Assembly: GCA_030682575.1 (NCBI GenBank)
Contig: JAUXNX010000019.1
Location: 1-64,000 of the forward strand
Origin: Gammaproteobacteria bacterium
GTDB lineage: Bacteria; Pseudomonadota; Gammaproteobacteria; Pseudomonadales; Pseudohongiellaceae
Length of the DNA stretch: 64,000 nucleotides
Reading direction: 5' to 3'
In this document: positions 1 to 64,000 of the stretch, in pieces
Layout of the letters: each line of letters opens with the position of its first letter
Numbering within the stretch: the stretch's first letter is position 1
Notes under the pieces: model-generated
What the model was told of the DNA's origin: nothing
Database searches by the model: none
What the model saw: only the letters and a program-made list of their open reading frames with translations
Translations under genes and position numbers: made by a program

Positions 1-133
1 CTGATACTCCTCGAGATAAGCAATGAGGCGGGGAGCCTCTCTACAGACGAGGTCAGAAAATCTCTGCCTCAAGGAGCGTACGGCCTCCCCGGTAACTGCC
101 TCAGAGCATAGCAACTGCTACGGGATGAACATA

Positions 134-222
134 CAAGGAGCTTGCTCGCAAGCGAAAGCGAGTGCCACGTCATTCGTGAGCACCTCGGTCCCGCTTGACG
201 GGAAGCTCGCTCCTACAGGGGG
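134..222. repeat. REP-like palindromic repeat pair
   Basis: The stretch carries two oppositely oriented REP-like cores. One reads GGAGCTTGCTCGCAAGCG and the other reads GGAAGCTCGCTCCTACAG. Both resemble the palindromic REP cores common in pseudomonads, and similar copies recur at 7152-7198, 7291-7320 and 34147-34174. It lies directly downstream of the adaptor gene stop codon, a usual REP position. Bases 1-120 contain no gene I can support; one reverse frame stays open to the window edge but has no ATG. Confidence 0.6.
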
Positions 223-226
223 CTTC

Positions 227-1480
227 TTATTGGGACAATTGTATGCGCTGCATGTCAGCCATCTGCGAATACGCCGAAGTGATGACTCGATCCCCCGCCT
301 GCAACCCCTCACGCACTTCCACAAAGCGATTATTGCGGCGTCCTGTCACGATGTCGCGGCGCGTGGCGTAGTTGCCTTCCGCGTCCAGCGCAAACACCCA
401 GTTGCCACCGGTATCCTGAATGAAGCCACCCAGCGGCAGCAGCAGAGACTCGACAGGATTGCCCAGAGTGAGATCCAACTGCAGCGTCTGACCACGACGA
501 ACGTTGTCCGGTGCCATTCCTTCAAAGACAAGATCGACGGTGAAAGTGCCGCCGGTAATCTCCGGATAGACCTTGAGCACGCTCGCCGCATACTGTCGGC
601 CCGACAGCGTGAAACGGGCTGACTGGCCGGGCGCCACGCGCGTGACGTAGTACTCGTCCACCTGCGCGACGATCTTGTATTGATCGATCACGTCGATCTG
701 GCCGAGGCGTTGCCCACGCGTCTTGTTCTCACCGATTTCCACGGGCAACGAAGTCAACTGCCCCGCAACTGGCGCTCGCACCAGCAAGCCTTCGAAGCTG
801 CTCAGGGAGAGTGCCAGGTTGTCCTGAAGCTTGCTCATCTGTCCGGCGATCTGCTGTGTGCGCTCCTTGCGAATCCTTTCTTCCAGCTCCTGCCTGTCCA
901 GCGTGTTGGCGTGAATCCTTTTCTGGTATGTCAATGCATCGGCGATGGCCTCGTACTCTTCCTTCGAGACCAGATTGTTACTCAGCAATTGCTCCAGCCT
1001 TTGCTTCTGGCGCTCCAGCACCTTGATCTGAAACTCGCTGTCGATCAGCGCGCGCTCCGTCATCAGTCTGGTAGTTTCAAGGCTGTTACTGATGTTGGCG
1101 AGATTGTTCAACTGTTCTGTGGTCTGCGTGTCATTGCTAGCAACCTGCAACTGCAGGTCACCGTTGCTCAGTTGCAACAGTGGCTGTCCGGCCTCGACAA
1201 AGCTGCCCTGCTCTGCAAGCACTTCTTCCACCACGCCACCGTTCACAGCGTCGAGAAACACGCTGGTGAAGGGCTGGATGGTGCCGCGTATCGGCGTCAC
1301 ATCCTCGAAGGCGCCCAGTGTCACTTCCGACACCGTCAACTGCTCGGCATTCACACGATAGGTGCGGATGGACGCGTCTGCGAGCATGCCCTGCACAGAC
1401 CAGAGTACGCCGACTGCGCCAACGCCAATCAAACCCCATTGCCAGAGCGGGCGTTTTTTCTTTTCAATGACCTTGTCCAT
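227..1480 (-). CDS. HlyD/MacA-type periplasmic adaptor of ABC exporter (system 1)
   Basis: This is a 417-aa membrane-fusion protein that would link an inner-membrane ABC transporter to an outer-membrane channel. The sequence has one N-terminal membrane anchor (about residues 13-32) and a lipoyl-type hairpin half (GSFVEAGQPLLQL, about 95-107). A long coiled-coil segment rich in Gln, Leu and Glu follows (about 115-225), then the second lipoyl half (VRAPVAGQLTSLPVEIGE) and a beta-barrel region ending in a typical GDRVITSAYSQM segment. The ATG is preceded by GGAGC. It is the last gene of the leftward order ATPase, permease, permease, adaptor that starts at 7111. The family assignment is firm; the substrate is unknown. 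Confidence 0.9.
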   Translation of the reverse strand: MDKVIEKKKRPLWQWGLIGVGAVGVLWSVQGMLADASIRTYRVNAEQLTVSEVTLGAFEDVTPIRGTIQPFTSVFLDAVNGGVVEEVLAEQGSFVEAGQPLLQLSNGDLQLQVASNDTQTTEQLNNLANISNSLETTRLMTERALIDSEFQIKVLERQKQRLEQLLSNNLVSKEEYEAIADALTYQKRIHANTLDRQELEERIRKERTQQIAGQMSKLQDNLALSLSSFEGLLVRAPVAGQLTSLPVEIGENKTRGQRLGQIDVIDQYKIVAQVDEYYVTRVAPGQSARFTLSGRQYAASVLKVYPEITGGTFTVDLVFEGMAPDNVRRGQTLQLDLTLGNPVESLLLPLGGFIQDTGGNWVFALDAEGNYATRRDIVTGRRNNRFVEVREGLQAGDRVITSAYSQMADMQRIQLSQ

Positions 1481-1500
1481 GATGCTCCGAGAACTTCCTT

Positions 1501-3975
1501 CTACTCACAACGCAATGATTGAATGGGATTCGCTACAGCCACGCTGTAGGCGCGCTGGAATGTCGTGGCCAGCGCCATGAGGAAAGTGGCGAGACCCGCG
1601 ATGATGAAGATGCCAATGCTGATGTCCGTGCGGTAGGCAAAGTTCTGCAGCCACTGCTGCATCGCCCACCACGCCAGAGGCCATGCGATCAGATTGGCGA
1701 CGATGACCAGACGCGAGAAATCCCATGCCAGCATTGTTGCCAGTGCGCGTACAGTGGCACCGAGCACCTTGCGAATGCTTATCTCGCGGGCACGGCGTTC
1801 GGCAATGAATGTTGCGACAGCATAAAGGCCGAAGCAGGCAATCAGCATCGCCACTGCTGTCAGTCCGGTAAACAGCACGAAGGTGCGATTCTCGCCGGAG
1901 TAGAACGCGGAATAGTTGTCCGCGAGAAACGCGCGCTGGATCGGCAACCCATTGATGCTCTGCTGCCAGACGCGATCGACTGCCGCGACGGCGTCTTCAG
2001 CATTTCCGCTGCTGAATCGCACAAGCATCACATTGCGGTTGCTGTTCAGCGTGAAGGATACCGGCTGTATTTCGGTGCGGATGGACTGGTAGTGAGCGTC
2101 CTGCACGACGCCGACCACCGTGGCATCCATACGGAAGTTGATGCCGCGAAACGCTCCCTCCTGATACATCCTTGCGCCAATGGCCTCTTCAGGAGAGTTC
2201 CAGCCGCCTGCTCGCACTGCGGCCTCGTTGAGAACTATCGCGCCATCCACTGTGGGAGTGAGAGGTGAGAAGAATTCCATCTCGTCGGTGGGGAATTCGC
2301 TGCTCGGCGCACGCCCAGCCACCAGTTGCATGCCCAGCGCGTCGAAGTAGTCGTCACTGACGCCCACGGTGCGTGTCAGCAGCGGTGTCGCGGGATCGCC
2401 ACCGACAATGGTGAGCCCCATGCCATCGGAGAGATCCTGAGTGGGAATGATAGACCCGGCAGACACAGAAACGATGGCAGGATTGCGCAGCAGTTCATCG
2501 CGCATGGTTTCATAGGCGCCGCGTGCCTGCGCATTGCGAAGTTCCACCGTAATGACATTGTCGGGCACGAAACCGAGAGACTTGGACATCGCATAATTGA
2601 TCTGCGTGCTGACGATCCCGCTCGCCGCAATCAGGCCGATGGAAATGCTGAACTGCAGCACGATCAGTCCGGAGCGGAAACGACTGGCGCTGACACCTTT
2701 CATGATCCTGCCGCGCAATGCGTCCGACGGTGACAGCCGCGTCATGGTGATGACCGGATAGAGCCCCGCCACGACACCAAGCGCCAGTGCCATGACAATC
2801 AGCAGCACGAGATTCTCTGCGGAGTACACGGTATATCCACCGACACTCCTCGCCACCATCGTGTTGAACCATGGCATGAGCATGTCGCACAGAATCAGCG
2901 CCAGCAGTGCGGCGAACAGCGCAATCACGGCCGTCTCCGTCAGGAACTGCAGCGCCAGCTCGCTGCGCGACGACCCGGCAATTCTGCGCACACCCACTTC
3001 CTTCGTGCGCTTGGCCAGTTGCGCCACCTGCAGGTTCATGAAGTTGAAGGCGGCGATCAGCAGCGTCAGCACCGCAACACCCGCAAAGATCAGAATGTCG
3101 GAGCGCTGGCGCAGTGCCTTGACCGTACCCAGCACATCGTCGCGGGTAGACATCTCGTTCTGCAGGTCGGTGGTGAAGTGAATCTCCCGCAGCGGCTGCA
3201 GCGCGATGCTCATTGCGCGCACAGCGGCATTCACTCCAGCACCCTGATTGAACAAGCCGTCCATGTAGGTCTGTGCGTTGCGTGTCACAGCCTCCACATC
3301 GGCATTGGCGTCGAGTCGCACGTAGTGATAAAGGACATCCGACCCGGTGTTGCTCCAGAAGTCTGCAAAATTCCAGATCACCGGCAGGTTCTCGATATTG
3401 ACGAAGATGTTCGAGATCAGATGGCTGTTGCCGGGATTGTTGCTGACAATAGCCGCCACGCGAAAATCCTGCGCACCGTTGATCGTGAACACGCGCCCCA
3501 GCGGACGTGCCTCACCGAACATGTTGAGCGCTGCCGCTTCGGTGATTACGGCGCTGCCCATGTCGCTGATCGCGGCCGAAGGATCACCTTCCAGCTCCTC
3601 GTAATCGAAGAGATCGAAGAACGCTTCATCCACCATGCTCAGTTGCCGGTACTGGCTGTTGCCGTCAATCGTGAACAGCTCCTGACGCATGCCTAGACGC
3701 GTGAATAACTCGATCTCCGGCATCGACGTCGCCAACATTTCCGACACCGGATTGAAGAAGGTGGCGAAGCGCGAGTCGGTGCCGCTGAACCAGTTGAGCC
3801 GGTAGGTGCGCTCGCTTTCGGGATGCATGCTGTCGTAGCCCGCCTCGTAGCGCACGAAGGAGAAGATCAGGATGCTGACCGTCATTCCGACCGCGAGGCC
3901 GATGATGCTGACGGCGGAGTAGAGCCTGCGATTGACGATGCTGCGCAGGGCGGTTTTCAGGTAGTAGGCAAACAT
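1501..3975 (-). CDS. MacB/FtsX-type ABC permease, about 824 aa (system 1, second permease)
   Basis: This is a large ABC permease of the MacB/FtsX superfamily, expected in the inner membrane. Eight membrane segments are visible: one near the N terminus (about residues 20-43), four in the middle and three at the C terminus. Two periplasmic MacB-type domains separate these groups. Conserved FtsX landmarks are present, including KRTKEVGVRRIAGSSR after the central segment and EISIRKVLGATV before the last helices. The ATG at 3975 is chosen because GAGGAA lies just upstream; the open frame extends 12 codons further without a site. It begins just inside the end of the preceding permease's operon neighbour. 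The substrate cannot be inferred. Confidence 0.9.
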   Translation of the reverse strand: MFAYYLKTALRSIVNRRLYSAVSIIGLAVGMTVSILIFSFVRYEAGYDSMHPESERTYRLNWFSGTDSRFATFFNPVSEMLATSMPEIELFTRLGMRQELFTIDGNSQYRQLSMVDEAFFDLFDYEELEGDPSAAISDMGSAVITEAAALNMFGEARPLGRVFTINGAQDFRVAAIVSNNPGNSHLISNIFVNIENLPVIWNFADFWSNTGSDVLYHYVRLDANADVEAVTRNAQTYMDGLFNQGAGVNAAVRAMSIALQPLREIHFTTDLQNEMSTRDDVLGTVKALRQRSDILIFAGVAVLTLLIAAFNFMNLQVAQLAKRTKEVGVRRIAGSSRSELALQFLTETAVIALFAALLALILCDMLMPWFNTMVARSVGGYTVYSAENLVLLIVMALALGVVAGLYPVITMTRLSPSDALRGRIMKGVSASRFRSGLIVLQFSISIGLIAASGIVSTQINYAMSKSLGFVPDNVITVELRNAQARGAYETMRDELLRNPAIVSVSAGSIIPTQDLSDGMGLTIVGGDPATPLLTRTVGVSDDYFDALGMQLVAGRAPSSEFPTDEMEFFSPLTPTVDGAIVLNEAAVRAGGWNSPEEAIGARMYQEGAFRGINFRMDATVVGVVQDAHYQSIRTEIQPVSFTLNSNRNVMLVRFSSGNAEDAVAAVDRVWQQSINGLPIQRAFLADNYSAFYSGENRTFVLFTGLTAVAMLIACFGLYAVATFIAERRAREISIRKVLGATVRALATMLAWDFSRLVIVANLIAWPLAWWAMQQWLQNFAYRTDISIGIFIIAGLATFLMALATTFQRAYSVAVANPIQSLRCE

Positions 3976-3991
3976 TGGAAGTTCCTCATGT

Positions 3992-6418
3992 TTATTCGTA
4001 GCGCAGCGCATGCACAGGATTGCGATTGATGGTGCGCCAGGATTGCAGCGCCATGGTCAGGAATGCAGACCCGATGGCCAGCGCTGCCGCCGCAGGGAAT
4101 ACCAGCAGGTTGATCTCGTCCCGGTAGGCAAAATTCTGCAGCCATCCATTGATGACGTACCAGGTCAGCACTGATGCGACGATGGAGCCTATGCTGACCA
4201 GTACGAAGATGTTGCGAAACAGGGTCAGCATGATCTGCGCGGCGCCGGCACCGAATACCTTGCGAATGCCGATCTCACGGGTGCGCCGCTCAGTGGACCA
4301 GGCGCTGAGGCCGAGAAGTCCGAGGCAGGAGATCACGACGCACACGGCTGCGAACCAGGCGATGACGTCGAGAATGCGGTTCTCGCTGTCATACTGCTGA
4401 CGAATGATGTCTTCCAGGAATTGATACGCGAAAGGAAGGCCCGGCATGGTTTCACGCCACAGGGTCTGAATGTGATCCATTGTTTCGGGGTTCGCGCCAT
4501 CGACCAGGGCGATCGTCAACTGAGCAGCCTGTTGCTGACGCGCCGCCGGGTTGGTGACAGCACCATAGAAGCCAGGATTGGTCTGTCGGATAATCAGCGG
4601 GGCGATAGCGGTTTGTAGGCCTGAGAAGTGGAAGTCCCGGACTACACCGCCGACTATTTCCCCCTCCTGTGCCGGCATGCCAGTGCGCTTGCCCAACGGA
4701 TTCTCCCAGCCCATGTTGCGGACCAGCGCCTCGTTGACCACTACCAGGTTGCGGCCATCCCCTTCGGTAAAAAAGCGCCCCGCTGTCAACTCCATACCCA
4801 TGACGTCCAGGTAGCGGCTATCGACGTTCTGGAAGTTGATGAAACGGGATTCCATGGCGCCGTCATTGGACTCCACGCTCCAGTTGCCCGAGTACGAATC
4901 CACGCCCGGAGCAAGAGCAGTCAGTGTGACACCTGCTACTTCCACCATCTGGCTGAGACGAGCGGTTAATTCAGGTGTGCGTTCGATGAAATCCACGCCC
5001 TTGATACTCAGGACGACGCGATCGTCCTTCTCGAAACCCAACGGCGCGTTCTGGATGTAACGCATCTGTCCCAGGATCAATAGACTGCAGGCAATGACCG
5101 AGACCGTCACGGCAAACTGAAACACCACGAGTGTCTGACGCATCACAGATTCGGTAGCGCTGGTCTGCCTCTTCACGCTGCCTGGCATCACGAAGTGGGA
5201 TGACAGATAGAAGGCAGGATAGAGCCCCGACAACAGTCCGATGCCGGTACTGACGAGAAGGAACATCCCCAGCATCACAGGGTCGCGATACAGCCCCGGT
5301 TCCAGCGCGCTGCTGAATTGTCCTGCGACACCGGACTGCACCAGCACCTCCACGGCAGTCAAGGCGAGGATACCCGCCAGCAACGCGATGCAGAAAGACT
5401 CCAGCAGGAACTGCGCAATCAGGGCTCCCCGCTCGACACCCAATACCTTGCGCATCGCGACTTCCTTCAAACGGCGGGCGGAACGGGCAGTGGCGAGATT
5501 GACATAGTTGATGCATGCGACCAGAAGGATCAACGCACCGACCACGGCATAGGCGTACACAATCAAGAGATTGCCCACCGGTTGATCAAACTCCAGCGCC
5601 GGTCCGTAGTGCACGTCGGCAATCGGGGTCAGCTGCATGGTCGCGTCATTGTCCAGACCCAATGACCTTGTGAGTGCTCCTGTGGTGCCTTCCCAGTATT
5701 CGTCGAAGAAACCGGAGAAACGTGCCGCGTCGTAGTTCTCCGGCATGACGAAGTACGTATAGGTGTTGACCATGAAGAGCGACATGGGAAGCGCATCGGG
5801 TTCCGGATACGCCAGGCCATTGATCGAGAGCAGCACGTCATACTTGAAATGCGTATTGGCGGGCTGGTCCTCGTACACAAGGGCGACGCGATAGTCGCGG
5901 CCATTGACAGTGATCGTTTCGCCGACCGAGTCGGCCCCATCGAAGTGGATCTGGTTGAAGCGGTTGCTGATCGCCGCAGCACCAGGATCAACCAGCGCTG
6001 AGCTCATGTCGCCATGGACTGCCGCATGGCCGAAGACTTCAAATACGTTGTCATCTGCTTCATATACCTTATCCCAGTATGAGGGTTCACCTCGTATGTT
6101 GATCAGCGCCTCGCCGGATGCCGGGCCTCTGAAGCGCACGAAATCTTCAATGGCCGGGTGCTGCGCCGCCAGGGCGGGCGCCATGAACTGGGACATCTGC
6201 GAGAACTCGGTTTCGCCGTCGCTATTGATGAGGGTGATGCTTGCCCGGTAAAGCTTCTTGTGCTGCGGAATGTGCTGATCGTAGGTCAGCTCACTGCGCA
6301 CGTGCATGCCGATGAGGAGGGCGCACACCATGGCGACGGCGAGGCCCAGCACGTTGATGGCGACGTAGAATTTCTCGCGGCGGAGGTTTCTCAATGTGAT
6401 TTTCAGGTGAGTCAACAT
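3992..6418 (-). CDS. MacB/FtsX-type ABC permease, 808 aa (system 1, first permease)
   Basis: This is the first permease gene after the ATPase of the operon. It has an N-terminal membrane segment (VLGLAVAMVCALLIGMHV), then the LTYDQHIP motif typical of this long-permease subfamily. A periplasmic domain, a central membrane block with RRLKEVAMRKVLGVER, a second periplasmic domain and three C-terminal helices with TREIGIRKVFGAGAAQ follow. The ATG is preceded by AGGAGA at good spacing. By eye its closest relative in the window is the permease at 11008-13455, which shares the SELTYDQ segment. It would pair with the ATPase at 6428-7111. Confidence 0.92.
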   Translation of the reverse strand: MLTHLKITLRNLRREKFYVAINVLGLAVAMVCALLIGMHVRSELTYDQHIPQHKKLYRASITLINSDGETEFSQMSQFMAPALAAQHPAIEDFVRFRGPASGEALINIRGEPSYWDKVYEADDNVFEVFGHAAVHGDMSSALVDPGAAAISNRFNQIHFDGADSVGETITVNGRDYRVALVYEDQPANTHFKYDVLLSINGLAYPEPDALPMSLFMVNTYTYFVMPENYDAARFSGFFDEYWEGTTGALTRSLGLDNDATMQLTPIADVHYGPALEFDQPVGNLLIVYAYAVVGALILLVACINYVNLATARSARRLKEVAMRKVLGVERGALIAQFLLESFCIALLAGILALTAVEVLVQSGVAGQFSSALEPGLYRDPVMLGMFLLVSTGIGLLSGLYPAFYLSSHFVMPGSVKRQTSATESVMRQTLVVFQFAVTVSVIACSLLILGQMRYIQNAPLGFEKDDRVVLSIKGVDFIERTPELTARLSQMVEVAGVTLTALAPGVDSYSGNWSVESNDGAMESRFINFQNVDSRYLDVMGMELTAGRFFTEGDGRNLVVVNEALVRNMGWENPLGKRTGMPAQEGEIVGGVVRDFHFSGLQTAIAPLIIRQTNPGFYGAVTNPAARQQQAAQLTIALVDGANPETMDHIQTLWRETMPGLPFAYQFLEDIIRQQYDSENRILDVIAWFAAVCVVISCLGLLGLSAWSTERRTREIGIRKVFGAGAAQIMLTLFRNIFVLVSIGSIVASVLTWYVINGWLQNFAYRDEINLLVFPAAAALAIGSAFLTMALQSWRTINRNPVHALRYE

Positions 6419-6427
6419 GATTTCTCC

Positions 6428-7111
6428 TCAGCGCTGGCTTTCCGCCTCACTCACAATCCGCCCATCCAACACCCGCACAATCCGCTTCCCCACCGCCGCA
6501 TCCTCCGGCGAGTGCGTCACCATCACAATCGTCGTGCCTTCATCATTAAGCTTGCTCAGAATCTTCATCACTTCAGCGCCATGCTCGCTGTCCAGATTAC
6601 CGGTAGGTTCGTCAGCGAGAATCATGTTCGGCGAATTCACAATTGCGCGCGCGACAGCGACACGCTGTTGCTGTCCTCCGGAAAGCTGCTGCGGAAAATG
6701 CTTCATGCGGTGCGCCATGTTCATCTTTTCCAGCACGGCTTCCACTTTCTTCTTGCGCTCGGCAGCAGGTGTCTTCGTATAGATCAACGGCAACTCCACA
6801 TTCTCGTACACCGTCAGCTCATCGATGAGATTGAAACTCTGAAACACGAAACCGATGTTCTGCTTGCGCAGCATCGCGCGCTGGCGTTCGGAGTAGGACG
6901 AGACTTCCTCATCGAGGAACCAGTACTTGCCGCCGTCAGGATTGTCGATCAGGCCCAGGATATTCAGCAGCGTGGATTTGCCACAACCCGAGGGGCCCAT
7001 GATGGAGGTGAACTCGCCCTTCTCGATGGTGAGGTTGATCGAGTCCAGCGCGGTGGTCTCCACCTCGTCGGTGCGGAAGAGTTTGGAGAGGGCTTCGGTT
7101 CTGATGATCAT
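6428..7111 (-). CDS. ABC transporter ATPase, LolD/MacB type (system 1)
   Basis: This is a 227-aa nucleotide-binding subunit of the LolD/MacB/FtsE class. It shows Walker A (GPSGCGKST), the Q-loop segment (GFVFQSFNLI), the signature LSGGQQQR, Walker B with D-loop (ILADEPTGNLDS) and the H-loop (VMVTHSPEDA). An AAGGAC site precedes the ATG. It is the first gene of the leftward four-gene operon and lies downstream of a sigma-54 promoter (7356-7371) and a 5' leader of about 230 nt holding REP repeats. A near-duplicate lies at 29562-30236, differing at roughly a dozen residues by eye. It is the only nearby ATPase for the stand-alone permeases at 8526-13455, so it may serve several permeases. Confidence 0.95.
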   Translation of the reverse strand: MIIRTEALSKLFRTDEVETTALDSINLTIEKGEFTSIMGPSGCGKSTLLNILGLIDNPDGGKYWFLDEEVSSYSERQRAMLRKQNIGFVFQSFNLIDELTVYENVELPLIYTKTPAAERKKKVEAVLEKMNMAHRMKHFPQQLSGGQQQRVAVARAIVNSPNMILADEPTGNLDSEHGAEVMKILSKLNDEGTTIVMVTHSPEDAAVGKRIVRVLDGRIVSEAESQR

Positions 7112-7151
7112 CTTTAGTCCTTGGCAATTTTATTGTGCTGGAAATTTCTAT

Positions 7152-7198
7152 GCAGGAGCCTGCTTGCAGGCGATCGCAGGCAAGACCCGCTCCTACAG
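7152..7198. repeat. REP-like palindrome in operon leader
   Basis: The palindromic element carries GGAGCCTGCTTGCAGGCG followed by CCGCTCCTACAG, the same termini as the repeat at 134-222. It lies inside the predicted 5' leader of the ATPase operon. Confidence 0.6.
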
Positions 7199-7221
7199 TT
7201 GGGCGCTCATGCGATTAAACT

Positions 7222-7254
7222 CCCGGACGCAAAGGGGGGACTCTGCAGTCCGGG
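7222..7254. other. Hairpin in operon leader
   Basis: CCCGGAC at 7222-7228 pairs with GTCCGGG at 7248-7254. The hairpin would lie in the leader RNA between the sigma-54 promoter and the ATPase gene. There is no U-tract, so its role is unclear. Confidence 0.35.
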
Positions 7255-7290
7255 ATGCAGACAAGCGACGTTCCACATTTGCCGCTGTGA

Positions 7291-7320
7291 GATTCGCTTG
7301 CAAGCAAGCTCCTACAGGGG
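7291..7320. repeat. REP-like palindrome in operon leader
   Basis: The segment reads GATTCGCTTGCAAGCAAGCT followed by CCTACAGGGG, and is a further copy of the REP-like family at 134-222. It ends about 36 bp downstream of the -12 element of the sigma-54 promoter for the leftward operon. Confidence 0.6.
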
Positions 7321-7355
7321 TTAATGAGGTTTGTACTCGAATGCGCATCTACTGG

Positions 7356-7371
7356 AGCATTTTCCGTACCA
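7356..7371 (-). promoter_or_regulatory. Sigma-54 (-24/-12) promoter for ABC operon 1
   Basis: Read on the minus strand the site is TGGTACGGAAAATGCT, with GG and GC 12 bp apart as required for RpoN. It matches the promoters at 13564-13579 (TGGTACAGAAAGTGCT) and 14389-14403 (TGGCGCAGAAATTGC). Two operators are centred 72 and 96 bp upstream of the GG. Confidence 0.75.
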
Positions 7372-7433
7372 GCAGGATTAAGCTTGCAAAAACAAGTGGT
7401 TACCAAATCAGCCCCCCTGTCAGTTCGGGACTG

Positions 7434-7450
7434 TGTTCCACCCTGAAACA
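7434..7450. promoter_or_regulatory. Putative RR1 operator, proximal site (operon 1)
   Basis: The 17-mer TGTTCCACCCTGAAACA fits TGTTCCA-N3-TGGAACA with one mismatch. It is centred 72 bp upstream of the -24 GG, the same distance as at the two other promoters of this island. Confidence 0.7.
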
Positions 7451-7457
7451 CCAGGAG

Positions 7458-7474
7458 CGTGCCAAAATGGAACA
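7458..7474. promoter_or_regulatory. Putative RR1 operator, distal site (operon 1)
   Basis: CGTGCCAAAATGGAACA has a perfect right arm and a 5/7 left arm. The centre is 24 bp from the proximal site, about two helical turns. Confidence 0.6.
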
Positions 7475-7637
7475 GTGATACATTCAATTGGCGCCATTCT
7501 GAATGCCCCCTGCCACCCTGGAAGCGCAGCCAGGCGCAGCCGCTGGCACTCGACAGGGTCGCCGTGAGCAGCATGATCATGGAAGCATGCCGCCTTTGAA
7601 GGACTGACTCATGCGTGTTTTCTTTGATTCCTGGCCT

Positions 7638-7667
7638 TTGGCAGATTCCGGTCGTCGGGACTATACT
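7638..7667 (+). promoter_or_regulatory. Sigma-70-type promoter of the DUF433/DUF5615 module
   Basis: TTGGCA and TATACT are separated by 18 bp, each one mismatch from consensus. The block around the -35 element (TTTGGCAGATTCCGGTCGTC) is nearly repeated at 13751-13770, where the -10 has decayed. Apart from the elements listed here, 7112-7727 holds no gene I can support. Confidence 0.55.
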
Positions 7668-7727
7668 GACCAGTACTGCCAGCGCCTTCATCAGACATAC
7701 TTGATAGCCCACTACCCGGTGCCCACC

Positions 7728-8144
7728 ATGCCACATGACTTCAGAAAACTTGAAGAAGAAATTCTTGCTCTGAATCCCGAGCAACAGGCCCGACTGCTGC
7801 GCAAGCTGATTACGGCAATGGGTACCACTCCGGAATCCACTGCCGGACAAACAGGAGTTGCGGAGGGGCAACCTCGTTACGAGACCCATGCTCTACAGAA
7901 ACAAGGAGAAGGTATGTATCAACTAGAGAGAATCACCCAACAACCCGGAATGATGGGCGGCAAAGCGTGTGTCCGCGGAATGCGAGTGACCGTCAGTATG
8001 ATCGTCGGCCAGATTGGCGCAGGCGCCAGCATCGAGGATCTGCTGACAGAGTACCCATATCTGGAACGCGAAGACATCATGCAGGCGCTGCGCTATGCGG
8101 CTTGGCGAGCTGAAGAACGCGAGGTCATACTGACCTCTGCATGA
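7728..8144 (+). CDS. DUF433 antitoxin, possibly with N-terminal helical extension
   Basis: The C-terminal 76 residues form a DUF433 domain (ITQQPGMMGGKACVRGMRV...ASIEDLLTEYPYLEREDI), the usual antitoxin of DUF433/DUF5615 modules. Two starts compete. ATG 7728 adds a helical segment (LEEEILALNPEQQARLLRKL) that resembles small addiction-module proteins but has no good ribosome site. ATG 7914 gives DUF433 alone and has AAGGAG seven bases upstream. I list the long form because the frame is uninterrupted, but the short form is the likelier main product, or both may be made. It overlaps the toxin gene by ATGA. Confidence 0.75.
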   Translation: MPHDFRKLEEEILALNPEQQARLLRKLITAMGTTPESTAGQTGVAEGQPRYETHALQKQGEGMYQLERITQQPGMMGGKACVRGMRVTVSMIVGQIGAGASIEDLLTEYPYLEREDIMQALRYAAWRAEEREVILTSA

Positions 8145-8506
8145 AATTCCTGATCGACATGAATCTGTCTCCTCTCTGGGTTGCAATGCTAACCTCTGCT
8201 GGACTTGAAGCAATGCATTGGTCCACTGTTGGCAAAAAGACCGCGCTGGATAAGGACATCATGACCTTTGCTGGGCAAAACGGTTACACCGTTATTACTC
8301 ACGATCTCGACTTCAGCGCAATTTTGGCTGCCACAAGAGGATTGAAGCCCAGTGTCATCCAGATTCGTGCAGAAAGAACAGCCCCTGAGTTCATCGGTGT
8401 CCAAGTGGTCACCGCTATTCGCCAAATGGAAACGGAACTGAGAAGCGGTGCACTGCTTACCATCGATCCAAAGCGCACCAGACTGCGGGTGTTGCCTCTG
8501 CTTTGA
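8141..8506 (+). CDS. DUF5615 PIN-like toxin
   Basis: This 121-aa PIN-like protein starts MKFLIDMNLSPLWVAML, with the N-terminal Asp, Asn and Ser typical of DUF5615. A second acidic cluster follows (VITHDLDFSAIL). Proteins of this family are thought to be RNases neutralised by the DUF433 partner. The four-base overlap with the antitoxin indicates translational coupling. The module sits between the start of ABC operon 1 and the end of the permease gene at 8526. No truncation is visible. Confidence 0.85.
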   Translation: MKFLIDMNLSPLWVAMLTSAGLEAMHWSTVGKKTALDKDIMTFAGQNGYTVITHDLDFSAILAATRGLKPSVIQIRAERTAPEFIGVQVVTAIRQMETELRSGALLTIDPKRTRLRVLPLL

Positions 8507-8525
8507 CAGTTGAATGGCAGCTTGC

Positions 8526-10994
8526 TTACTCATAGCGCAAAGAGAGCACCGGGTTCAGGTTTGCAATCCTCGCGCACTGAATGACGACCGTCAGGATCGC
8601 CAGCAGAATCATCACAAGCGTTACCAGCACGTAGTTGGCAATGGAAAATATGGCCTGTGACGAGAAACCTGCATAGAACATGTCGATTAAGAGATACGCA
8701 AAGGGCCATGCCACAAGACATGACACCAGCACCGGTCTGAGAAAATCCCACGTCAGTAGCAAAACAATGGAAATAGCTCTGGCCCCAAGTATCTTTCGTA
8801 TCCCGACCTCCTTGGTGCGTTTCGTCGTTGAGTAATACGCCAATGCGAACATTCCAAAAGCAGCGATTAGTACCGTGATTGCGCTGGCGATCAATGCGGC
8901 AAGAGTCAGGCTTTCACTGCGAACTCTTATAGCGTCATTCAGGATTTGTGCGTAAAAGCTTCTGGTGATCTGCACGCCGGGTCGATGCGAAGCCCACACC
9001 TCGTCGATGTGGTTGAGAGCCTCTCCAGTCAAAGCAGGATCAATTCGAATGTGAAACACTTCCAACGGGTCCCGCGTTCCCATCATGATGCCGATGGCCC
9101 GATTGTCACTCCCGATGTCATTCACGGTTCTGAACTGCTTGACAACCCCTATCACTTGGAAGGAGATGTTGGAGAGCATCACAATTTCACCAACCGCTTG
9201 TTCAGGAGACTGAATCCCCAGACGCTCGGCAAACCGATCGGTAATGATGATGCCGTAGTTGCGTGCAGGCTCTGGCGGTGTTGTGAGAGAAATGAAATCC
9301 GCCGAAAATTCTTCCGAGAAAGTTCGCCCTGCCAGGAGTTCAAAGCCATAGGTTTCAACGAAACCAACGCCAACCTGAATGAATCCTGCTCCGATCGTGG
9401 AGTCGGGACTGGAAGTGGCAAGGTGGAATTGAGACAGATCGATCGACTCCGGTGGCAGAAAATTGGAAACGGCCAACGATTTCACGCCAACGTGTCGAGC
9501 CATCTCCGAAAGCATGGCGTCGTAGTTGAATGCGTCCGAATCCCGTGCGTTGTAGCGGGTGTCCAACACGATCAGTTCATCCTTTGCAAAGCCTGAATCC
9601 ATCTCTTGCAAGTGTCGAGTCTGGAAATAGATCGCAAGCGACAGCAGGATCAGCACGGTTGACACAGTGAACTGGGCAGCCGTGACGCTGGATTTTGCCA
9701 GCGTTCTGGTGCGTTTGGTTGCAATACGGCTGTGTACACTGCGGACAGGTTCAGACCTGGCGTGAGCAATCGCTGGCAGAGTGCCTGCCATGAGCCCTAC
9801 GGCAATTGCCAGCATCGCAATGATGGGGGTTACTGACGTAGTGAATATGTCTGTAAACGTGAATGCAGCGCTCGTCATTGTCGTGTACACCGGCACCGCT
9901 TCAGCCACGATCGAAAGGGCGAGCAGTATGGCGAGGGAGGTACACAGCAACGACTCGAACAGAAACTGCACAAGGACATCTCCTCGTGTCGCGCCCAGAG
10001 TACGCCGTACACTCACTTCCTTGCTCCGACTGCCTACGCTGGAGATCGCCAGATTCATGTAATTTACGCAGGAAGCTCCCAGGATCAAACAAGCGAAAAG
10101 AGTCAGTCCAAAGAGAGTCATCCTTCGGGAGGAGTTCTCTGTCTGGGCAAAGTCGTTGTCCAACGGATTCAAGTAAATATCATCGACAGGCTGAAGCGAG
10201 AGCCCGAGTCCTTGACTGTCAGCAAGCGCCCTTGAGTTGTCGGGCATTCTGCGGTTCAGGAAGTCTGCCAGATTGCCGTTGAATACTTTAGAGGACTCGC
10301 CTGCGGCAAGCTTGACGAAGGTTTGCGTACCACTGAACTGCATCCAATTCCCACCAGCACTCATGAAGTTCGGGCCAAACATCTGTCGTCCTGTGTCGGA
10401 AGACAGTGCAATTTCGACAGCGTGCGTGGCGCTCTCCGGTTGATCGCGAACAATCCCGGTGACGCGCATTTCAATATCGTTTAACGTCAGTATCTGTCCA
10501 ATGGCACTCTGGTCGTCGAAATATTTCCTCGCTGCCGACTCGGACATGATCATCGAATTGGGTGCCATCAACGCAGAATTCGAGTCGCCTTTAATGAATT
10601 TGAGGTCCAGAATTTCTATTGCATCCTGTTCCATAAATAAGAATTCATTGGAGAGTGATTGTCCATTGCGAAGGAAATCTCCGGTGGAAAACCGCACCCG
10701 GGCGATTTTCTCGATCTGATCTGCGAAATCCAACAGCAGGTTCGGTGCGATGGCGTCGGGTGTTACTCTGATTCGATAGGGCTGATTGGTCTCTGGAATT
10801 ATGAGATGAGAAACGAGCCTGTAAGTATCTTGCCAATCTTCAATGTATTTGTTTGAGCCATTCACGAAATGAAGATGCATCGCAATCAGCGTGCTGGCTG
10901 ATATGCCTAGAGCCAAGCTGAGAATCTTGATGGCCGAGACCACAGGCTGGCGCGAAAAATTGCGCACAGAGGTGAATAGGTAGCTGGTCAGCAT
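8526..10994 (-). CDS. MacB/FtsX-type ABC permease, 822 aa (operon 2, second)
   Basis: This large FtsX-type permease has an N-terminal helix (ILSLALGISASTLIAMHLHF), a periplasmic domain and a central membrane block (NYMNLAISSVGSRSKEVSVRRTLGATRGDV). A second periplasmic domain and C-terminal helices with KRTKEVGIRKILGARA follow. Its closest relative here is 30279-32744, sharing QPV-SAIK-LSLALG near the start. AAGGAAG precedes the ATG. It follows the permease at 11008-13455 by 13 bp, so the two are co-transcribed without an ATPase of their own. They probably borrow the ATPase at 6428 or 29562. Confidence 0.9.
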   Translation of the reverse strand: MLTSYLFTSVRNFSRQPVVSAIKILSLALGISASTLIAMHLHFVNGSNKYIEDWQDTYRLVSHLIIPETNQPYRIRVTPDAIAPNLLLDFADQIEKIARVRFSTGDFLRNGQSLSNEFLFMEQDAIEILDLKFIKGDSNSALMAPNSMIMSESAARKYFDDQSAIGQILTLNDIEMRVTGIVRDQPESATHAVEIALSSDTGRQMFGPNFMSAGGNWMQFSGTQTFVKLAAGESSKVFNGNLADFLNRRMPDNSRALADSQGLGLSLQPVDDIYLNPLDNDFAQTENSSRRMTLFGLTLFACLILGASCVNYMNLAISSVGSRSKEVSVRRTLGATRGDVLVQFLFESLLCTSLAILLALSIVAEAVPVYTTMTSAAFTFTDIFTTSVTPIIAMLAIAVGLMAGTLPAIAHARSEPVRSVHSRIATKRTRTLAKSSVTAAQFTVSTVLILLSLAIYFQTRHLQEMDSGFAKDELIVLDTRYNARDSDAFNYDAMLSEMARHVGVKSLAVSNFLPPESIDLSQFHLATSSPDSTIGAGFIQVGVGFVETYGFELLAGRTFSEEFSADFISLTTPPEPARNYGIIITDRFAERLGIQSPEQAVGEIVMLSNISFQVIGVVKQFRTVNDIGSDNRAIGIMMGTRDPLEVFHIRIDPALTGEALNHIDEVWASHRPGVQITRSFYAQILNDAIRVRSESLTLAALIASAITVLIAAFGMFALAYYSTTKRTKEVGIRKILGARAISIVLLLTWDFLRPVLVSCLVAWPFAYLLIDMFYAGFSSQAIFSIANYVLVTLVMILLAILTVVIQCARIANLNPVLSLRYE

Positions 10995-11007
10995 CAGGTT
11001 TTCTTCC

Positions 11008-13455
11008 TTATTGCACGCAGCGCAGCGCTTGGACAGGATTGGAGTGCGCAGTAGCCACGGAGTGCAGCGCTATGGTCAGAAATGCCAGCGCTGCGACTCC
11101 CAGCGTTGCCGCCAGGAATGGCCACAGGGGAATGTCCGCGCGGTAAGTAAAACCCGACATCCAGATGTTCATCACGACATAGGACAAGACCGAGGCAAAT
11201 ACAGACGCCACGATGACAATGACCACCTGGAATCGCGCCAGCAACATGACAATCTGTGCGGCTGTTGCACCCAGCACCTTGCGAATGCCGATTTCCCGGG
11301 TACGTTGTTGCGTGGTCAGCGCAGACAATCCAAACAATCCAAGACAGGAGACGACTATGCATATTGCCGCAAAGACACCAGTCAGGTTCATCAACTGCAG
11401 TTCGCTTCTGTATTGCTGGTCAACAGTATTCTCAAAGAATTGAAATTCGAATGGATGCTCCGGGTCAAGACTCGTCATCACTCTTTCAATATGCGCGAGT
11501 GTGCTATTCATGTTGCTCCCGCTGATACTGATCACAATGTCCCGGGTCAAGATATCCAGAGGCTGGACAATGGCTGAATCAGGCGGTCGAAAAATTGAAA
11601 GCATGATCGGGAGTATGGGCCTATGCAAAGATTCGGCGTGAAAATCTTTCATTACTCCGATCACAGTACTGTTCAGACTGAATATCTGTTTCCCGATGGG
11701 GTTCTCCCATCCCATCTGTGCTACGAGACTTTCATTGACGATCACTGCGCTGCCTTCTGCCGTAGATGATCGCTGCGCGAAACTCTCACCCAGTACCATT
11801 TCGAGACCCATTACTTCAATGAAATCCACTCCACTATACAACCTGCCAACAGGAAGACGAACGGGCGGGGACACTCCGTCGCTGGTCTCCAGTGTGACAA
11901 TCGCGTTCCCAGGAGGAACACCTGGCACAAATGACGTTTCAGTCACTCCCAGCACGGCTGGGTTCGTGAATAATTCATTGCGAATTACAGGGATTCTTTC
12001 GATTACGTCGGCACCTCGCAGCTTGATGAGAATCCTGTTCTCGATGTCGTAGCCCAGGGGTCTGCTGGCGACATAGTTCATTTGCACAAGCATCATCAAG
12101 GTGCAGGCGATCACACTGACGGAAACGATGAATTGAACGAAGGTCAGTATGTGACGAAGTTGCACTATAGAACTTCGTGATTTCCTGGAACCGCTGATCG
12201 CATTCACGGGTTCGATAAAAGACAGATAGAAAGCAGGATAGGCCCCCGCCAGAATGCCAATCGCCAGGGTGCCAACAATAATCCACGCAATCAACACCAT
12301 CTCCGTACTGAACTGGAGCAGATAGCTCTTGCCGAGCCAACCCGTAATCGGCGTGTATCGTTCCACCAGTTCTACAATCATCAGACCGATCACCAGTGCC
12401 AACAGGGCATAACAGATCGATTCACCCACGAATTGTGTGATCAGCTGAGATCGGTTTGCTCCCAATATCTTGCGCATGCCGACTTCCTTGGCACGGCGCA
12501 TCCCTAGAGCAATCGCCAGATTTGTGTAGTTGATGCAGGCTACCAGCAGGATGAATGCGGCCACCGCGACAAATCCGTAGATATAAAAAATGTTGCCTGT
12601 TGCGGGGCCTCTGACAAAGCGGTTATCGAAATGAACATCCAGCAGTGGCATGGGATGGAAGTTCACTGTCGTCCCCCTTTCCAGGCCATGCTCTGCCATC
12701 ACGTTACTGTGAAAATCATCAAGAAGGCGCTGAAGCTCCTGCGCAGAAACCGCGGGATTCATGTGGAAGTAGGTCGTAGGAGCAACGGTATACATGGATT
12801 CCGGAGTTCGGGTTTCGTCTCCCTGGCCCACAGTGTTCACCAGATTCCATGACAGCAAGGCACTGTATTTCAGATGCACGTTGTCCGGAAAATCCTTGAA
12901 GACCGCTTTCACGGTGTAATCCGCTGAGTCGGTGCTCAGGACGCGACCGACTGGGTTTTCTTCACCGAAATAGGCAATCGAAAAAGACTCGCTCAAGACC
13001 ATCGAATAGGGATCGACCAATGCGTCTTCGAACGTTCCGTAAACCAGCTCATGCGTAAAGACGTCGAACACGTTGTCGTCCGCCATCATCACGTCCTGCC
13101 AGTACAGTTCCCTTGCGCCATAGCGAAACAGGCGATTGTCTACAAAGGAATCCCTGATGCGAACGAAATCACCGACGTCCGGGTACTCTCTGAAAAACAA
13201 GGGACCCAGCGCTGCTGAACTGATCGAATACCGGGTGGTCACGCCATTGGTCGTATAGTCATTGGCGATCTTGTAAATGTGCTCGTGATTGCGATGATAC
13301 TGGTCGTAGGTCAGTTCGCTGCGCAAATACAGCACCAGTATCAGAGAGCAGGCAATAGCCAGGGACAGGCCAACGAGATTGATGGTTGCGTATAACCTCT
13401 CGCGCACAAGATTGCGGATGGCAATCAGAAAATAGCTTCCAAGCACGTGCCGCAC
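11008..13455 (-). CDS. MacB/FtsX-type ABC permease, about 815 aa (operon 2, first)
   Basis: This permease begins with an N-terminal helix (LVGLSLAIACSLILVLYL), followed by RSELTYDQYHRNHEH. The central block contains MRRAKEVGMRKILGANRSQ and the C-terminal block contains TREIGIRKVLGATAAQ. By eye it is most like the permease at 3992-6418. No ATG fits: the start is a GTG, either at 13455 or three codons later at 13446, both near a G-rich site. It is the first gene after the sigma-54 promoter at 13564-13579. Confidence 0.88.
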   Translation of the reverse strand: MRHVLGSYFLIAIRNLVRERLYATINLVGLSLAIACSLILVLYLRSELTYDQYHRNHEHIYKIANDYTTNGVTTRYSISSAALGPLFFREYPDVGDFVRIRDSFVDNRLFRYGARELYWQDVMMADDNVFDVFTHELVYGTFEDALVDPYSMVLSESFSIAYFGEENPVGRVLSTDSADYTVKAVFKDFPDNVHLKYSALLSWNLVNTVGQGDETRTPESMYTVAPTTYFHMNPAVSAQELQRLLDDFHSNVMAEHGLERGTTVNFHPMPLLDVHFDNRFVRGPATGNIFYIYGFVAVAAFILLVACINYTNLAIALGMRRAKEVGMRKILGANRSQLITQFVGESICYALLALVIGLMIVELVERYTPITGWLGKSYLLQFSTEMVLIAWIIVGTLAIGILAGAYPAFYLSFIEPVNAISGSRKSRSSIVQLRHILTFVQFIVSVSVIACTLMMLVQMNYVASRPLGYDIENRILIKLRGADVIERIPVIRNELFTNPAVLGVTETSFVPGVPPGNAIVTLETSDGVSPPVRLPVGRLYSGVDFIEVMGLEMVLGESFAQRSSTAEGSAVIVNESLVAQMGWENPIGKQIFSLNSTVIGVMKDFHAESLHRPILPIMLSIFRPPDSAIVQPLDILTRDIVISISGSNMNSTLAHIERVMTSLDPEHPFEFQFFENTVDQQYRSELQLMNLTGVFAAICIVVSCLGLFGLSALTTQQRTREIGIRKVLGATAAQIVMLLARFQVVIVIVASVFASVLSYVVMNIWMSGFTYRADIPLWPFLAATLGVAALAFLTIALHSVATAHSNPVQALRCVQ

Positions 13456-13563
13456 CCCCCACCTGTCATAGACCCTCTACGCATCACAGCATATTGCGAG
13501 AATTCGGCTCAACAACTCTCTGTCGATTACCGGGTCGTTCTCCACTGAGTATCACGAGACTAC

Positions 13564-13579
13564 AGCACTTTCTGTACCA
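13564..13579 (-). promoter_or_regulatory. Sigma-54 (-24/-12) promoter for permease operon 2
   Basis: On the minus strand the site is TGGTACAGAAAGTGCT, with GG and GC spaced 12 bp. Transcription would start near 13552, about 100 nt before the GTG start of the permease. Operators are centred 72 and 95 bp upstream. Confidence 0.75.
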
Positions 13580-13641
13580 CCAACATTTAGTCTTTTATTT
13601 CAAACAGTTGAAATCCAAACCGCGGAACTCAAGCCACTTCT

Positions 13642-13658
13642 TGTTCCACCTCGGAACA
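13642..13658. promoter_or_regulatory. Putative RR1 operator, proximal site (operon 2)
   Basis: TGTTCCACCTCGGAACA matches the operator consensus with one mismatch in the arms. The centre lies 72 bp from the -24 GG. Confidence 0.7.
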
Positions 13659-13664
13659 ATCAGG

Positions 13665-13681
13665 CGTGTCAAAATGGAACA
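13665..13681. promoter_or_regulatory. Putative RR1 operator, distal site (operon 2)
   Basis: CGTGTCAAAATGGAACA is nearly identical to the distal site at 7458-7474. The centre is 23 bp from the proximal site. A further lone half site TGGAACA lies at 13710-13716. Confidence 0.6.
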
Positions 13682-13750
13682 GCATCCGAAAATGTAATCG
13701 CATGGCTAATGGAACAGTTTGCACGCTGGTTACTTCCGTTCCTTCTGGCA

Positions 13751-13770
13751 TTTGGCAGAATTCGGTCGTC
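13751..13770 (+). promoter_or_regulatory. Decayed copy of the toxin-antitoxin promoter block
   Basis: TTTGGCAGAATTCGGTCGTC nearly repeats the block at 7637-7656, which holds the -35 of the DUF433 module. Downstream, where TATACT would be expected, only AGCATCTGGG is present, so the -10 seems lost. The rest of 13456-13883 holds no gene I can support. Confidence 0.4.
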
Positions 13771-13883
13771 AGCATCTGGGCCTCTGCCAATCCCGCAGCA
13801 AGATTTGAATATCATGAATTCGCTGTTGCACAAAGGGACGAATACGCCACCATTCTGGTCTATTGCCACAAGGAGGACATGAC

Positions 13884-14123
13884 ATGCAGCATGAAATTGG
13901 TTCTTACGATGCCAAGATCAAATTGCCGGAAATTCTGCGCCGAGTGGAATCCGGCGAAGAGTTTGTTATCACGAATCGCGGCAAGCCGATTGCTGATTTG
14001 ACCCCCAGCCGAGCCAGCAGCCAGGTAAAAGTAGCGGCGGCCATCAAAGGTATATTGCGAGGGCTGAACGGCCCCGGGGCCGATGAGGAGCTCTCACGGC
14101 TCAAGAGTGCTGGCCGGAAATGA
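13884..14123 (+). CDS. Phd/YefM-type antitoxin
   Basis: This 79-aa protein has the Phd/VapB-like fold signature (EIGSYDAKIKLPEILRRV...GEEFVITNRGKPIADLTP). It would bind its own promoter and neutralise a PIN toxin. The ATG at 13884 is chosen because AGGAGG lies seven bases upstream. It overlaps the next start codon by ATGA, but that toxin gene is broken after 24 codons, so this is an orphan antitoxin. Confidence 0.8.
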   Translation: MQHEIGSYDAKIKLPEILRRVESGEEFVITNRGKPIADLTPSRASSQVKVAAAIKGILRGLNGPGADEELSRLKSAGRK

Positions 14124-14194
14124 CAACCTTTGTCCTGGATAATTCGGTGGCAATGCGCTGGCTGTTGGAAAGCGGCGCTATTTACTTGAAGTAA
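14120..14194 (+). pseudogene. Truncated VapC-type PIN toxin remnant
   Basis: The frame encodes MTTFVLDNSVAMRWLLESGA and then IYLK before a stop. This is a typical PIN-domain N terminus with its first Asp, but the full domain needs about 130 residues. The sequence right after the stop matches a response-regulator gene, so a deletion joined the two fragments. Confidence 0.75.
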
Positions 14195-14204
14195 CTCAGT
14201 AGTA

Positions 14205-14256
14205 CTCTCAAGCCCGAGTTCGCCAGCGTGCGCTGCATCTCCAATCCCTCCTATCC
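14205..14256 (+). pseudogene. Fossil of an RR1-like response-regulator gene
   Basis: The bases encode TLKPEFASVRCISNPS, matching residues 25-39 of RR1 (LKREFASVRCLSNPS at 17730-17773). By eye roughly 41 of 46 bases agree. No start or remaining receiver domain is present. It lies between the toxin remnant and the operators of the permease at 14445, and suggests that a second RR1-like gene was once here. Confidence 0.7.
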
Positions 14257-14288
14257 TTGGCAACCTTGCTGTTCTATTCAATAAACTC

Positions 14289-14305
14289 TGTACCATTATG
14301 AAACG
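14289..14305. promoter_or_regulatory. Putative RR1 operator, distal site (permease 14445)
   Basis: TGTACCATTATGAAACG fits the operator consensus with three arm mismatches. The centre is 93 bp upstream of the -24 GG and 22 bp from the proximal site. Confidence 0.55.
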
Positions 14306-14310
14306 CGGAC

Positions 14311-14327
14311 TGTTTCAGTTCAGAACA
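14311..14327. promoter_or_regulatory. Putative RR1 operator, proximal site (permease 14445)
   Basis: TGTTTCAGTTCAGAACA is an inverted repeat fitting the operator consensus. The centre is 71 bp upstream of the -24 GG, as in the other two promoters. Confidence 0.65.
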
Positions 14328-14387
14328 GTAATGCATGATGTTCTGCGCCTGCCCTTCCCAACGGCCTAATTTAAATCAGGTTTTTGA

Positions 14388-14403
14388 TTGGCGCAGAAAT
14401 TGC
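14388..14403 (+). promoter_or_regulatory. Sigma-54 (-24/-12) promoter for permease 14445
   Basis: TTGGCGCAGAAATTGC carries GG and GC at 12-bp spacing and is the best RpoN match in the island. Transcription would start near 14415, about 30 nt before the ATG. Confidence 0.8.
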
Positions 14404-14444
14404 GATAAAAGGGTACCTACGAAATCCCACCAAGAGGACTGCCG

Positions 14445-16832
14445 ATGAATTTCACCAGACATCTGTGGCGGCAGTTCAAGGCCGACAAGACATTGTCGGC
14501 GATCAACATAGTCGGGCTGACAGTCGCTATTACCTGCGCGCTGGTCATCTTTAACTACGTCAGCTATCACTTGTCCTTCGATAAATTCCATCAGGACTCG
14601 GACAGAATTCATCGCTTGTTGACACTGGATACCAATCAGCCAGAACTCGCTCCCGTGACGATGACGACGAATGCTTTGCTCCCGACCATTCGGGAAGTGA
14701 TTCCGGAGGTCGAGGCGGCAACGCGTTTCTTGTACTCGATGGCCGTTTCATTTCGGGCTGAAGATCGAGTACATATCCTGAGCTGGGCGTACCTGGCAGA
14801 CCCGGAATTTTTTCAGGTATTCAGTTTTCCCCTCAAGAATGGAATAAGCGGTGAAGTCCTCGATAGTCCGAACACCGTCATATTGTCGCAGGGATTTGCA
14901 ACTCAGATGTTTGGAGACGAAGATCCTGTGGGAAAGACCGTGCGAGTGTTCAACCGTCGTGATATGCGGGTTGTTGGAATTCTGGAAGACATTCCGTCCA
15001 ACTCGCACCTGCAGACTGACGCAATCATCTCCATTCGGCCCGATCCCAGTTGGGATGCTGAGAGAGCGGCAAACCAGAATTCCTGGTTGACCATTTCCAT
15101 GAATGCCTATTTGAAGTTGCATGAAGGCAGTGACCCCGTCCTGGTTGAGGAAAAGATCAAGCAATTGATGCGTGAGCGTGAAGAGTCAGGTTACATCACG
15201 AACGAGATGCAATCATTACACGATGTGCATCTGCACTCGTCGAACATCGGACCTTATGAGCCGGATGTTGGCAAGGAGGACGTTCGCAAGATCTACGTGC
15301 TGATAAGTGTGGCGTTGTTGCTGCTGGTGATTGCGGCGTGCAACTTCATCAATCTCACTACTGCAAGAGCTGTCTCGCGGGCAAAGGAGGTCGGGGTTCG
15401 CAAGATTGCAGGTGCCCATCGCTGGCAACTCGCCAGACAGTTTCTGGCCGAATCCCTGACAGTGGTTGTTGCCGCAACAGTACTCAGTCTTTGTCTGATT
15501 GAGGTGCTGTCTCCATGGGTGGCGATTGAAGGGATCGACCATCCACTGGTCTACTTGTTCTCCGATGCGACGAGAGCGCTGATTGCGTTCGGTACTCTTG
15601 CGTCTATCGCTTTCCTGGCAGCGTTCTATCCGGCACTAATCCTGAGCTCACAAAAGACCAGCACGGCGCTGAAGGGCAACTACGCGAGAAGCACGGCAGG
15701 GACAGTGACGCGAAAGTCATTGATCGTGGTGCAGTTCACCATCTCCACCACTGTAGTGATCGCACTGCTGGTCATCAATGCACAGATTGGATTTCTGCAG
15801 GATCAGGAGCTTGGCTTCGAACACGAGGGAGTTGTGCACATAGGGTTTGGTGACATGTCCATGTGGGAGAACTATGGCGTGCTGGCCAATGAGCTTTCCG
15901 GTATTCCACAGATTGAATCGTTCACCACCAGCAGCTTCCTGCCCAGTCAGGGGGACTGGGGTAGAACCGAATTCACCTCATTGGACGGCGCTCGTGCAGG
16001 CTCCGGAGTCTTGCTGGCCACCTTCGAAGCCAATGCGTCCTTTTTGCGCACATACAATACTGATCTGGAGATGGGGCGGGACTTCAACGATGAGATGGCC
16101 AGCACGGCGCAAAACCCTGTCATCATCAACCAGGCTGCTGTCAGCCTCTACCAATGGGATGACGCACCCGTAGGAAAAACATTGCGAGGACGTGACGGAA
16201 CCGATTACACCATTGTTGGCGTCATGGCAGACGCGCGGTTTGATGGACTGCAGAGTGTTGTAGAACCACTCGTCATGCAATATAGCCGCGAACCTACCTG
16301 GATAATCAGCGCGCGTATGAATCCGGAGAACTATGCTGCGGGCATCGCAGCGTTGCAGGCCGCGTGGGAGAAGGTATACCCGGAATACCAGTTCAAGTAT
16401 GGAAACCTCAGCGACAACATCGCAGGGCTGCTTGGTGAAGAAGTCGAGTTTGCGGCTCAACTCTTTCAGTCAACATTCCTTGCCATATTCATCGCCTGTC
16501 TGGGACTGTACGGACATGCCGTATTCTCGGCACACCAAAGTGCCAGGGAAGTGGGGATTCGAAAAGTGTTTGGAGCTTCGGCGTTCGATATTCTCCGGTT
16601 GATGATCAAGGACTATGGTCTCGTGATTCTGATAGCCAACGTAATCGCCTGGCCGATTGCACTCTACCTCTTGAACCTGTGGCTATCGGAATTCAGCGAG
16701 AGGATTGATCCGGAAATCTGGTATTTCCTGCAGGCGGCGCTGATCGTCGTCTCACTCGCGGCGCTGACTGTATCGGTCAAGATGAGGCAGGTGATGAGCA
16801 CCAATCCCGTCAAAGTGTTGCGCTACGAGTGA
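14445..16832 (+). CDS. MacB/FtsX-type ABC permease, 795 aa (stand-alone)
   Basis: This single-gene unit encodes a large FtsX-type permease. Its N-terminal helix is IVGLTVAITCALVIFNYV (about residues 23-40). Four central helices surround SRAKEVGVRKIAGAHRWQ, and three C-terminal helices follow AREVGIRKVFGASAFD. Two periplasmic domains lie between. AAGAGGA precedes the ATG. It is the only large permease of the island on the plus strand, has its own sigma-54 promoter and operator pair, and has no ATPase or adaptor beside it. It therefore probably joins subunits encoded elsewhere in the island. Confidence 0.9.
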   Translation: MNFTRHLWRQFKADKTLSAINIVGLTVAITCALVIFNYVSYHLSFDKFHQDSDRIHRLLTLDTNQPELAPVTMTTNALLPTIREVIPEVEAATRFLYSMAVSFRAEDRVHILSWAYLADPEFFQVFSFPLKNGISGEVLDSPNTVILSQGFATQMFGDEDPVGKTVRVFNRRDMRVVGILEDIPSNSHLQTDAIISIRPDPSWDAERAANQNSWLTISMNAYLKLHEGSDPVLVEEKIKQLMREREESGYITNEMQSLHDVHLHSSNIGPYEPDVGKEDVRKIYVLISVALLLLVIAACNFINLTTARAVSRAKEVGVRKIAGAHRWQLARQFLAESLTVVVAATVLSLCLIEVLSPWVAIEGIDHPLVYLFSDATRALIAFGTLASIAFLAAFYPALILSSQKTSTALKGNYARSTAGTVTRKSLIVVQFTISTTVVIALLVINAQIGFLQDQELGFEHEGVVHIGFGDMSMWENYGVLANELSGIPQIESFTTSSFLPSQGDWGRTEFTSLDGARAGSGVLLATFEANASFLRTYNTDLEMGRDFNDEMASTAQNPVIINQAAVSLYQWDDAPVGKTLRGRDGTDYTIVGVMADARFDGLQSVVEPLVMQYSREPTWIISARMNPENYAAGIAALQAAWEKVYPEYQFKYGNLSDNIAGLLGEEVEFAAQLFQSTFLAIFIACLGLYGHAVFSAHQSAREVGIRKVFGASAFDILRLMIKDYGLVILIANVIAWPIALYLLNLWLSEFSERIDPEIWYFLQAALIVVSLAALTVSVKMRQVMSTNPVKVLRYE

Positions 16833-16871
16833 GTGTACTGATATCACTCCACCAGGATCGGTTCTGCCTTT

Positions 16872-17486
16872 TCAAGAATGATCCCGCTCAACCGAGCCTG
16901 GCATATACCAGGCATGGCCTGACAGCCATACAGCGATGCAGATGATTTCCGCTTTCTGGAAAAACCCGAAGGAGTAAAACGCGTAAGCTCTCAACACGTC
17001 GTTCAGGAGGAGCATTAGAAAAGCACCGCCGCAAAGTACCGCTAACACAGCATTGAACGTCTGCAATCTTTGCTCTTTGAGCCAGAAAGCGCGCAGCAAC
17101 AACGAAATTGGAAACAGGCCCAACTGCAACACGGCGCCGGTATTGTGGGGAAGCTTCACATCATGTGGAAACAGGGCAACGAGAACCGCGCCGGCGGCGG
17201 CCACCAACAATAGTCCGGGGACGACACAGTCCTGCGTTGAGCGGCGTCGTTCGAAGTCGCGGAAGGCAATCATGGCCTGCGCCAGCGCGATAGCGTAGAA
17301 ACCAAGAGTCAGCACCCAGTCGGCCGGCCCCACTGCATAGATACTCAACGTCGTATGCCAGAGCGACAAATCGTCGCGCACGATGTGCAGCAGAATGAAG
17401 GCAAAAACGAACCAGCCAACGGCGGCAACAGCGAGCAGTCGGTAAATCCTGTCAAGCACTGAGATGAAATCGATGCGGTGTGTCAT
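16872..17486 (-). CDS. DUF998-like integral membrane protein
   Basis: This 204-aa protein has about six hydrophobic segments, among them LLAVAAVGWFVFAFILLH, WVLTLGFYAIALAQAMIAF and VLAVLCGGAFLMLLLN. The segment LWHTTLSIYAVGPADWVLTL resembles DUF998 proteins. ATG 17486 is chosen; the frame stays open a further 52 codons, but that part is polar and would cover the RR1 operator. It is convergent with the permease at 14445-16832 and divergent from RR1. A link to the exporter is possible from position only. Confidence 0.7.
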   Translation of the reverse strand: MTHRIDFISVLDRIYRLLAVAAVGWFVFAFILLHIVRDDLSLWHTTLSIYAVGPADWVLTLGFYAIALAQAMIAFRDFERRRSTQDCVVPGLLLVAAAGAVLVALFPHDVKLPHNTGAVLQLGLFPISLLLRAFWLKEQRLQTFNAVLAVLCGGAFLMLLLNDVLRAYAFYSFGFFQKAEIICIAVWLSGHAWYMPGSVERDHS

Positions 17487-17575
17487 AGGGAACAGAGAAT
17501 ACCGCGTCAGGTCGCCGGGCAACCAGTACTTGCGCGAGCCGCGCTGGCTCACTCTGGCGCAATGAGACATTCTGT

Positions 17576-17592
17576 TGTTCCAATTTGGAACA
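17576..17592. promoter_or_regulatory. Perfect 17-bp palindrome upstream of RR1 (operator)
   Basis: TGTTCCAATTTGGAACA is a perfect inverted repeat with 8-bp arms around one central base. It is the best copy of the operator found at the three sigma-54 promoters. It lies 65 bp before the RR1 start and about 90 bp before the divergent DUF998-like gene. No -24/-12 element sits at the usual distance, so it more likely mediates autoregulation of RR1. Confidence 0.75.
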
Positions 17593-17656
17593 GGTGACGC
17601 TAGCATGCTCCAATCGATTTCTTGAGCATAAGCTGCGACCACAGCCTGAAAACATC

Positions 17657-19033
17657 ATGACAATAAAAACCGGCAACATCCTTATCGTCGATGACGACCG
17701 CGACGTACTGCTCTCCGCTCAGATGATCCTCAAGCGCGAGTTTGCCAGCGTGCGCTGCCTGTCCAATCCATCCGAGCTCGAAGAGGAACTGGCCTCATTC
17801 CCGCCCGATCTTGTGCTGCTGGACATGAACTTTACACGCGGCATGACCAGCGGCGACGAAGGGCTCTACTGGCTGCAGAAGATCAAGCAAACGGATTCTT
17901 CAATCCAGGTGGTGACGTCTACCGCTTACGGTGAGATTGATCTCGCGGTGAAAGCGATCAAACAGGGTGCAGCCGATTTTGTGCAGAAGCCCTGGGTCAA
18001 CGAGAAACTCGTCGCGACGCTGCGCACCTGCCTGAAGCTCGGCGAGTCCCATCGCCGCATTGAACAATTGCAACACACGCAGCAGGCGCTCAGTGAGGAG
18101 ATCGGACGCGGTTTCGCAGCACTGATTGGAGAGTCCGATTCCTTCGCTACCGTACGTACATTGATCGAGCGCGTGGCCGCCACTGATGCCAACGTGCTCA
18201 TCACCGGCGAGAATGGCACCGGCAAGGATCTGGTCGCCCATGCCATCCATAACAAGTCACTGCGGGCCAATGGACCGATGATCTCCGTGGACATTGGCGC
18301 CATCCCTGCCACGCTGTTCGAGTCAGAGATGTTCGGCCACATCAAGGGTTCCTTCACGGACGCACGAGAGAATCGCCCTGGCAAATTTGAACTGGCGACA
18401 GGTGGCACCTTATTTCTGGATGAGATCGGCAATCTCGAGGCCGCCACACAGGCCAAACTGCTGCGTGCACTGGAATCCCGCACTATCACCCGTGTGGGCG
18501 GCCAGAAGCCCATCCCCATCGACATTCGTTTGATCTGCGCCACCAATGCTTCCATGCGCGATCTCTCCAATCCCGACGTGTTCCGCCGTGACCTTCTTTA
18601 CCGCATCAACACTGTTGAAATCAGGTTGCCGTCTCTGCGCGAACGCACTGCCGACATTCCCCTGCTGCTGGAACACTATCGGGAAGTGTTTGCGCAGAAA
18701 TACAACCGACACGATGTGAGCATTCCCAAGGCGACCGCCAGAAAGCTGCAGTCGTACGAGTGGCCAGGCAATGTGCGCGAACTGAAGCACGCAGTCGAGC
18801 GGGCTATCATCATTTCCAGCGAATCCAAACTGACCGTGGAGGATTTTCTCATCGGCACTCGCGTGCAGGAGGAAGCCCTTGGCAATCTGAATCTCGCTGA
18901 GTTGGAAAAAAACGCCATTCGCAACGCCATACGGCAGTGCGAGGGCAACCTCACGCAGGTGGCAAAACTCTTGGGCCTTGGCCGCACCACGCTGTACCGC
19001 AAGATGGAAAAATATGAACTCGTTGATCAGTAG
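17657..19033 (+). CDS. Sigma-54-dependent response regulator (RR1)
   Basis: This 458-aa NtrC-family activator has a receiver domain (about 7-125) with phospho-acceptor Asp56 in LLDMNF. An AAA+ domain follows with Walker A GENGTGKD from residue 184, Walker B TLFLDEIGNL and an arginine-finger region. The C terminus is a Fis-type helix-turn-helix (NLTQVAKLLGLGRTTLYRKM). The sigma-54 contact loop reads GSFTDA (231-236) instead of GAFTGA. ATG 17657 begins at the receiver domain. Its last codons are part of a 26-bp direct repeat shared with the start of HK1, so HK1 was probably its overlapping neighbour. It is the likely activator of the three sigma-54 promoters in the island. Confidence 0.93.
   Translation: MTIKTGNILIVDDDRDVLLSAQMILKREFASVRCLSNPSELEEELASFPPDLVLLDMNFTRGMTSGDEGLYWLQKIKQTDSSIQVVTSTAYGEIDLAVKAIKQGAADFVQKPWVNEKLVATLRTCLKLGESHRRIEQLQHTQQALSEEIGRGFAALIGESDSFATVRTLIERVAATDANVLITGENGTGKDLVAHAIHNKSLRANGPMISVDIGAIPATLFESEMFGHIKGSFTDARENRPGKFELATGGTLFLDEIGNLEAATQAKLLRALESRTITRVGGQKPIPIDIRLICATNASMRDLSNPDVFRRDLLYRINTVEIRLPSLRERTADIPLLLEHYREVFAQKYNRHDVSIPKATARKLQSYEWPGNVRELKHAVERAIIISSESKLTVEDFLIGTRVQEEALGNLNLAELEKNAIRNAIRQCEGNLTQVAKLLGLGRTTLYRKMEKYELVDQ
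19008..19033 (+). repeat. 26-bp direct repeat, left copy (RR1 3' end)
   Basis: These 26 bases, containing ATGAACTCGTTGATCAGTAG, recur exactly at 28115-28140. Here they encode the RR1 C terminus and stop. The ATG in the other frame is the HK1 start in the right copy. Confidence 0.9.
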
Positions 19034-19119
19034 CGTCTTCAGGCAACCATCGCTGGTATCAATACACCAAAAGTGTCGTCAATTTCTGGTTGCGAACTGC
19101 AGAAATAGCTCGTCGTCAT

Positions 19120-20424
19120 TCAGAACTTGATTTTGAAACGAGTCCACTTTCCGGGTTCACAATCCAGAGAATAACGAAACCCATGCTGTTGCAGGATTTC
19201 CCTGACCAGCATCAGGCCAATCCCCTGACCGTGACGTTTGGTGGAATAAAAGGGCTTGAACAGTTTCTGCCTGTCGGCCTGAGTCAGCACACCCGCAGAG
19301 TCCTGTACGATCAGTTCCGGCGCGTCGCTACCCATTTGCAGGATTATCGTCAGCACCCCGTCACGCTCAATCGCCTCGAATGCGTTTTTCACGATGTTGA
19401 TCAGCGCCTGCTCGAACAGATGCGTGTCCAGATTCACGCTGGGGACACCACCGTCGACAAACTCCCAGCGAATATTCCGGTTCCTGAGCTCCACCGCAAA
19501 CATCGCCTGAATATTGCGGATCAACAGGGGCAGTGACACGGGCTGGCAATCGGGCGCTGGCAAGTGTACTACCTGGGCCAGACGCTGCATGAACTCTGCC
19601 AGACGACTGTTGCGCTCCATCACCACCTGCAGGGCGTGCGTGAAATCCGCACGGTCCTGCTCCTGCAACTGTGCACAGTACTCCGTGCAGCCCTGCAACA
19701 GACTGTTGGTGGCGCCGATGGTGTTGTTCACCTCGTGGCTGGTCATCTGGATCAGCTTTTCATAGGCGCTGCGTTCCGCTGCCTGCATCTCGCTGGTCAA
19801 CTCTTCCAGCATCAGGAATTTGCGGTGGAAGCCGCGATCATAAAAAACCGATTGTTGTACCCGGAAGCGCTTGCCATCGGGAAGCGTAATCAACGCGGGC
19901 AACTTCTGCTGATCCTCGATGATCGCGGTGGCAAGACACGAGGGGTGATCTGCGAGCCTGGAACCTTTTAACGCTTCGAACTCCAACCCCAGCATGTGTT
20001 CTGCCGCCGGATTCACATTGCTGATGCAATCATCGAAATCGTGAATGATCACGCCGATAGGAGTGGCCTGCAGCAATTTGTCAAAGAAGCCTTTTTGCTC
20101 GCCGAGTTTCAATTGCTCCCGGTGCAGCTCCTCCAGCATTTCGTTGAACAGACCCACCAGCTCATCCAGTTCACTGATACCAACCGGCTTCATACGAGTA
20201 CCAAACTCGCGATCCTGGAACGTGGCTTTGCTGGCCTGAACGAACTCGATTGGTCGCAGCGCTCTGCGAATCATTACGGCGCCGACAAATACAAATGCAA
20301 CAATCGCCGCCTCCATCACGAAGAACCACAGCATCTCTCCCTGCCGGAAAAAATACACCGCAATGACGAGTGGAAACACCTGCACGGCCAGCAAGTAAAC
20401 CCAGAGTTGGGCGCGCAGAGTCAA
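19120..20424 (-). CDS. Membrane sensor histidine kinase (HK2)
   Basis: This 434-aa kinase has two N-terminal membrane segments (VYLLAVQVFPLVIAVYFF and FVMEAAIVAFVFVGAVMI), a HAMP-like linker and a PAS-like domain (about 95-200). A histidine box follows with His230 in MTSHEVNNTIGA, then an ATPase domain with N-box NIVKNAFEAI and glycine box GQGIGLML. The start is TTG: it overlaps the RR2 stop as TTGA and has GGAG eight bases upstream, while the next ATG would cut the first membrane helix. It closes the six-gene operon of the second system. Confidence 0.9.
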   Translation of the reverse strand: MTLRAQLWVYLLAVQVFPLVIAVYFFRQGEMLWFFVMEAAIVAFVFVGAVMIRRALRPIEFVQASKATFQDREFGTRMKPVGISELDELVGLFNEMLEELHREQLKLGEQKGFFDKLLQATPIGVIIHDFDDCISNVNPAAEHMLGLEFEALKGSRLADHPSCLATAIIEDQQKLPALITLPDGKRFRVQQSVFYDRGFHRKFLMLEELTSEMQAAERSAYEKLIQMTSHEVNNTIGATNSLLQGCTEYCAQLQEQDRADFTHALQVVMERNSRLAEFMQRLAQVVHLPAPDCQPVSLPLLIRNIQAMFAVELRNRNIRWEFVDGGVPSVNLDTHLFEQALINIVKNAFEAIERDGVLTIILQMGSDAPELIVQDSAGVLTQADRQKLFKPFYSTKRHGQGIGLMLVREILQQHGFRYSLDCEPGKWTRFKIKF

Positions 20425-21809
20425 ACGCTTACTCCGTATTTTTCCAACCGCCGATACAAGGCCGGACGCGACAGGCCCAGCGCATTGGCCACTTGCGTAA
20501 GATTGTTCCGGTACTGTGACAGCGCCTTGAGGATCATGGCCCTTTCCATTTCCTCCAGCGTCATGGTGCCAACCGGAAGATCCGGTATCTGTGTTTGTGC
20601 GCCGACCTGCTTGCCAAGCCGTCCGGCATTCTGAAACGAGTGTGGTGTCAGTTCAGCAGTGTCCGATATCAACACAGCTCGTTCTATGGTCTGGCGCAGC
20701 TCGCGGATATTGCCCGGCCAGAGCTGCTGTTGCAGCCACTGTACTGCCTCGTCGCTCAGCTGCAGCGGCGCATAACCGTAGCGCTGGCAAATTTCCTGCA
20801 CCATATGCCGGGCCAGTTCCGGAATATCCTCTTTGCGTTCCCGCAAGGGTGGCAGTCTCAATGTGATCAGGTTGATGCGGTACAGAAGGTCCTCGCGGAA
20901 CAAGCCGTTTGTTACCAGCAAATCCAGATCGTGATTGGTGGCGGCAATCACCCGCACATTTGCCGTTCGTGTTGTTGAAGACCCGAGTGGTTGATAGCTC
21001 TGATCCTGCAACACACGCAGCAGCTTCACCTGGGACGCTTTGTCCAGATCACCGATCTCATCGAGGAAGATGCTGCCATTGCCCGCTGCTTCGAAGCGTC
21101 CGACCCGTTCCGATTTCGCGTCAGTGAAAGCGCCCTTCACATGCCCGAACATCTCGCTTTCGAACAGGTTGCCGGGAATGCCGCCAAGATTGACCTTCAC
21201 CAGCGGCTTGTTGCGGCGTTTCGAATTGGCGTGAATTGCGTCCGCAATCAGTTCCTTGCCAGTGCCACTTTCACCGAGTATCAACACGGAGGCATCGGTG
21301 GCGCTGATGCGTCCCACGGTTTCCAGCAGCTGCAATAAGACCGGGGACTGCCCGACGATACCGGCGAGATCGTATTGCGCGTCAAGCCGAGCGCGGGTGA
21401 TGGTGCTATCCGCTTTGCTGCTGTTGATCTCCAGCGCCGTGGCAACCACCTGCAGCAGCCGCTCATTGCTCCAGGGTTTGGCCAGGAAATCGTTGGCGCC
21501 GGCCTTCATGCCTTTGACAGCGAGATCAATGGAGCCCCACGCGGTAATCAATACCACCGGTGTCTGTCCATACAACTGTCTTATGGCCTGCAGGAGCTGC
21601 AACCCTTCCTCGCCACTGGTCTGGCGTGAGAAGTTCATGTCGTGGATTACCAGGTCCGGCTGGTGCTCCTGCACCAGTGCCAGCGCCAGCGCAGGATCAA
21701 AGGCGACCAGAGGCACATAGCCAGCACGCTTGAGAAGCATCGACAGGGACGAGGTCACCGACTCATCGTCATCCACGATCAGAATTTTCTTCGCAGCGCT
21801 TGCTCGCAT
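20421..21809 (-). CDS. Sigma-54-dependent response regulator (RR2)
   Basis: This 462-aa NtrC-family regulator has a receiver domain with Asp57 (VIHDMNFS), an AAA+ domain (Walker A LGESGTGKE, Walker B GSIFLDEIGDL) and a Fis-type helix-turn-helix (NLTQVANALGLSRPALYRRL). The sigma-54 loop reads GAFTDA. The ATG at 21809 has GAGAG upstream; a TTG at 21827 is an alternative. It lies between permease B and HK2 in the operon whose promoter is itself of the -24/-12 type, so RR2 probably drives its own synthesis. Confidence 0.92.
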   Translation of the reverse strand: MRASAAKKILIVDDDESVTSSLSMLLKRAGYVPLVAFDPALALALVQEHQPDLVIHDMNFSRQTSGEEGLQLLQAIRQLYGQTPVVLITAWGSIDLAVKGMKAGANDFLAKPWSNERLLQVVATALEINSSKADSTITRARLDAQYDLAGIVGQSPVLLQLLETVGRISATDASVLILGESGTGKELIADAIHANSKRRNKPLVKVNLGGIPGNLFESEMFGHVKGAFTDAKSERVGRFEAAGNGSIFLDEIGDLDKASQVKLLRVLQDQSYQPLGSSTTRTANVRVIAATNHDLDLLVTNGLFREDLLYRINLITLRLPPLRERKEDIPELARHMVQEICQRYGYAPLQLSDEAVQWLQQQLWPGNIRELRQTIERAVLISDTAELTPHSFQNAGRLGKQVGAQTQIPDLPVGTMTLEEMERAMILKALSQYRNNLTQVANALGLSRPALYRRLEKYGVSV

Positions 21810-21836
21810 CAGACTCTCAATCCGCAATTCAATCCC

Positions 21837-23021
21837 CTACTCATAGCGCAGCGCTTCCACCGGATCTTTCCGTGTCGCCTGGTAGCTGGGGTACAGCGCA
21901 AAAAGTATGCACAGCGCCAACAGTACCAGCGTGCTCACAGCCACCGAAGGGATGAACAAATTCCAATCCATCGCCTGAATGACACCGGCCAGTGGCAATT
22001 GCACCACCAGCGCTACACCCAGTACAAGGGCGAGGCACGCCACGGCGAGCAGTTCCAGCACCACCTGTAATCGTACGCTGCCTGCGCTGGCTCCCAGCGC
22101 ACGTCGCAGCCCCATTTCCGGCGTGCGACGGATGACGTTCTGCCACAACACCCCCAGCATCCCGAAGCCGACCATGACCAGCAGGAACAGCACAACGACG
22201 GCGGCGATCAGCAGCGGAATCATGAAGGTCTGGAAGTGAGCCTGCTGCAGCGATGTCCAGGAATCGACATCGAAATCCCAGCCCGGCGCCGTCCGTTGTA
22301 GCACGTTCTGCAACTGCTCCTCAAACTGCGCCGTCGCACCAGGCCTCACCAGCAACACCAACGTCGGCGGTGCACGGAACTCACTCTCCGGCTGCAAGCG
22401 CATCATCATGAGAGGTTTGCTCGCATAGAATTCGCCATCCTGCCGGAAGTCCTCGAATACTCCGACGATTCTTCGTTGGCTGGTGGGACCATTGGGAATC
22501 ACCAAACCAACGACGTCCCCTCCCGCAGCCTCACTGAACGTCCTGTTTACCAGTATCGGCGCAATGTTCTGATCTCCTGCCACTGGGCTCTCATCCTGAG
22601 GACCAAACCAGCGGCCTTCCACAAGCTGCATACCGATTGCCTCAGGCAGGGTGGCGCTGGCGGAGTTCATGGCAGCGCGGAACTGCTTGCCCCTGACCTC
22701 GGCAAACATTGCACTTTCTCCAAACGAAAATGGGCGATCGGACAGTAGCTCCGTCGCCTCCACTGCATCCATCTGGTCTACGACTTGAAGAAGTTGTTGC
22801 AGGGTTGACTGGTCAGTCGCCTGCAGGGTGCCATTGGTTGAGATCGCAACCGACCAGGTATTTGCGACATTGAATCCCAATGGCGTGTTGTACAGGCGGT
22901 AGAGGTTCAAGCTGAATCCGGTCAAAGCGAACAGGATCAGAAAGGTGACAAGCAATTCAACAATGATCAACGCATTCGCGCCTTTGCGCTGCCACATCAG
23001 GGTAAAGACATGACGAATCAT
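21837..23021 (-). CDS. FtsX-type ABC permease B (system 2), 394 aa
   Basis: This half-size MacB-type permease has the 4-helix layout. The N-terminal helix is ANALIIVELLVTFLILFALTGF. A periplasmic domain follows, and three C-terminal helices (LLIAAVVVLFLLVMVGFGML, VLELLAVACLALVLGVAL, VAVSTLVLLALCILFALYP) end in DPVEALRYE. The FtsX motif RRTPEMGLRRALGASAGS is present. ATG 23021 has AAGGAG upstream and overlaps the permease A stop by one base; a GTG three bases earlier is possible. Confidence 0.9.
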   Translation of the reverse strand: MIRHVFTLMWQRKGANALIIVELLVTFLILFALTGFSLNLYRLYNTPLGFNVANTWSVAISTNGTLQATDQSTLQQLLQVVDQMDAVEATELLSDRPFSFGESAMFAEVRGKQFRAAMNSASATLPEAIGMQLVEGRWFGPQDESPVAGDQNIAPILVNRTFSEAAGGDVVGLVIPNGPTSQRRIVGVFEDFRQDGEFYASKPLMMMRLQPESEFRAPPTLVLLVRPGATAQFEEQLQNVLQRTAPGWDFDVDSWTSLQQAHFQTFMIPLLIAAVVVLFLLVMVGFGMLGVLWQNVIRRTPEMGLRRALGASAGSVRLQVVLELLAVACLALVLGVALVVQLPLAGVIQAMDWNLFIPSVAVSTLVLLALCILFALYPSYQATRKDPVEALRYE

Positions 23022-24319
23022 CACACAGCTCCTTTCAAGGCCTGCACGGGGTCCAGACGGGACATACGCCAGGCTGGATATACTGCCGACAGCAAACCGA
23101 ACACCAGGATGTACAAAAAACCCAGCACAAGCACCCGGCTGTTGAACTGGAAACTTTCACCAGCCAGCACGCCGGTCTGGCCGATCAACATGAGCGCAAG
23201 TAGCGCCAAACCAAAACCCAGCAAGCCACCCAATACCGTGAGGACCAGATTTTCTACAATGAACTGTCTGACCAGATGGCCCGAAGATGCACCAAAACTC
23301 TTGCGTACACCTATTTCGGACGCGCGCTCAAGAATGCGACTGATATTGATGTTGACCAGGTTGAATACAGGCAACAACATGAATAGCAATGCGGCTCCCC
23401 CCAGCACTGCCAGTATCACTTTGCCCGTCTGCTGTTGATCAGGCGCGATGTCCGAAGGACCAATCAACTGCAGGTACATTTGTGCTTTGGGTACAGCCCA
23501 TGAATAGACTTCCAATGGGCGGCCAGGACGGTAGAGCTGCGTAGGAAGGGGCTGGAAGTTACGCACTGCAAGCTGGTATTCCTCCTGAATGCGGGGAATA
23601 TCCGCGTTGCTGCGCGCCTGCATCAGGACTACGAACTCGCCACGATCTTCGTGACGAAACTGCGTCAATGGCGTCGCAAAAATAGGCAACCAGATGTCAG
23701 CCACTGCCAACGTCTGCAGCGAGGATACATCTTTCACCACGCCGATCACCTGAAAGTTCTGCCCGTCCAGTTCGATTCGTTTGCCCACAGCTGTATCGCC
23801 GGGGAAGTATTGATCACGCGTGGCTTCAGAAATGACCGCCACATATTCACCTTGTTGGTGTTCCTGCTCGTTGATCGGACGGCCCTCGATGAAATCGAAT
23901 TGCAGGATGCGCCAGAAATTGGCATCCGTGCGCTTGACCAAAGAACTGATCTTTACGCCATTCCGGAAACCAGTCACTTCACGACCTAGCAACGGCCCCG
24001 CAATCGAGCCGGAAAAGACGCTGATCAGCTCCGGCGTCTGCATCCCCAGCACACTATTTCCCACGAATCGGTACCCGAGCGTATTGGTGTTTCTATATAG
24101 GAACCTATCGTTTTCGTCACGCTGCGTTATGGTCATCACACCGGCGACCAAAATATTCTCGCTGTTTCTTTCAGGCCCCTGTGGACGCAGAAAACTCTCG
24201 ATGAGGCTGGTGACAACCAGCAGCACCATCAAGGTCAGGGATATGCCGAACAGACTGACGCACGTATAAAACTTGCGTCGTCGCAAAATCTTGAACGCGA
24301 GTAACAGATTGCTTCTCAT
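23021..24319 (-). CDS. FtsX-type ABC permease A (system 2), 432 aa
   Basis: This MacB-type permease has an N-terminal helix (LFGISLTLMVLLVVTSLI), a periplasmic domain with the motif QNFQVIGVVKDV, and three C-terminal helices. The FtsX motif ERASEIGVRKSFGASSGH lies after the first of them. The ATG at 24319 (MRSNLLLAF) is chosen; the open frame reaches back to a TTG overlapping the ATPase stop. Together with permease B it would form a heterodimeric transporter served by the ATPase at 24349-25014. Confidence 0.9.
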   Translation of the reverse strand: MRSNLLLAFKILRRRKFYTCVSLFGISLTLMVLLVVTSLIESFLRPQGPERNSENILVAGVMTITQRDENDRFLYRNTNTLGYRFVGNSVLGMQTPELISVFSGSIAGPLLGREVTGFRNGVKISSLVKRTDANFWRILQFDFIEGRPINEQEHQQGEYVAVISEATRDQYFPGDTAVGKRIELDGQNFQVIGVVKDVSSLQTLAVADIWLPIFATPLTQFRHEDRGEFVVLMQARSNADIPRIQEEYQLAVRNFQPLPTQLYRPGRPLEVYSWAVPKAQMYLQLIGPSDIAPDQQQTGKVILAVLGGAALLFMLLPVFNLVNINISRILERASEIGVRKSFGASSGHLVRQFIVENLVLTVLGGLLGFGLALLALMLIGQTGVLAGESFQFNSRVLVLGFLYILVFGLLSAVYPAWRMSRLDPVQALKGAV

Positions 24320-24348
24320 GGTTATGAATTTCCTTGGGTGATCCGGCG

Positions 24349-25014
24349 TCAATGAATCAGTTGGCCATCGAAGATGCGCAGGATACGGCGCGTACGGTGC
24401 GCCTTTTCCTCGTCATGCGTGACCATCACCACCGTCGTGTTGTCGTGCTGGTTCAGACCTTCGAGAATCTTCATGATCTCGTCGCCCATCGCACTGTCGA
24501 GATTGCCGGTGGGCTCGTCCGCCAGAATGATCTGTGGCCGACCCACGATGGCGCGGGCTATCGCCACGCGTTGCTGCTGACCTCCTGACAATTGCGTCGG
24601 GTAATGTTTTACGCGCGCACTCAGTCCCACTTTTTCCAGCGCTTCCAGGGCCAGCCTGCGCCGTTCACCGGCTGTGCAGGAACGATACAACAACGGGATT
24701 TCCACGTTGTCCACCACGCTCAGATCGCTGATCAGGTGATACTCCTGGAACACGAAACCGATCTTGTGGTTGCGCAGTTTGGCCAGCTCCTTGTCCTTGC
24801 AGGTTTCGATTAACTGGCCATCAATATGTACGGCCCCCGTCGTGGGTCTGTCCAGCAAACCCATCAGGTTGAGCAGGGTGGACTTACCGCAACCTGATGG
24901 TCCCATGATCGATACAAACTCACCTTTATTTATCTCCAACGAGATATCACGCAGGGCCAGAGTTTCGATACTGGTGGCCTGGTAAGTCTTGCTGGTGTTC
25001 TCCAGTCTTATCAT
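24349..25014 (-). CDS. ABC transporter ATPase, LolD/MacB type (system 2)
   Basis: This ATPase of about 221 aa shows Walker A GPSGCGKST, Q-loop GFVFQEYHLI, signature LSGGQQQR, Walker B ILADEPTGNLDS and H-loop VMVTHDEEKA. The ATG at 25014 (MIRLENTSK) is favoured by an upstream GGGAG; an ATG five codons earlier lacks a site. It is clearly distinct from the two near-identical ATPases of system 1. Confidence 0.93.
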   Translation of the reverse strand: MIRLENTSKTYQATSIETLALRDISLEINKGEFVSIMGPSGCGKSTLLNLMGLLDRPTTGAVHIDGQLIETCKDKELAKLRNHKIGFVFQEYHLISDLSVVDNVEIPLLYRSCTAGERRRLALEALEKVGLSARVKHYPTQLSGGQQQRVAIARAIVGRPQIILADEPTGNLDSAMGDEIMKILEGLNQHDNTTVVMVTHDEEKAHRTRRILRIFDGQLIH

Positions 25015-25047
25015 CTGTGTTGCTCCCATGATTTCAATTTCGAGTGA

Positions 25048-26295
25048 TCAATCGGTCACTACCACTTGCTCCAGATGGTCATAGTCACTCATGTCCGAGA
25101 TGATGATCTCTTCACCCTCGACGAGGCCGCTGACTATCTCCACGAAGTTGCTGTTCTGCAATCCCACTTCCACCTGTCGTTTGCTGGCAGTGTTTCCCTG
25201 TATCACGAATACCTGCTGCAAGCCCGCGCTGTTGAACACGATGCCATTGCTGACGCGCATCCCGGAGTCGCGCTGCTGGGTGAGTATTTTCGCCTCCACT
25301 CGCATACTAGGTTTGAGTTGCACATGGCCCGCATGAGTCAGTTCAATCTGCAAACGAATGGTGCCGTTGTCCACGGCCGGCAGGATCTGGCTGAGAGTGC
25401 CGCTGATGTCGCCAGTGCCAATGTCAATGTTGACGGGCATGCCCACGCTCACCTGATGCAGATAAAAATCCGACAGCGTGGCGTCAACGCGAAAGCTGGA
25501 AAGATCGCTGATGCGAACCAGCTCGGCGCCAGCGACGACATTCTGTCCCAGTTGACTCGACAACACCGTAATCATTCCAGCCGTGCTGGCCCGAACGGTG
25601 GTGTCCGATAGCAGTTGCTCCTGCTCGTTCAGCTGTTGCCGCAGGAGCTGACTTTCAATGTCGCGCTGTTCCACCAGATTACGATTGGAAGCCAGCGTGT
25701 CGCTTATCTGTTGGACCAACTGGCGCACAAGTACGCCGGATTTCTTCACGCTCAACGATGCCAGATCATAGTCATTCTGCGAGGCAATGTTGGAACGACG
25801 CAAAGTCTCGTAACGCTCCAGAGTGACGGTCTGGTTCTCCAGATCCAGACGTGCCAGCTCTTCCTGATTGCGCAACGCACTCAACTGCTGATGTTGCTGC
25901 TGCACCAAACCTGCTATTTCCAGCTCTTTCAGCCGCAGCTGATCTTTCAAACGGCGGATATCCAGTTCAATCTGTGTACTGTCCAACTTCAGAATTGGAT
26001 CCCCCGCTTTTACCGTACTGCCCAGCGGAAGATGAATCTCGCGAATGCTGGAAGACACCGGGCTGATCAACACGCGCTCGTACATCGGTACCACCAGTCC
26101 GACTGCCTGCACCTCGGTGCTGATCGGGCCGCGCTCTACGATTGCGGTGCGGATGGCGCTGCGCTCAACCGCTGGCGCGAGCCAGTGGCGCAAAAGCACA
26201 AGCAGCGCAATGAAGGCGAGTACAACGAGTAGGCTGCGCCCCCACGAATGCAACCTCCGACGTCTCAGAGTTCCTGCGTCAAGCGCAATGTCCAC
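25048..26295 (-). CDS. HlyD/MacA-type periplasmic adaptor (system 2)
   Basis: This 415-aa adaptor has one N-terminal helix (SLLVVLAFIALLVLL), a first lipoyl half (LPLGSTVKAGDPILKLDS) and a long Gln/Leu/Glu coiled coil (about 110-235). The second lipoyl half (VRASTAGMITVLSSQLGQ) and C-terminal barrel segments follow. The start is a GTG preceded by GAGGT. It is the first gene of the leftward six-gene operon adaptor, ATPase, permease A, permease B, RR2, HK2, and begins about 20 nt after the predicted sigma-54 start site. Confidence 0.9.
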   Translation of the reverse strand: MDIALDAGTLRRRRLHSWGRSLLVVLAFIALLVLLRHWLAPAVERSAIRTAIVERGPISTEVQAVGLVVPMYERVLISPVSSSIREIHLPLGSTVKAGDPILKLDSTQIELDIRRLKDQLRLKELEIAGLVQQQHQQLSALRNQEELARLDLENQTVTLERYETLRRSNIASQNDYDLASLSVKKSGVLVRQLVQQISDTLASNRNLVEQRDIESQLLRQQLNEQEQLLSDTTVRASTAGMITVLSSQLGQNVVAGAELVRISDLSSFRVDATLSDFYLHQVSVGMPVNIDIGTGDISGTLSQILPAVDNGTIRLQIELTHAGHVQLKPSMRVEAKILTQQRDSGMRVSNGIVFNSAGLQQVFVIQGNTASKRQVEVGLQNSNFVEIVSGLVEGEEIIISDMSDYDHLEQVVVTD

Positions 26296-26326
26296 GATCT
26301 ACCTCGAAAAGAGTTTAGAAAGTGAT

Positions 26327-26342
26327 ATCAATATCCGTGCCA
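26327..26342 (-). promoter_or_regulatory. Sigma-54 (-24/-12) promoter for system 2 operon
   Basis: On the minus strand the site reads TGGCACGGATATTGAT. The -24 half TGGCACG is a perfect consensus, and TTGA replaces TTGC at -12. The start site would be about 20 nt before the GTG of the adaptor gene. Confidence 0.7.
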
Positions 26343-26458
26343 GTGCATGAGACCGTCCAAAGACAGCGTAAGCAATTGATAAATCGATGGTATTTTGAGT
26401 TGCAGGAATCTGTCCAGAAAACCTTCAGCGCCGTCACACGTCCGTTATTCAAGTCGCC

Positions 26459-26474
26459 TGTCCGCATCCGGACA
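26459..26474. promoter_or_regulatory. Putative RR2 operator
   Basis: TGTCCGCATCCGGACA is an inverted repeat with 6-bp arms and a 4-bp spacer. It is centred about 126 bp upstream of the -24 element, in the range for enhancer sites. It differs from the RR1 operator, as expected for a separate regulator. Confidence 0.5.
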
Positions 26475-26584
26475 ATGGTTGGTCAGTGACTTAGGAGCGC
26501 CAATAAGCGATTGAGCTTCACAACCTGACAACGCTCTGTGGTCGGCGCATGTATACACCATGGCCTCCTATCGACGTCCTTGCT

Positions 26585-26650
26585 GTCCACTTGCTTCCAG
26601 CGTATGCTAAGTGCCATAAAGTCCACTTATTGAAGCTTTCACGTCCACTT
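26585..26650 (+). promoter_or_regulatory. Triple GTCCACTT repeat upstream of AbiEi
   Basis: GTCCACTT occurs at 26585-26592, 26621-26628 and 26643-26650; the last copy overlaps the leader just before the ATG at 26656. The middle copy is part of the small palindrome AAGTCCACTT. AbiEi antitoxins repress their own promoters through repeats, so this is the likely operator. Confidence 0.45.
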
Positions 26651-26655
26651 GAGCC

Positions 26656-27195
26656 ATGAATATTTCAACCGCACTGAAACGACTGAATTCCTGGGACAAG
26701 CAGGGCCGCTTCATATTTACGCGTGCAGACCTGGCCAAGATTTTCCATGAGGACGGTCCCCGTGCTTTCAAGGCGGGATTGCAGCGCCTGGTGGCCGACG
26801 AGATTCTGCTGCGCCCGGTGCGGGGAGTGTACTTCTATGCCCTGAGTCAGAGCCAGGGCGACGACACCATTGAGCTCATTGCCAGAGCACTGCGCCGGGG
26901 CGAATACAACTATGTCAGCCTGGAGTCAGCCTTGAGCGAATACGGGGTGATCTCCCAGATTCCGGTGGACCGACTCACTGTGGTGACCACAGGGCGTAAA
27001 GGCGAGTATCCGACACCTTTTGGCACCATCGAGTTTACCCACACCAAGCGCCGGCCCGTAGATATCCTGCTCGGTGTCCGGGAAGTGGGCCGGCCCCTGA
27101 AGCTGGCCACTGCGGCGGTCGCCTGGCGTGATCTGAAAAGAGTGGGCAGAAACACCCATCTGGTCAATGAACAGGAACTGGCACTCCATGGCTGA
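26656..27195 (+). CDS. abiEi: AbiEi-type antitoxin
   Basis: This 179-aa protein has an N-terminal winged-helix region (FTRADLAKIFHEDGPRAFKA...LVADEILLRPVRGVYFYA). A C-terminal antitoxin domain follows (YNYVSLESALSEYGVISQIP, TPFGTIEFTHTKRRP). It matches the AbiEi half of type IV toxin-antitoxin pairs, which repress transcription and counteract AbiEii. It overlaps the toxin gene by 8 bases. It is divergent from the adaptor operon and part of the inferred insertion. Confidence 0.88.
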   Translation: MNISTALKRLNSWDKQGRFIFTRADLAKIFHEDGPRAFKAGLQRLVADEILLRPVRGVYFYALSQSQGDDTIELIARALRRGEYNYVSLESALSEYGVISQIPVDRLTVVTTGRKGEYPTPFGTIEFTHTKRRPVDILLGVREVGRPLKLATAAVAWRDLKRVGRNTHLVNEQELALHG

Positions 27196-28090
27196 ATTGA
27201 TCAATAAAGCGGATTTCGAGCGTCTGACCACGCTTGCCATGAGCGATCCCGGACGCGCGCATATGCGGCCGGTGATCCAGAAAGAGCTGCTGCACTACGA
27301 TATTCTCTACTGTCTGGATAATGCTGGCCTGCTGGATCAGTTGACCTTTCAGGGTGGTACTTCGCTGCGCCTGTGTCACGGCTCGCCACGTTTCAGCGAG
27401 GATCTGGATTTTGTCGGTGGCAAGGACTTCAGTCGACAACAGCTTGAGCCCATCAAGGAGTGTATCGAACACTACATTGGCCAACGCTACGGACTACTGG
27501 TCAGTGTCAAGGAACCACGGGAGCTGAAACATGAGCGCGAATACGCCGATCTGAAAATCGATAAATGGCAGATTTCTCTCGTGACCTCCCAGCAACTGAA
27601 ACACATTCCTCAGCAACGCATCAAGGTGGAGGTTGCCAACATCGAGGCCTATTCCCGCGAACCAAAGGCTTTGCAGCTCAATTACAATTTTTTGCCCGAA
27701 GGCTACGGCGACACCCTGGTGCTGACGGAAACTCTGGACGAAATCATGGCCGACAAGCTGGTATCACTGGTGAACACCACCGGTTATGTGCGCAATCGGG
27801 ACATCTGGGACCTGCGCTGGCTGAAGCAACAGGGCGCAGAACTACGGACGGACTGGGTGACCAATAAAATCCGCGATTACCGCATCGACGACTACCCCGG
27901 CAAGCTGGCGCGCATGATCGAGCGCCTGCCGGAGATCATCGAGGGAGAGGTGTTTCAACGCGAGATATTGCGCTTTGTTCCTCAGGAGGTGGCGGAACGC
28001 ACTCTCAAGAAACCCAAGTTCAATCAGTTTCTGACCACAGAGGTCTCTGGTCTTTTAGAACAGGTGCAGGTGTCCTTGTCCGCGACCTGA
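27188..28090 (+). CDS. abiEii: AbiEii/AbiGii-type nucleotidyltransferase toxin
   Basis: This 300-aa nucleotidyltransferase-fold protein has the core motif GGTSLRLCHGSPRFSEDLDF, containing the Gly-Ser and Asp-x-Asp positions of the DUF1814 family. A later conserved segment (ETLDEIMADKLVSLV...NRDIWDLRWLKQQG) also fits. The family transfers nucleotides to tRNA or other targets and causes abortive infection. ATG 27188 is preferred because AGGAA lies upstream; an ATG at 27167 lacks a site. The gene looks intact. Confidence 0.9.
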   Translation: MAELINKADFERLTTLAMSDPGRAHMRPVIQKELLHYDILYCLDNAGLLDQLTFQGGTSLRLCHGSPRFSEDLDFVGGKDFSRQQLEPIKECIEHYIGQRYGLLVSVKEPRELKHEREYADLKIDKWQISLVTSQQLKHIPQQRIKVEVANIEAYSREPKALQLNYNFLPEGYGDTLVLTETLDEIMADKLVSLVNTTGYVRNRDIWDLRWLKQQGAELRTDWVTNKIRDYRIDDYPGKLARMIERLPEIIEGEVFQREILRFVPQEVAERTLKKPKFNQFLTTEVSGLLEQVQVSLSAT

Positions 28091-28114
28091 TTGAACAAGT
28101 CCAGAGTACGGAGA

Positions 28115-28140
28115 AAAAATATGAACTCGTTGATCAGTAG
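28115..28140 (+). repeat. 26-bp direct repeat, right copy (HK1 5' end)
   Basis: This is an exact copy of 19008-19033. Here it supplies the start codon and first codons of HK1. GGAG lies just upstream at 28110-28113. Confidence 0.9.
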
Positions 28141-29488
28141 TCTGAAGGGGCACCGCGGCCAGGCGATCTTCTCCGTTGGATTCCTCGTACTCGCGATTTT
28201 CCTGTTCTGCTACAGCATTCTCAGCACAGAATGGGTGGGTACGCCGATCCTTTGTGCGTTCGTCATCATTCTGATCACGTTGAACCTGATGCGCATGACA
28301 GAGCGCAGCAACGAGAACTTCACGCAGTTCATCAACAACATTTCCCACAACGATTTCTCCAGTACCACGTCACACTCCAATGCGGAAACCACGGCGCAGA
28401 GATTCGTGGAGGCTCAGCGGACTCTGCTTGAGAAGTACCGCAAATTGAAGGCGGATCGCTCTGCCCAGCACGAGTATCTCCACCTGGTCGTCGAGCATGT
28501 GGACACCGCGCTGGTGTGCTTCGACGAGACCGGCAATATTGAGATCATCAACCAGGCCGCGAAGGAACTGCTGAAGAGTCGCTACATCAACACGCTTTCC
28601 AGAATAGAGACCATCAGCCCAGCACTGGCAGACGCACTGCAGCAATTGAAGGCGGGCGAGAATCGCGTACTGAAGATCAGCCTCGGCAACGAGCCCGTGC
28701 AACTGATACTCGCGGCCACTGAGTTCCGACTGCTCGACAGGGATCACAAACTGGTCTCCATGCAGAACATTCAATCAGCGTTGGACGAAAAGGAAATCGA
28801 AAGTTGGCAGAAACTGATCAAGGTGCTGACCCACGAGATCATGAACTCGATGACGCCGATTGTGTCGCTCAGCAACCATTTGGAGAGCGTGGTGCACGAC
28901 AGCGAAGTGACAGAACACGGAGTGAGAACTGACGCGGAGCAGCACCGGGACATCGTGCAGGGCATAGAGACCATTGCGGCGCGCAGTCAGGGGCTGTTGC
29001 GATTTGTGCAAGCGTATCGATCCCTCAGCAATCTGCCCAGGCCCAATCTTGCGGATATCAGTGTGGAGAGTCTGTTTCAACGCATGGCAACGCTGCTGGA
29101 GGAACGCTTCGCCAGTGCAGGTATCGCGTTTCATTTCAGCGTCAAACCCCAGACCTTGAGTGTCGCCGCCGACATCAATCTCGTTGAGCAGATACTCTTG
29201 AACCTGCTCAACAACGCCATTGATGCAGTCGCTGAGATAAGCGCACCCCGCATTGATCTGACTGCGTTCAAGCATGAGCATGGCAAGACCATCATTCAAG
29301 TGACCGACAACGGTTGCGGCATCAGCAAAAGCTGCATCGATGACATCTTCACGCCTTTCTTCACCACGAAGGAGACCGGCACTGGAGTCGGGCTGAGTCT
29401 GTCGCGACAATTGGCGAGGCTCAACCATGCGTCACTGACAGTGAGCAGTACCGAGGGGAAGGGCAGTAGTTTTCAGTTGGGGTTTTGA
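28121..29488 (+). CDS. Membrane sensor histidine kinase (HK1)
   Basis: This 455-aa kinase has two close N-terminal membrane helices (FSVGFLVLAIFLFCYSIL and VGTPILCAFVIILITLNLM). A helical linker, a PAS-like domain (about 115-215) and a histidine box with His238 (LTHEIMNSMTPIVSL) follow. The ATPase domain shows N-box LLNLLNNAIDAV, DNGCGI and GTGVGLSLSRQL. Such HEIMNS kinases commonly pair with NtrC-type regulators. Its first 20 bases duplicate the end of RR1, which identifies RR1 as the probable original partner. It is convergent with the ATPase at 29562 and separated from it by a strong hairpin. Confidence 0.92.
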   Translation: MNSLISSLKGHRGQAIFSVGFLVLAIFLFCYSILSTEWVGTPILCAFVIILITLNLMRMTERSNENFTQFINNISHNDFSSTTSHSNAETTAQRFVEAQRTLLEKYRKLKADRSAQHEYLHLVVEHVDTALVCFDETGNIEIINQAAKELLKSRYINTLSRIETISPALADALQQLKAGENRVLKISLGNEPVQLILAATEFRLLDRDHKLVSMQNIQSALDEKEIESWQKLIKVLTHEIMNSMTPIVSLSNHLESVVHDSEVTEHGVRTDAEQHRDIVQGIETIAARSQGLLRFVQAYRSLSNLPRPNLADISVESLFQRMATLLEERFASAGIAFHFSVKPQTLSVAADINLVEQILLNLLNNAIDAVAEISAPRIDLTAFKHEHGKTIIQVTDNGCGISKSCIDDIFTPFFTTKETGTGVGLSLSRQLARLNHASLTVSSTEGKGSSFQLGF

Positions 29489-29516
29489 ACAACCCACAAA
29501 CGGAATCATTTCAACG

Positions 29517-29553
29517 CCTTGAAAATCCCGCACGTGAAGCGGGATTTTCAAGG
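29517..29553. terminator. Bidirectional hairpin between HK1 and ATPase
   Basis: CCTTGAAAATCCCGC and GCGGGATTTTCAAGG form a perfect 15-bp stem with a 7-nt loop. It lies between two convergent genes. The A/T-rich outer stem can supply U-rich tails in both directions. Confidence 0.8.
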
Positions 29554-29561
29554 CTGACACG

Positions 29562-30236
29562 CTACACCTCACTCACAATCCGCCCATCCAGCACCCGCAC
29601 AATCCTCTTCCCCACCGCCGCATCTTCCGGCGAGTGCGTCACCATCACAATCGTCGTGCCCTCGTTGTTGAGCGTGCTGAGAATCTTCATCACCTCGGCG
29701 CCGTGCTCGCTGTCCAGGTTACCCGTCGGTTCGTCAGCAAGAATGAGATTCGGGGAATTGACAATGGCACGCGCGACCGCGACTCGCTGCTGCTGACCAC
29801 CGGAAAGCTGCTGCGGAAAGTGCTTCATGCGGTGCGACATGTTCATCCGCTCCAGCACCGCTTCGACTTTGGACTTGCGCTCGGAAGCAGGTGTCTTCGT
29901 ATAAATCAGCGGCAGCTCGACGTTCTCATACACAGTGAGTTCGTCGATGAGATTGAAACTCTGGAACACGAAGCCGATGTTCTGCTTGCGCAGCATCGCG
30001 CGCTCGCGCTCGGAGTATGACGATACCTCCTCGTCGAGAAACCAGTACTTGCCGTCATCGGGATTGTCGATCAATCCGAGGATGTTCAGCAGCGTGGACT
30101 TGCCACAACCAGACGGTCCCATGATGGATGTGAACTCGCCTTTCTCGATGGTGAGGTTGATGGAATCCAGTGCAGTGGTCTCCACTTCGTCGGTGCGAAA
30201 CAGTTTCGAAAGTCCTTCTGTCTTGATGATCGCCAT
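29562..30236 (-). CDS. ABC transporter ATPase, near-duplicate of 6428-7111
   Basis: This 224-aa ATPase is almost the same as the one at 6428-7111. Walker A GPSGCGKST, LSGGQQQR and ILADEPTGNLDS are identical, and about a dozen substitutions are spread along the protein. DNA similarity extends through the coding region. It is the second gene after the permease 30279-32744. The near-identity suggests a recent duplication or gene conversion, while the neighbouring permeases are much more diverged. Confidence 0.94.
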   Translation of the reverse strand: MAIIKTEGLSKLFRTDEVETTALDSINLTIEKGEFTSIMGPSGCGKSTLLNILGLIDNPDDGKYWFLDEEVSSYSERERAMLRKQNIGFVFQSFNLIDELTVYENVELPLIYTKTPASERKSKVEAVLERMNMSHRMKHFPQQLSGGQQQRVAVARAIVNSPNLILADEPTGNLDSEHGAEVMKILSTLNNEGTTIVMVTHSPEDAAVGKRIVRVLDGRIVSEV

Positions 30237-30278
30237 GAGTAGTCCCCAGTATTGTTTTCTTGTCGTTTTGATTGATCG

Positions 30279-32744
30279 TTATTCGTAACGCAGTGAGCGC
30301 ACCGGATCGGAGTTGGCCGTCCGATAACATTGTGAAGCAACTGTGACGAAGGCCATGATGGCCACTCCGGCAGTCACCCCCACATACCATGTGATTGGAA
30401 AGGATGCCCGTGCCGAGAAGGTACTGTAGAGCAGGTCCACGCAGTACCAGGCGACCGGCCAGGCAAGCAGACAGGCAATGACTACCGGCCTGACGAAATC
30501 CCATGTCAGCAACATGACAATGGTGGTCGAACTGGCACCAAGCACCTTGCGCACACCGACTTCCTTGGTGCGTCTTGCAGTGGCGTATGACGCAAGCGCG
30601 TACAGGCCCAGCGCAGCGATGATGATGGTGATCACTGCAGCAATCAGCGAGGCCATGCTCAGACCATTATTGCGCTCCACGATCATGTCGTTGAGTGACA
30701 GGGAATAGACTTCACGCCTGATCGGATTGCCGCCGCGATGTCTCTCCCAAACCGTGTCGATGTGACTGAGAGCCGCCTGCATCTGCAAAGGCTCAACGCG
30801 AATGTGCAGCGCACGTTGTGGTGTCTGCATGCCGATCAGAATGCCGATGGAGCGTTGATCACTCTCCATGCCGCTGCTGACCATGAAGCGTTTGATCACG
30901 CCTATCACGCGATAGTTGATCGATCCAGCCGAAATCAGTTCACCAATTGCCGCTTCAGGGGACTCCAACCCGAAGCGACGCGCAGTCAGGTCGGTGATTA
31001 CGATGCCGTAGGTTTGACCGGATTCCCTCTCCCCGGGCGGTGGCAGAAAGTCTGCCTGGAAATCTTCGGAGAACGTGCGTCCGGCCAGGAGCTCAAACCC
31101 GTAAGTTTCAGTGAACCCCGCACTGACATTGCCATAGACAATACTCACGGTCGCATTGGGATCGCCGCGCGTCAACCGCCACTGGGTCAGCGATGACGAG
31201 CCGGGTGGAAAGAAATTGGCAGCCGCGATGGAGCGCACTCCAGGATGCTGCAGAATCTCATCGCGCATCGCGTTGTAGTTGAAGGCTTCCGGCTCCTGCG
31301 GGCTGAAGCGGGAATCGAGTATCACAAGATTTTCCTTGTCGAAACCCACGTCCATTTCCTGCAGATGGTTGATCTGCACATAGGTGGCTATCGCCAGCAG
31401 GATCAGTGCCGTGGATATGGTGAACTGCGATGCCGTCACTCCTGCTCTGAGAAGACGACTGCTGCGGCCACGGGGAATGCTTCTCTTCAGTGTCAACGCC
31501 GCCTCTACCTTCGAGAGTGAGAGGGATGGGAAAATGCCCGCAATCAATCCTGTGACTAGAATCAGCCCCAGCAGCGCGACTGCAAGGGAAGACTGGAACA
31601 TATCGGAGAACACGAACTCGGTAGCAGTCAGATTCGTGTACACCGGAATGGCCAGATACACAATCGGCAGAGCCACCAGCAATGCGACCAGAGTCAGCAG
31701 CAGCGACTCAAGCAGAAACTGCAGCACGATGTCGCGACGTGTTGCGCCCAACGCCTTGCGCACGCCGATTTCCTTCGCCCGCTGCGTGATCTGCGACAAC
31801 GAGAGGTTGACGTAGTTGATGCAGGACGACGCCAGGATCAGCAGAGAGAACAGGATCAGTCCTGTCAATACTGTCTTGTCCCGCGTGTTCTCCGGCGAAG
31901 CAAAGTTGTCGAACGGATTGAGGTACATCTCGGTGACCGGTTGCAGCGAAAGATCAAAGTCGAGAGCTGCCGCCAGCGCCGTGAAATCATCCGGCATGTG
32001 GCGGTCGAAGAAGGCTGGCATATTGTCTCGGAACCACTGTGGGTCCGTTCCCGGCGGCAGAACCATGAAGGTTTCGGAGCCACCAAATGTCAACCAACTG
32101 TTGCCACCCATGAACTCCTGGCCGAAGCGCTGCACACCGGTGGCGTGTGACACGACAATCTCCATACGGTGCGTGGCGTTGATCGGCTGATCCTTGATCA
32201 AGCCTGTTATGCGCAAATCAGTCGCTCCATCGAGGGTGAGCACCTGTCCTACGGGATTCTCGCGCCCGAAATACTTCAATGCCGCGGCCTCGGAAATGAT
32301 TGCCGTATTGGGTTCGACGAGCGCAGAGGCCGCGTCTCCTTCAATGAATTCGAAATCGAAGATGACAGGCGCGTCCGGCTCAGCCCAGACAAATGTGTTC
32401 TGAGCTGATTCGTTATTGCGCGTGAACACGCCACCGTTGTAACGGATCCTGGCCAGATAGGGAATCTGCGCGCCGAAGTCAGCGCGCAGATGCGTTGCCT
32501 GGGAGTCGGAGGATGATGCTGTGCGATACGGCAGATTGATCTCCCGCATTTTCATATGCGTCAACATCCGGTAAGTGTTCTGCCAGTTGTCGATATGGAA
32601 GTTGGATGTCTGCACGAACTGCACATGCATCACCACCAGAATACTGGCGGCGAGCCCGAGCGCGAGACTCAATACCTTGATTGCGGAAAATACCGGCTGC
32701 TTGCGCATGGCATGCAGCGCTGTGGAAAGATAACTTAAGAACAT
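30279..32744 (-). CDS. MacB/FtsX-type ABC permease, 821 aa (operon 4)
   Basis: This large FtsX-type permease has an N-terminal helix (VLSLALGLAASILVVMHV) and a periplasmic domain. A central block with QRAKEIGVRKALGATRRD, a second periplasmic domain and C-terminal helices with RRTKEVGVRKVLGASSTT follow. It is the sister of the permease at 8526-10994. It is followed by its ATPase 42 bp downstream and has no adaptor beside it. A sigma-54 type promoter lies about 115 bp upstream. Confidence 0.92.
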   Translation of the reverse strand: MFLSYLSTALHAMRKQPVFSAIKVLSLALGLAASILVVMHVQFVQTSNFHIDNWQNTYRMLTHMKMREINLPYRTASSSDSQATHLRADFGAQIPYLARIRYNGGVFTRNNESAQNTFVWAEPDAPVIFDFEFIEGDAASALVEPNTAIISEAAALKYFGRENPVGQVLTLDGATDLRITGLIKDQPINATHRMEIVVSHATGVQRFGQEFMGGNSWLTFGGSETFMVLPPGTDPQWFRDNMPAFFDRHMPDDFTALAAALDFDLSLQPVTEMYLNPFDNFASPENTRDKTVLTGLILFSLLILASSCINYVNLSLSQITQRAKEIGVRKALGATRRDIVLQFLLESLLLTLVALLVALPIVYLAIPVYTNLTATEFVFSDMFQSSLAVALLGLILVTGLIAGIFPSLSLSKVEAALTLKRSIPRGRSSRLLRAGVTASQFTISTALILLAIATYVQINHLQEMDVGFDKENLVILDSRFSPQEPEAFNYNAMRDEILQHPGVRSIAAANFFPPGSSSLTQWRLTRGDPNATVSIVYGNVSAGFTETYGFELLAGRTFSEDFQADFLPPPGERESGQTYGIVITDLTARRFGLESPEAAIGELISAGSINYRVIGVIKRFMVSSGMESDQRSIGILIGMQTPQRALHIRVEPLQMQAALSHIDTVWERHRGGNPIRREVYSLSLNDMIVERNNGLSMASLIAAVITIIIAALGLYALASYATARRTKEVGVRKVLGASSTTIVMLLTWDFVRPVVIACLLAWPVAWYCVDLLYSTFSARASFPITWYVGVTAGVAIMAFVTVASQCYRTANSDPVRSLRYE

Positions 32745-32857
32745 GGGGAAGCTCTCGAGGTTAAAAACGCGAGTTCAGTAGCACGAAGTCAGCAACAAGG
32801 GGAGGGACTTATGGGATCGGGATTATGGAACACTACATCCTGCCAATGACGCTCCGT

Positions 32858-32873
32858 TGCCAGAAAGGTACCA
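32858..32873 (-). promoter_or_regulatory. Sigma-54-like promoter for operon 4
   Basis: On the minus strand the site reads TGGTACCTTTCTGGCA, with GG and GC spaced 12 bp and TGGTAC as in the other promoters. At the expected operator distance (32937-32953) only a right half site CGGAACG is seen. Otherwise the 365 bp between 32745 and 33109 holds nothing I can support. Confidence 0.5.
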
Positions 32874-33109
32874 CAAAGATCATGGGGTGAAAGCAAGAAT
32901 CTCCGGAGACACCATAGGACACACATCGTTTTCACAGCATTTTCGACGGAACGAATTCAATTGCCGTCAGAGCACGGCGGCCACTGATCGGCCCACACGG
33001 GAATGGTATGTGTTCGGGGCTGCCATGTGTGGCGTATGCCGACTTGTCTGTGCTACCGTGCCCCCTCGTCTTTCAGCCTTCCCCTGCATCCAGCACCAGA
33101 GAATTCCTC

Positions 33110-34042
33110 ATGAGCGACATCATTCTTCATCACTATCCCGCCTCTCCCTTCGCAGAGAAAATCCGCTGCATCCTTGGCGCGAAACAGCTCAGTTGGAAGT
33201 CGGTCATCATCCCCCGCATCATGCCCAAACCGGATGTAGTGGCGTTGACAGGCGGGTATCGCAAGACGCCGATCCTGCAGATTGGCGCCAACATCATCTG
33301 TGACACTGCACTGATCGCCCGCAAACTCAACGCCATGGCGCCAATGCCGGACCTCTACCCCTCCCATGCGGGTATGAGCGTCGAAGCTATCGCAGCCTGG
33401 GCAGACGCAGCACTGTTCCAGGCAGCCGTACCACTGGCCTTTCTGCCCGAAGTGCTGGCCCAGACCTACGCGGGACGAGAAGCAGAGATGCAGGCATTTG
33501 TGGCTGACCGCGCGGCCATGCGCAAGGGCTCGCCCTCGCCGCGATTGCCACTGACCGAGGCAAAGAACAACTTCACGCTGTTCATCAATAATCTGGAAAA
33601 GCAGCTCGCCCTGGGCAGCGCCTTCCTTTTTGGCAATTCACCGACTATCGCCGATTTCTCCGTCTACCACCCGCTGTGGTTCATTGCCACCAAACCTGTG
33701 GTGGGTGAAATCTTCAACGCCTATCCGAACATCCAGCAGTGGATGACCAACATCCAGGCGCTGGGTCACGGGCACAGCACCGAGATCACCAGCGCTGAAG
33801 CATTGGCGATTGCCAGTGGATCGAAGGTGGTCATCAGTGGCGAAGGCTCCGCGCTCCCCGAGCTCAAGCCCGGCGATACCATCGTCGCCTGCCCCACGGA
33901 CTACGGCATGGACCCGGTACAGGGCACGTTGCTGTACTGCAATGAGCATGAAGTCGTCCTTGCGCGCAAGGATGAACGAGCGGGGAATGTCGCCGTGCAT
34001 TTTCCTCGCGCGAACTACTCCATCAAGAAAGCGGAATCCTGA
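33110..34042 (+). CDS. Glutathione S-transferase-like protein with C-terminal extension
   Basis: This 310-aa protein starts with a thioredoxin-like GST domain (LHHYPASPFAEKIRCILGAK, then GYRKTPILQIGANIICDT, about 1-80). An all-helical GST C-terminal domain follows (about 95-225, FLFGNSPTIADFSVYHPLWF). The last 80 residues add a small beta-rich part (LKPGDTIVACPTDYGMDPVQG...NYSIKK) not found in standard GSTs. ATG 33110 matches the GST N terminus; the frame opens 34 codons earlier. The substrate is unknown. Confidence 0.8.
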   Translation: MSDIILHHYPASPFAEKIRCILGAKQLSWKSVIIPRIMPKPDVVALTGGYRKTPILQIGANIICDTALIARKLNAMAPMPDLYPSHAGMSVEAIAAWADAALFQAAVPLAFLPEVLAQTYAGREAEMQAFVADRAAMRKGSPSPRLPLTEAKNNFTLFINNLEKQLALGSAFLFGNSPTIADFSVYHPLWFIATKPVVGEIFNAYPNIQQWMTNIQALGHGHSTEITSAEALAIASGSKVVISGEGSALPELKPGDTIVACPTDYGMDPVQGTLLYCNEHEVVLARKDERAGNVAVHFPRANYSIKKAES

Positions 34043-34074
34043 AGCAAGACAAAGGTAAGCCTGGGTCTTGCTTC
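34041..34074 (+). terminator. Hairpin after the GST-like gene
   Basis: GAAGCAAGAC pairs with GTCTTGCTTC over 10 bp around a 14-nt loop, starting at the stop codon region. No clear T-tract follows, so terminator function is likely but not certain. Confidence 0.45.
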
Positions 34075-34146
34075 GGGAGCATCTCAAATACGAGATCATT
34101 GAGGAGTAGTCAGGGCTGCTCTTTCAATTTCGCCCTGGCGTCAATA

Positions 34147-34174
34147 CATCGCGAGCGGGGCTCGCTCCCACGAC
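34147..34174. repeat. REP-like palindrome
   Basis: GCGAGCGGGGCTCGC followed by TCCCACGAC is a classic pseudomonad-style REP core. It lies downstream of both flanking convergent genes. Confidence 0.6.
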
Positions 34175-34180
34175 ACTCAA

Positions 34181-35026
34181 TTACGCACTCCTGCGAGTGA
34201 GTGTGCCATTGCGATAATCGCTCAACGCCTGCTCGATCTCTTCACGGCTGTTCATCACGAACGGGCCGTAGTGCACGATCGGTTCGCCGATGGGTTTGCC
34301 GGAGATCAACAGCACACGGGCCGCGTCTGTTGTCTTGATCTCAACACTGCCGCCCTGTCTGGACAGACGCGCGAGTCGTGACTTTGCAACGACAGTGCCA
34401 TTGACTTCCGCACTGCCCTCGTACACGTACACCATCACTGTGTTGCCATCCGGCACAGCGAACGTCTCGGCATAAGGTGCCTTGTCGATTACTATGTCCA
34501 GATAGATCGGCTCGGTGACATCCTTGTTGATATGCCCCTGCAAATTGTCGAGTGATCCCGCGATCGCCTTGATGTAGCCACCCTCGCGCTGGTATACCGG
34601 AATATCCTTCGCGGAGATATCGCTGTACGAAGCCGGTTGCATCTTGTCCTTCGCGGCGAGGTTCAGCCACAACTGAAAACCACGCATGCGCCCTTCCTTC
34701 TGCTGCGGCATCTCGGAGTGAATGATTCCAGACCCGGCCGTCATCCACTGCACGTCGCCATTCTTGAGCTCACCCACATTGCCCATGTGATCCTTGTGCT
34801 GCATGTGTCCATCCAGCATATAAGTCACCGTCTCGAACCCTCGGTGCGGGTGCGAGGGAAAACCACCAATGTAGTCACTGGATTCGTCAGAGCCGAATTC
34901 GTCCAGCATGAGGAAGGGATCGAAACGTGACAGCTCCTGCCCGCCAAATACGCGCATCAGTCTTACACCAGCGCCGTCCGAGGTGGCCTGTGCCACCAGG
35001 AGCTCTTCCACGCGTCTTGTGCTCAT
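34181..35026 (-). CDS. Pirin family protein
   Basis: This 281-aa bicupin of the pirin family has the N-terminal metal-binding signature (GGFPSHPHRGFETVTYML with His residues, then GDVQWMTAGSGIIHSEMP). A C-terminal pirin domain ends in GEPIVHYGPFVMNSREEI. Some pirins act as quercetinases and others as redox-sensing co-regulators. It follows the azoreductase gene with an ATGA overlap, so the two are co-translated. Regulation by the divergent LysR protein is likely from position. Confidence 0.93.
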   Translation of the reverse strand: MSTRRVEELLVAQATSDGAGVRLMRVFGGQELSRFDPFLMLDEFGSDESSDYIGGFPSHPHRGFETVTYMLDGHMQHKDHMGNVGELKNGDVQWMTAGSGIIHSEMPQQKEGRMRGFQLWLNLAAKDKMQPASYSDISAKDIPVYQREGGYIKAIAGSLDNLQGHINKDVTEPIYLDIVIDKAPYAETFAVPDGNTVMVYVYEGSAEVNGTVVAKSRLARLSRQGGSVEIKTTDAARVLLISGKPIGEPIVHYGPFVMNSREEIEQALSDYRNGTLTRRSA

Positions 35027-35718
35027 GCTGCTTCTCCTCTGATTTCGGTTTGTGTTGAATTTGTTCCGCCCGCAGTGGCCAGAAGATTCTGAATCTGCTC
35101 CCGTGCCTGCTGCAATCCCTGCGCTCTGTAAGTCTCTCCCATGTTGAGGCCATCGGCCACCACAATCTCGATCTCAGTCAGACCGAGGAAGCCCAGTATG
35201 GTACGCAGATAAGGGCGCATGTGATCCGTGATCCCTTCATCGTGCCTGCCGCCCATGGCCAGCACCAGATAGACTTTCTTGCCCGTCACCAGGCCAACCG
35301 CGCCCTTGTCGGTGTACTTGAAGGTGACACCGGCACGCGCCACATGATCGGTCCACGACTTGAGCATGCCAGGCACGGCAAAGTTGTACATGGGCACTCC
35401 GATTATCACCACATCAGCCGCCTGCAGTTCCGCGATCAATGCGTCGGAGTATGCCACTTTGTCCTGCTGCTCCTGCGTTCTGTCCACTGCCGGAGTGGAC
35501 AGCGCTTTCAGCCATGCTCCGTCCAGATAGGGGACTGGCTCCGTGGAGAAGTCGCGAGTGGTGACATGCAGGTTTCCGTGCGCCTTGTGCAGGCTGGAGA
35601 GCAACTCGCCACTCAGTTGTGTGGAGACGCCTTCGTTGCCGGCACCGTCGAACAGACTGGTCTTCAGTTGCAGTACCTTGGTTGTGTGGTTTGTTTGGGC
35701 TGTCTGAATCATCTTCAT
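35023..35718 (-). CDS. azoR: FMN-dependent NADH-azoreductase
   Basis: This 231-aa flavodoxin-like protein has the AzoR signatures VVIIGVPMYNFAVPGMLKSW (about 110-129) and VLAMGGRHDEG. It reduces azo dyes or quinones using NADH. It begins ATG at 35718, with a second ATG two codons later. The pirin gene overlaps its end. It diverges from a LysR regulator across a 150-bp AT-rich control region. Confidence 0.92.
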   Translation of the reverse strand: MKMIQTAQTNHTTKVLQLKTSLFDGAGNEGVSTQLSGELLSSLHKAHGNLHVTTRDFSTEPVPYLDGAWLKALSTPAVDRTQEQQDKVAYSDALIAELQAADVVIIGVPMYNFAVPGMLKSWTDHVARAGVTFKYTDKGAVGLVTGKKVYLVLAMGGRHDEGITDHMRPYLRTILGFLGLTEIEIVVADGLNMGETYRAQGLQQAREQIQNLLATAGGTNSTQTEIRGEAA

Positions 35719-35799
35719 TCTCCTTGCGGCGCCGGGGTCGGCCCTCCGACCTCATTCGCCTCTGTCAGTGGATGAGACGATCTTACGCCTTGTTTTTCG

Positions 35800-35844
35800 A
35801 TCTAATCATGCGATTATCAGCGCATTAATATCGAATTATTAGAT
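35800..35844. promoter_or_regulatory. Putative LysR operator region
   Basis: ATCTAAT at 35800-35806 and ATTAGAT at 35838-35844 form an interrupted inverted repeat. A smaller palindrome AATCATGCGATT lies inside it. The site is between azoR and the divergent LysR gene, as expected for a LysR-controlled divergent promoter. Confidence 0.45.
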
Positions 35845-35865
35845 GTATTGACTGGAGTAAAAAGC

Positions 35866-36852
35866 ATGAAGACTCCCAGAATATCGCTGGAGCAGTGGGC
35901 AACCTTCAAGGCCGTGATCGACGAGGGCTCTTTTGCGATGGCGGCAGAGGTCCTGAACAAGAGCCAGTCCAGCGTCAGTTATGCCATCGCTCGCCTCAAC
36001 GAACAGCTGCCGCGCCCTGTCCTCAGACTGGATGGACGCAAGGCGGTGCTGACGGATGAAGGCAAGGTGCTGTATCGACGCGCTGCCCAGCTCCTGCAGC
36101 ATGCAGAAGAAACCGAGGACTATGCCCGCATGCTGGCCGAAGGGCTGGAAGCGGAGGTTACACTGGCGGTGGACATGTTGTTGGACATTCGCACCATCCT
36201 CCCGGCCCTGGACGCACTGTCCAGGCGCTACCCCTTCACCCGTGTACGGATTCTGGAAACCTCGCTGTCGGGGACGGAGGAAGCCCTGTTGGAGAAGAAG
36301 GCAGACATCGTGATCGGCGGCAAGATTCCGGTGGGGTTCTCCGGCACGCCGGTGAAACGCATCCGCATGATTCCTGTGGCGAATCCAGACCACCCTCTGT
36401 TTCATCGCGACATCGACGCGCTGAAGATGGTCTGTGACGAGGCTGGCGCCAAACCCGATCCCCTGGGCGACCCGGATGGCATCAACGAATGGGAACTCAA
36501 GGCGTTTCGGCAGATCGTGCTACGCGACAGCGGACAACGACGAGAGCAGGATGCTGGCTGGCTTGGTTCCGAACAACGCTGGACTGTCAGTCACTTTGCC
36601 AGCAGTTTGAAAATTCTACGCTGCGGACTGGCATTCGCCTTTCTGCCGATGGATTGGGTTGAAGAGGACCTCAGGGAGGGAAGACTAAAGCGGCTGCCAT
36701 TGGCTATCGGGGCCGAGCGCGTCATCCAGCTGTATCTGATGCTGGCGTCAAAGGAAGGCGCCGGACCGGCCACACGACTGCTGGCCACGACACTGGCGTC
36801 CTGCCTGGCAGGCCTGGACGAGACCAGCGCGATGCAAAAAGGCGGGCTATGA
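35866..36852 (+). CDS. LysR-family transcriptional regulator
   Basis: This 328-aa regulator has an N-terminal winged helix-turn-helix (QWATFKAVIDEGSFAMAAEV, NKSQSSVSYAIARLNEQL) and a LysR substrate-binding domain. ATG 35866 (MKTPRISLEQW) has GGAG upstream; the frame opens six codons earlier. It diverges from azoR-pirin and is the likely regulator of that operon. Its end overlaps the convergent AraC-type gene by 6 bases. Confidence 0.9.
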   Translation: MKTPRISLEQWATFKAVIDEGSFAMAAEVLNKSQSSVSYAIARLNEQLPRPVLRLDGRKAVLTDEGKVLYRRAAQLLQHAEETEDYARMLAEGLEAEVTLAVDMLLDIRTILPALDALSRRYPFTRVRILETSLSGTEEALLEKKADIVIGGKIPVGFSGTPVKRIRMIPVANPDHPLFHRDIDALKMVCDEAGAKPDPLGDPDGINEWELKAFRQIVLRDSGQRREQDAGWLGSEQRWTVSHFASSLKILRCGLAFAFLPMDWVEEDLREGRLKRLPLAIGAERVIQLYLMLASKEGAGPATRLLATTLASCLAGLDETSAMQKGGL

Positions 36853-38010
36853 GTTTTCCTGAAGGGCGCGTTTGCGGAATTCGGTTGGAGTGACACCTTT
36901 CATTTGCCGGAAGGCATTGTTGAAAGGCGTAATCGATTGATAGCCAACCGTCAGGGCGATGGTCAGCACCGGCAAATGACGCTGGGTGCGATCGGCAAGC
37001 ATCTGACTGGCGTCCTCGATCCGGTACTCGTGCAACAGCGCATTGAAGTTGCGATACCCCAGGTGCTTGTTGATCAGCGCACGCAGCCGATACTCGGGCA
37101 GATCGACCTTGGCAGCGAGGTTGGCAATGGTCAGTCCGTGCTCACGATAAACTCTGTCCTCACGGAACACCTTGTTGAAACGCTTGACCTCCGACTGCAA
37201 CGCGTCTTCCGCATGCTCATTGGGAGCAAACGGTGTCACCTTGCGAATCACGCGCCCCAGCGTCACGTAGTCGAACTTGAGAAGCGACAGCACCATCACG
37301 AAGGTGATTGCCGCAATCACATACACGATAGTTCGCTGTATACCACCATAGAGCGGTGAGGCGCTGTTGAGCAGATAGTTTTCGAGAAAGACGATCATCA
37401 GAATCAGCCCCCCCTGCACGCTGACGATTACCCAGCGCAGGAAACGACGACTCTCCACCAGATCGCTGCGCCAGCCCCTCGCCGTCCAGTAGACAGCAAA
37501 AGCTGCGAAGAAAAGCTGAATGAAATCCGGCACAGACCCCAGCAAGAACTGTGTCAGCGAACTGTCATTCTGCACGGACAGAAACGGCGAGGGTCGGAAG
37601 GAGCGGTAGTTAAGATGATCGAGTATCAGTTCCACAACGAGCAACGCAATCAGCCATCTGGGCGCCCGTGCCCCATCCTGAAAGACGTAATAGCAGTAAA
37701 GCATGAAGAGTCCGGGGATGGAGTTGATACCAAGATTCAACACTACGCCCCAGTTGCCGGGGTTAACACGTAGCGCAGGATCGACATGGGACATCGACAT
37801 GCCATTGATCAGATAACAGACAATCCCGAAGGCAATCACGAAGAACAAACGAGCACTGATATCCTTGGGTTCGGTCTTGAGATAGCCGAAAGCCAGCAGG
37901 AGGACTGACAAAATGGCGACAATCTGTGCGAAAAAGAGAACCAACGGCAACTCCGGTGCGGCGGAAATTCGAATCACGGCTATATAAGCATAGTCCGCCA
38001 GCCACCTCAA
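36847..38010 (-). CDS. Membrane-anchored AraC-family regulator
   Basis: This 387-aa protein has an N-terminal half with about seven membrane helices (from LVLFFAQIVAILSVLLLAFGY to IVYVIAAITFVMVLSLL). The C-terminal AraC helix-turn-helix domain is at about 280-387 (LTIANLAAKVDLPEYRLRALI and IALTVGYQSITPFNNAFRQM). Such proteins sense membrane or periplasmic signals and control nearby genes. The targets here are unknown. Confidence 0.88.
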   Translation of the reverse strand: MRWLADYAYIAVIRISAAPELPLVLFFAQIVAILSVLLLAFGYLKTEPKDISARLFFVIAFGIVCYLINGMSMSHVDPALRVNPGNWGVVLNLGINSIPGLFMLYCYYVFQDGARAPRWLIALLVVELILDHLNYRSFRPSPFLSVQNDSSLTQFLLGSVPDFIQLFFAAFAVYWTARGWRSDLVESRRFLRWVIVSVQGGLILMIVFLENYLLNSASPLYGGIQRTIVYVIAAITFVMVLSLLKFDYVTLGRVIRKVTPFAPNEHAEDALQSEVKRFNKVFREDRVYREHGLTIANLAAKVDLPEYRLRALINKHLGYRNFNALLHEYRIEDASQMLADRTQRHLPVLTIALTVGYQSITPFNNAFRQMKGVTPTEFRKRALQENS

Positions 38011-38164
38011 TCGAGCCTCGTAAAAAGCCCTTCACTTCACACCATTCTGCAATCAACCCCTTTATCAACCCCATCCATCAGCCCCTGTAATTCCTTCACA
38101 TCAGGCCGTGCAGTAGAATTACCGCAGCCGCAACGTACCATCAACATCCGACGGATTTCCCATC

Positions 38165-39175
38165 ATGACAACACCACCACTGCCCACCAGACAGCAGATA
38201 TGTTTGCTGCTGCTCGCACTGATAACGTTCAGCTTCCTCTCAGGCAAGAGCTATGCCTTGCAAGCAAGTCTCGACGACTGTTTGCGCACTGAGGTAGTAA
38301 ATCCTGCCAACAACAGCAGAACTGTCAGCAAACTGAGGGTGTTGTGTGGAGAAAATCCTGTACGGACGAGACAAATAACCGAAGGTATCATCGAGGCTGT
38401 GCCTACCATCACCGAGGGCATCAATACCTTGGTTGACTCGCCGTATATCCCTTTCTTTGAACCTTACAAGAACAACTATATTGTCTTTGGCTCACTTGAA
38501 AACCAGAACGGAAGCGAACCTTTCAGTGGAAAGACCCTGGACATCAAGTTCGAGCTTGGCATGAAATTCAGCGTTTTCCCCCAGATCGCAGGCTTCACCG
38601 CGCTCGCCCCATTGAAGTTCGGTTACTCCCAACGCTCGTGGTGGGACATCGCGGAATCCTCCGCACCCTTCAAGGAACACAACTACAATCCAGAGCTGTT
38701 CTGGGACTTTACCGAAGCGCTGGCAAGACCTAGCAGCACACCACGCCTGCACATTTTCGATGTTGCGGGTTTCGAACATCAATCCAATGGCCTGGACAGC
38801 ATCAACTCGCGAAGCTGGGACCGAGTCTACGGGCAGCGTGAACTCCGCTACAGCGAGATGTTGAGCTGGACAGTTAAAGTGTGGGATGTCGTCAAGGAGG
38901 GCGAATTCAACGAAGATATTGCCGACTATCTGGGCAACGCGGAGATCATTACTCACGTAGATCTGAACAACTGGGCGAATATCAATCTCAAAACAATCAA
39001 GGGACACAAGACAGAAAAAGTCAGTTATCAGCTCGACCTGATACTGCCCATGTCCCGCTGGATCAATAGCCGTTTCGTGCTCAGCTACTACGAAGGCTAC
39101 GGCGAGGCGCTTGTCAGTTACAACGAAAAAACCAAGAGTCTGCGCGCTGGTTTCTTCTTTCCCTTGGGCTTCTGA
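38165..39175 (+). CDS. pldA: Outer-membrane phospholipase A (OMPLA)
   Basis: This 336-aa protein has a signal peptide (ICLLLLALITFSFLSGKSYA) and beta-barrel strands. The active-site block is GFEHQSNGLDSINSRSWDR. The His and Ser match His142 and Ser144 of the E. coli enzyme, but the position of Asn156 is Asp here. OMPLA hydrolyses phospholipids in the outer leaflet of the outer membrane. It ends with an aromatic C terminus (FFFPLGF) fitting a barrel protein. It is a single gene with no operon partner. Confidence 0.85.
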   Translation: MTTPPLPTRQQICLLLLALITFSFLSGKSYALQASLDDCLRTEVVNPANNSRTVSKLRVLCGENPVRTRQITEGIIEAVPTITEGINTLVDSPYIPFFEPYKNNYIVFGSLENQNGSEPFSGKTLDIKFELGMKFSVFPQIAGFTALAPLKFGYSQRSWWDIAESSAPFKEHNYNPELFWDFTEALARPSSTPRLHIFDVAGFEHQSNGLDSINSRSWDRVYGQRELRYSEMLSWTVKVWDVVKEGEFNEDIADYLGNAEIITHVDLNNWANINLKTIKGHKTEKVSYQLDLILPMSRWINSRFVLSYYEGYGEALVSYNEKTKSLRAGFFFPLGF

Positions 39176-39279
39176 GCACCAGAGCTACTGCATTCACCAC
39201 TTCTGGAAAAAGCCAGATGAATCACTACTGGTGGCGGGTGTCCTTCAATTATTGCTACAGAAACTCACATAATTGCCGA

Positions 39280-39307
39280 TTGAATATTGAATTCACTGAG
39301 GTAGAAT
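39280..39307 (+). promoter_or_regulatory. Possible sigma-70 promoter before EAL gene
   Basis: TTGAAT and TAGAAT are separated by 16 bp, upstream of the ATG at 39378. Both elements are partial consensus matches. Confidence 0.35.
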
Positions 39308-39377
39308 CAGTCGCTCAATTTGAACGCCGGGCTCAGTCACAGTATCAGCGTGTCAACGCTCAGAGCCAGAGAACCAG

Positions 39378-40655
39378 ATGGACCAAGATAATTACATCAA
39401 TGGAGATGACCACCCCGTTTTCTCGGCATCCTTGGGTTATTTCAACGGCAATCGGTTCGCTACCTACGGTGATTACCGCATTATTTCCGCGTTTCAACCT
39501 ATCTACAGCATCGCACACCGACGCATTGTCGGTCTCGAAGGTCTGGCCCGTGGCATTGACTGCAATAATCAACAAATTCCTCCGTACCAGCTCTTCAACC
39601 TTCCGCAGAGCGATGACATCGTCACACTTGATCAGATATGCCAGCTCGTGCACATAGAAAATTTCCATGCTCTCGACCCACCCAGCGCATGGCTCTTTCT
39701 CAACGTCGATCCGCAGACACTCAATCGCCAGAACAACTATCTGCGCTTCCTGTCCTGGCTACTGCGCGAGAAAAAATACCCGGCCAACCGATTCGTCATT
39801 GAAGTGCTGGAATCCACGATCGACGATGAAAAGGAACTGGAAGACCACATACAGGAATACAAGAAGATGGGCTTCCTCATCGCTATCGACGATTTCGGTG
39901 CCGGTCAGTCCAACTTCGAACGCATCTGGCGTATCAAGCCGGACATCGTCAAGCTCGATCGCAGCATGCTTCAGAAAGCAGGCACTGATCCGAGCGTGAA
40001 AAGCCTCATCAAAGGTATCACCAGCATGCTGCATAATTGTAAATGCATCGTGCTCGCGGAAGGTGTAGAGACAGAAGCGGAAGCGATGGCAGCGATGGAA
40101 GGCGGTGTTGACCTGGTACAGGGATTCTACTTCGCGCATCCCTTTCTGCTATCGGAATCGATCAAGACCAAAGGGGGACTGTGGAAAGATCTTTATCATA
40201 GTTTCGACGAATTGACTCAACGTACACAACAACAGCATCAGGAATTGCTGGCACCCTACATTGCACAATTCACGGCAGCAACAGTTGGCGCTGAAAAGAA
40301 AAATTCCATGCGCGACATCTCTGCCAGCATGCTGCCACTCAAGGACACAATTCGTCTTTACCAGCTCGCGCTGGATGGCAGCCAGTGCTACTCGAACATC
40401 GACTCGACTACTATCCACATCAGCACCAAGGACCGTTTGCGTGCACTTGCCGATACACAGGGAGCCAGCTGGAAGCGCCGTGACTATTTCTTTAATGCGG
40501 TCAGAAACCCCTTCTCCATTCAGGTCACCAAACCGTACTTCTCGATTTCAGATGGCACTCTCTGCATCACGCTATCAGTGCTGACAGAGATCGAGGGCGG
40601 GCAATTCATCATCTGTTGCGACCTGCTCTGGGATGAAACCAGAAATTCATTCTGA
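39378..40655 (+). CDS. EAL-domain c-di-GMP phosphodiesterase with C-terminal sensor-like domain
   Basis: This 425-aa protein has an EAL domain at about 30-265. The EAL triad is written EGL, and the catalytic and metal positions are kept: Asn in FLNVDP, Glu in VIEVLES, Asp-Asp in AIDDFGAG, Lys in VKLDR, Glu in AEGVET. It should hydrolyse c-di-GMP. The C-terminal 150 residues look like a PAS/Cache-type fold (TKDRLRALADTQGASWKRRDYF...PYFSISDGTLCITLSVL). No membrane segment is present, so it is cytoplasmic. Confidence 0.88.
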   Translation: MDQDNYINGDDHPVFSASLGYFNGNRFATYGDYRIISAFQPIYSIAHRRIVGLEGLARGIDCNNQQIPPYQLFNLPQSDDIVTLDQICQLVHIENFHALDPPSAWLFLNVDPQTLNRQNNYLRFLSWLLREKKYPANRFVIEVLESTIDDEKELEDHIQEYKKMGFLIAIDDFGAGQSNFERIWRIKPDIVKLDRSMLQKAGTDPSVKSLIKGITSMLHNCKCIVLAEGVETEAEAMAAMEGGVDLVQGFYFAHPFLLSESIKTKGGLWKDLYHSFDELTQRTQQQHQELLAPYIAQFTAATVGAEKKNSMRDISASMLPLKDTIRLYQLALDGSQCYSNIDSTTIHISTKDRLRALADTQGASWKRRDYFFNAVRNPFSIQVTKPYFSISDGTLCITLSVLTEIEGGQFIICCDLLWDETRNSF

Positions 40656-41657
40656 CTAACGCGCAGCGTTCGCCGCCAGAACCCTGTCCAGGGTGCGTTG
40701 ATAGATCTCCGCAAAACTGCCACCGAGCCGCACTGCGTTGCGAGCATGCGCTTCTGCGCCCTGCAGATCCCCTGTCTCGAACATTACCTGCGCAAGATTG
40801 TTGTGCGCAGCCGCGTAATCCTGATGATGTTCGAGCACTTTGGAATAGGCTGTAATGGCAAGTTCACGGTCACCATCGCGATACGCGAGATTGCCATAAC
40901 CCATACCCAGTAACTGACTGTCCGGCCAGCGTTCCAGACCAGCGCGGTATGCAGCACCTGCCTGAGAGGATGCCCCTGCGTTTTCGTATGCAGAGACTGC
41001 CTGAAAATACCCGTCTTCACTCGCCTGGAGGGGCAGTTCACCAGGCTGCAGAATCACAACAGCCCAATGCTGCGCCCGGCTCCAGGTTCTCTCGAAGACT
41101 CGCAGCGACACGCGATAGTCACGAATCGTTCCCGAGCGCAGAATGATGTCCTGCTGTGCCAGGTCATACCCCACTACCACAGCGTAGTGCCACTGCGGAA
41201 AACGTGTCAGTGCAAGATTTTGCATCACCAGCACCGGGCGCCCCGCCTGCACCTCGCGCAGCACGGCATCGAGACTTGGAGGCAACTGATAGGAGATCCG
41301 TCCATAACGCCGTGGTGCAGCGAGCATCTCGATCTGCAGTGAACCCTGCCGCTCCGGCACATAGACCTGAGAGACGAGATCATCAGGAGACACCACAACA
41401 AGGCTGGCATTCAATACAGTGGCCAGAGCAGCGGGGCCGCACTGGTATTCTTCCTGAGGAAAGAACAGGACATTATCGAGATTGACGCGAGGGGAAAGTA
41501 CTGGTGCAGCTTGTTCGCGATGGTGTTCGATGAGATCTGCGTTGGAATGCTCGTTGAAATGTGCGAGTAACAGAGCAGACTGGGGCGCCCCGACGCACCC
41601 AGTCATGACCAGCAACAGAGCAGTCACTGCGAAATACCTGAAAGGGGCAGGTTTCAC
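40656..41657 (-). CDS. PA2778-family C39-like peptidase lipoprotein with TPR
   Basis: This 333-aa protein has a lipoprotein signal (LLLVMTGC). A papain-like C39-type domain follows with Cys in EEYQCGPAALATVLNA and His in FPQWHYAVVVGYD. The C-terminal half holds TPR repeats (AAHNNLAQVMFETGDLQGAE). It pairs with the next gene as in the PA2778/PA2779 pair of Pseudomonas. The peptidase would act in the periplasm; its substrate is unknown. Confidence 0.88.
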   Translation of the reverse strand: MKPAPFRYFAVTALLLVMTGCVGAPQSALLLAHFNEHSNADLIEHHREQAAPVLSPRVNLDNVLFFPQEEYQCGPAALATVLNASLVVVSPDDLVSQVYVPERQGSLQIEMLAAPRRYGRISYQLPPSLDAVLREVQAGRPVLVMQNLALTRFPQWHYAVVVGYDLAQQDIILRSGTIRDYRVSLRVFERTWSRAQHWAVVILQPGELPLQASEDGYFQAVSAYENAGASSQAGAAYRAGLERWPDSQLLGMGYGNLAYRDGDRELAITAYSKVLEHHQDYAAAHNNLAQVMFETGDLQGAEAHARNAVRLGGSFAEIYQRTLDRVLAANAAR

Positions 41658-41681
41658 GCTCTTATATCAGGGCAGCCATGG

Positions 41682-42065
41682 TTAAACACCCGGGAAAATA
41701 TCGGTGACGCCCGCAACATCCAGGAGAATGAAGATGACGAGAATGCCAATCACGATACCAAGACCTTCACCAGCAGGAAGTGTGTCGATCTGTTCGTAAA
41801 GAGCATTCAGTTCACTGCCACTCAGACTGTCCACGCGCATCTGTGCATCCGAGGCATCCACACCACGCTCAACGAGCTGCGCAGCCACATCGTCACGGGA
41901 GAAAAAACTCTTCACAGCATCACGCTTGATCTGTGTCTGTTGTTCGAACGCGAGCTGCTCGGTACTGACGATATCCGCCATGGCAGGAACCTGTACGCTC
42001 ATCATCGTGAACAGTGCCAGTACCAGGGATGCGAGACTCTTGCTCATCATGGAATACTTTTTCAT
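41682..42065 (-). CDS. PA2779-family small membrane protein
   Basis: This 127-aa protein has an N-terminal signal helix (LASLVLALFTMMSVQVPAMA), an amphipathic helical region and a C-terminal membrane helix (GIVIGILVIFILLDVAGVTD). It matches the PA2779 family. The ATG at 42065 is chosen because AAGGAGA precedes it. It lies immediately upstream of the PA2778-type peptidase. The C39-like partner may act on it, which is inference. Confidence 0.85.
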   Translation of the reverse strand: MKKYSMMSKSLASLVLALFTMMSVQVPAMADIVSTEQLAFEQQTQIKRDAVKSFFSRDDVAAQLVERGVDASDAQMRVDSLSGSELNALYEQIDTLPAGEGLGIVIGILVIFILLDVAGVTDIFPGV

Positions 42066-42184
42066 GTATCTCTCCTTTTCTGTCATTCGACAGAGTTTGT
42101 GGTTTTCCATCTTGGTCGTACTCTTGCAGTCCTGTTCGTGCAGACACAGGGGATTCTAACAGTCGGTAAACGCCTGTCTGTGAT

Positions 42185-43003
42185 CTATTTCTCCTGATGG
42201 ATATGCACATCGCGCTGCGGGAAGGGAATCGTGAGCCCGGCTTTGGCAAAGTGCTTGTACACCTGCTCATTCATTGCGAAGAATACCGGCCAGTAGTCGG
42301 CGGCATTGACCCACACACGCGTGACAATGTTCACGGAACTGTCGGCAAGTGCACCGACAGCATAGAGAGGCGCGGGATCAACAAGGATACGCGCATCCCG
42401 CGACACCAGATCCTTCAGCACGGCATAGGCCTTGTCGACATCATCACCATAGGCTATGCCAAAGGTCCAGTCGACGCGCCGGATCGGCTGCGTGGAAAAA
42501 TTCACGAGCGTGCCGGTGGCAAGCGGGCCATTGGGCACAATCACCGTCTTGTTGTCTGGAGTGGTGAGAATGCTCACGAAAATCTGAATCTCCTTCACCG
42601 TCCCCGAGTAACCCTGGGCCTCAATGAAGTCTCCAACCTTGAAAGTCTTGAAGAACAGGATCATCACCCCGCCTGCAAAGTTCTGCAGTGTGCCCGACAG
42701 GGCCAGGCCAACCGCAAGGCCCGCAGCACCCAGCAGAGCGATGAACGAGGTCATCTCCACACCGAGCACGCCCAATGCAGTGATGTAGACCATGATCTTG
42801 AAGAGAATACCGAACAGACTGGACAGGAAGCTCTGCAGCGAGGGGTCGACCTTGCTTCTGTTAAGCAACCTCTTGATGAAGTCGACCAGAGTGTTGGCAA
42901 CCCACAACCCGATCACCAGAGTGAACAACGCCCCTACCACATTCATGCCGTACGTATAGATGTAGCCAAGCACTACGTCGGAATTCAACTCAATACTTTC
43001 CAT
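42185..43003 (-). CDS. MscS-type mechanosensitive channel
   Basis: This 272-aa small-conductance channel has three N-terminal membrane helices, including the pore helix (GAAGLAVGLALSGTLQNFAGG) with the glycine-alanine pattern of MscS TM3. A beta domain (FIEAQGYSGTVKEIQIFVSI, VPNGPLATGTLVNFS) and an alpha/beta C terminus follow. The length is close to E. coli MscS (286 aa). It releases solutes on hypoosmotic shock. Confidence 0.93.
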   Translation of the reverse strand: MESIELNSDVVLGYIYTYGMNVVGALFTLVIGLWVANTLVDFIKRLLNRSKVDPSLQSFLSSLFGILFKIMVYITALGVLGVEMTSFIALLGAAGLAVGLALSGTLQNFAGGVMILFFKTFKVGDFIEAQGYSGTVKEIQIFVSILTTPDNKTVIVPNGPLATGTLVNFSTQPIRRVDWTFGIAYGDDVDKAYAVLKDLVSRDARILVDPAPLYAVGALADSSVNIVTRVWVNAADYWPVFFAMNEQVYKHFAKAGLTIPFPQRDVHIHQEK

Positions 43004-43057
43004 CAGCTATCCCCAGGGTTGTCCCTGTCAGTCATTGGCAAATTTTTCTACAGGTTC

Positions 43058-43540
43058 TCAGAGCCTGTTCTCAAGCTGTACTGCGGCAGCCACGAGTGAG
43101 TACTCACGTATTGATTTGCCGGCGGCCAGCAACTCGTCACGCGCCTCGGCATTGCCTGCGTCCTGGGCAAAGTGGGCTGCCTCGTTCGCACTCAGGGTGG
43201 CATCCTCCAACACGCCATATACGACGGCTCGCTGCATGCTGGTCTCGGTGGGAACGAAGAAGGCGTAGTCCTTGAAGGTAATGCGTGCATAACTCTCGCC
43301 ATCCACCAGCAACATCCAGCATCCCTTGGCCTGACAGACTTCAGTGATCTGTCCCATGACCTTCACTTCCTGAGCCTGGCCCGTCTCCAGAGCGCTGATC
43401 GCAGTCTGCAGGGATACGGCCTCACCCTCTGCGGGCATGGTATCGCCAAAACTCTGGTGAGCTACGAAGGCGTCGTCGGCAACGGCAATTCCTGCAGCCA
43501 GCCCCAGTGCGACAAGAGTGACTCGCAATTTATTGATCAT
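43058..43540 (-). CDS. DUF4920 periplasmic protein
   Basis: This 160-aa protein has a signal peptide (LRVTLVALGLAAGIAVA) and the DUF4920 core (VKVMGQITEVCQAKGCWMLL...ITFKDYAFFVP) with the Cys-Lys-Gly-Cys-Trp type motif. ATG 43540 is preferred because GGAGA lies upstream; an in-frame ATG four codons earlier has none. Function is unknown. Confidence 0.85.
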   Translation of the reverse strand: MINKLRVTLVALGLAAGIAVADDAFVAHQSFGDTMPAEGEAVSLQTAISALETGQAQEVKVMGQITEVCQAKGCWMLLVDGESYARITFKDYAFFVPTETSMQRAVVYGVLEDATLSANEAAHFAQDAGNAEARDELLAAGKSIREYSLVAAAVQLENRL

Positions 43541-43673
43541 GATGTTCTCCATGGGTTGTTTTAACGGCTGAAAGCATTAACCTACAGAAGCCGCCGCCCT
43601 GTCAATTCTGCGGGGTTGAGACCACCGGGTTTAGAGTGAGCAGGCGCCAACAACAAGAAAACGGAGAAACCCC

Positions 43674-44963
43674 ATGCACGACAACAATTCCCGAAAGAGC
43701 ACCCTGCTGGCACTGGCAATCACTTGTCTGAGCACCCCAGCCATTGCAGGTGAAGGAACAGTTGCCTTCGTCGGCGGCAGAATCATAGACGGCACTGGCT
43801 CTGCCCCTGTCGACAATGGCGTGATCATCAGCACCGACGGGCGCATCGTCGCGGTCGGCCCAGCCGCCTCAACACCGATCCCGGAAGGTGCCCGGCAGAT
43901 CAATGTCGGAGGCAAGACACTGATTCCCGGTCTCATCAATACCCACGGCCATGTTGGCGGTGTACTCGGTCTGGAGTCAGGCCACTACAACCGTGGCAAT
44001 GTGCTGCGACAACTGGAGCTCTACGCCCGCTACGGCATCACCACGGTCAACAGCCTGGGCGACGATGAGTTCGAAGGCTTCGAGATCCGCAACGAACAGA
44101 ATCCCGTCTATATCAATCACTCGCGTCTCATGGTGGCCGGACCAGTGCTGGCACCTGCGACCACCGCAGAAGCTGTCCGTGCCGTGAATGGCGTGGCCGA
44201 CCAGAGCGCCAATTTCATCAAGATCCGAGTGGACGACAATCTGGGCCGCAGCGCCAAGATGGCCCCGGAGATCTATCAGACGATTTCAGATGAGGCCGAG
44301 AAGCGTGGCCTGCCCCTGGCAGTGCATATCTATAATCTGGAAGACGCCAAGGCAACGCTCGCCGCCGGTGCCGATTTCATCGCTCACAGTGTGCGCGATA
44401 CCGCCGTGGATGCGGAGTTCATTGATGGCCTCAAGGCCGCAGATGTCTGTTACAGCCCAACCTTGACCCGCGAGCTGTCGACCTTTGTCTACGAGAGCGA
44501 GCCTGCGTTCTTCAGCGACCCCTTCTTCCTCAAGGATGTCGACCCTGCTGTCGTAGCCACATTGCGGGAGCCCGAACGGCAGCAGCGCATGCGCGACAAT
44601 CCCGGGGCCCAGCACTACAAGAACATTGCCCTGCCCAATGCCATGAGCAATCTGAAGTTACTGTCCGATGCGGGCGTGAAGATCGCCATGGGCACCGACA
44701 GCGGACCCGCAGCGCGCTTTCAGGGCTACTTCGAGCATCTGGAGATGAGCATGATGGTGGATGCAGGCATGAGTCCGATGCAGGTACTGTACTCCGCTAC
44801 CGGGGGCGCAGCGGAATGCCTGGGGCTGAACTATCTGGGCACTCTGGAGGCGGGCAAGTGGGCGGATATCGTGGTGCTGGATGCCGATCCGCTGGCAGAT
44901 ATCAACAACACGAAATCGGTCAATCAGGTGTGGATCGCGGGCAATCTGGTGCCGACACCGTAG
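43674..44963 (+). CDS. Secreted amidohydrolase family protein
   Basis: This 429-aa protein has a signal peptide (LLALAITCLSTPAIA). The metal-dependent hydrolase layout follows, with VGGRIIDGTG, LIPGLINTHGHVGG (first metal ligands), AVHIYN, FIAHSV and AMGTDSGPAAR (last Asp), and the C-terminal LGTLEAGKWADIVVLDADPL. Related periplasmic enzymes act as imidazolonepropionase-like or peptidase-like hydrolases. The exact substrate cannot be called. Confidence 0.88.
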   Translation: MHDNNSRKSTLLALAITCLSTPAIAGEGTVAFVGGRIIDGTGSAPVDNGVIISTDGRIVAVGPAASTPIPEGARQINVGGKTLIPGLINTHGHVGGVLGLESGHYNRGNVLRQLELYARYGITTVNSLGDDEFEGFEIRNEQNPVYINHSRLMVAGPVLAPATTAEAVRAVNGVADQSANFIKIRVDDNLGRSAKMAPEIYQTISDEAEKRGLPLAVHIYNLEDAKATLAAGADFIAHSVRDTAVDAEFIDGLKAADVCYSPTLTRELSTFVYESEPAFFSDPFFLKDVDPAVVATLREPERQQRMRDNPGAQHYKNIALPNAMSNLKLLSDAGVKIAMGTDSGPAARFQGYFEHLEMSMMVDAGMSPMQVLYSATGGAAECLGLNYLGTLEAGKWADIVVLDADPLADINNTKSVNQVWIAGNLVPTP

Positions 44964-44989
44964 ATCCAGACCCCGGGCATGCAAGCCTG

Positions 44990-46237
44990 CTAGCGCCCGG
45001 CGTTTTCAAAGAGGACAACGTTGGCGGTGGATGACCCCACTGCCACGATGTCTGCAAAACCATCTCCGTTGAAGTCACTGACTGCCAGACCGGCCACGCC
45101 AATGCCACCTGCATCCAGCGTACTGCGCTGCCACAATCCTGTGTCCGGCATGTAGCGGTAGATGTAAAGACCGAACGGGCTGGAACGATGACCCGCGATG
45201 ATCTCGTCGCGGCCATCATTGTTCAGATCAGCTACCACCAACGCATGTCCACCCACCAATTCTGTGTCGATGACTTCCCGCGCCCAGGGCAGCGAGCCAT
45301 CTTCGTTGGGGCGATACACCACCACTTCATTGCCGTGCCAGGGTTCGATGCTGGCGAGGAATCGCGCTGAACTTTCAAGCGAGCCCTCAGGCTGGCCTGC
45401 AAGCGAGCCAACAGCTACCTCACTGCTGCCCTGCCCGGGGCGATTGCCGCGATTGCCAGCGCCAAGAGGCGTCTGGTCTACCATGCGACCACGGGAGGCC
45501 ATCTGGAACAGATCAATTCCGGAGAAGCTGGCGGTCAACAAATCGTCGCGCCCATCACCATTCCAGTCTATGACACTCAATCCATGCGCCATTTCCAGCG
45601 CATCAGAGATCACCACCTTGCCCCAGCGGCCTGCGCGAGGATCCTGGGGAATGGAATAGGCCGTCAACCGCGCTCCCACTGCATAATCGGGTTCAGTAGC
45701 ACCGATACCGATAATCGGCAGGTTGATCAGCTCCGACTTGCCATCACCATTCACATCCGCCCAACGCAGGCGATGCGATGTGGGAATCTGATCGATCAGG
45801 TGTTGCTGCCATTCCTGGTTTTCCATCGGGTTGCCTGGATTTTCAAGCCAGTGCACCAACCCACCCTCTGTGGAAGCACGCAGGTTGAACGCGCTGGCCA
45901 ACACGATATCCATGTCGCCATCACCATCAATATCGTGTGATGCAGCGGCAATGTTGCCAGCGGCGGTGCTGCTGATGATGTACTTCTCCCAGCCCGGATT
46001 GCGATACCAGACGAACTGCGCCGGGTTGGTGGCCAACGCCACTATATCCATGCGACCATCGCCATCAACGTCAGCGATTTCTACACCGTATCCGCCAGCG
46101 AAGGCATCATCAAGTACGAGTCTGTCAAAACGTTGGGCGTCGGCCGCCTGACATGCGCTGAGCAGAAGGCTGAAACAACAGATCAGTTGTACGCGGTAGC
46201 GGGCAATGCGATAAAGAGGAGTGTGTCTGGTTGGCAT
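44990..46237 (-). CDS. FG-GAP/VCBS repeat lipoprotein
   Basis: This lipoprotein of about 415 aa has a lipobox (FSLLLSAC). At least six calcium-binding FG-GAP type repeats are visible, for example DVDGDGRMDIV, DIDGDGDMDIV, DVNGDGKSELI, DWNGDGRDDLL, DLNNDGRDEII and DFNGDGFADIV. A beta-propeller is expected. ATG 46237 gives a normal signal; an upstream ATG at 46261 exists. It is the last gene of the multicopper oxidase operon. Confidence 0.8.
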   Translation of the reverse strand: MPTRHTPLYRIARYRVQLICCFSLLLSACQAADAQRFDRLVLDDAFAGGYGVEIADVDGDGRMDIVALATNPAQFVWYRNPGWEKYIISSTAAGNIAAASHDIDGDGDMDIVLASAFNLRASTEGGLVHWLENPGNPMENQEWQQHLIDQIPTSHRLRWADVNGDGKSELINLPIIGIGATEPDYAVGARLTAYSIPQDPRAGRWGKVVISDALEMAHGLSVIDWNGDGRDDLLTASFSGIDLFQMASRGRMVDQTPLGAGNRGNRPGQGSSEVAVGSLAGQPEGSLESSARFLASIEPWHGNEVVVYRPNEDGSLPWAREVIDTELVGGHALVVADLNNDGRDEIIAGHRSSPFGLYIYRYMPDTGLWQRSTLDAGGIGVAGLAVSDFNGDGFADIVAVGSSTANVVLFENAGR

Positions 46238-46272
46238 TATTTCTCTCTGTTTTTTGTCCACACTTTAGTACT

Positions 46273-47007
46273 TCAAAGTTTCGTGGTAGTCAACATCGCA
46301 CCAGCGAGCATCACCATCGCGGCCATCAGCAGCAACGTGCCACGCGGCATCTTTTCTTCGTGGTGATTGAAGTCAGCACTGACGCCGGGCACGCTCCACA
46401 GGTCTCCGCTGCCAGCGCCTACGACAAGCTGGGCCTTCATTCCTTTCTCCATATGCTGTGTGATGTCGCAATGAATCAGATAAGTTGCATCGTCACTCGG
46501 CACGATGAAGGTACCCATGACATGCTGCCCGCCGCTGGCCTCAAGATGAAACATGCCCTGCGGATAAAGATAGCGCGGCAGACCATGCAGCATCCACTGA
46601 TGACGCACCTGATCCTCATTGTAAAAGTGGATGGTCACGCGACTGCACGGTGGCACATGATACTCGTGTTCGCTGTAACCAAAAGTGCGGCCCGCCGCAG
46701 AAAGCGCGTAATCCGTTCCAGCGTAGACAACAAACTCGACATCCTCACTGATGCTCTCACAATCCTGTGGCAGCACATCGGCGTTGCTGTTCATGACCAT
46801 GCCCGCATCATCAAACTTCATGTTGTGATCGGCAGCGTGTTCGTGATGGGAATGATCTTCTCTTGCCAACGGGACTCTGTCTGCGATGGGATTGACCTCG
46901 ATACTGGAGCTGCCAACCTGCGCGGCGGCCTGCCCGCACCACAGCATCAGCAGCACTGCCGTCGCCTGCAATGATGAGGTAAATGACGAACCTGGCGCTC
47001 GTGTCAT
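46273..47007 (-). CDS. Cupredoxin-domain protein (type-1 copper)
   Basis: This 244-aa protein has a signal peptide (LQATAVLLMLWCGQAAA), a His-rich stretch (REDHSHHEHAADHNM) and one cupredoxin domain. The copper-site pattern is HQWMLHG followed by HCDITQHMEKGM, giving His, Cys, His and Met ligands. A C-terminal helix (LLLMAAMVMLAGAML) anchors it. It overlaps the oxidase gene by ATGA. It looks like the missing C-terminal domain of a multicopper oxidase or a dedicated electron donor. Confidence 0.85.
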   Translation of the reverse strand: MTRAPGSSFTSSLQATAVLLMLWCGQAAAQVGSSSIEVNPIADRVPLAREDHSHHEHAADHNMKFDDAGMVMNSNADVLPQDCESISEDVEFVVYAGTDYALSAAGRTFGYSEHEYHVPPCSRVTIHFYNEDQVRHQWMLHGLPRYLYPQGMFHLEASGGQHVMGTFIVPSDDATYLIHCDITQHMEKGMKAQLVVGAGSGDLWSVPGVSADFNHHEEKMPRGTLLLMAAMVMLAGAMLTTTKL

Positions 47008-48671
47008 CGACGCTCCTCCACCACAGGAATCAACAGTCGCACCAGACTGGCGAGCGCAAGACCAAGCGCAAGACTGAAGGCGATCACACGCAGCATGAAC
47101 CCTGCGGTGAATTGCGTTTCCCCGGACATCACCATGGCATCGTCGCGGCGATAAAACGCCGGATTGAAGAACATGCTCATGTCTTCGCCCTGCGAGATTG
47201 GCCAGCCGTTGTCATCAAGATACTCACGATAGACGATTGCATTCATGTTGCCACCGGGCGCGATGCCGTTGTTGGTGATACCGCGCCCGCCGTGATCGTG
47301 CAACATCCACACGCCACTGCCATAGGAGTGCAAACCATCATTCGTGGTGTTGAGTGTGAAATCGGCACGCTGAGCACTGGCGAGCCAGAACACATCGCGG
47401 GTGACCTGCGCCTCCAGGCTCTGCAACACACCATCCAGATGCGTTGCCGTCACCTTGTGACCGTGGGGATGCAATGCGAGTCCAGCGCTGCCTGCGTTCA
47501 ATACGCGCAGCCGGATGAGTTCATCCGGGCCTGTCACCACAAGAGATTCACGGAACGTGTAGGGAAACGAGCGGCCGTTGAGTGTGTAGTAATCGCTGTT
47601 TGATTCGATCAGGTTATAGCCGCCGTGAATCCAGCGCTCGATCTCCGCCGGATCATTGCTGCGCTGGATGATGCTGCTCAGACCACTGTCCAGATCGGTG
47701 TAGTGCAGATCATATTCCTGATCGTATTCCTCACGGCTTGCCTGCGATGTGACACGCACTTGACCGGCGCCAACGTTGAGCGTCTGCAGCATATTGTTGG
47801 GACGGTTCTCCTCGACGATGAACATGCCCTGCAGCCCCATCAGGATGTGTGCCTGGGATTGCACGTGGCAGTGATAGAACGCAGTGCCGGTGCTGCGCGG
47901 GTTCAGCTCATAGGTGCGGGCCTCGCCCGGCAGCAGTGGCATCTCACTGGTCATGGTGCCGTCATTGCCCTGCCCGTCGGCGGTCAGGTAGCTGTGATCC
48001 ACGCCATGAAAGTGAATGGTGTGCGGCATGTAGTGAGTGTTCTCCAGCGTCACCTTCACGACATCACCCTGCTCGATGCGAATACTCGGTGACGGCAGGC
48101 GCAGCAGGTCCATCGCCACGTTCGATTCGAAATTCTCCGTAGCCATGCCGAAGGACTTCGGCACGAAGACCCACAGACCGGGTGTTATGCCTGGCGCAAG
48201 CGCAAACTGCGCGGTGGGTTCCAGCATATCGGGAGACCCGCCATTCAGTTCTGCCACTTCAAGGCGGATGTGTATCTCATCAGGATCACCGTCACCATCA
48301 AGATCGGCACCCTTGACCACGGCGTCAGGCGCCAGACCTGCGCGCAGCAGTGTATCTGTAGAAACATTGTTGGTGCCCCGCACAAATGCGGCAATGGCAT
48401 AGGGGTTATCGGCGACGCAGGTGGGCGCGGCTGCAATGCTGACGCCATCGATCACCTGCGCGTCACGCCAACCAAGCAGATCCTCAGGGCAAGCCTCTTC
48501 AGTGGGCGCCATCATCTCAGGGTCAGTGGCATTCATGCTGGCACGTTCTTCATATGCCGGTATACCGAAGATCTGCGCCATCTCGAACCGCAACCTTGGC
48601 GAATACCACTGCGGCGGAAACAGTGCTGCACTGAGCACGAGGCCGATTATCAGAAAGACTGCTGAGCGCAT
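47004..48671 (-). CDS. Multicopper oxidase domain protein
   Basis: This 555-aa protein has an N-terminal membrane or signal helix (AVFLIIGLVLSAALF). Copper motifs in order are HTIHFHGVDHSY, FYHCHVQSQAHILMGLQGM, LALHPHGHKVTATHLDG and VWMLHDHGGRGITNNG. The type-1 motif with Cys lies in the first half instead of at the C terminus, unlike three-domain laccases. ATG 48671 is chosen with AGGA upstream. It shares an operon with a separate cupredoxin. Copper oxidation or detoxification is likely; the substrate is unknown. Confidence 0.85.
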   Translation of the reverse strand: MRSAVFLIIGLVLSAALFPPQWYSPRLRFEMAQIFGIPAYEERASMNATDPEMMAPTEEACPEDLLGWRDAQVIDGVSIAAAPTCVADNPYAIAAFVRGTNNVSTDTLLRAGLAPDAVVKGADLDGDGDPDEIHIRLEVAELNGGSPDMLEPTAQFALAPGITPGLWVFVPKSFGMATENFESNVAMDLLRLPSPSIRIEQGDVVKVTLENTHYMPHTIHFHGVDHSYLTADGQGNDGTMTSEMPLLPGEARTYELNPRSTGTAFYHCHVQSQAHILMGLQGMFIVEENRPNNMLQTLNVGAGQVRVTSQASREEYDQEYDLHYTDLDSGLSSIIQRSNDPAEIERWIHGGYNLIESNSDYYTLNGRSFPYTFRESLVVTGPDELIRLRVLNAGSAGLALHPHGHKVTATHLDGVLQSLEAQVTRDVFWLASAQRADFTLNTTNDGLHSYGSGVWMLHDHGGRGITNNGIAPGGNMNAIVYREYLDDNGWPISQGEDMSMFFNPAFYRRDDAMVMSGETQFTAGFMLRVIAFSLALGLALASLVRLLIPVVEERR

Positions 48672-48696
48672 AACGTGTCCTGTTTGATTATCCAAT

Positions 48697-49362
48697 TCAA
48701 ATCGTGTGGGAGCGGGCGGCTCGCCAGCGTGAGTAGCCGCCACTGCTCACCCAGTAGATCCCCTGCAGCAACACGGCAAGCGCGAAGAACCATGGCAGTG
48801 TGCCATAGTCCGGTCCACCTACCTGAAAATAAAACACAGCATGGTAGACACGGTCGTCGTCAGGGTGCTGTGCAGTGACGATGCCGATATACGTGTCCTT
48901 CGCATCGAAGCGGTGATTCACGGTGAACTGTCCCTCCGCTCTGATGACCGGCGGCTGGTAGAAAACCGTCACGGCATCAAGATCTTCGATGGTCTGCACG
49001 TCCTCCCAGCGGGCGTAGATGCCGAAATCCTCTTCATCGCGGATGATACGGAAGTCCAGAGGCATCTCCCGCAAGAAGTTGTGCAGGTACTCCATGACGA
49101 AGACTGTATCGCTGACCTCGGGGATGTCCTCGCAGAACTCTTTGTTGCCACGCTGTGCCGGCTGATAAATAGTGAAGTGGGCCGTCAGAAAACCAATGTT
49201 GATTATGCAGCGGTCGTCCTCGTAGGCCACGCCACCGTGGGCGTAGACACGCGGCATTGCGACAAACTGTACTGACAGGAAGATAAACAACGGCAGGAGA
49301 GGCAAAACGCGTGATTGCAGGAGCGACTGTAAAACAGACTGTAAAGGTGAGGAGCGAGACAT
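48697..49362 (-). CDS. Periplasmic protein of unknown function, first in copper operon
   Basis: This 221-aa protein has a hydrophobic N-terminal signal (VLPLLPLFIFLSVQFVAMP) and an immunoglobulin-like beta region (VTVFYQPPVIRAEGQFTVNH). A C-terminal membrane helix follows (LPWFFALAVLLQGIYWV). I do not recognise a family. It is the first gene of the leftward operon with the oxidase, cupredoxin and FG-GAP lipoprotein. A role with copper is by association only. Confidence 0.6.
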   Translation of the reverse strand: MSRSSPLQSVLQSLLQSRVLPLLPLFIFLSVQFVAMPRVYAHGGVAYEDDRCIINIGFLTAHFTIYQPAQRGNKEFCEDIPEVSDTVFVMEYLHNFLREMPLDFRIIRDEEDFGIYARWEDVQTIEDLDAVTVFYQPPVIRAEGQFTVNHRFDAKDTYIGIVTAQHPDDDRVYHAVFYFQVGGPDYGTLPWFFALAVLLQGIYWVSSGGYSRWRAARSHTI

Positions 49363-49540
49363 ACCAGACTACTATTTATTATTGAATTTCGGGGTCCGAA
49401 GGCCATGAGTGCCCGGCAACGGTATCACAGTTTAATGCCCGAGCCAGCCCTTGAAGGGTACAATGCCGCAAGTCCAGCATCCGGCGGGCACGCCTCTTGC
49501 TGTAACCTTCAATATTCATCAGACCAAGTGACGCCGCGGC

Positions 49541-50662
49541 ATGCCCACATCAACACACCAACAGGATCTGGTCCTGCAGCCCGACTCTTCCCTGCAGTTG
49601 CAGGGCGACTGGACCCTGCAGCGCTATCCGCAGCTCTCCCGCGTCCATCTGCGTGATGCCGAAGCAGTCCAGAGTCTGGATGCCAGCCGCCTGACTGGAC
49701 TGGATACGGCTGGCGCGGCACTGCTGGTCAAGTTGCTGGGGGCTGACCGTTTACGCTCACTCACCCCTGCTGCCAGTGGACTGTCGGAAGAGCGCCGGGC
49801 TTTGCTACTTGCCGTGGCGTCTGCCATGGAGGAGCGCGACGGCGATATCAAGATCAACCGCTGGCGCCTGGGGGATGGCCTTGCAAACTTCGGCGCAATG
49901 GTCATCAGCGGTTGGCGCAATCTGCTGGCGTTTCTCGGATTTCTGGGCCTGACCCTGCTGACCCTGGCCACTCTGCTACCGAAGCCCTGGCGCTGGCGTT
50001 TCACTGCTCTGATAGCTCAGATGCAACAGGCCGGGCTGAACGCAGTGCCCATTGTCGCGCTGCTGAATTTTCTGGTGGGTGCCGTGGTGGCATTCCTGGG
50101 TGCCACAGTACTGGCGGAGTTCGGGGCCACCATCTACACGGTCGATCTGGTGGGCTATGCCTTCATGCGCGAGATGGGAGTGCTGCTTGCCGCAATCATG
50201 CTGGCGGGCCGCACGGCCAGTGCCTATACCGCTCAGATCGGCTCAATGAAAGTGAACGAAGAAATCGATGCCTTGCAGGTACAAGGGTTGAGTCCGATCG
50301 AACTGCTGGTCATCCCGCGCCTGCTGGCCCTGCTGATCATGTTGCCGATTCTGACCTTCGTCGCCATTCTGGCTGGCATGCTCGGCGGGGCCATGGTGGC
50401 AGTGCTCAGCCTAGACATCTCCCCGGCCCGCTTCCTCGGCATCGTGCAGGAAATCCCGCTCAAGCATCTGTATCTGGGATTGAGCAAGGCACCAGTGTTC
50501 GCGCTGATGATTGCGCTGATCGGTTGTCTCGAGGGCTTCAAGGTCAAAGGCAGCGCACAGTCGGTCGGCGAGCACACCACATCGGCAGTAGTACAATCGA
50601 TCTTCGTGGTGATCCTGCTGGACGCGGTGGCCGCCATGTTCTTCATGCAGATGGACTGGTGA
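49541..50662 (+). CDS. MlaE-family ABC permease with STAS-like N-terminal domain
   Basis: This 373-aa permease has an N-terminal STAS-like domain (about 1-95, LRDAEAVQSLDASRLTGLDTAGAALLVKLL). The MlaE domain follows with five to six membrane helices and the conserved block MREMGVLLAAIMLAGRTASAY plus EIDALQVQG. It forms the membrane part of a phospholipid transporter. The four genes 49541-53001 are one operon. Confidence 0.93.
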   Translation: MPTSTHQQDLVLQPDSSLQLQGDWTLQRYPQLSRVHLRDAEAVQSLDASRLTGLDTAGAALLVKLLGADRLRSLTPAASGLSEERRALLLAVASAMEERDGDIKINRWRLGDGLANFGAMVISGWRNLLAFLGFLGLTLLTLATLLPKPWRWRFTALIAQMQQAGLNAVPIVALLNFLVGAVVAFLGATVLAEFGATIYTVDLVGYAFMREMGVLLAAIMLAGRTASAYTAQIGSMKVNEEIDALQVQGLSPIELLVIPRLLALLIMLPILTFVAILAGMLGGAMVAVLSLDISPARFLGIVQEIPLKHLYLGLSKAPVFALMIALIGCLEGFKVKGSAQSVGEHTTSAVVQSIFVVILLDAVAAMFFMQMDW

Positions 50663-50669
50663 TGACATC

Positions 50670-51470
50670 ATGACGGAAAGACCAGAAGCGGTCATAGAAG
50701 TGCGGGGGCTTTGCAACCGATTCGGCCAGCACTCTGTGCATGAGGATCTGGATCTGGACGTCCGCAAGGGCGAGATCCTCGGCATCGTGGGCGGTTCCGG
50801 CAGCGGCAAGTCCGTGTTGCTGCGCTCCATTGTCGGCTTGTTGCGTCCAAGCGCTGGTCAGGTGACGATGCTTGGCAAAGATATGCTGGCGATGTCGACA
50901 GGGGAGCGCTCACTACTGGAGCGCCGCATCGGTGTGCTGTTCCAGCAGGGCGCACTGTTTTCGTCGCTGACCGTACTGGAGAATATTGCGCTGCCACTGA
51001 TCGAGCATGCACGGCTGTCACGCAAGGAAGCTACTTATCTGGCGTCGGTAAAGCTGGCCCTGACCGGCCTGCCTGCCCATGCGGGAAATCTGTTCCCGGC
51101 CGATCTGTCCGGCGGCATGATCAAGCGTGCAGCGCTGGCCCGTGCCCTGGCCCTGGACCCGGATATCCTGTTCCTGGATGAACCCACGGCAGGACTGGAC
51201 CCGATAGGCGCAGCCGCCTTCGATCAGTTGTTGCTGACATTGCGTGATGCGTTCAACCTGACGGTGTTCATGGTGACGCATGACCTGGATACGCTGTACA
51301 CCACTTGCGACCGCATCGCCGTACTGTCGCAGAAAAGAGTGCTGGTCGTGGATACGCTGGAAGTCGTGGCAGCTACAGCGGACGACTGGATTCAGGACTA
51401 CTTCCACGGGCCGCGTGGCAGGGCAGCCGCTGCAGCGACTACCCGAATCGAGCAAACCATTACGCCGTGA
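50670..51470 (+). CDS. MlaF-family ABC ATPase
   Basis: This 266-aa ATPase has Walker A GGSGSGKSV, signature LSGGMIKRAALARAL and Walker B ILFLDEPTAGLDP. The LSGGM signature and the GSGKSV Walker A are characteristic of the Mla/MCE class. The gene starts 8 bp after the permease stop. Confidence 0.93.
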   Translation: MTERPEAVIEVRGLCNRFGQHSVHEDLDLDVRKGEILGIVGGSGSGKSVLLRSIVGLLRPSAGQVTMLGKDMLAMSTGERSLLERRIGVLFQQGALFSSLTVLENIALPLIEHARLSRKEATYLASVKLALTGLPAHAGNLFPADLSGGMIKRAALARALALDPDILFLDEPTAGLDPIGAAAFDQLLLTLRDAFNLTVFMVTHDLDTLYTTCDRIAVLSQKRVLVVDTLEVVAATADDWIQDYFHGPRGRAAAAATTRIEQTITP

Positions 51471-51499
51471 CCTTTTGACTTTCGACCAGAGCTGAATTT

Positions 51500-52414
51500 A
51501 TGGAAACCCGTGCACATCACATCATCGTCGGTCTCTTCACCCTTACTGCGGGCGCTCTCCTGCTGCTCTTTACCATGTGGATGTCGCGCTCCGGTGTAGA
51601 CCGGAATTTCATGCTTTTTGACATCCTGTTCGAGGAGGCCGTCTCCGGACTGTCAGTCGGCAGCCCGGTGCAATACAGCGGCATTCGCGTGGGTGAAGTC
51701 GAGCGGCTGCGGCTCGATCCTCTGGACCCCCGCCTGGTGTGGGCGCGAGTACGTATCTCCAGTACCGCGCCGGTAAAAGTCGACACTACCGCGCGTCTGA
51801 CACTGCTCAATGTAACCGGTGCTTCCGGCATCGAACTGAGTCAGGGCCTGCCGTCCAGTGCGCTGCTCACTTCCGACCAAGGTGTGCCGGTCATCCATGC
51901 CGAACCGTCTTCGTTCGCTCGCCTGCGGGTTAGCAGCGATGAACTGCTCGCCAGCATTACCAGTCTGCTGGATCGCGCCAACAACATACTCTCCGATGAA
52001 AACGCACAGAACCTCAGCAGCGTGCTGCGCAATCTCGACTCCTTCACCGCCAGCATGGTCGAGCAAGAGGATGCTCTACGGCAGGGCCTCGACAGTCTCG
52101 CGAATGTTGGCAACGACCTGAGCAAGATACTGGAGCGCATCGACGATCAGATCACAACTCGGGGAGAACCTCTCATGCTCAGCGCCAACAACACCGCAGC
52201 CAATCTGGAACAATTCAGTCAAAAACTGGATACCCTGCTCAGCGACAACGGACAGGCACTGAGCAATGGCATGCAGAGTCTGTCCGAGCTGGGGCCAGCC
52301 ATTCAGGATCTGCGCGGTGTTCTCGGCAACCTCAGTGACATTACCACCCGCCTGGAAGAGGACCCCGCCGGGTTCTTTCTGGGTGGCGACAACATCAAGG
52401 AATTCCAACCATGA
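51500..52414 (+). CDS. MlaD-family MCE protein
   Basis: This 304-aa protein has an N-terminal membrane helix (IIVGLFTLTAGALLLLFTMW) and one MCE domain (about 38-115, VSGLSVGSPVQYSGIRVGEV). A long helical tail follows, like other MCE proteins that form periplasmic lipid channels. It overlaps the lipoprotein gene by four bases. Confidence 0.92.
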   Translation: METRAHHIIVGLFTLTAGALLLLFTMWMSRSGVDRNFMLFDILFEEAVSGLSVGSPVQYSGIRVGEVERLRLDPLDPRLVWARVRISSTAPVKVDTTARLTLLNVTGASGIELSQGLPSSALLTSDQGVPVIHAEPSSFARLRVSSDELLASITSLLDRANNILSDENAQNLSSVLRNLDSFTASMVEQEDALRQGLDSLANVGNDLSKILERIDDQITTRGEPLMLSANNTAANLEQFSQKLDTLLSDNGQALSNGMQSLSELGPAIQDLRGVLGNLSDITTRLEEDPAGFFLGGDNIKEFQP

Positions 52415-53001
52415 GAATGCATTTTCCATTTCTTCTGCTGTGCGGCACACTGATGTCTTGCAGTGTGCTGCCGGAAAGAGTGCCAACCGACCTTTATCAA
52501 CTGCCACCATCGACACTCACGACGACAACGACAATACCGGTATTGAGTGGACTGCGTATCGCCACACCCGCCACTGCGGATTCTCTCGGCGGCACCCGCA
52601 TTCTGGCAATGGTCGGCAACAACAGTTTTCAAGCCTATCCGGATGCCCGCTGGGCGGCGCCTGTGCCACAACTATGGCGTGACTGGCTGCTGGATGCATT
52701 CTGGCGCGATGGCCGTGTGAGTGAACTGAGCGCCAGCACTGATGGCTTGCAGGCCAATGTGGAATTGAGCGGCATGCTGCGCGCGCTTCACAACGAGTAT
52801 GTGGGGGGCAGAGGCGTAGCTGTGATTCAGTACGATGCGCGACTGGTGAATACCGCCACGCGCCAGATCATCAGTTCGCGACGCTTCGAGGCGCGGGAGC
52901 CGGTGGCGGGAACCTCTGCAGCGCAACTGGTAACAGCACTGGGAATTGCCGCGAACCGCGTGGCGACGGAAGTGATTGCGTGGACAGTGGCGGAGAACTG
53001 A
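52411..53001 (+). CDS. ABC-type transport auxiliary lipoprotein (PqiC-like)
   Basis: This 196-aa lipoprotein has lipobox LCGTLMSC and the auxiliary-component domain. Visible segments are YQLPPSTL, SFQAYPDARWAAPVPQLWRD and VNTATRQIISSRRF. It would dock the MCE complex at the outer membrane. It is the last gene of the operon. Confidence 0.88.
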   Translation: MRMHFPFLLLCGTLMSCSVLPERVPTDLYQLPPSTLTTTTTIPVLSGLRIATPATADSLGGTRILAMVGNNSFQAYPDARWAAPVPQLWRDWLLDAFWRDGRVSELSASTDGLQANVELSGMLRALHNEYVGGRGVAVIQYDARLVNTATRQIISSRRFEAREPVAGTSAAQLVTALGIAANRVATEVIAWTVAEN

Positions 53002-53023
53002 AATGTTTCTCTGACCCCGGTTT

Positions 53024-53674
53024 TCAAAGCCGTCGTCCGACGATGTAATAACTGAAATCCATCTGCTCAGCCACCTTCAATGTGCCCATGAGCGCGCTGA
53101 ACGGGCGTAGTCCGATTTCCTCGTGAGTCAACTGAAAAACCCCTTCTGCACTGATGGTGTCGCCATCGACTCGCACCGTCACTGGCACCATCAGCTCCGC
53201 AGTGTTGCCCGCAACTGTCACCGACACGTTCATCACCTGACTGTCAGCTTCGCCCAGCGGCCCAGTACCACTGATTTGTAGCACTGGATACTGTCCCGCA
53301 TTCAACAGGCGATCACTGAGCATGTTGCGACGCGTACCCTCAATGTCATTGGTCGAGGGTTCGCCCGTGAAACCGTTACCCAACTCTGCACGCAGTGCTG
53401 CGTCATCGACCACCAGCATCGCCACCGGAATCTCGATACTGAAGCGCGACTGCGGCAACTGCGGATCGAGATGGATCGTTCCGCTCAACGTCGGCGCGGA
53501 AATAACGTGATTGTGTCCGAGGCGGGAGAGAACTCCCGCGCTGTAGACAAGCCAATACACACGCGACTCGGCACTGTTGATCGCGTACTCGGTCACCTCC
53601 TGTTGCGCGTGTACCGCACCACAGAGCAGCAAAGTCAGAGGCACCAGGTGCTTTCCCACAGCACTCATTGCCAT
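53024..53674 (-). CDS. YceI-family protein
   Basis: This 216-aa secreted protein has a signal peptide (LVPLTLLLCGAVHAQ). The YceI lipocalin-like beta-barrel follows (LSRLGHNHVISAPTLSG, FSIEIPVAMLVVDD, GTLKVAEQMDFSYYI). YceI proteins bind isoprenoid or amphiphilic ligands. It overlaps the end of the preceding gene and closes the operon started at 55706. Confidence 0.9.
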   Translation of the reverse strand: MAMSAVGKHLVPLTLLLCGAVHAQQEVTEYAINSAESRVYWLVYSAGVLSRLGHNHVISAPTLSGTIHLDPQLPQSRFSIEIPVAMLVVDDAALRAELGNGFTGEPSTNDIEGTRRNMLSDRLLNAGQYPVLQISGTGPLGEADSQVMNVSVTVAGNTAELMVPVTVRVDGDTISAEGVFQLTHEEIGLRPFSALMGTLKVAEQMDFSYYIVGRRL

Positions 53675-54594
53675 GGCAAACCTCCGTTCCAGCTCAGGCC
53701 GATGCGGACACTCCAGAAGTCACCCTCCTCGGACTTGCGCAGCGGTGGACGTCGCACATCAAGCGGGGTATAGGAGAAAGCCGCCGACCAACTCCAATTC
53801 GCCGAGGGATGGAATGCAACACCGACAGTCGCGGTGGTGAGATTGCCATCGCTGGTCAGCACAGAGCGATCGATAATTTCGAAGACTCTCGCATTCACCT
53901 GTGCGCTCGGATCAGTGCGGGTCCATGCCAGAGCAACATAGGGCTGCCAACGCTCACCTGCGAGCATTCTGGAGGCCATCAATTCGAATCCTTGATGATC
54001 CAGCGAAAGACGATCATTGGACGGCGCGCGACAACCAAAAGGATTCGCCGCCGTACCGGGCGTTCCGGCAGCGGTGTCCTTGTCACAGGTAATGTCACCC
54101 GTGCCATCGCCCCGCAGCGCATATAGACGACCACCCAACCCCCAGCCATTCTCGGCGAAGAGCTGTTTCTCCAGAGCAAGTCCGAAGACACCTCTGGGTT
54201 TCGCGCCATTGAGACGCAGCGGTGGCGTCCACGACGCCACCGCGGAGAAATTGCCGGGCAATCCCAGATGCACACGGCCCTTGCCAAACACCGGTGATTT
54301 GTTCATGTCTTCGTATTTGAAGCCACCAAACCCCACGCGCTGTTCAGCCTTGGAGAGGCGTGGGATGGAGCCCACCTCTGCAGAAAAAACGAGACGCCAT
54401 GGCTCCATTATTGTCGGAGGCACAGAGCCCAGATTGAGTGTTGCCGCCAGCGTATGCGCCATCGCCCACCCTTCGGGGCTGTCGAAATCCACTCGCTCAC
54501 GATCAGTAAGGACCTGCTGCGCCTGCACTGCGGTGGCGGGTAGTAGCAGGAGAAAAATCGCGGTCTTCATGACTCGCATCGCTGGGCTCATCAT
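53665..54594 (-). CDS. Predicted outer-membrane beta-barrel protein
   Basis: This 309-aa protein has a signal peptide (MKTAIFLLLLPATAVQAQ) and alternating hydrophobic strands rich in Gly, Trp and Tyr. It ends in a penultimate aromatic segment (FWSVRIGLSWNGGLPWQ). No family is recognised. The ATG at 54594 overlaps the upstream stop by one base and has AGGAA upstream; an ATG at 54570 would give the same signal peptide. It sits between a c-type cytochrome and YceI. Confidence 0.65.
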   Translation of the reverse strand: MMSPAMRVMKTAIFLLLLPATAVQAQQVLTDRERVDFDSPEGWAMAHTLAATLNLGSVPPTIMEPWRLVFSAEVGSIPRLSKAEQRVGFGGFKYEDMNKSPVFGKGRVHLGLPGNFSAVASWTPPLRLNGAKPRGVFGLALEKQLFAENGWGLGGRLYALRGDGTGDITCDKDTAAGTPGTAANPFGCRAPSNDRLSLDHQGFELMASRMLAGERWQPYVALAWTRTDPSAQVNARVFEIIDRSVLTSDGNLTTATVGVAFHPSANWSWSAAFSYTPLDVRRPPLRKSEEGDFWSVRIGLSWNGGLPWQ

Positions 54595-55706
54595 CAATTT
54601 CCTGACAGACGGCGAGTAATGAAATTGGCGATATCGGTGGCGCAGGTGGACACCGAACTATCGACACAGGCGCCCGGATTACCCTGCGGCATCGAGGCAT
54701 TTATCGTGTTGCGCACCGCAGCAAATGCTGACGCCGGGAAACCCTGCAGACTCGGTGCCTGACCGCCCACGCCGTTGTTGCCATGGCACACCGCACACAG
54801 ATTGCCATACTGACTCTCACCGGCGGCAATGCTGGCTGCGAGTGGATCAGGCGTGGGCGTGGGGGCCGGTGGAAGTGCGGGAACCACAGGCGGAGCTGTC
54901 ACACCGACCACGGCAAGGTTACCGAAGACAATCGGATTACTGTTGATGAGCGTCATGTTGAGTTGATAGAGCTGCCCGCCTACCAGCACACTTGGCACGG
55001 AGAGCACACCACCGTCCAGCAGACGCACCGCGCGTTGCCCTGCCGCGACACCACTGCCATAGAAGTAAGCGTCACTGAGCGAGAATTCGAGCGGGTCCTG
55101 CTTCGTCAGTTGCAGGGATGCATTGACAATACCCGAGCCCGGCACATCCACCACAGGGAGATTCACCACCGCCGTGCTGTCATTGAACAGCGAGGGGACT
55201 GCAACATCCACCGTCACCGACTGCCCGGCGAAGTTCACAGGATTGGCTGTGACCGGAGCACCATCGGAGCGCAGCGCCTGAATCCCGTTGCGTGGTAACT
55301 GCGTACGCTGATAGGCCAGTGAACTGATGTCCACCAATTGCACAGCGCCTCCCTCCGTGAAGAGGAATCCTGGTGGCAGTTGATAATCCACATGCAACTG
55401 CGTGAAGCCGGAGAACGCAATGGTGCCAATCAAAACCGACTTGTTGGCAGTCTGCGAGCTGTCAAGATTGGAGGGGAACGTAAAGGTCTGCCCCACACCG
55501 CCCGTCGCATTGAGTGCGCGCAAAGTGCGACCTGCCAGACCCTGCTGATTGTTGCTCGTGGTTGTCAGCTTGACGTACTGCACGGTGCCATCGGTATTCG
55601 AGAAGATTTCGCTGATCTGCCAGGCATCAACAGCCTGAGCGGTGGGTGAGAAGGAATTGACTGCAAGGAATACAACGAACAGCTTGAAACAATGGAATCT
55701 ACACAT
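54594..55706 (-). CDS. Secreted protein with c-type cytochrome domain
   Basis: This 370-aa protein has a signal peptide (FKLFVVFLAVNSFSPTAQA). The N-terminal beta domain (about 25-120) resembles a lamin-tail-like domain (WQISEIFSNTDGTVQYVKL). A Pro-rich linker at about 275-295 leads to a single-heme cytochrome c domain (NLCAVCHGNNGVGGQAPSLQ) with a distal Met candidate (NASMPQGNPGACV). GGGAGA precedes the ATG. It probably carries electrons in the periplasm; partners are unknown. Confidence 0.78.
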   Translation of the reverse strand: MCRFHCFKLFVVFLAVNSFSPTAQAVDAWQISEIFSNTDGTVQYVKLTTTSNNQQGLAGRTLRALNATGGVGQTFTFPSNLDSSQTANKSVLIGTIAFSGFTQLHVDYQLPPGFLFTEGGAVQLVDISSLAYQRTQLPRNGIQALRSDGAPVTANPVNFAGQSVTVDVAVPSLFNDSTAVVNLPVVDVPGSGIVNASLQLTKQDPLEFSLSDAYFYGSGVAAGQRAVRLLDGGVLSVPSVLVGGQLYQLNMTLINSNPIVFGNLAVVGVTAPPVVPALPPAPTPTPDPLAASIAAGESQYGNLCAVCHGNNGVGGQAPSLQGFPASAFAAVRNTINASMPQGNPGACVDSSVSTCATDIANFITRRLSGN

Positions 55707-55787
55707 TTCATTCTCCCTGGGCTTCCTGGCCCTGTTATTAGAGATTTTTGCGCTTAATAGACCTATGAGTACAGATATTTATTTCCT

Positions 55788-56297
55788 CTATATCTCTCCC
55801 TGAACGGACTTGATGCGCGCTCTTCCGCTTGCGGAAACCGCCAGTGTGGCAATCGCCCTCTCTCTCAGCTCTTTCTCAAGAGCCAGAGCCTCTTCCAATG
55901 GCGCGAAAATCGCTTCGATACCATACAGAATGCTGAACTGCTCCCCTGTCGAATACTGAACCCGGCCGCGCAGGAAGATACCGGATTCCGGCTCCGCCAG
56001 AGACGCCGAGTCGAATTCATGCAATCCATTTTCGACCTGACGCAGTGTCACATATACAACTTCGCCAACCCGCACGGCAGGAACAGCTGGCAACTCAGCC
56101 ACGTCGATCGTGGAGAAATCATAACCAAGCCGCGCGTAGTTGCCACGAAACAGATCGCGAGGATCGATGGGTTGGGTGCGCACACTGATCTCTGTGCCGG
56201 TGAGCAAGGGCAGTGCGGCGACAGCCACCATGCCAGTGAGAATCAACACCTGCAGAGTGATGGCAGCAGCGATGGCCACGGCAAGAGTGCGCTTCAT
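55788..56297 (-). CDS. GDYXXLXY-motif membrane-anchored protein
   Basis: This 169-aa protein has an N-terminal helix (AVAIAAAITLQVLILTGMVAVAALPLL) and the motif RGNYARLGYDFS of the GDYXXLXY family. The long open frame that starts at 57167 is only an overlap with the upstream gene; the ATG at 56297 overlaps the DUF2157 stop as ATGA. These two families are usual partners. Function is unknown. Confidence 0.85.
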   Translation of the reverse strand: MKRTLAVAIAAAITLQVLILTGMVAVAALPLLTGTEISVRTQPIDPRDLFRGNYARLGYDFSTIDVAELPAVPAVRVGEVVYVTLRQVENGLHEFDSASLAEPESGIFLRGRVQYSTGEQFSILYGIEAIFAPLEEALALEKELRERAIATLAVSASGRARIKSVQGEI

Positions 56298-57586
56298 GCG
56301 GAATCCTCCTGATGGTGGTGCCAGTACCTGGCCGCGCCGAGCATCACCACTGCGAACACGATGAACAGGATGGCGCCGCCCACATAGTTGCCAATGAGAC
56401 TGAAGTAGCGGCAGAACGCCATTACGAGAATGACAGTGATGCCGAGGAAGAAGTGTCGGGAGGTGCCACTGCGCACACCACTGAGAATCATCGCCACACC
56501 GATCGCGATCAGTGCGAGATTGTCGATGACCTGTAGTGCCACGGCCGCACCCGGCGCCACCATCAGAGCAACAACCAGCATGAAGATGTTGAGTGCAATC
56601 AGCGCAGCCGCCTCTTTGATTCGATCGGTGCGAACAGCGAGAAAAATGGATGTGCTCCAGCACAAAATCAACACCAGCGTCATCGAAGCGACATGGGAAA
56701 ATCTGGCACCAATCAGCTCCTCCCAAGGTTCTGCAAAACTCATTATCAGCAGAAAGATCAGGAAGAAGCGCAAACTCCATTGCGCCAGTGCCTTGCCATA
56801 CTGGCGCCACCTTTCCTGTGTCTGTTGCATAAGCCACTGACTGGCACTCCAGGCCAGCAGACCGAACGCAATCGCGATCATCACATGCTCGCCGAGAAAC
56901 TCGGGTCGCCCGTAATCGTCCCACCAGATCGCCAATGAATACTCGATGTGAAAGAATGCCGCAAACACAGTCACCAGAAACAACAGCACACTCTTCTCGC
57001 CACGACCCGGCACTAAGGCAGAGCCTGCAATGAAAAGCGGAAACAGCGCCGGGTAAAAGCCGGACGACACCTCCATGAACACCCAGACCAAGGCCAGCGA
57101 CAACGTCTGCAATCCGAGCAGAAAGGTCGGTGCGATAAGAGCAAATGGCAGCGTGCCCAGTGCCCACCAGAACACACCATCAGCCATGTGTTCGCCCAGA
57201 TGGTAGATCTGCGCAATCAGGATGATGGAAGCGCCATAGAAGAAGTTGCCGAGAAAGAACACTCGCGCGGCAGCATCTGACCTGCCACTGAGAAATTTTC
57301 GCAGACCAGAAATCTGCGTTGCCGCTGTCAGTGCGACGAGGCCACCCATACGCAAGGCGCGGGGAATGTCATCCCAGTTTGCGCCAATCAGTGTGATGAG
57401 GGCGAGGCCAATGAAGAAATAGCCAAGCGCAACGAGGACGTTATAGCCGAGGATCCTGTTGTGGAGGTGATCGTAATCCAGTCCGTAGCGTACACAAATT
57501 TGCCGCGCCTGGGTCTCGCTGACAAGGCCGTCACGCACCCACTGCCCGATTTCCCGGGCCAGATCAGTCTTGAAGATTCGCTGCAT
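56294..57586 (-). CDS. DUF2157 multi-pass membrane protein
   Basis: This 430-aa protein has an N-terminal DUF2157 helical domain (IGQWVRDGLVSETQARQICV). At least ten membrane helices follow, among them YNVLVALGYFFIGLALITLIG. ATG 57586 is chosen with CAGGGA upstream; an ATG at 57613 is the alternative. It is followed by the GDYXXLXY protein. Function is unknown. Confidence 0.85.
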   Translation of the reverse strand: MQRIFKTDLAREIGQWVRDGLVSETQARQICVRYGLDYDHLHNRILGYNVLVALGYFFIGLALITLIGANWDDIPRALRMGGLVALTAATQISGLRKFLSGRSDAAARVFFLGNFFYGASIILIAQIYHLGEHMADGVFWWALGTLPFALIAPTFLLGLQTLSLALVWVFMEVSSGFYPALFPLFIAGSALVPGRGEKSVLLFLVTVFAAFFHIEYSLAIWWDDYGRPEFLGEHVMIAIAFGLLAWSASQWLMQQTQERWRQYGKALAQWSLRFFLIFLLIMSFAEPWEELIGARFSHVASMTLVLILCWSTSIFLAVRTDRIKEAAALIALNIFMLVVALMVAPGAAVALQVIDNLALIAIGVAMILSGVRSGTSRHFFLGITVILVMAFCRYFSLIGNYVGGAILFIVFAVVMLGAARYWHHHQEDSA

Positions 57587-57782
57587 GTGTTCATCCCTGG
57601 AACCATTTGCCATCATGGTAGTGCAGCGTGCCCGGTTTTGCGAGCCAGCTCATACCGTCAACCTGGCTCTGCCCAACCTGTATGGGTGTACCTCATTTGA
57701 CGGATACGCTACATTGCCGGGTCGGCCAAAGAATTGACCGACAGTACATCAACTCATGGAGAGTAAGACTATGGAGAAAAGC

Positions 57783-58289
57783 ATGAAGCTCAAAGTTTGC
57801 CTGGCCACTGCCATCGCCTGTTCAACCCTGCTGATCGCAGACCAATCACACGCACAACTGGTCACTGGGGTTGGCTATCACGAACTGTCGGACGATGACG
57901 TTTCCCTCGGAGTCATCAGCGGGACAGTCGGATTTCAGTTCGGTGACGGCTCCTCTGGCTTCTCATACACACCGGAGTTCCGCATCGGCACCGGTGTTCA
58001 GGACGACAAGATTGGTGCCGTCAAAGTGAAAGTGGAGGCCTTCTATGGATTCGCCTTGCGCGGCGAGTATGTGTTTCAAAACGGCACCTATCTGTTCGTG
58101 GCACCGAGCTATTCCAACCTCGAGGTCAAAGTGTCCGCCGGAGGTTTCAGCGCGAAGGACGATGAATGGGAGTTCGGTGGCGGTGGCGGAATTGGCTACC
58201 AGTTCACCGACTACACGAGTGTCGAACTTGCCTATGAAAAATTTGACGATCTCGACGTGATCGGTATCGCTGTGAGAATGAAGTTCTGA
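57783..58289 (+). CDS. Small outer-membrane beta-barrel protein
   Basis: This 168-aa protein has a signal peptide (MKLKVCLATAIACSTLLIA) and eight-strand OmpA/OmpX-like repeats such as YEKFDDLDVIGIAVRMKF with a terminal Phe. ATG 57783 follows GGAGA closely; ATG 57771 is possible. It is a single gene ended by a strong hairpin. Confidence 0.82.
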   Translation: MKLKVCLATAIACSTLLIADQSHAQLVTGVGYHELSDDDVSLGVISGTVGFQFGDGSSGFSYTPEFRIGTGVQDDKIGAVKVKVEAFYGFALRGEYVFQNGTYLFVAPSYSNLEVKVSAGGFSAKDDEWEFGGGGGIGYQFTDYTSVELAYEKFDDLDVIGIAVRMKF

Positions 58290-58307
58290 TCCTCTGGCGC
58301 ACTGCGC

Positions 58308-58337
58308 TTCCCCTGCAGGAGAGTTCCTGCAGGGGAA
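58308..58337. terminator. Bidirectional terminator between barrel gene and aceE
   Basis: TTCCCCTGCAGGA and TCCTGCAGGGGAA form a perfect 13-bp stem with a GAGT loop, followed by TTTCTTT. It ends the rightward gene and lies next to the aceE stop. Confidence 0.85.
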
Positions 58338-58342
58338 TTTCT

Positions 58343-61045
58343 TTACCGCTCCATTGGGTCGATCTTGTCCGTGTTGACGCGCACCCCGGCCACATCCTTC
58401 TGAAACACCGCCTTGCTGATGATCTTCTCTCGGTACAACGACACCAGCGCAGCATGGGCAATGTAATCGGCGCTGATCTCGAAGAAGTCACGCAGCGTTT
58501 CGCGCGTCTCGCTCAGACCATAGCCGTCTGTGCCAAGCACGGTGTAGGCACGGGGCATCCACGGCGCGATGCTCGAAGGCAACGCCTTCATGTAATCCGT
58601 CACGGCGACAAACACGCCAAGTTCGTTACTGAAAGTTGATTTCACATATGGAATCTTCTGTGTACGCAGCGGATGCAGACGATTCCAGCGCTCACATTCC
58701 TGCGCGTCGCGCTGCAGTTCCAGGAAGCTCGTAACGCTCCAGATATCCACGCGATAACCGAGTGCTTCGAGTTTTTCCGCAGCAGCAATGGCCTGTTGCA
58801 TGATCGAGCCGCTGGCAAGCAAATGAATCTGTTGGCCTTCAGACTCGGAACGCTGCCAACGATAGACGCCGCGCAGTATGCCTTCGCTCACGGCAGAATC
58901 CTCCGGCATGGAAGGCATTCTGTAATTCTCGTTATAGAGCGTGATGTAGTAGAAGCATTTTTCCTGCAGCGTGTACATGCGGTGAATGCCGTTGCGCACG
59001 ATTACCGCCAGTTCGTATCCGAAAGCCGGATCATAACTCTTCACATCCGGGTAGGTGCTGGCGAGAATGTGGGAGTGACCGTCCTGATGCTGCAGCCCTT
59101 CGCCGTTCAACGTGGTTCTGCCTGCAGTGCCGCCGAGCAGGAAGCCCCGGCACATCATGTCACCGCATGCCCAGATCATGTCGCCGACGCGCTGGAAGCC
59201 AAAAATTGAGTAGAAGATGTAGAAGGGAATCGTGGGAATGCCATGCACCGCATATGCCGTGCCAGCCGCCATGAACGAAGCAATGGCGCCAGTCTCACAG
59301 ATACCTTCCTGCAGGATTTGACCGTCGGTGCTTTCGCGATACGGCACGACCGTGTCGGCATCCACTGGCGTGTACTTCTGGCCCTGCGCTGAATAGATGC
59401 CAGCGACGCGGAACAATCCTTCCAGCCCAAAGGTGCGCGCTTCATCGGGTACGATGGGCACAACGTAACGACCGAGTTCTGCATCCTTCAGCAACAAAGA
59501 CAACAGACGAATCATGGCTATCGTGGTAGACAAGGTCTTCTCGCCGCTGCCATCGGTAACGCTGCGCAGTTGCTCCAGCTCTGGCGCTCTTAACGTGGGG
59601 CAGTTCAGTTGGCGTGCAGGCAGACTGCCGCCGAGTGCGCCGCGGTGTTTACGGATGTACTGACGTTCAACGCTGTCTTCGGGCGGCAGATAGAAATCCG
59701 CCTTCACAACGGCATCGTCAGATAGCGGAATACCGAAGTTGCGTGCGCACTGCAAGCGCTCTTCCGGGCTCAGAGATTTTTTCTGATGCGCGGTGTTGCG
59801 CCCCTCTGCAGCAGCGCCCATGCCATCGCCCTTCACCGTCTTCACGAGAATCACCACCGGTTTGCCCTGAATGCGACTCGCGTGATGGAACGCCGCGTAG
59901 ACCTTGCGTGGGTCCTGTCCGCCGCGCTTGATGGTGCGTACCTCCTCATCGCTCAGCGACGCCATCATGCGTTCGAGTTCGAGATTGCCATCCACCCAAT
60001 GTTCACGCTGCAGATCACCGGGCAGGATCGAATAACGCTGATAGTCGCCATCCACGCATTCCTCCATGCGGCGGCGCAGTGCACCACTGGTATCCTGCGC
60101 AAGCAGCGCATCCCAGCCGCCGCTCCAGATCACCTTGATCACTTCCCAGCCGGCGCCGCGATAGGACGCTTCCAGTTCCTGAATGATCTTGCCGTTGCCG
60201 CGCACCGGGCCATCGAGGCGCTGCAGGTTGCAGTTCACCACCATGATGAGGTTATCGAGTTGTTCGCGCGCGGCGATCGCCATGCTGCCGAGCACTTCCG
60301 GTTCATCCGATTCGCCGTCGCCAATGAAGCACCATACCTTGCCGCCGTTCTTCGGTTTCAGTCCACGGTTCTCCAGGTAACGGGCGAAGCGCGCCTGATA
60401 GATTGCCCCGGGAGTAGACAGACCCATCGATGCATTCGGCATCTGCCAGAACTCGGGCATCAGGCGCGGGTGCGGATAGGAGCACAAGCCGCCTCCTGGC
60501 TGCAGCTCGCGACGGAAGTTCTTCAGTTGTTTTTCCGTCAGCCTTCCTTCAAGAAACGCGCGAGCATAGACACCGGGTGAGGCATGGGGCTGCAGCAGCA
60601 CCAGATCGCCACCGTAGCTGTCGTCACGCTTGCGGAAAAAGTGATTGAAACCAACTTCCATCATCGTCGCCGCCGAGGCATAGGTGGCGATGTGGCCGCC
60701 GACACCGAACTCCTGATCCTGCGCGCGCAACACCATGGCCATGGCGTTCCAGCGCATGATGTTCTCGATGCGTTTCTCCAACTCGATGTTGCCGGGGTAC
60801 GCGGGTTGGCGAGACAGTGGAATCGAATTCAGATAAGGCGTGGTGTGATTGATGTTACCGAGGGCGATGGCATGATCCCGCGACCAGCCCTGCAATTCAC
60901 CGAGAATTTCCTGCACCCCCCGCTCGCCGTATTCCTCGAACACGTTGCGCAAGGCGTCGAGCCATTCGCGGCGCTCGGCGGTGAAGGCATCTGCGCTGGT
61001 ATCGGCAATATTGGCGGGCGACTGTTGCTGGGCGGGCATATTCAT
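58343..61045 (-). CDS. aceE: Pyruvate dehydrogenase E1 component, homodimeric type
   Basis: This 900-aa E1 enzyme uses thiamine diphosphate to decarboxylate pyruvate in the pyruvate dehydrogenase complex. The TPP motif GDGESDEPEVLGSM and segments such as WCFIGDGE, FYIFYSIFGFQRVGDMIWA and LLGGTAGRTTLNGEGLQHQD are present. The length fits the AceE family (about 890 aa). It begins ATG at 61045; an ATG two codons later is possible. No aceF or lpd lies beside it, which is unusual. It diverges from an Lrp-type regulator. Confidence 0.95.
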   Translation of the reverse strand: MNMPAQQQSPANIADTSADAFTAERREWLDALRNVFEEYGERGVQEILGELQGWSRDHAIALGNINHTTPYLNSIPLSRQPAYPGNIELEKRIENIMRWNAMAMVLRAQDQEFGVGGHIATYASAATMMEVGFNHFFRKRDDSYGGDLVLLQPHASPGVYARAFLEGRLTEKQLKNFRRELQPGGGLCSYPHPRLMPEFWQMPNASMGLSTPGAIYQARFARYLENRGLKPKNGGKVWCFIGDGESDEPEVLGSMAIAAREQLDNLIMVVNCNLQRLDGPVRGNGKIIQELEASYRGAGWEVIKVIWSGGWDALLAQDTSGALRRRMEECVDGDYQRYSILPGDLQREHWVDGNLELERMMASLSDEEVRTIKRGGQDPRKVYAAFHHASRIQGKPVVILVKTVKGDGMGAAAEGRNTAHQKKSLSPEERLQCARNFGIPLSDDAVVKADFYLPPEDSVERQYIRKHRGALGGSLPARQLNCPTLRAPELEQLRSVTDGSGEKTLSTTIAMIRLLSLLLKDAELGRYVVPIVPDEARTFGLEGLFRVAGIYSAQGQKYTPVDADTVVPYRESTDGQILQEGICETGAIASFMAAGTAYAVHGIPTIPFYIFYSIFGFQRVGDMIWACGDMMCRGFLLGGTAGRTTLNGEGLQHQDGHSHILASTYPDVKSYDPAFGYELAVIVRNGIHRMYTLQEKCFYYITLYNENYRMPSMPEDSAVSEGILRGVYRWQRSESEGQQIHLLASGSIMQQAIAAAEKLEALGYRVDIWSVTSFLELQRDAQECERWNRLHPLRTQKIPYVKSTFSNELGVFVAVTDYMKALPSSIAPWMPRAYTVLGTDGYGLSETRETLRDFFEISADYIAHAALVSLYREKIISKAVFQKDVAGVRVNTDKIDPMER

Positions 61046-61117
61046 TGTTGTTGGTTCCGACTGGAGGTGGACACATTCTAGCCCGCTTGCACCGACAGCC
61101 GATTGCGAATAGCATCG

Positions 61118-61131
61118 TTTGAACTCTCAAA
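61118..61131. promoter_or_regulatory. Small palindrome in aceE/Lrp intergenic region
   Basis: TTTGAACTCTCAAA has 5-bp inverted arms in an AT-rich stretch between the divergent aceE and Lrp-type genes. Lrp sites are degenerate, so this is only a candidate. Confidence 0.3.
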
Positions 61132-61173
61132 TTAGGCACACTCAATCCTTTTATCACTCATAAATAGCAGAAT

Positions 61174-61656
61174 ATGCCAACAATCAATCTCGACAAGACA
61201 GATCTAAAAATTCTGCACCACCTGCAGAACAACGGCCGCATCAGCAATGCCGAGCTGGCGGACACCGTCGGACTCTCGCCTTCACCCTGCTTGCGGCGGG
61301 TCAAGGCTTTGGAGGAAGCGGGAGTGTTGCGACGCTACGTGGGCATCGTCGATCCTCGCGCGGTAGGGATGCCGATCAGCGTGTTCGTGAACGTTTCGCT
61401 ACGCAGTCAGGAACGCGCGAGTCTGGAGGAGTTCGAGCAGCAGATATTGCAGTACCGGGAAGTGATGGAGTGCTATCTGATGACAGGCGGCTTCGATTAC
61501 ATGCTACGGGTGGTGGTGCCTGATCTGGACAGCTACCAGCGCTTCCTGGCGGACAAGCTCACGCGCATCAAGAGCGTGGCCAACATCCAGTCGAGCATGA
61601 CGCTGAAGCAGGTGGTCTATAAAACGGAACTGCCCATCGGGCCAGAGGGAACCTGA
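61174..61656 (+). CDS. Lrp/AsnC-family transcriptional regulator
   Basis: This 160-aa protein has an N-terminal helix-turn-helix (LKILHHLQNNGRISNAELAD, SPSPCLRRVKALEEAGVLRR). A C-terminal RAM domain follows (VMECYLMTGGFDYMLRVVVPD). It diverges from aceE and may control it. The next gene begins at the base after its stop. Confidence 0.93.
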   Translation: MPTINLDKTDLKILHHLQNNGRISNAELADTVGLSPSPCLRRVKALEEAGVLRRYVGIVDPRAVGMPISVFVNVSLRSQERASLEEFEQQILQYREVMECYLMTGGFDYMLRVVVPDLDSYQRFLADKLTRIKSVANIQSSMTLKQVVYKTELPIGPEGT

Positions 61657-62193
61657 ATGAACAACCTCAGTCGCTGGCTGCACAAGCACACGAATGGTCG
61701 ATCGCTGGCGCTCACCTTCGCTCTGACATTCGCCATCATTGCGCTGATGCAGTCATCACTGCCGATGACCAACACCGCGCTGCTGGCAGTCAGTGGCGAA
61801 AATATTCTGGACATCACGTTCTATTACGACTCGGGAGAGGCTCTGCGTCGCGCTGAGGCCTATGGCCCGGAAGGTCGCAGCATCTACTTGCGATTTTTGC
61901 TGCTGGATTTTCTGTTCATCCCGGCCTATAGCCTCGCGGCGGCTTTTCTCATCAGCGCTCTCGCAAGAAAAGCAGATGGAATTTCCGACAGTAGAGCGAA
62001 TCTGCTGCCGCTACTGATGGGTCTTGGTGACTTCATCGAGAACAATTGCACGTTGATGCTGCTGACCAGCTATCCGGATTCGTCCACCGTGATCGCATCC
62101 ATCGGCAGCAGCGCCACGATGCTCAAGTATCTGTTCGGGGTGGCGACGCTGGGGGCAGTTTTGAATTTCATGGCAAGGAGATTCGCGCGTTGA
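61657..62193 (+). CDS. Four-helix membrane protein of unknown function
   Basis: This 178-aa protein has about four hydrophobic segments (SLALTFALTFAIIALMQSS, FLLLDFLFIPAYSLAAAFLI, LLPLLMGLGDFIENNCTLML, YLFGVATLGAVLNFMA). No family is recognised. Its ATG follows the Lrp stop directly, so the two are co-transcribed. Confidence 0.7.
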   Translation: MNNLSRWLHKHTNGRSLALTFALTFAIIALMQSSLPMTNTALLAVSGENILDITFYYDSGEALRRAEAYGPEGRSIYLRFLLLDFLFIPAYSLAAAFLISALARKADGISDSRANLLPLLMGLGDFIENNCTLMLLTSYPDSSTVIASIGSSATMLKYLFGVATLGAVLNFMARRFAR

Positions 62194-62227
62194 TGGCGGC
62201 GCGCCAATATTGAAAACCAGTGTTGCC

Positions 62228-62545
62228 TCATTCCGTCACAGCGGTTTTCAGTGGAAATATTTCCGGGTTCTCGATTATCTCTTGCGTGAGATCGACATCA
62301 ATATCAGGCCAGTAGAAGTGGTGCTTCCAGGCGTCGATGAACTCATTATTATGCTCCTCAATCAATGTCGCTATTTCATGCAACTGAAGCAGGTTATAGC
62401 CCTGATTCCTGGCCATTTCAATCCTTGACTCAAACCAGAATTTGGCTTCTCCCTTACCTGACACTATATGAATATGAATTCGAGGCTCTTCCCTTGAGAA
62501 GAAAAAGAATCGATAGCTTTTTTCCCTGTATATAGTTGGACTCAT
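62228..62545 (-). CDS. DUF4160 protein
   Basis: This 105-aa protein matches DUF4160 (MSPTIYREKSYRFFFFSREE, HIHIVSGKGEAKFWFESRIE, LLQLHEIATLIEEHNNEFID). Members often lie beside DUF2442 genes in toxin-antitoxin-like pairs, but no partner is present here. AAGGAGG just before the ATG at 62545 fixes the start. Confidence 0.8.
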   Translation of the reverse strand: MSPTIYREKSYRFFFFSREEPRIHIHIVSGKGEAKFWFESRIEMARNQGYNLLQLHEIATLIEEHNNEFIDAWKHHFYWPDIDVDLTQEIIENPEIFPLKTAVTE

Positions 62546-62618
62546 GTTGCCTCCTTGCACATGACAGTACTGATCCTGATACCAGTCTGGCAGACCGACT
62601 CACAGGGCAATGAGACAG

Positions 62619-63377
62619 TCACACCTGAGCCGCAATCTGCGGCGCAAATTTGCGGCGGTACTGTCGCGACAACACGCCGATGGCAATGCCACCAATCATT
62701 CCGGGACCAAACCAGAACACCAGGCTCCAACCCTCGAACGATCCCTGCAGGAACTGCGCGAGCAGGCGGCTGCCTCCAAAGACAAAGAACGCCGTATACG
62801 CGGCAATGCCGGAACCAATCAGAGAACCAAGGTGCTCGATCCACCACTCTTTGGGCGCCAATGCTTTCTTGTAGATGTAGCGCAATGCCTCCGAGCCAGT
62901 GATGAACTCCAGAGCAGCGAAGCCCATGAACAGCAACGAACCGGTCATCACGCCCAGCACAAACATCATCACTCCCACAAGAATCAGGAATACACATAGT
63001 CCGACGTGCAGTGGACGCCGCAACATTGCGCGGTTGTCCCGCTGCAGAATGACCAGCCAGCCATGGCGCGTGGTCGTCAACACCAGCACGCTGAGCGAAA
63101 ACAGGAAAACGGCTCTTTGGCGTATTTCAGACGCCACAGCGCTCCGCGCAGCATCGTTCTGCGGCGACAGATGCCCGACGAAAGGAAACAACAGATCCAT
63201 GAAGGACATCAGCAGTCCCGAGATCGACACCGCATACATCGCTATCGCGAAGTAGCGGCCGAAGCGTTTGTGATCGAGTGAACCCTTCTTGTTCAGCATG
63301 GGAATCCAGAACACTATCAGAGCCAGTGCGCCGATGCTGACGTGGAGGTAGAAAGCGAGCTGATGTAGTAAGTACAT
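62619..63377 (-). CDS. Multi-pass membrane protein, DUF2306-like
   Basis: This 252-aa protein has about seven membrane helices. The N-terminal segment LHVSIGALALIVFWIPML followed by DHKRFGRYFAIAMYAVSISG resembles DUF2306 proteins. The ATG at 63377 has AGGAAA upstream; a TTG at 63401 is an alternative. Function is unknown. Confidence 0.7.
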   Translation of the reverse strand: MYLLHQLAFYLHVSIGALALIVFWIPMLNKKGSLDHKRFGRYFAIAMYAVSISGLLMSFMDLLFPFVGHLSPQNDAARSAVASEIRQRAVFLFSLSVLVLTTTRHGWLVILQRDNRAMLRRPLHVGLCVFLILVGVMMFVLGVMTGSLLFMGFAALEFITGSEALRYIYKKALAPKEWWIEHLGSLIGSGIAAYTAFFVFGGSRLLAQFLQGSFEGWSLVFWFGPGMIGGIAIGVLSRQYRRKFAPQIAAQV

Positions 63378-63570
63378 GAATTTTCCTGATTGCTGCGACA
63401 AGGTTGATGGTCTGTTGGCTGAAGTGAACGCAGCAACGATGGAGGCAAGGTTACAGACTCCCGCACGCTGTCATCAGTGCTGGAAGTCATGACTTGCAAT
63501 ATGACTTTCGGCCTATGCCGAGGGAGTTGGCGGTGTGGCATAATCCTGGCCATCTTCGGGGGCACACACC

Positions 63571-64000
63571 ATGCGCAGTTACTGGAACAGCGAAAAGGCT
63601 CAAAACTGGACTGGCGCACTGGTGCTCGCCATCGCGGGTGCACTTTGTGTCTATCTGGAGCTGGATGATTCGGGTTGGAGCAATAGACTGATTCTGCAAA
63701 GTGCACTGTTCGCACTTGTTGCACTGGTATTTTTGCTGTTCGTCAGCCCCTGGTCCACGAATCACCGAGCGCGCCTTCTTGCGCTGCTCTGGATCGAGTT
63801 GGCTCTGATCTGCTTCCTGTATGTCATTGTTGAGATCAGCTTCGTGGCCATTGCCGGCATCGTGTGGATCGTGCAGGCAGCCGAAACTTTCAGCATTCGC
63901 ATCACGACATGGTTACTGGCGTTAATGGTAACGCTGTTCGCGGCGAGCCAGATCTATCATCTTGGCGACGATAGTCTGGCTGTAGCCATCAGCAGCTCGG
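63571..64000 (+). CDS. Partial multi-pass membrane protein, cut by window end
   Basis: The frame runs from ATG 63571 to the window edge without a stop (143 codons). It encodes at least four membrane helices (GALVLAIAGALCVYLEL, LQSALFALVALVFLLFV, LLALLWIELALICFLYVIV, WLLALMVTLFAASQIYHL). The start MRSYWNSEKAQNW is uncharacterised. Such N-terminal sensors often precede kinase or GGDEF domains, but nothing past the edge is visible. Confidence 0.6.
   Translation, partial: MRSYWNSEKAQNWTGALVLAIAGALCVYLELDDSGWSNRLILQSALFALVALVFLLFVSPWSTNHRARLLALLWIELALICFLYVIVEISFVAIAGIVWIVQAAETFSIRITTWLLALMVTLFAASQIYHLGDDSLAVAISSS

Follow-up and report, generated by a model that had tools for sequence, protein, structure and literature searches.

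A toxin-antitoxin pair with exporter cargo between two copies of a regulator-kinase gene overlap

The insertion described here bears on how small toxin-antitoxin pairs without a transposase enter chromosomes. For restriction-modification genes, insertion with long target duplication has reportedly been described by Nobusato et al. in 2000 and by Furuta et al. in 2010. The available portions of PMC1643837, PMC3031569 and PMC3874152 cite such insertions of restriction-modification genes, and the last of them puts the duplications on the order of 100 bp. Direct repeats also flank toxin-antitoxin pairs of Mycoplasma mycoides, where an excerpt of PMC8562856 interprets them as recombination scars. 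For AbiE, a type IV toxin-antitoxin system, the passages available to us treat toxin action and autoregulation (PMC3985639, PMC7319586).

The insertion described here appears, by analogy, to resemble the restriction-modification cases as far as the excerpts portray them: a small self-maintaining gene set without a visible mobile element, an empty site in a relative, and a direct duplication of the target, which is long and variable in the restriction-modification cases. Unlike in those excerpts, an AbiE toxin-antitoxin pair is accompanied by a six-gene exporter operon as cargo, and the duplicated stretch, at 26 bp, is short, spans little more than a gene overlap and lies below the figure in the PMC3874152 portion. 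The pair shares both the AbiEi and the AbiEii family matches with the type IV systems of the AbiE passages, whereas the subject here is chromosomal entry rather than toxin action or autoregulation. With the M. mycoides case it shares direct repeats around a toxin-antitoxin pair; in contrast, that pair is an AAA-ATPase/subtilisin pair, for which the PMC8562856 excerpt mentions no gene overlap, and the present one is AbiE at an overlap.

A duplicated junction around a 9.1-kb insert

The window, which is the whole 64,000-nt stretch of DNA analysed, contains the following features.

17654..19033, forward strand: RR1, sigma-54-type response regulator (receiver, AAA+, Fis HTH), with its stop within the left repeat copy
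19008..19033, forward strand: left copy of the 26-nt direct repeat (RR1 3' end)
19034..28114, no strand: inter-repeat DNA of 9,081 bp, or 9,107 bp counting one repeat copy, which the relatives' empty site lacks
19123..20424, reverse strand: HK2, histidine kinase, cargo (G112 homologue, 52% aa)
20424..21827, reverse strand: RR2, sigma-54-type response regulator, cargo (G112 homologue, 66% aa)
21840..23024, reverse strand: FtsX/MacB-type permease, cargo
23024..24352, reverse strand: FtsX/MacB-type permease, cargo
24352..25029, reverse strand: ABC ATPase, cargo
25051..26295, reverse strand: HlyD-type periplasmic adaptor, cargo
26656..27195, forward strand: AbiEi antitoxin (PADLOC PDLC02232, NCBIfam NF047376)
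27188..28090, forward strand: AbiEii nucleotidyltransferase toxin (PF08843; PADLOC PDLC02296)
28115..28140, forward strand: right copy of the 26-nt direct repeat, supplying the HK1 ATG and first codons
28121..29488, forward strand: HK1, histidine kinase partner of RR1, now 30 nt downstream of AbiEii and in the same orientation

The first-pass annotation had claimed that the end of RR1 is repeated exactly at the start of HK1, and we confirmed this. AAAAATATGAACTCGTTGATCAGTAG is an exact direct repeat (26/26 nt) at 19008-19033 and 28115-28140 with a spacing of 9,107 nt, and these two copies, both in the forward orientation, were the only ones in the 33 contigs of the 3.73-Mb assembly. Even with up to three mismatches allowed, the window still held just two copies, against 0.00 in 100 shuffles. 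The left copy encodes the last RR1 codons (..K-Y-E-L-V-D-Q-stop, stop codon at 19031-19033), the right copy contains the HK1 ATG at 28121-28123, and ATGAACTCGTTGATCAGTAG is the 20-nt portion of the repeat common to both frames. RR1 runs to its stop codon in the left copy and HK1 begins in the right one, so no codon has been lost from either gene. Although the assembly is a 33-contig draft, an assembly artefact or a chance similarity is scarcely credible, given 26 exact bases present only twice in 3.7 Mb with a chance expectation of 0.00 in the window, a locus on a 204-kb contig, and the coincidence of the repeat with the overlap at the relatives' empty site.

The content of the insert is as annotated earlier, namely a second exporter with its own two-component pair, and AbiEi/AbiEii, as judged from gene family matches. 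AbiEi and AbiEii are adjacent in one operon with overlapping frames, and their matches (PDLC02232, 2e-73; NF047376, above its cut-off; PF08843, 5e-34) identify them as a predicted AbiE-type toxin-antitoxin pair. The right end of the insert lies 24 nt past AbiEii, and 7.6 kb separate the left repeat from AbiEi. The earlier remark that no recombinase is visible holds for the eight genes of the insert, which all match families other than recombinases and transposases; they include neither the tyrosine or serine recombinase of an integrase-borne island nor the transposase of a transposon. Terminal inverted repeats, sought at the insert ends, scored within shuffles. An uninterrupted one-copy site in relatives and no linked recombinase or IS among the eight genes are what insertion with long target duplication would leave. 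A foreign base composition was considered and rejected, as the GC content is 0.555 in the exporter block and 0.553 in AbiE, and the flanking DNA has 0.543 and 0.554.

The empty site in relatives and a second split

We compared 18 RR1/HK1-type loci from 16 other genomes of the family. At 17 of them the kinase ATG lies inside the last codons of the regulator, with an overlap of 11-26 nt, which bears out the predicted ancestral arrangement. The closest relative, G010, has a 20-nt overlap identical to that of the window and the same neighbours (macB, RR1, HK1, ATP1 and perm1). These direct overlaps and shared neighbours also uphold the assignment of HK1 to RR1. Since the overlap is intact at 17 of 18 loci and identical in G010, we conclude that RR1 and HK1 were split by an insertion that duplicated the junction; the relatives' empty site thus supports the event proposed in the first-pass annotation.

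The 18th locus, in G013 of the same genus, is a second split of the RR1/HK1 overlap. There an insert of 1,575 bp with a different AbiE subfamily separates the two genes; it lies between 33-nt junction copies that differ at seven positions, and no recombinase is found among the genes read in it. The left copy is G010-like and the right copy G006-like, as judged from a few bases. RR1 of G013 is likewise G010-like (86.1% nt; support of 93/97 for G010 with G013). HK1 identity, however, is 80.0% between the window's genome (G000) and G010 versus 72.8% between G013 and G010, and rpoB identity is 87.3% versus 82.1%, with usable rpoB values for G000, G010 and G013 alone and no match in six of the 12 genomes. 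By HK1 and rpoB identity G013 therefore falls outside G000 and G010, whereas RR1 groups it with G010. The conflict between RR1 and rpoB in G013 fits an allelic mosaic at that locus better than a plain duplication.

These discordant affinities favour an explanation by homology-anchored illegitimate recombination, in which an incoming RR1 end with its cargo would join by homology within RR1 on one side and illegitimately on the other, a little inward of the end of the resident RR1, and the repeat copies would be the donor and resident alleles of one gene end. The mixed affinity of the two G013 junction copies and the frequent imperfection of repeat pairs elsewhere point in the same direction. 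For the window we nevertheless regard this course as rather unlikely: its two copies are identical, RR1 and HK1 are about equally diverged from G010 (82.3% and 80.0% nt), and a donor with RR1 already adjoining the cargo would be required. Moreover, the HK1 tree does not resolve G000, G010, G006, G013 and G067, and the RR1 fork falls below the 95% mark.

Repeats around other AbiE pairs

Repeats occur in excess near AbiE pairs elsewhere. Flanking repeats of 23-133 bp, compared with 26 bp in the window, were present at 10 of 80 AbiE loci versus 12 of 1,117 control windows (Fisher 3e-7) and, with an alternative control, at 9 of 78 AbiE loci versus 4 of 362 gene pairs (p 4e-5), the remaining 69 of the 78 having none at the cut-off. 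When only repeats with exactly two copies per locus were counted, which dropped L115 and L123 too, the figures were 5/78 versus 3/362 (p 0.006). At least three of the ten repeat-bearing loci look dispersed: the repeats of L160 (21 copies), L164 and L174 appear to be of dispersed or tRNA-terminator type, and their right copies start +47 to +241 nt from the AbiEii stop. In L115, L119, L123, L136, L141, L143 and L158 the right repeat starts within -29 to +29 nt of that stop. In stand-alone AbiE inserts a gap of 75-428 nt separates the left repeat from AbiEi. Many of these repeat pairs are imperfect. The similar rate at HipA loci indicates that flanking repeats are not special to AbiE: within 1.5-kb flanks, unscreened for dispersed repeats, they were found at 3/29 HipA, 3/28 AbiEii and 0/27 ParE loci, and at the HipA locus L304 they extend over several hundred bp around the hipBA pair.

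Among 14 AbiE regions taken from genomes of the family, G155 alone was counted as clear. Its right repeat lies about 30 nt past the AbiEii stop, and G129, G104 and G119 (L271) have the empty site with a single complete copy of the repeat; L275 has no full copy on either strand. The repeats around the G010 AbiE and the degraded G013 C25 pair were rejected as starts of paralogous genes, and those around G013 C44 (three copies) and C35 were set aside as they look dispersed. The window's genome has three further AbiEii-family loci, none with a flanking repeat within 5 kb, although at one of them the upstream sequence covers only about 150 bp.

Modules are also stacked. In L123 two AbiE subfamilies lie between three copies of one repeat, G155 carries a Phd/ParE-type pair as well, and L115 is possibly stacked with NUDIX and Lrp-type genes. 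The tandem arrangement in L123, the reuse of the site by different cargo in G013, and direct repeats at a gene end would suit a site-specific integrative element with the 26 bp as its att core and an integrase lost or acting in trans. We consider such an element very improbable, as neither the eight genes of the insert nor the genes read in G013 include a recombinase, and the lengths (23-133 bp) and, by inspection, the sequences of the repeats vary between sites.

With the cut-offs used, a search of 137 genomes of the family gave a single relative of the exporter permease, in G112 (44% aa), where no AbiE occurs in the 14 kb read. Beyond the window's own genome the permease was found neither in a sample of 341 genomes of the order (E 1e-95) nor in one of 369 genomes of the class (E 1e-90), with the best 4-5 candidates per genome considered in both, nor in 72,556 plasmid records at E 1e-20. 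AbiEii matched 35 plasmid records at E 1e-20, every one below 60% identity. The 9.1-kb block as a whole was not found elsewhere, so the mobile unit suggested in the first-pass annotation is at most a candidate; at other sites it is the AbiE pair that recurs between repeats.

The exporter operon without AbiE in the 14 kb read of G112 and the stacking at other sites argue for two steps: an AbiE insertion like that in G013 would have produced the 26-nt duplication, and the exporter/two-component operon would have come later, between the left repeat and AbiEi. The right boundary also matches that of stand-alone AbiE inserts, with their left spacers of 75-428 nt. However, a third repeat copy, sought at the exporter/AbiE junction, was not found, nor was a second duplication around the exporter. 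We hold this order of events to be possible, if somewhat short of an even chance.

Proposed history of the locus

We put at roughly 80% the reading in which an ancestral overlapping RR1-HK1 pair was split by an AbiE-ending segment with exporter cargo, with the junction duplicated and both genes left whole. The empty site, the duplicated junction, the further AbiE insertion at this overlap in a congener and the excess of repeats near other AbiE pairs are direct observations. The right end near the AbiEii stop, which resembles G155 and seven of the ten repeat-bearing AbiE loci, counts for this history; the 7.6-kb left spacer, which far exceeds other cases, counts against it, as do the 69 of 78 AbiE loci without a flanking repeat, the comparable rate at HipA loci and the grouping of RR1 in G013. 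In the ancestor, RR1 and HK1 would have formed a two-gene unit with overlapping frames (20 nt in the closest relative). A segment with the six-gene exporter/two-component operon, ending in AbiEi-AbiEii, would have entered at the overlap and left the 26-nt junction, whole overlap included, on both flanks, so that the left copy would complete RR1 and the right copy begin HK1. AbiE may have driven or stabilised the insertion, and the duplication may have arisen by chance staggered or illegitimate joining, with selection presumably keeping only joinings that duplicated the entire overlap. HK1 would now be read from the AbiE operon, and the sensor kinase may thus be rewired to a toxin-antitoxin promoter.

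The case illustrates one way in which overlapping genes can come apart with both left intact. The empty and filled sites at a gene overlap, the second AbiE filling and the stacked modules offer precise sites for testing the joining step. More broadly, and doubtfully, AbiE pairs might be recombinase-free cassettes that enter with long target duplications, the duplicated gene ends serving as docking sites where further modules stack or are replaced by inter-repeat recombination; here a sensor kinase would have left the operon of its regulator and come to lie behind a toxin-antitoxin operon. The modules named for such docking are a second AbiE subfamily, Phd/ParE-type pairs and the exporter operon.

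The RR1-HK1 junction in the window and its relatives

The first-pass annotation had proposed that RR1 and HK1 were split by an insertion with duplication of their junction, on the basis of a 26-nt direct repeat. The features concerned are:

17654-19033, plus strand: RR1, sigma-54-type response regulator
19008-19033: left repeat copy
28115-28140: right repeat copy
28121-29488, plus strand: HK1, histidine kinase

The repeat matches exactly at these coordinates and has no further copy in the assembly; at up to three mismatches, the window holds only these two copies, with none expected by chance. The end of RR1 and its stop codon lie within the left copy, the right copy supplies the HK1 ATG at 28121, and 20 nt form the core common to both reading frames.

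HK1 matches at a cut-off of 1e-70 or better were found in 17 of 137 family genomes, including its own, and 18 RR1/HK1-type loci from the other 16 were compared. The predicted direct overlap was borne out in 17 of the 18, where the kinase ATG lies within the final codons of the regulator, mostly in Lys-Tyr-Gly/Glu codons, with overlaps of 11-26 nt. Three loci in genomes G057 and G058, with HK1 identities of just 34-37%, may be paralogues; they have the same overlap design. In the closest relative, G010 (87% amino-acid identity for HK1), the overlap ATGAACTCGTTGATCAGTAG is identical to that of the window, as is the neighbourhood of macB, RR1, HK1, ATP1 and perm1. These results support the insertion with junction duplication.

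A second split locus

The only other split locus is found in G013, a genome of the same genus, where a 1,575-bp gap between RR1 and HK1 holds an AbiEi gene (PF09407; PDLC02266 as the best PADLOC model) alongside a gene of the AbiEii family with an interrupted frame, the first piece of which matches PF08843 (best model PDLC02294). Because the window pair is PDLC02232/PDLC02296, the AbiE subfamilies differ. The flanking copies in G013 are 33 nt long, with seven differences between them. RR1 of G013 is closer to G010 (86.1% nucleotide identity) than is that of the window genome, G000 (82.3%), and the RR1 tree groups G010 with G013 (support 93/97). HK1 identities (80.0% for G000-G010; 72.5-72.8% for G013 to either) and rpoB identities (87.3%; 82.1-82.5%) place G013 outside G000 and G010, a placement that the HK1 tree did not settle. 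This conflict makes the G013 locus look mosaic; the two junction copies there may represent two alleles instead of one duplicated stretch. A DUF433/DUF5615 (PIN-like) pair also lies between ATP1 and RR1 in G013 (L035, C22; reversed coordinates 10176-10765), giving this exporter locus two toxin-antitoxin-type pairs.

Contents of the insert

The minus-strand genes form a single exporter/two-component operon (HlyD, ATPase, two permeases, RR2, HK2). The same six genes occur in the same order in G112 at 37-74% amino-acid identity, and the 14 kb examined there holds no AbiE match. At the cut-offs used, no other close relative of the exporter permease was found in 137 family genomes and 72,556 plasmid records, and none, apart from the window's own genome, in 341 order and 369 class genomes sampled (best 4-5 candidates per genome).

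The plus-strand AbiE pair ends 24 nt upstream of the right repeat, and HK1, preceded by GGAG, starts 30 nt after AbiEii. A scan of 26200-28300 found one plus-strand terminator-like site (27959-27972, within AbiEii) and none between AbiEii and HK1; sites overall were about as frequent as in shuffles. Given this spacing and the lack of an intervening site, co-transcription of HK1 with AbiE is plausible. A perfect 16-nt inverted repeat with a 7-nt loop (29516-29554) between HK1 and the convergent ATP1 is possibly a terminator common to both.

Flanking repeats at other loci

Insertion with target duplication is already known as a kind of event: three papers describe restriction-modification genes inserted with long, variable target duplications (PMC1643837, PMC3031569, PMC3874152), and another describes direct repeats flanking a Mycoplasma toxin-antitoxin pair (PMC8562856). 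Among the matches listed from the open-licence literature, the available text held no description of AbiE pairs inserting with long target duplication. The new details are the extension to AbiE, one gene overlap used twice, and the stacking of modules.

In the named collection, 10 of 80 AbiEii loci were flanked by direct repeats scoring at least 19 within 500 bp, versus 12 of 1,117 control windows of the same loci (p 3e-7). Against gene-pair controls, after removal of two loci at contig ends including the positive L119, the counts were 9/78 versus 4/362 (p 4e-5), and 5/78 versus 3/362 (p 0.006) for exactly-two-copy repeats, a filter that also removes L115 and L123. Dispersed or tRNA-terminator repeats are what those at L160, L164 and L174 resemble.

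Clear cases of flanking repeats
L115: 59 bp, 3' end of a TetR gene
L119: 104 bp
L123: 94 bp
L143: 133 bp

Among 14 AbiE regions taken from family genomes, G155 was the sole clear case, with a 47-bp repeat directly upstream of a Mur-ligase-type gene. The corresponding empty site, with one full repeat copy and no adjoining AbiE match, occurs in G129, G104 and G119 (the AbiE pair of G129 is on a different contig), and in the close relative G156 a degraded AbiE still lies between two copies. Elsewhere, the G120 AbiE pair adjoins a Cas4-Cas1 fusion gene (Pfam; L076:7554-10960).

Repeats from one insertion may be used by later ones. In L123:254-3628, three repeat copies of 89-94 bp alternate with two AbiE pairs, first PDLC02232/PDLC02296, the subfamily of the window, and then PDLC02230/PDLC02293, a different one; the last copy forms the 3' end of an open frame for a bacterial sugar transferase, which the contig end truncates. 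G155 has a partial third copy of 17 nt, with a Phd/ParE-type pair in between. In L115:9332-12201, a diverged third TetR-end copy (76%) past NUDIX and Lrp-type genes suggests that another insert, lacking toxin-antitoxin genes, is stacked there.

With 1.5-kb flanks, and with dispersed repeats left in, flanking repeats were found at 3/28 AbiEii loci (the usable ones of 30 at the order level), 3/29 HipA and 0/27 ParE loci. The HipA rate therefore indicates an insertion mode common to at least one other toxin-antitoxin family. One of the three AbiEii cases is in G201, where the AbiE pair lies between mutS and cinA/recA (L301:6491-8441) and the 60-bp repeat includes the cinA start. In G053, imperfect direct repeats several hundred bp long flank a hipBA pair (L304:7070-9915).
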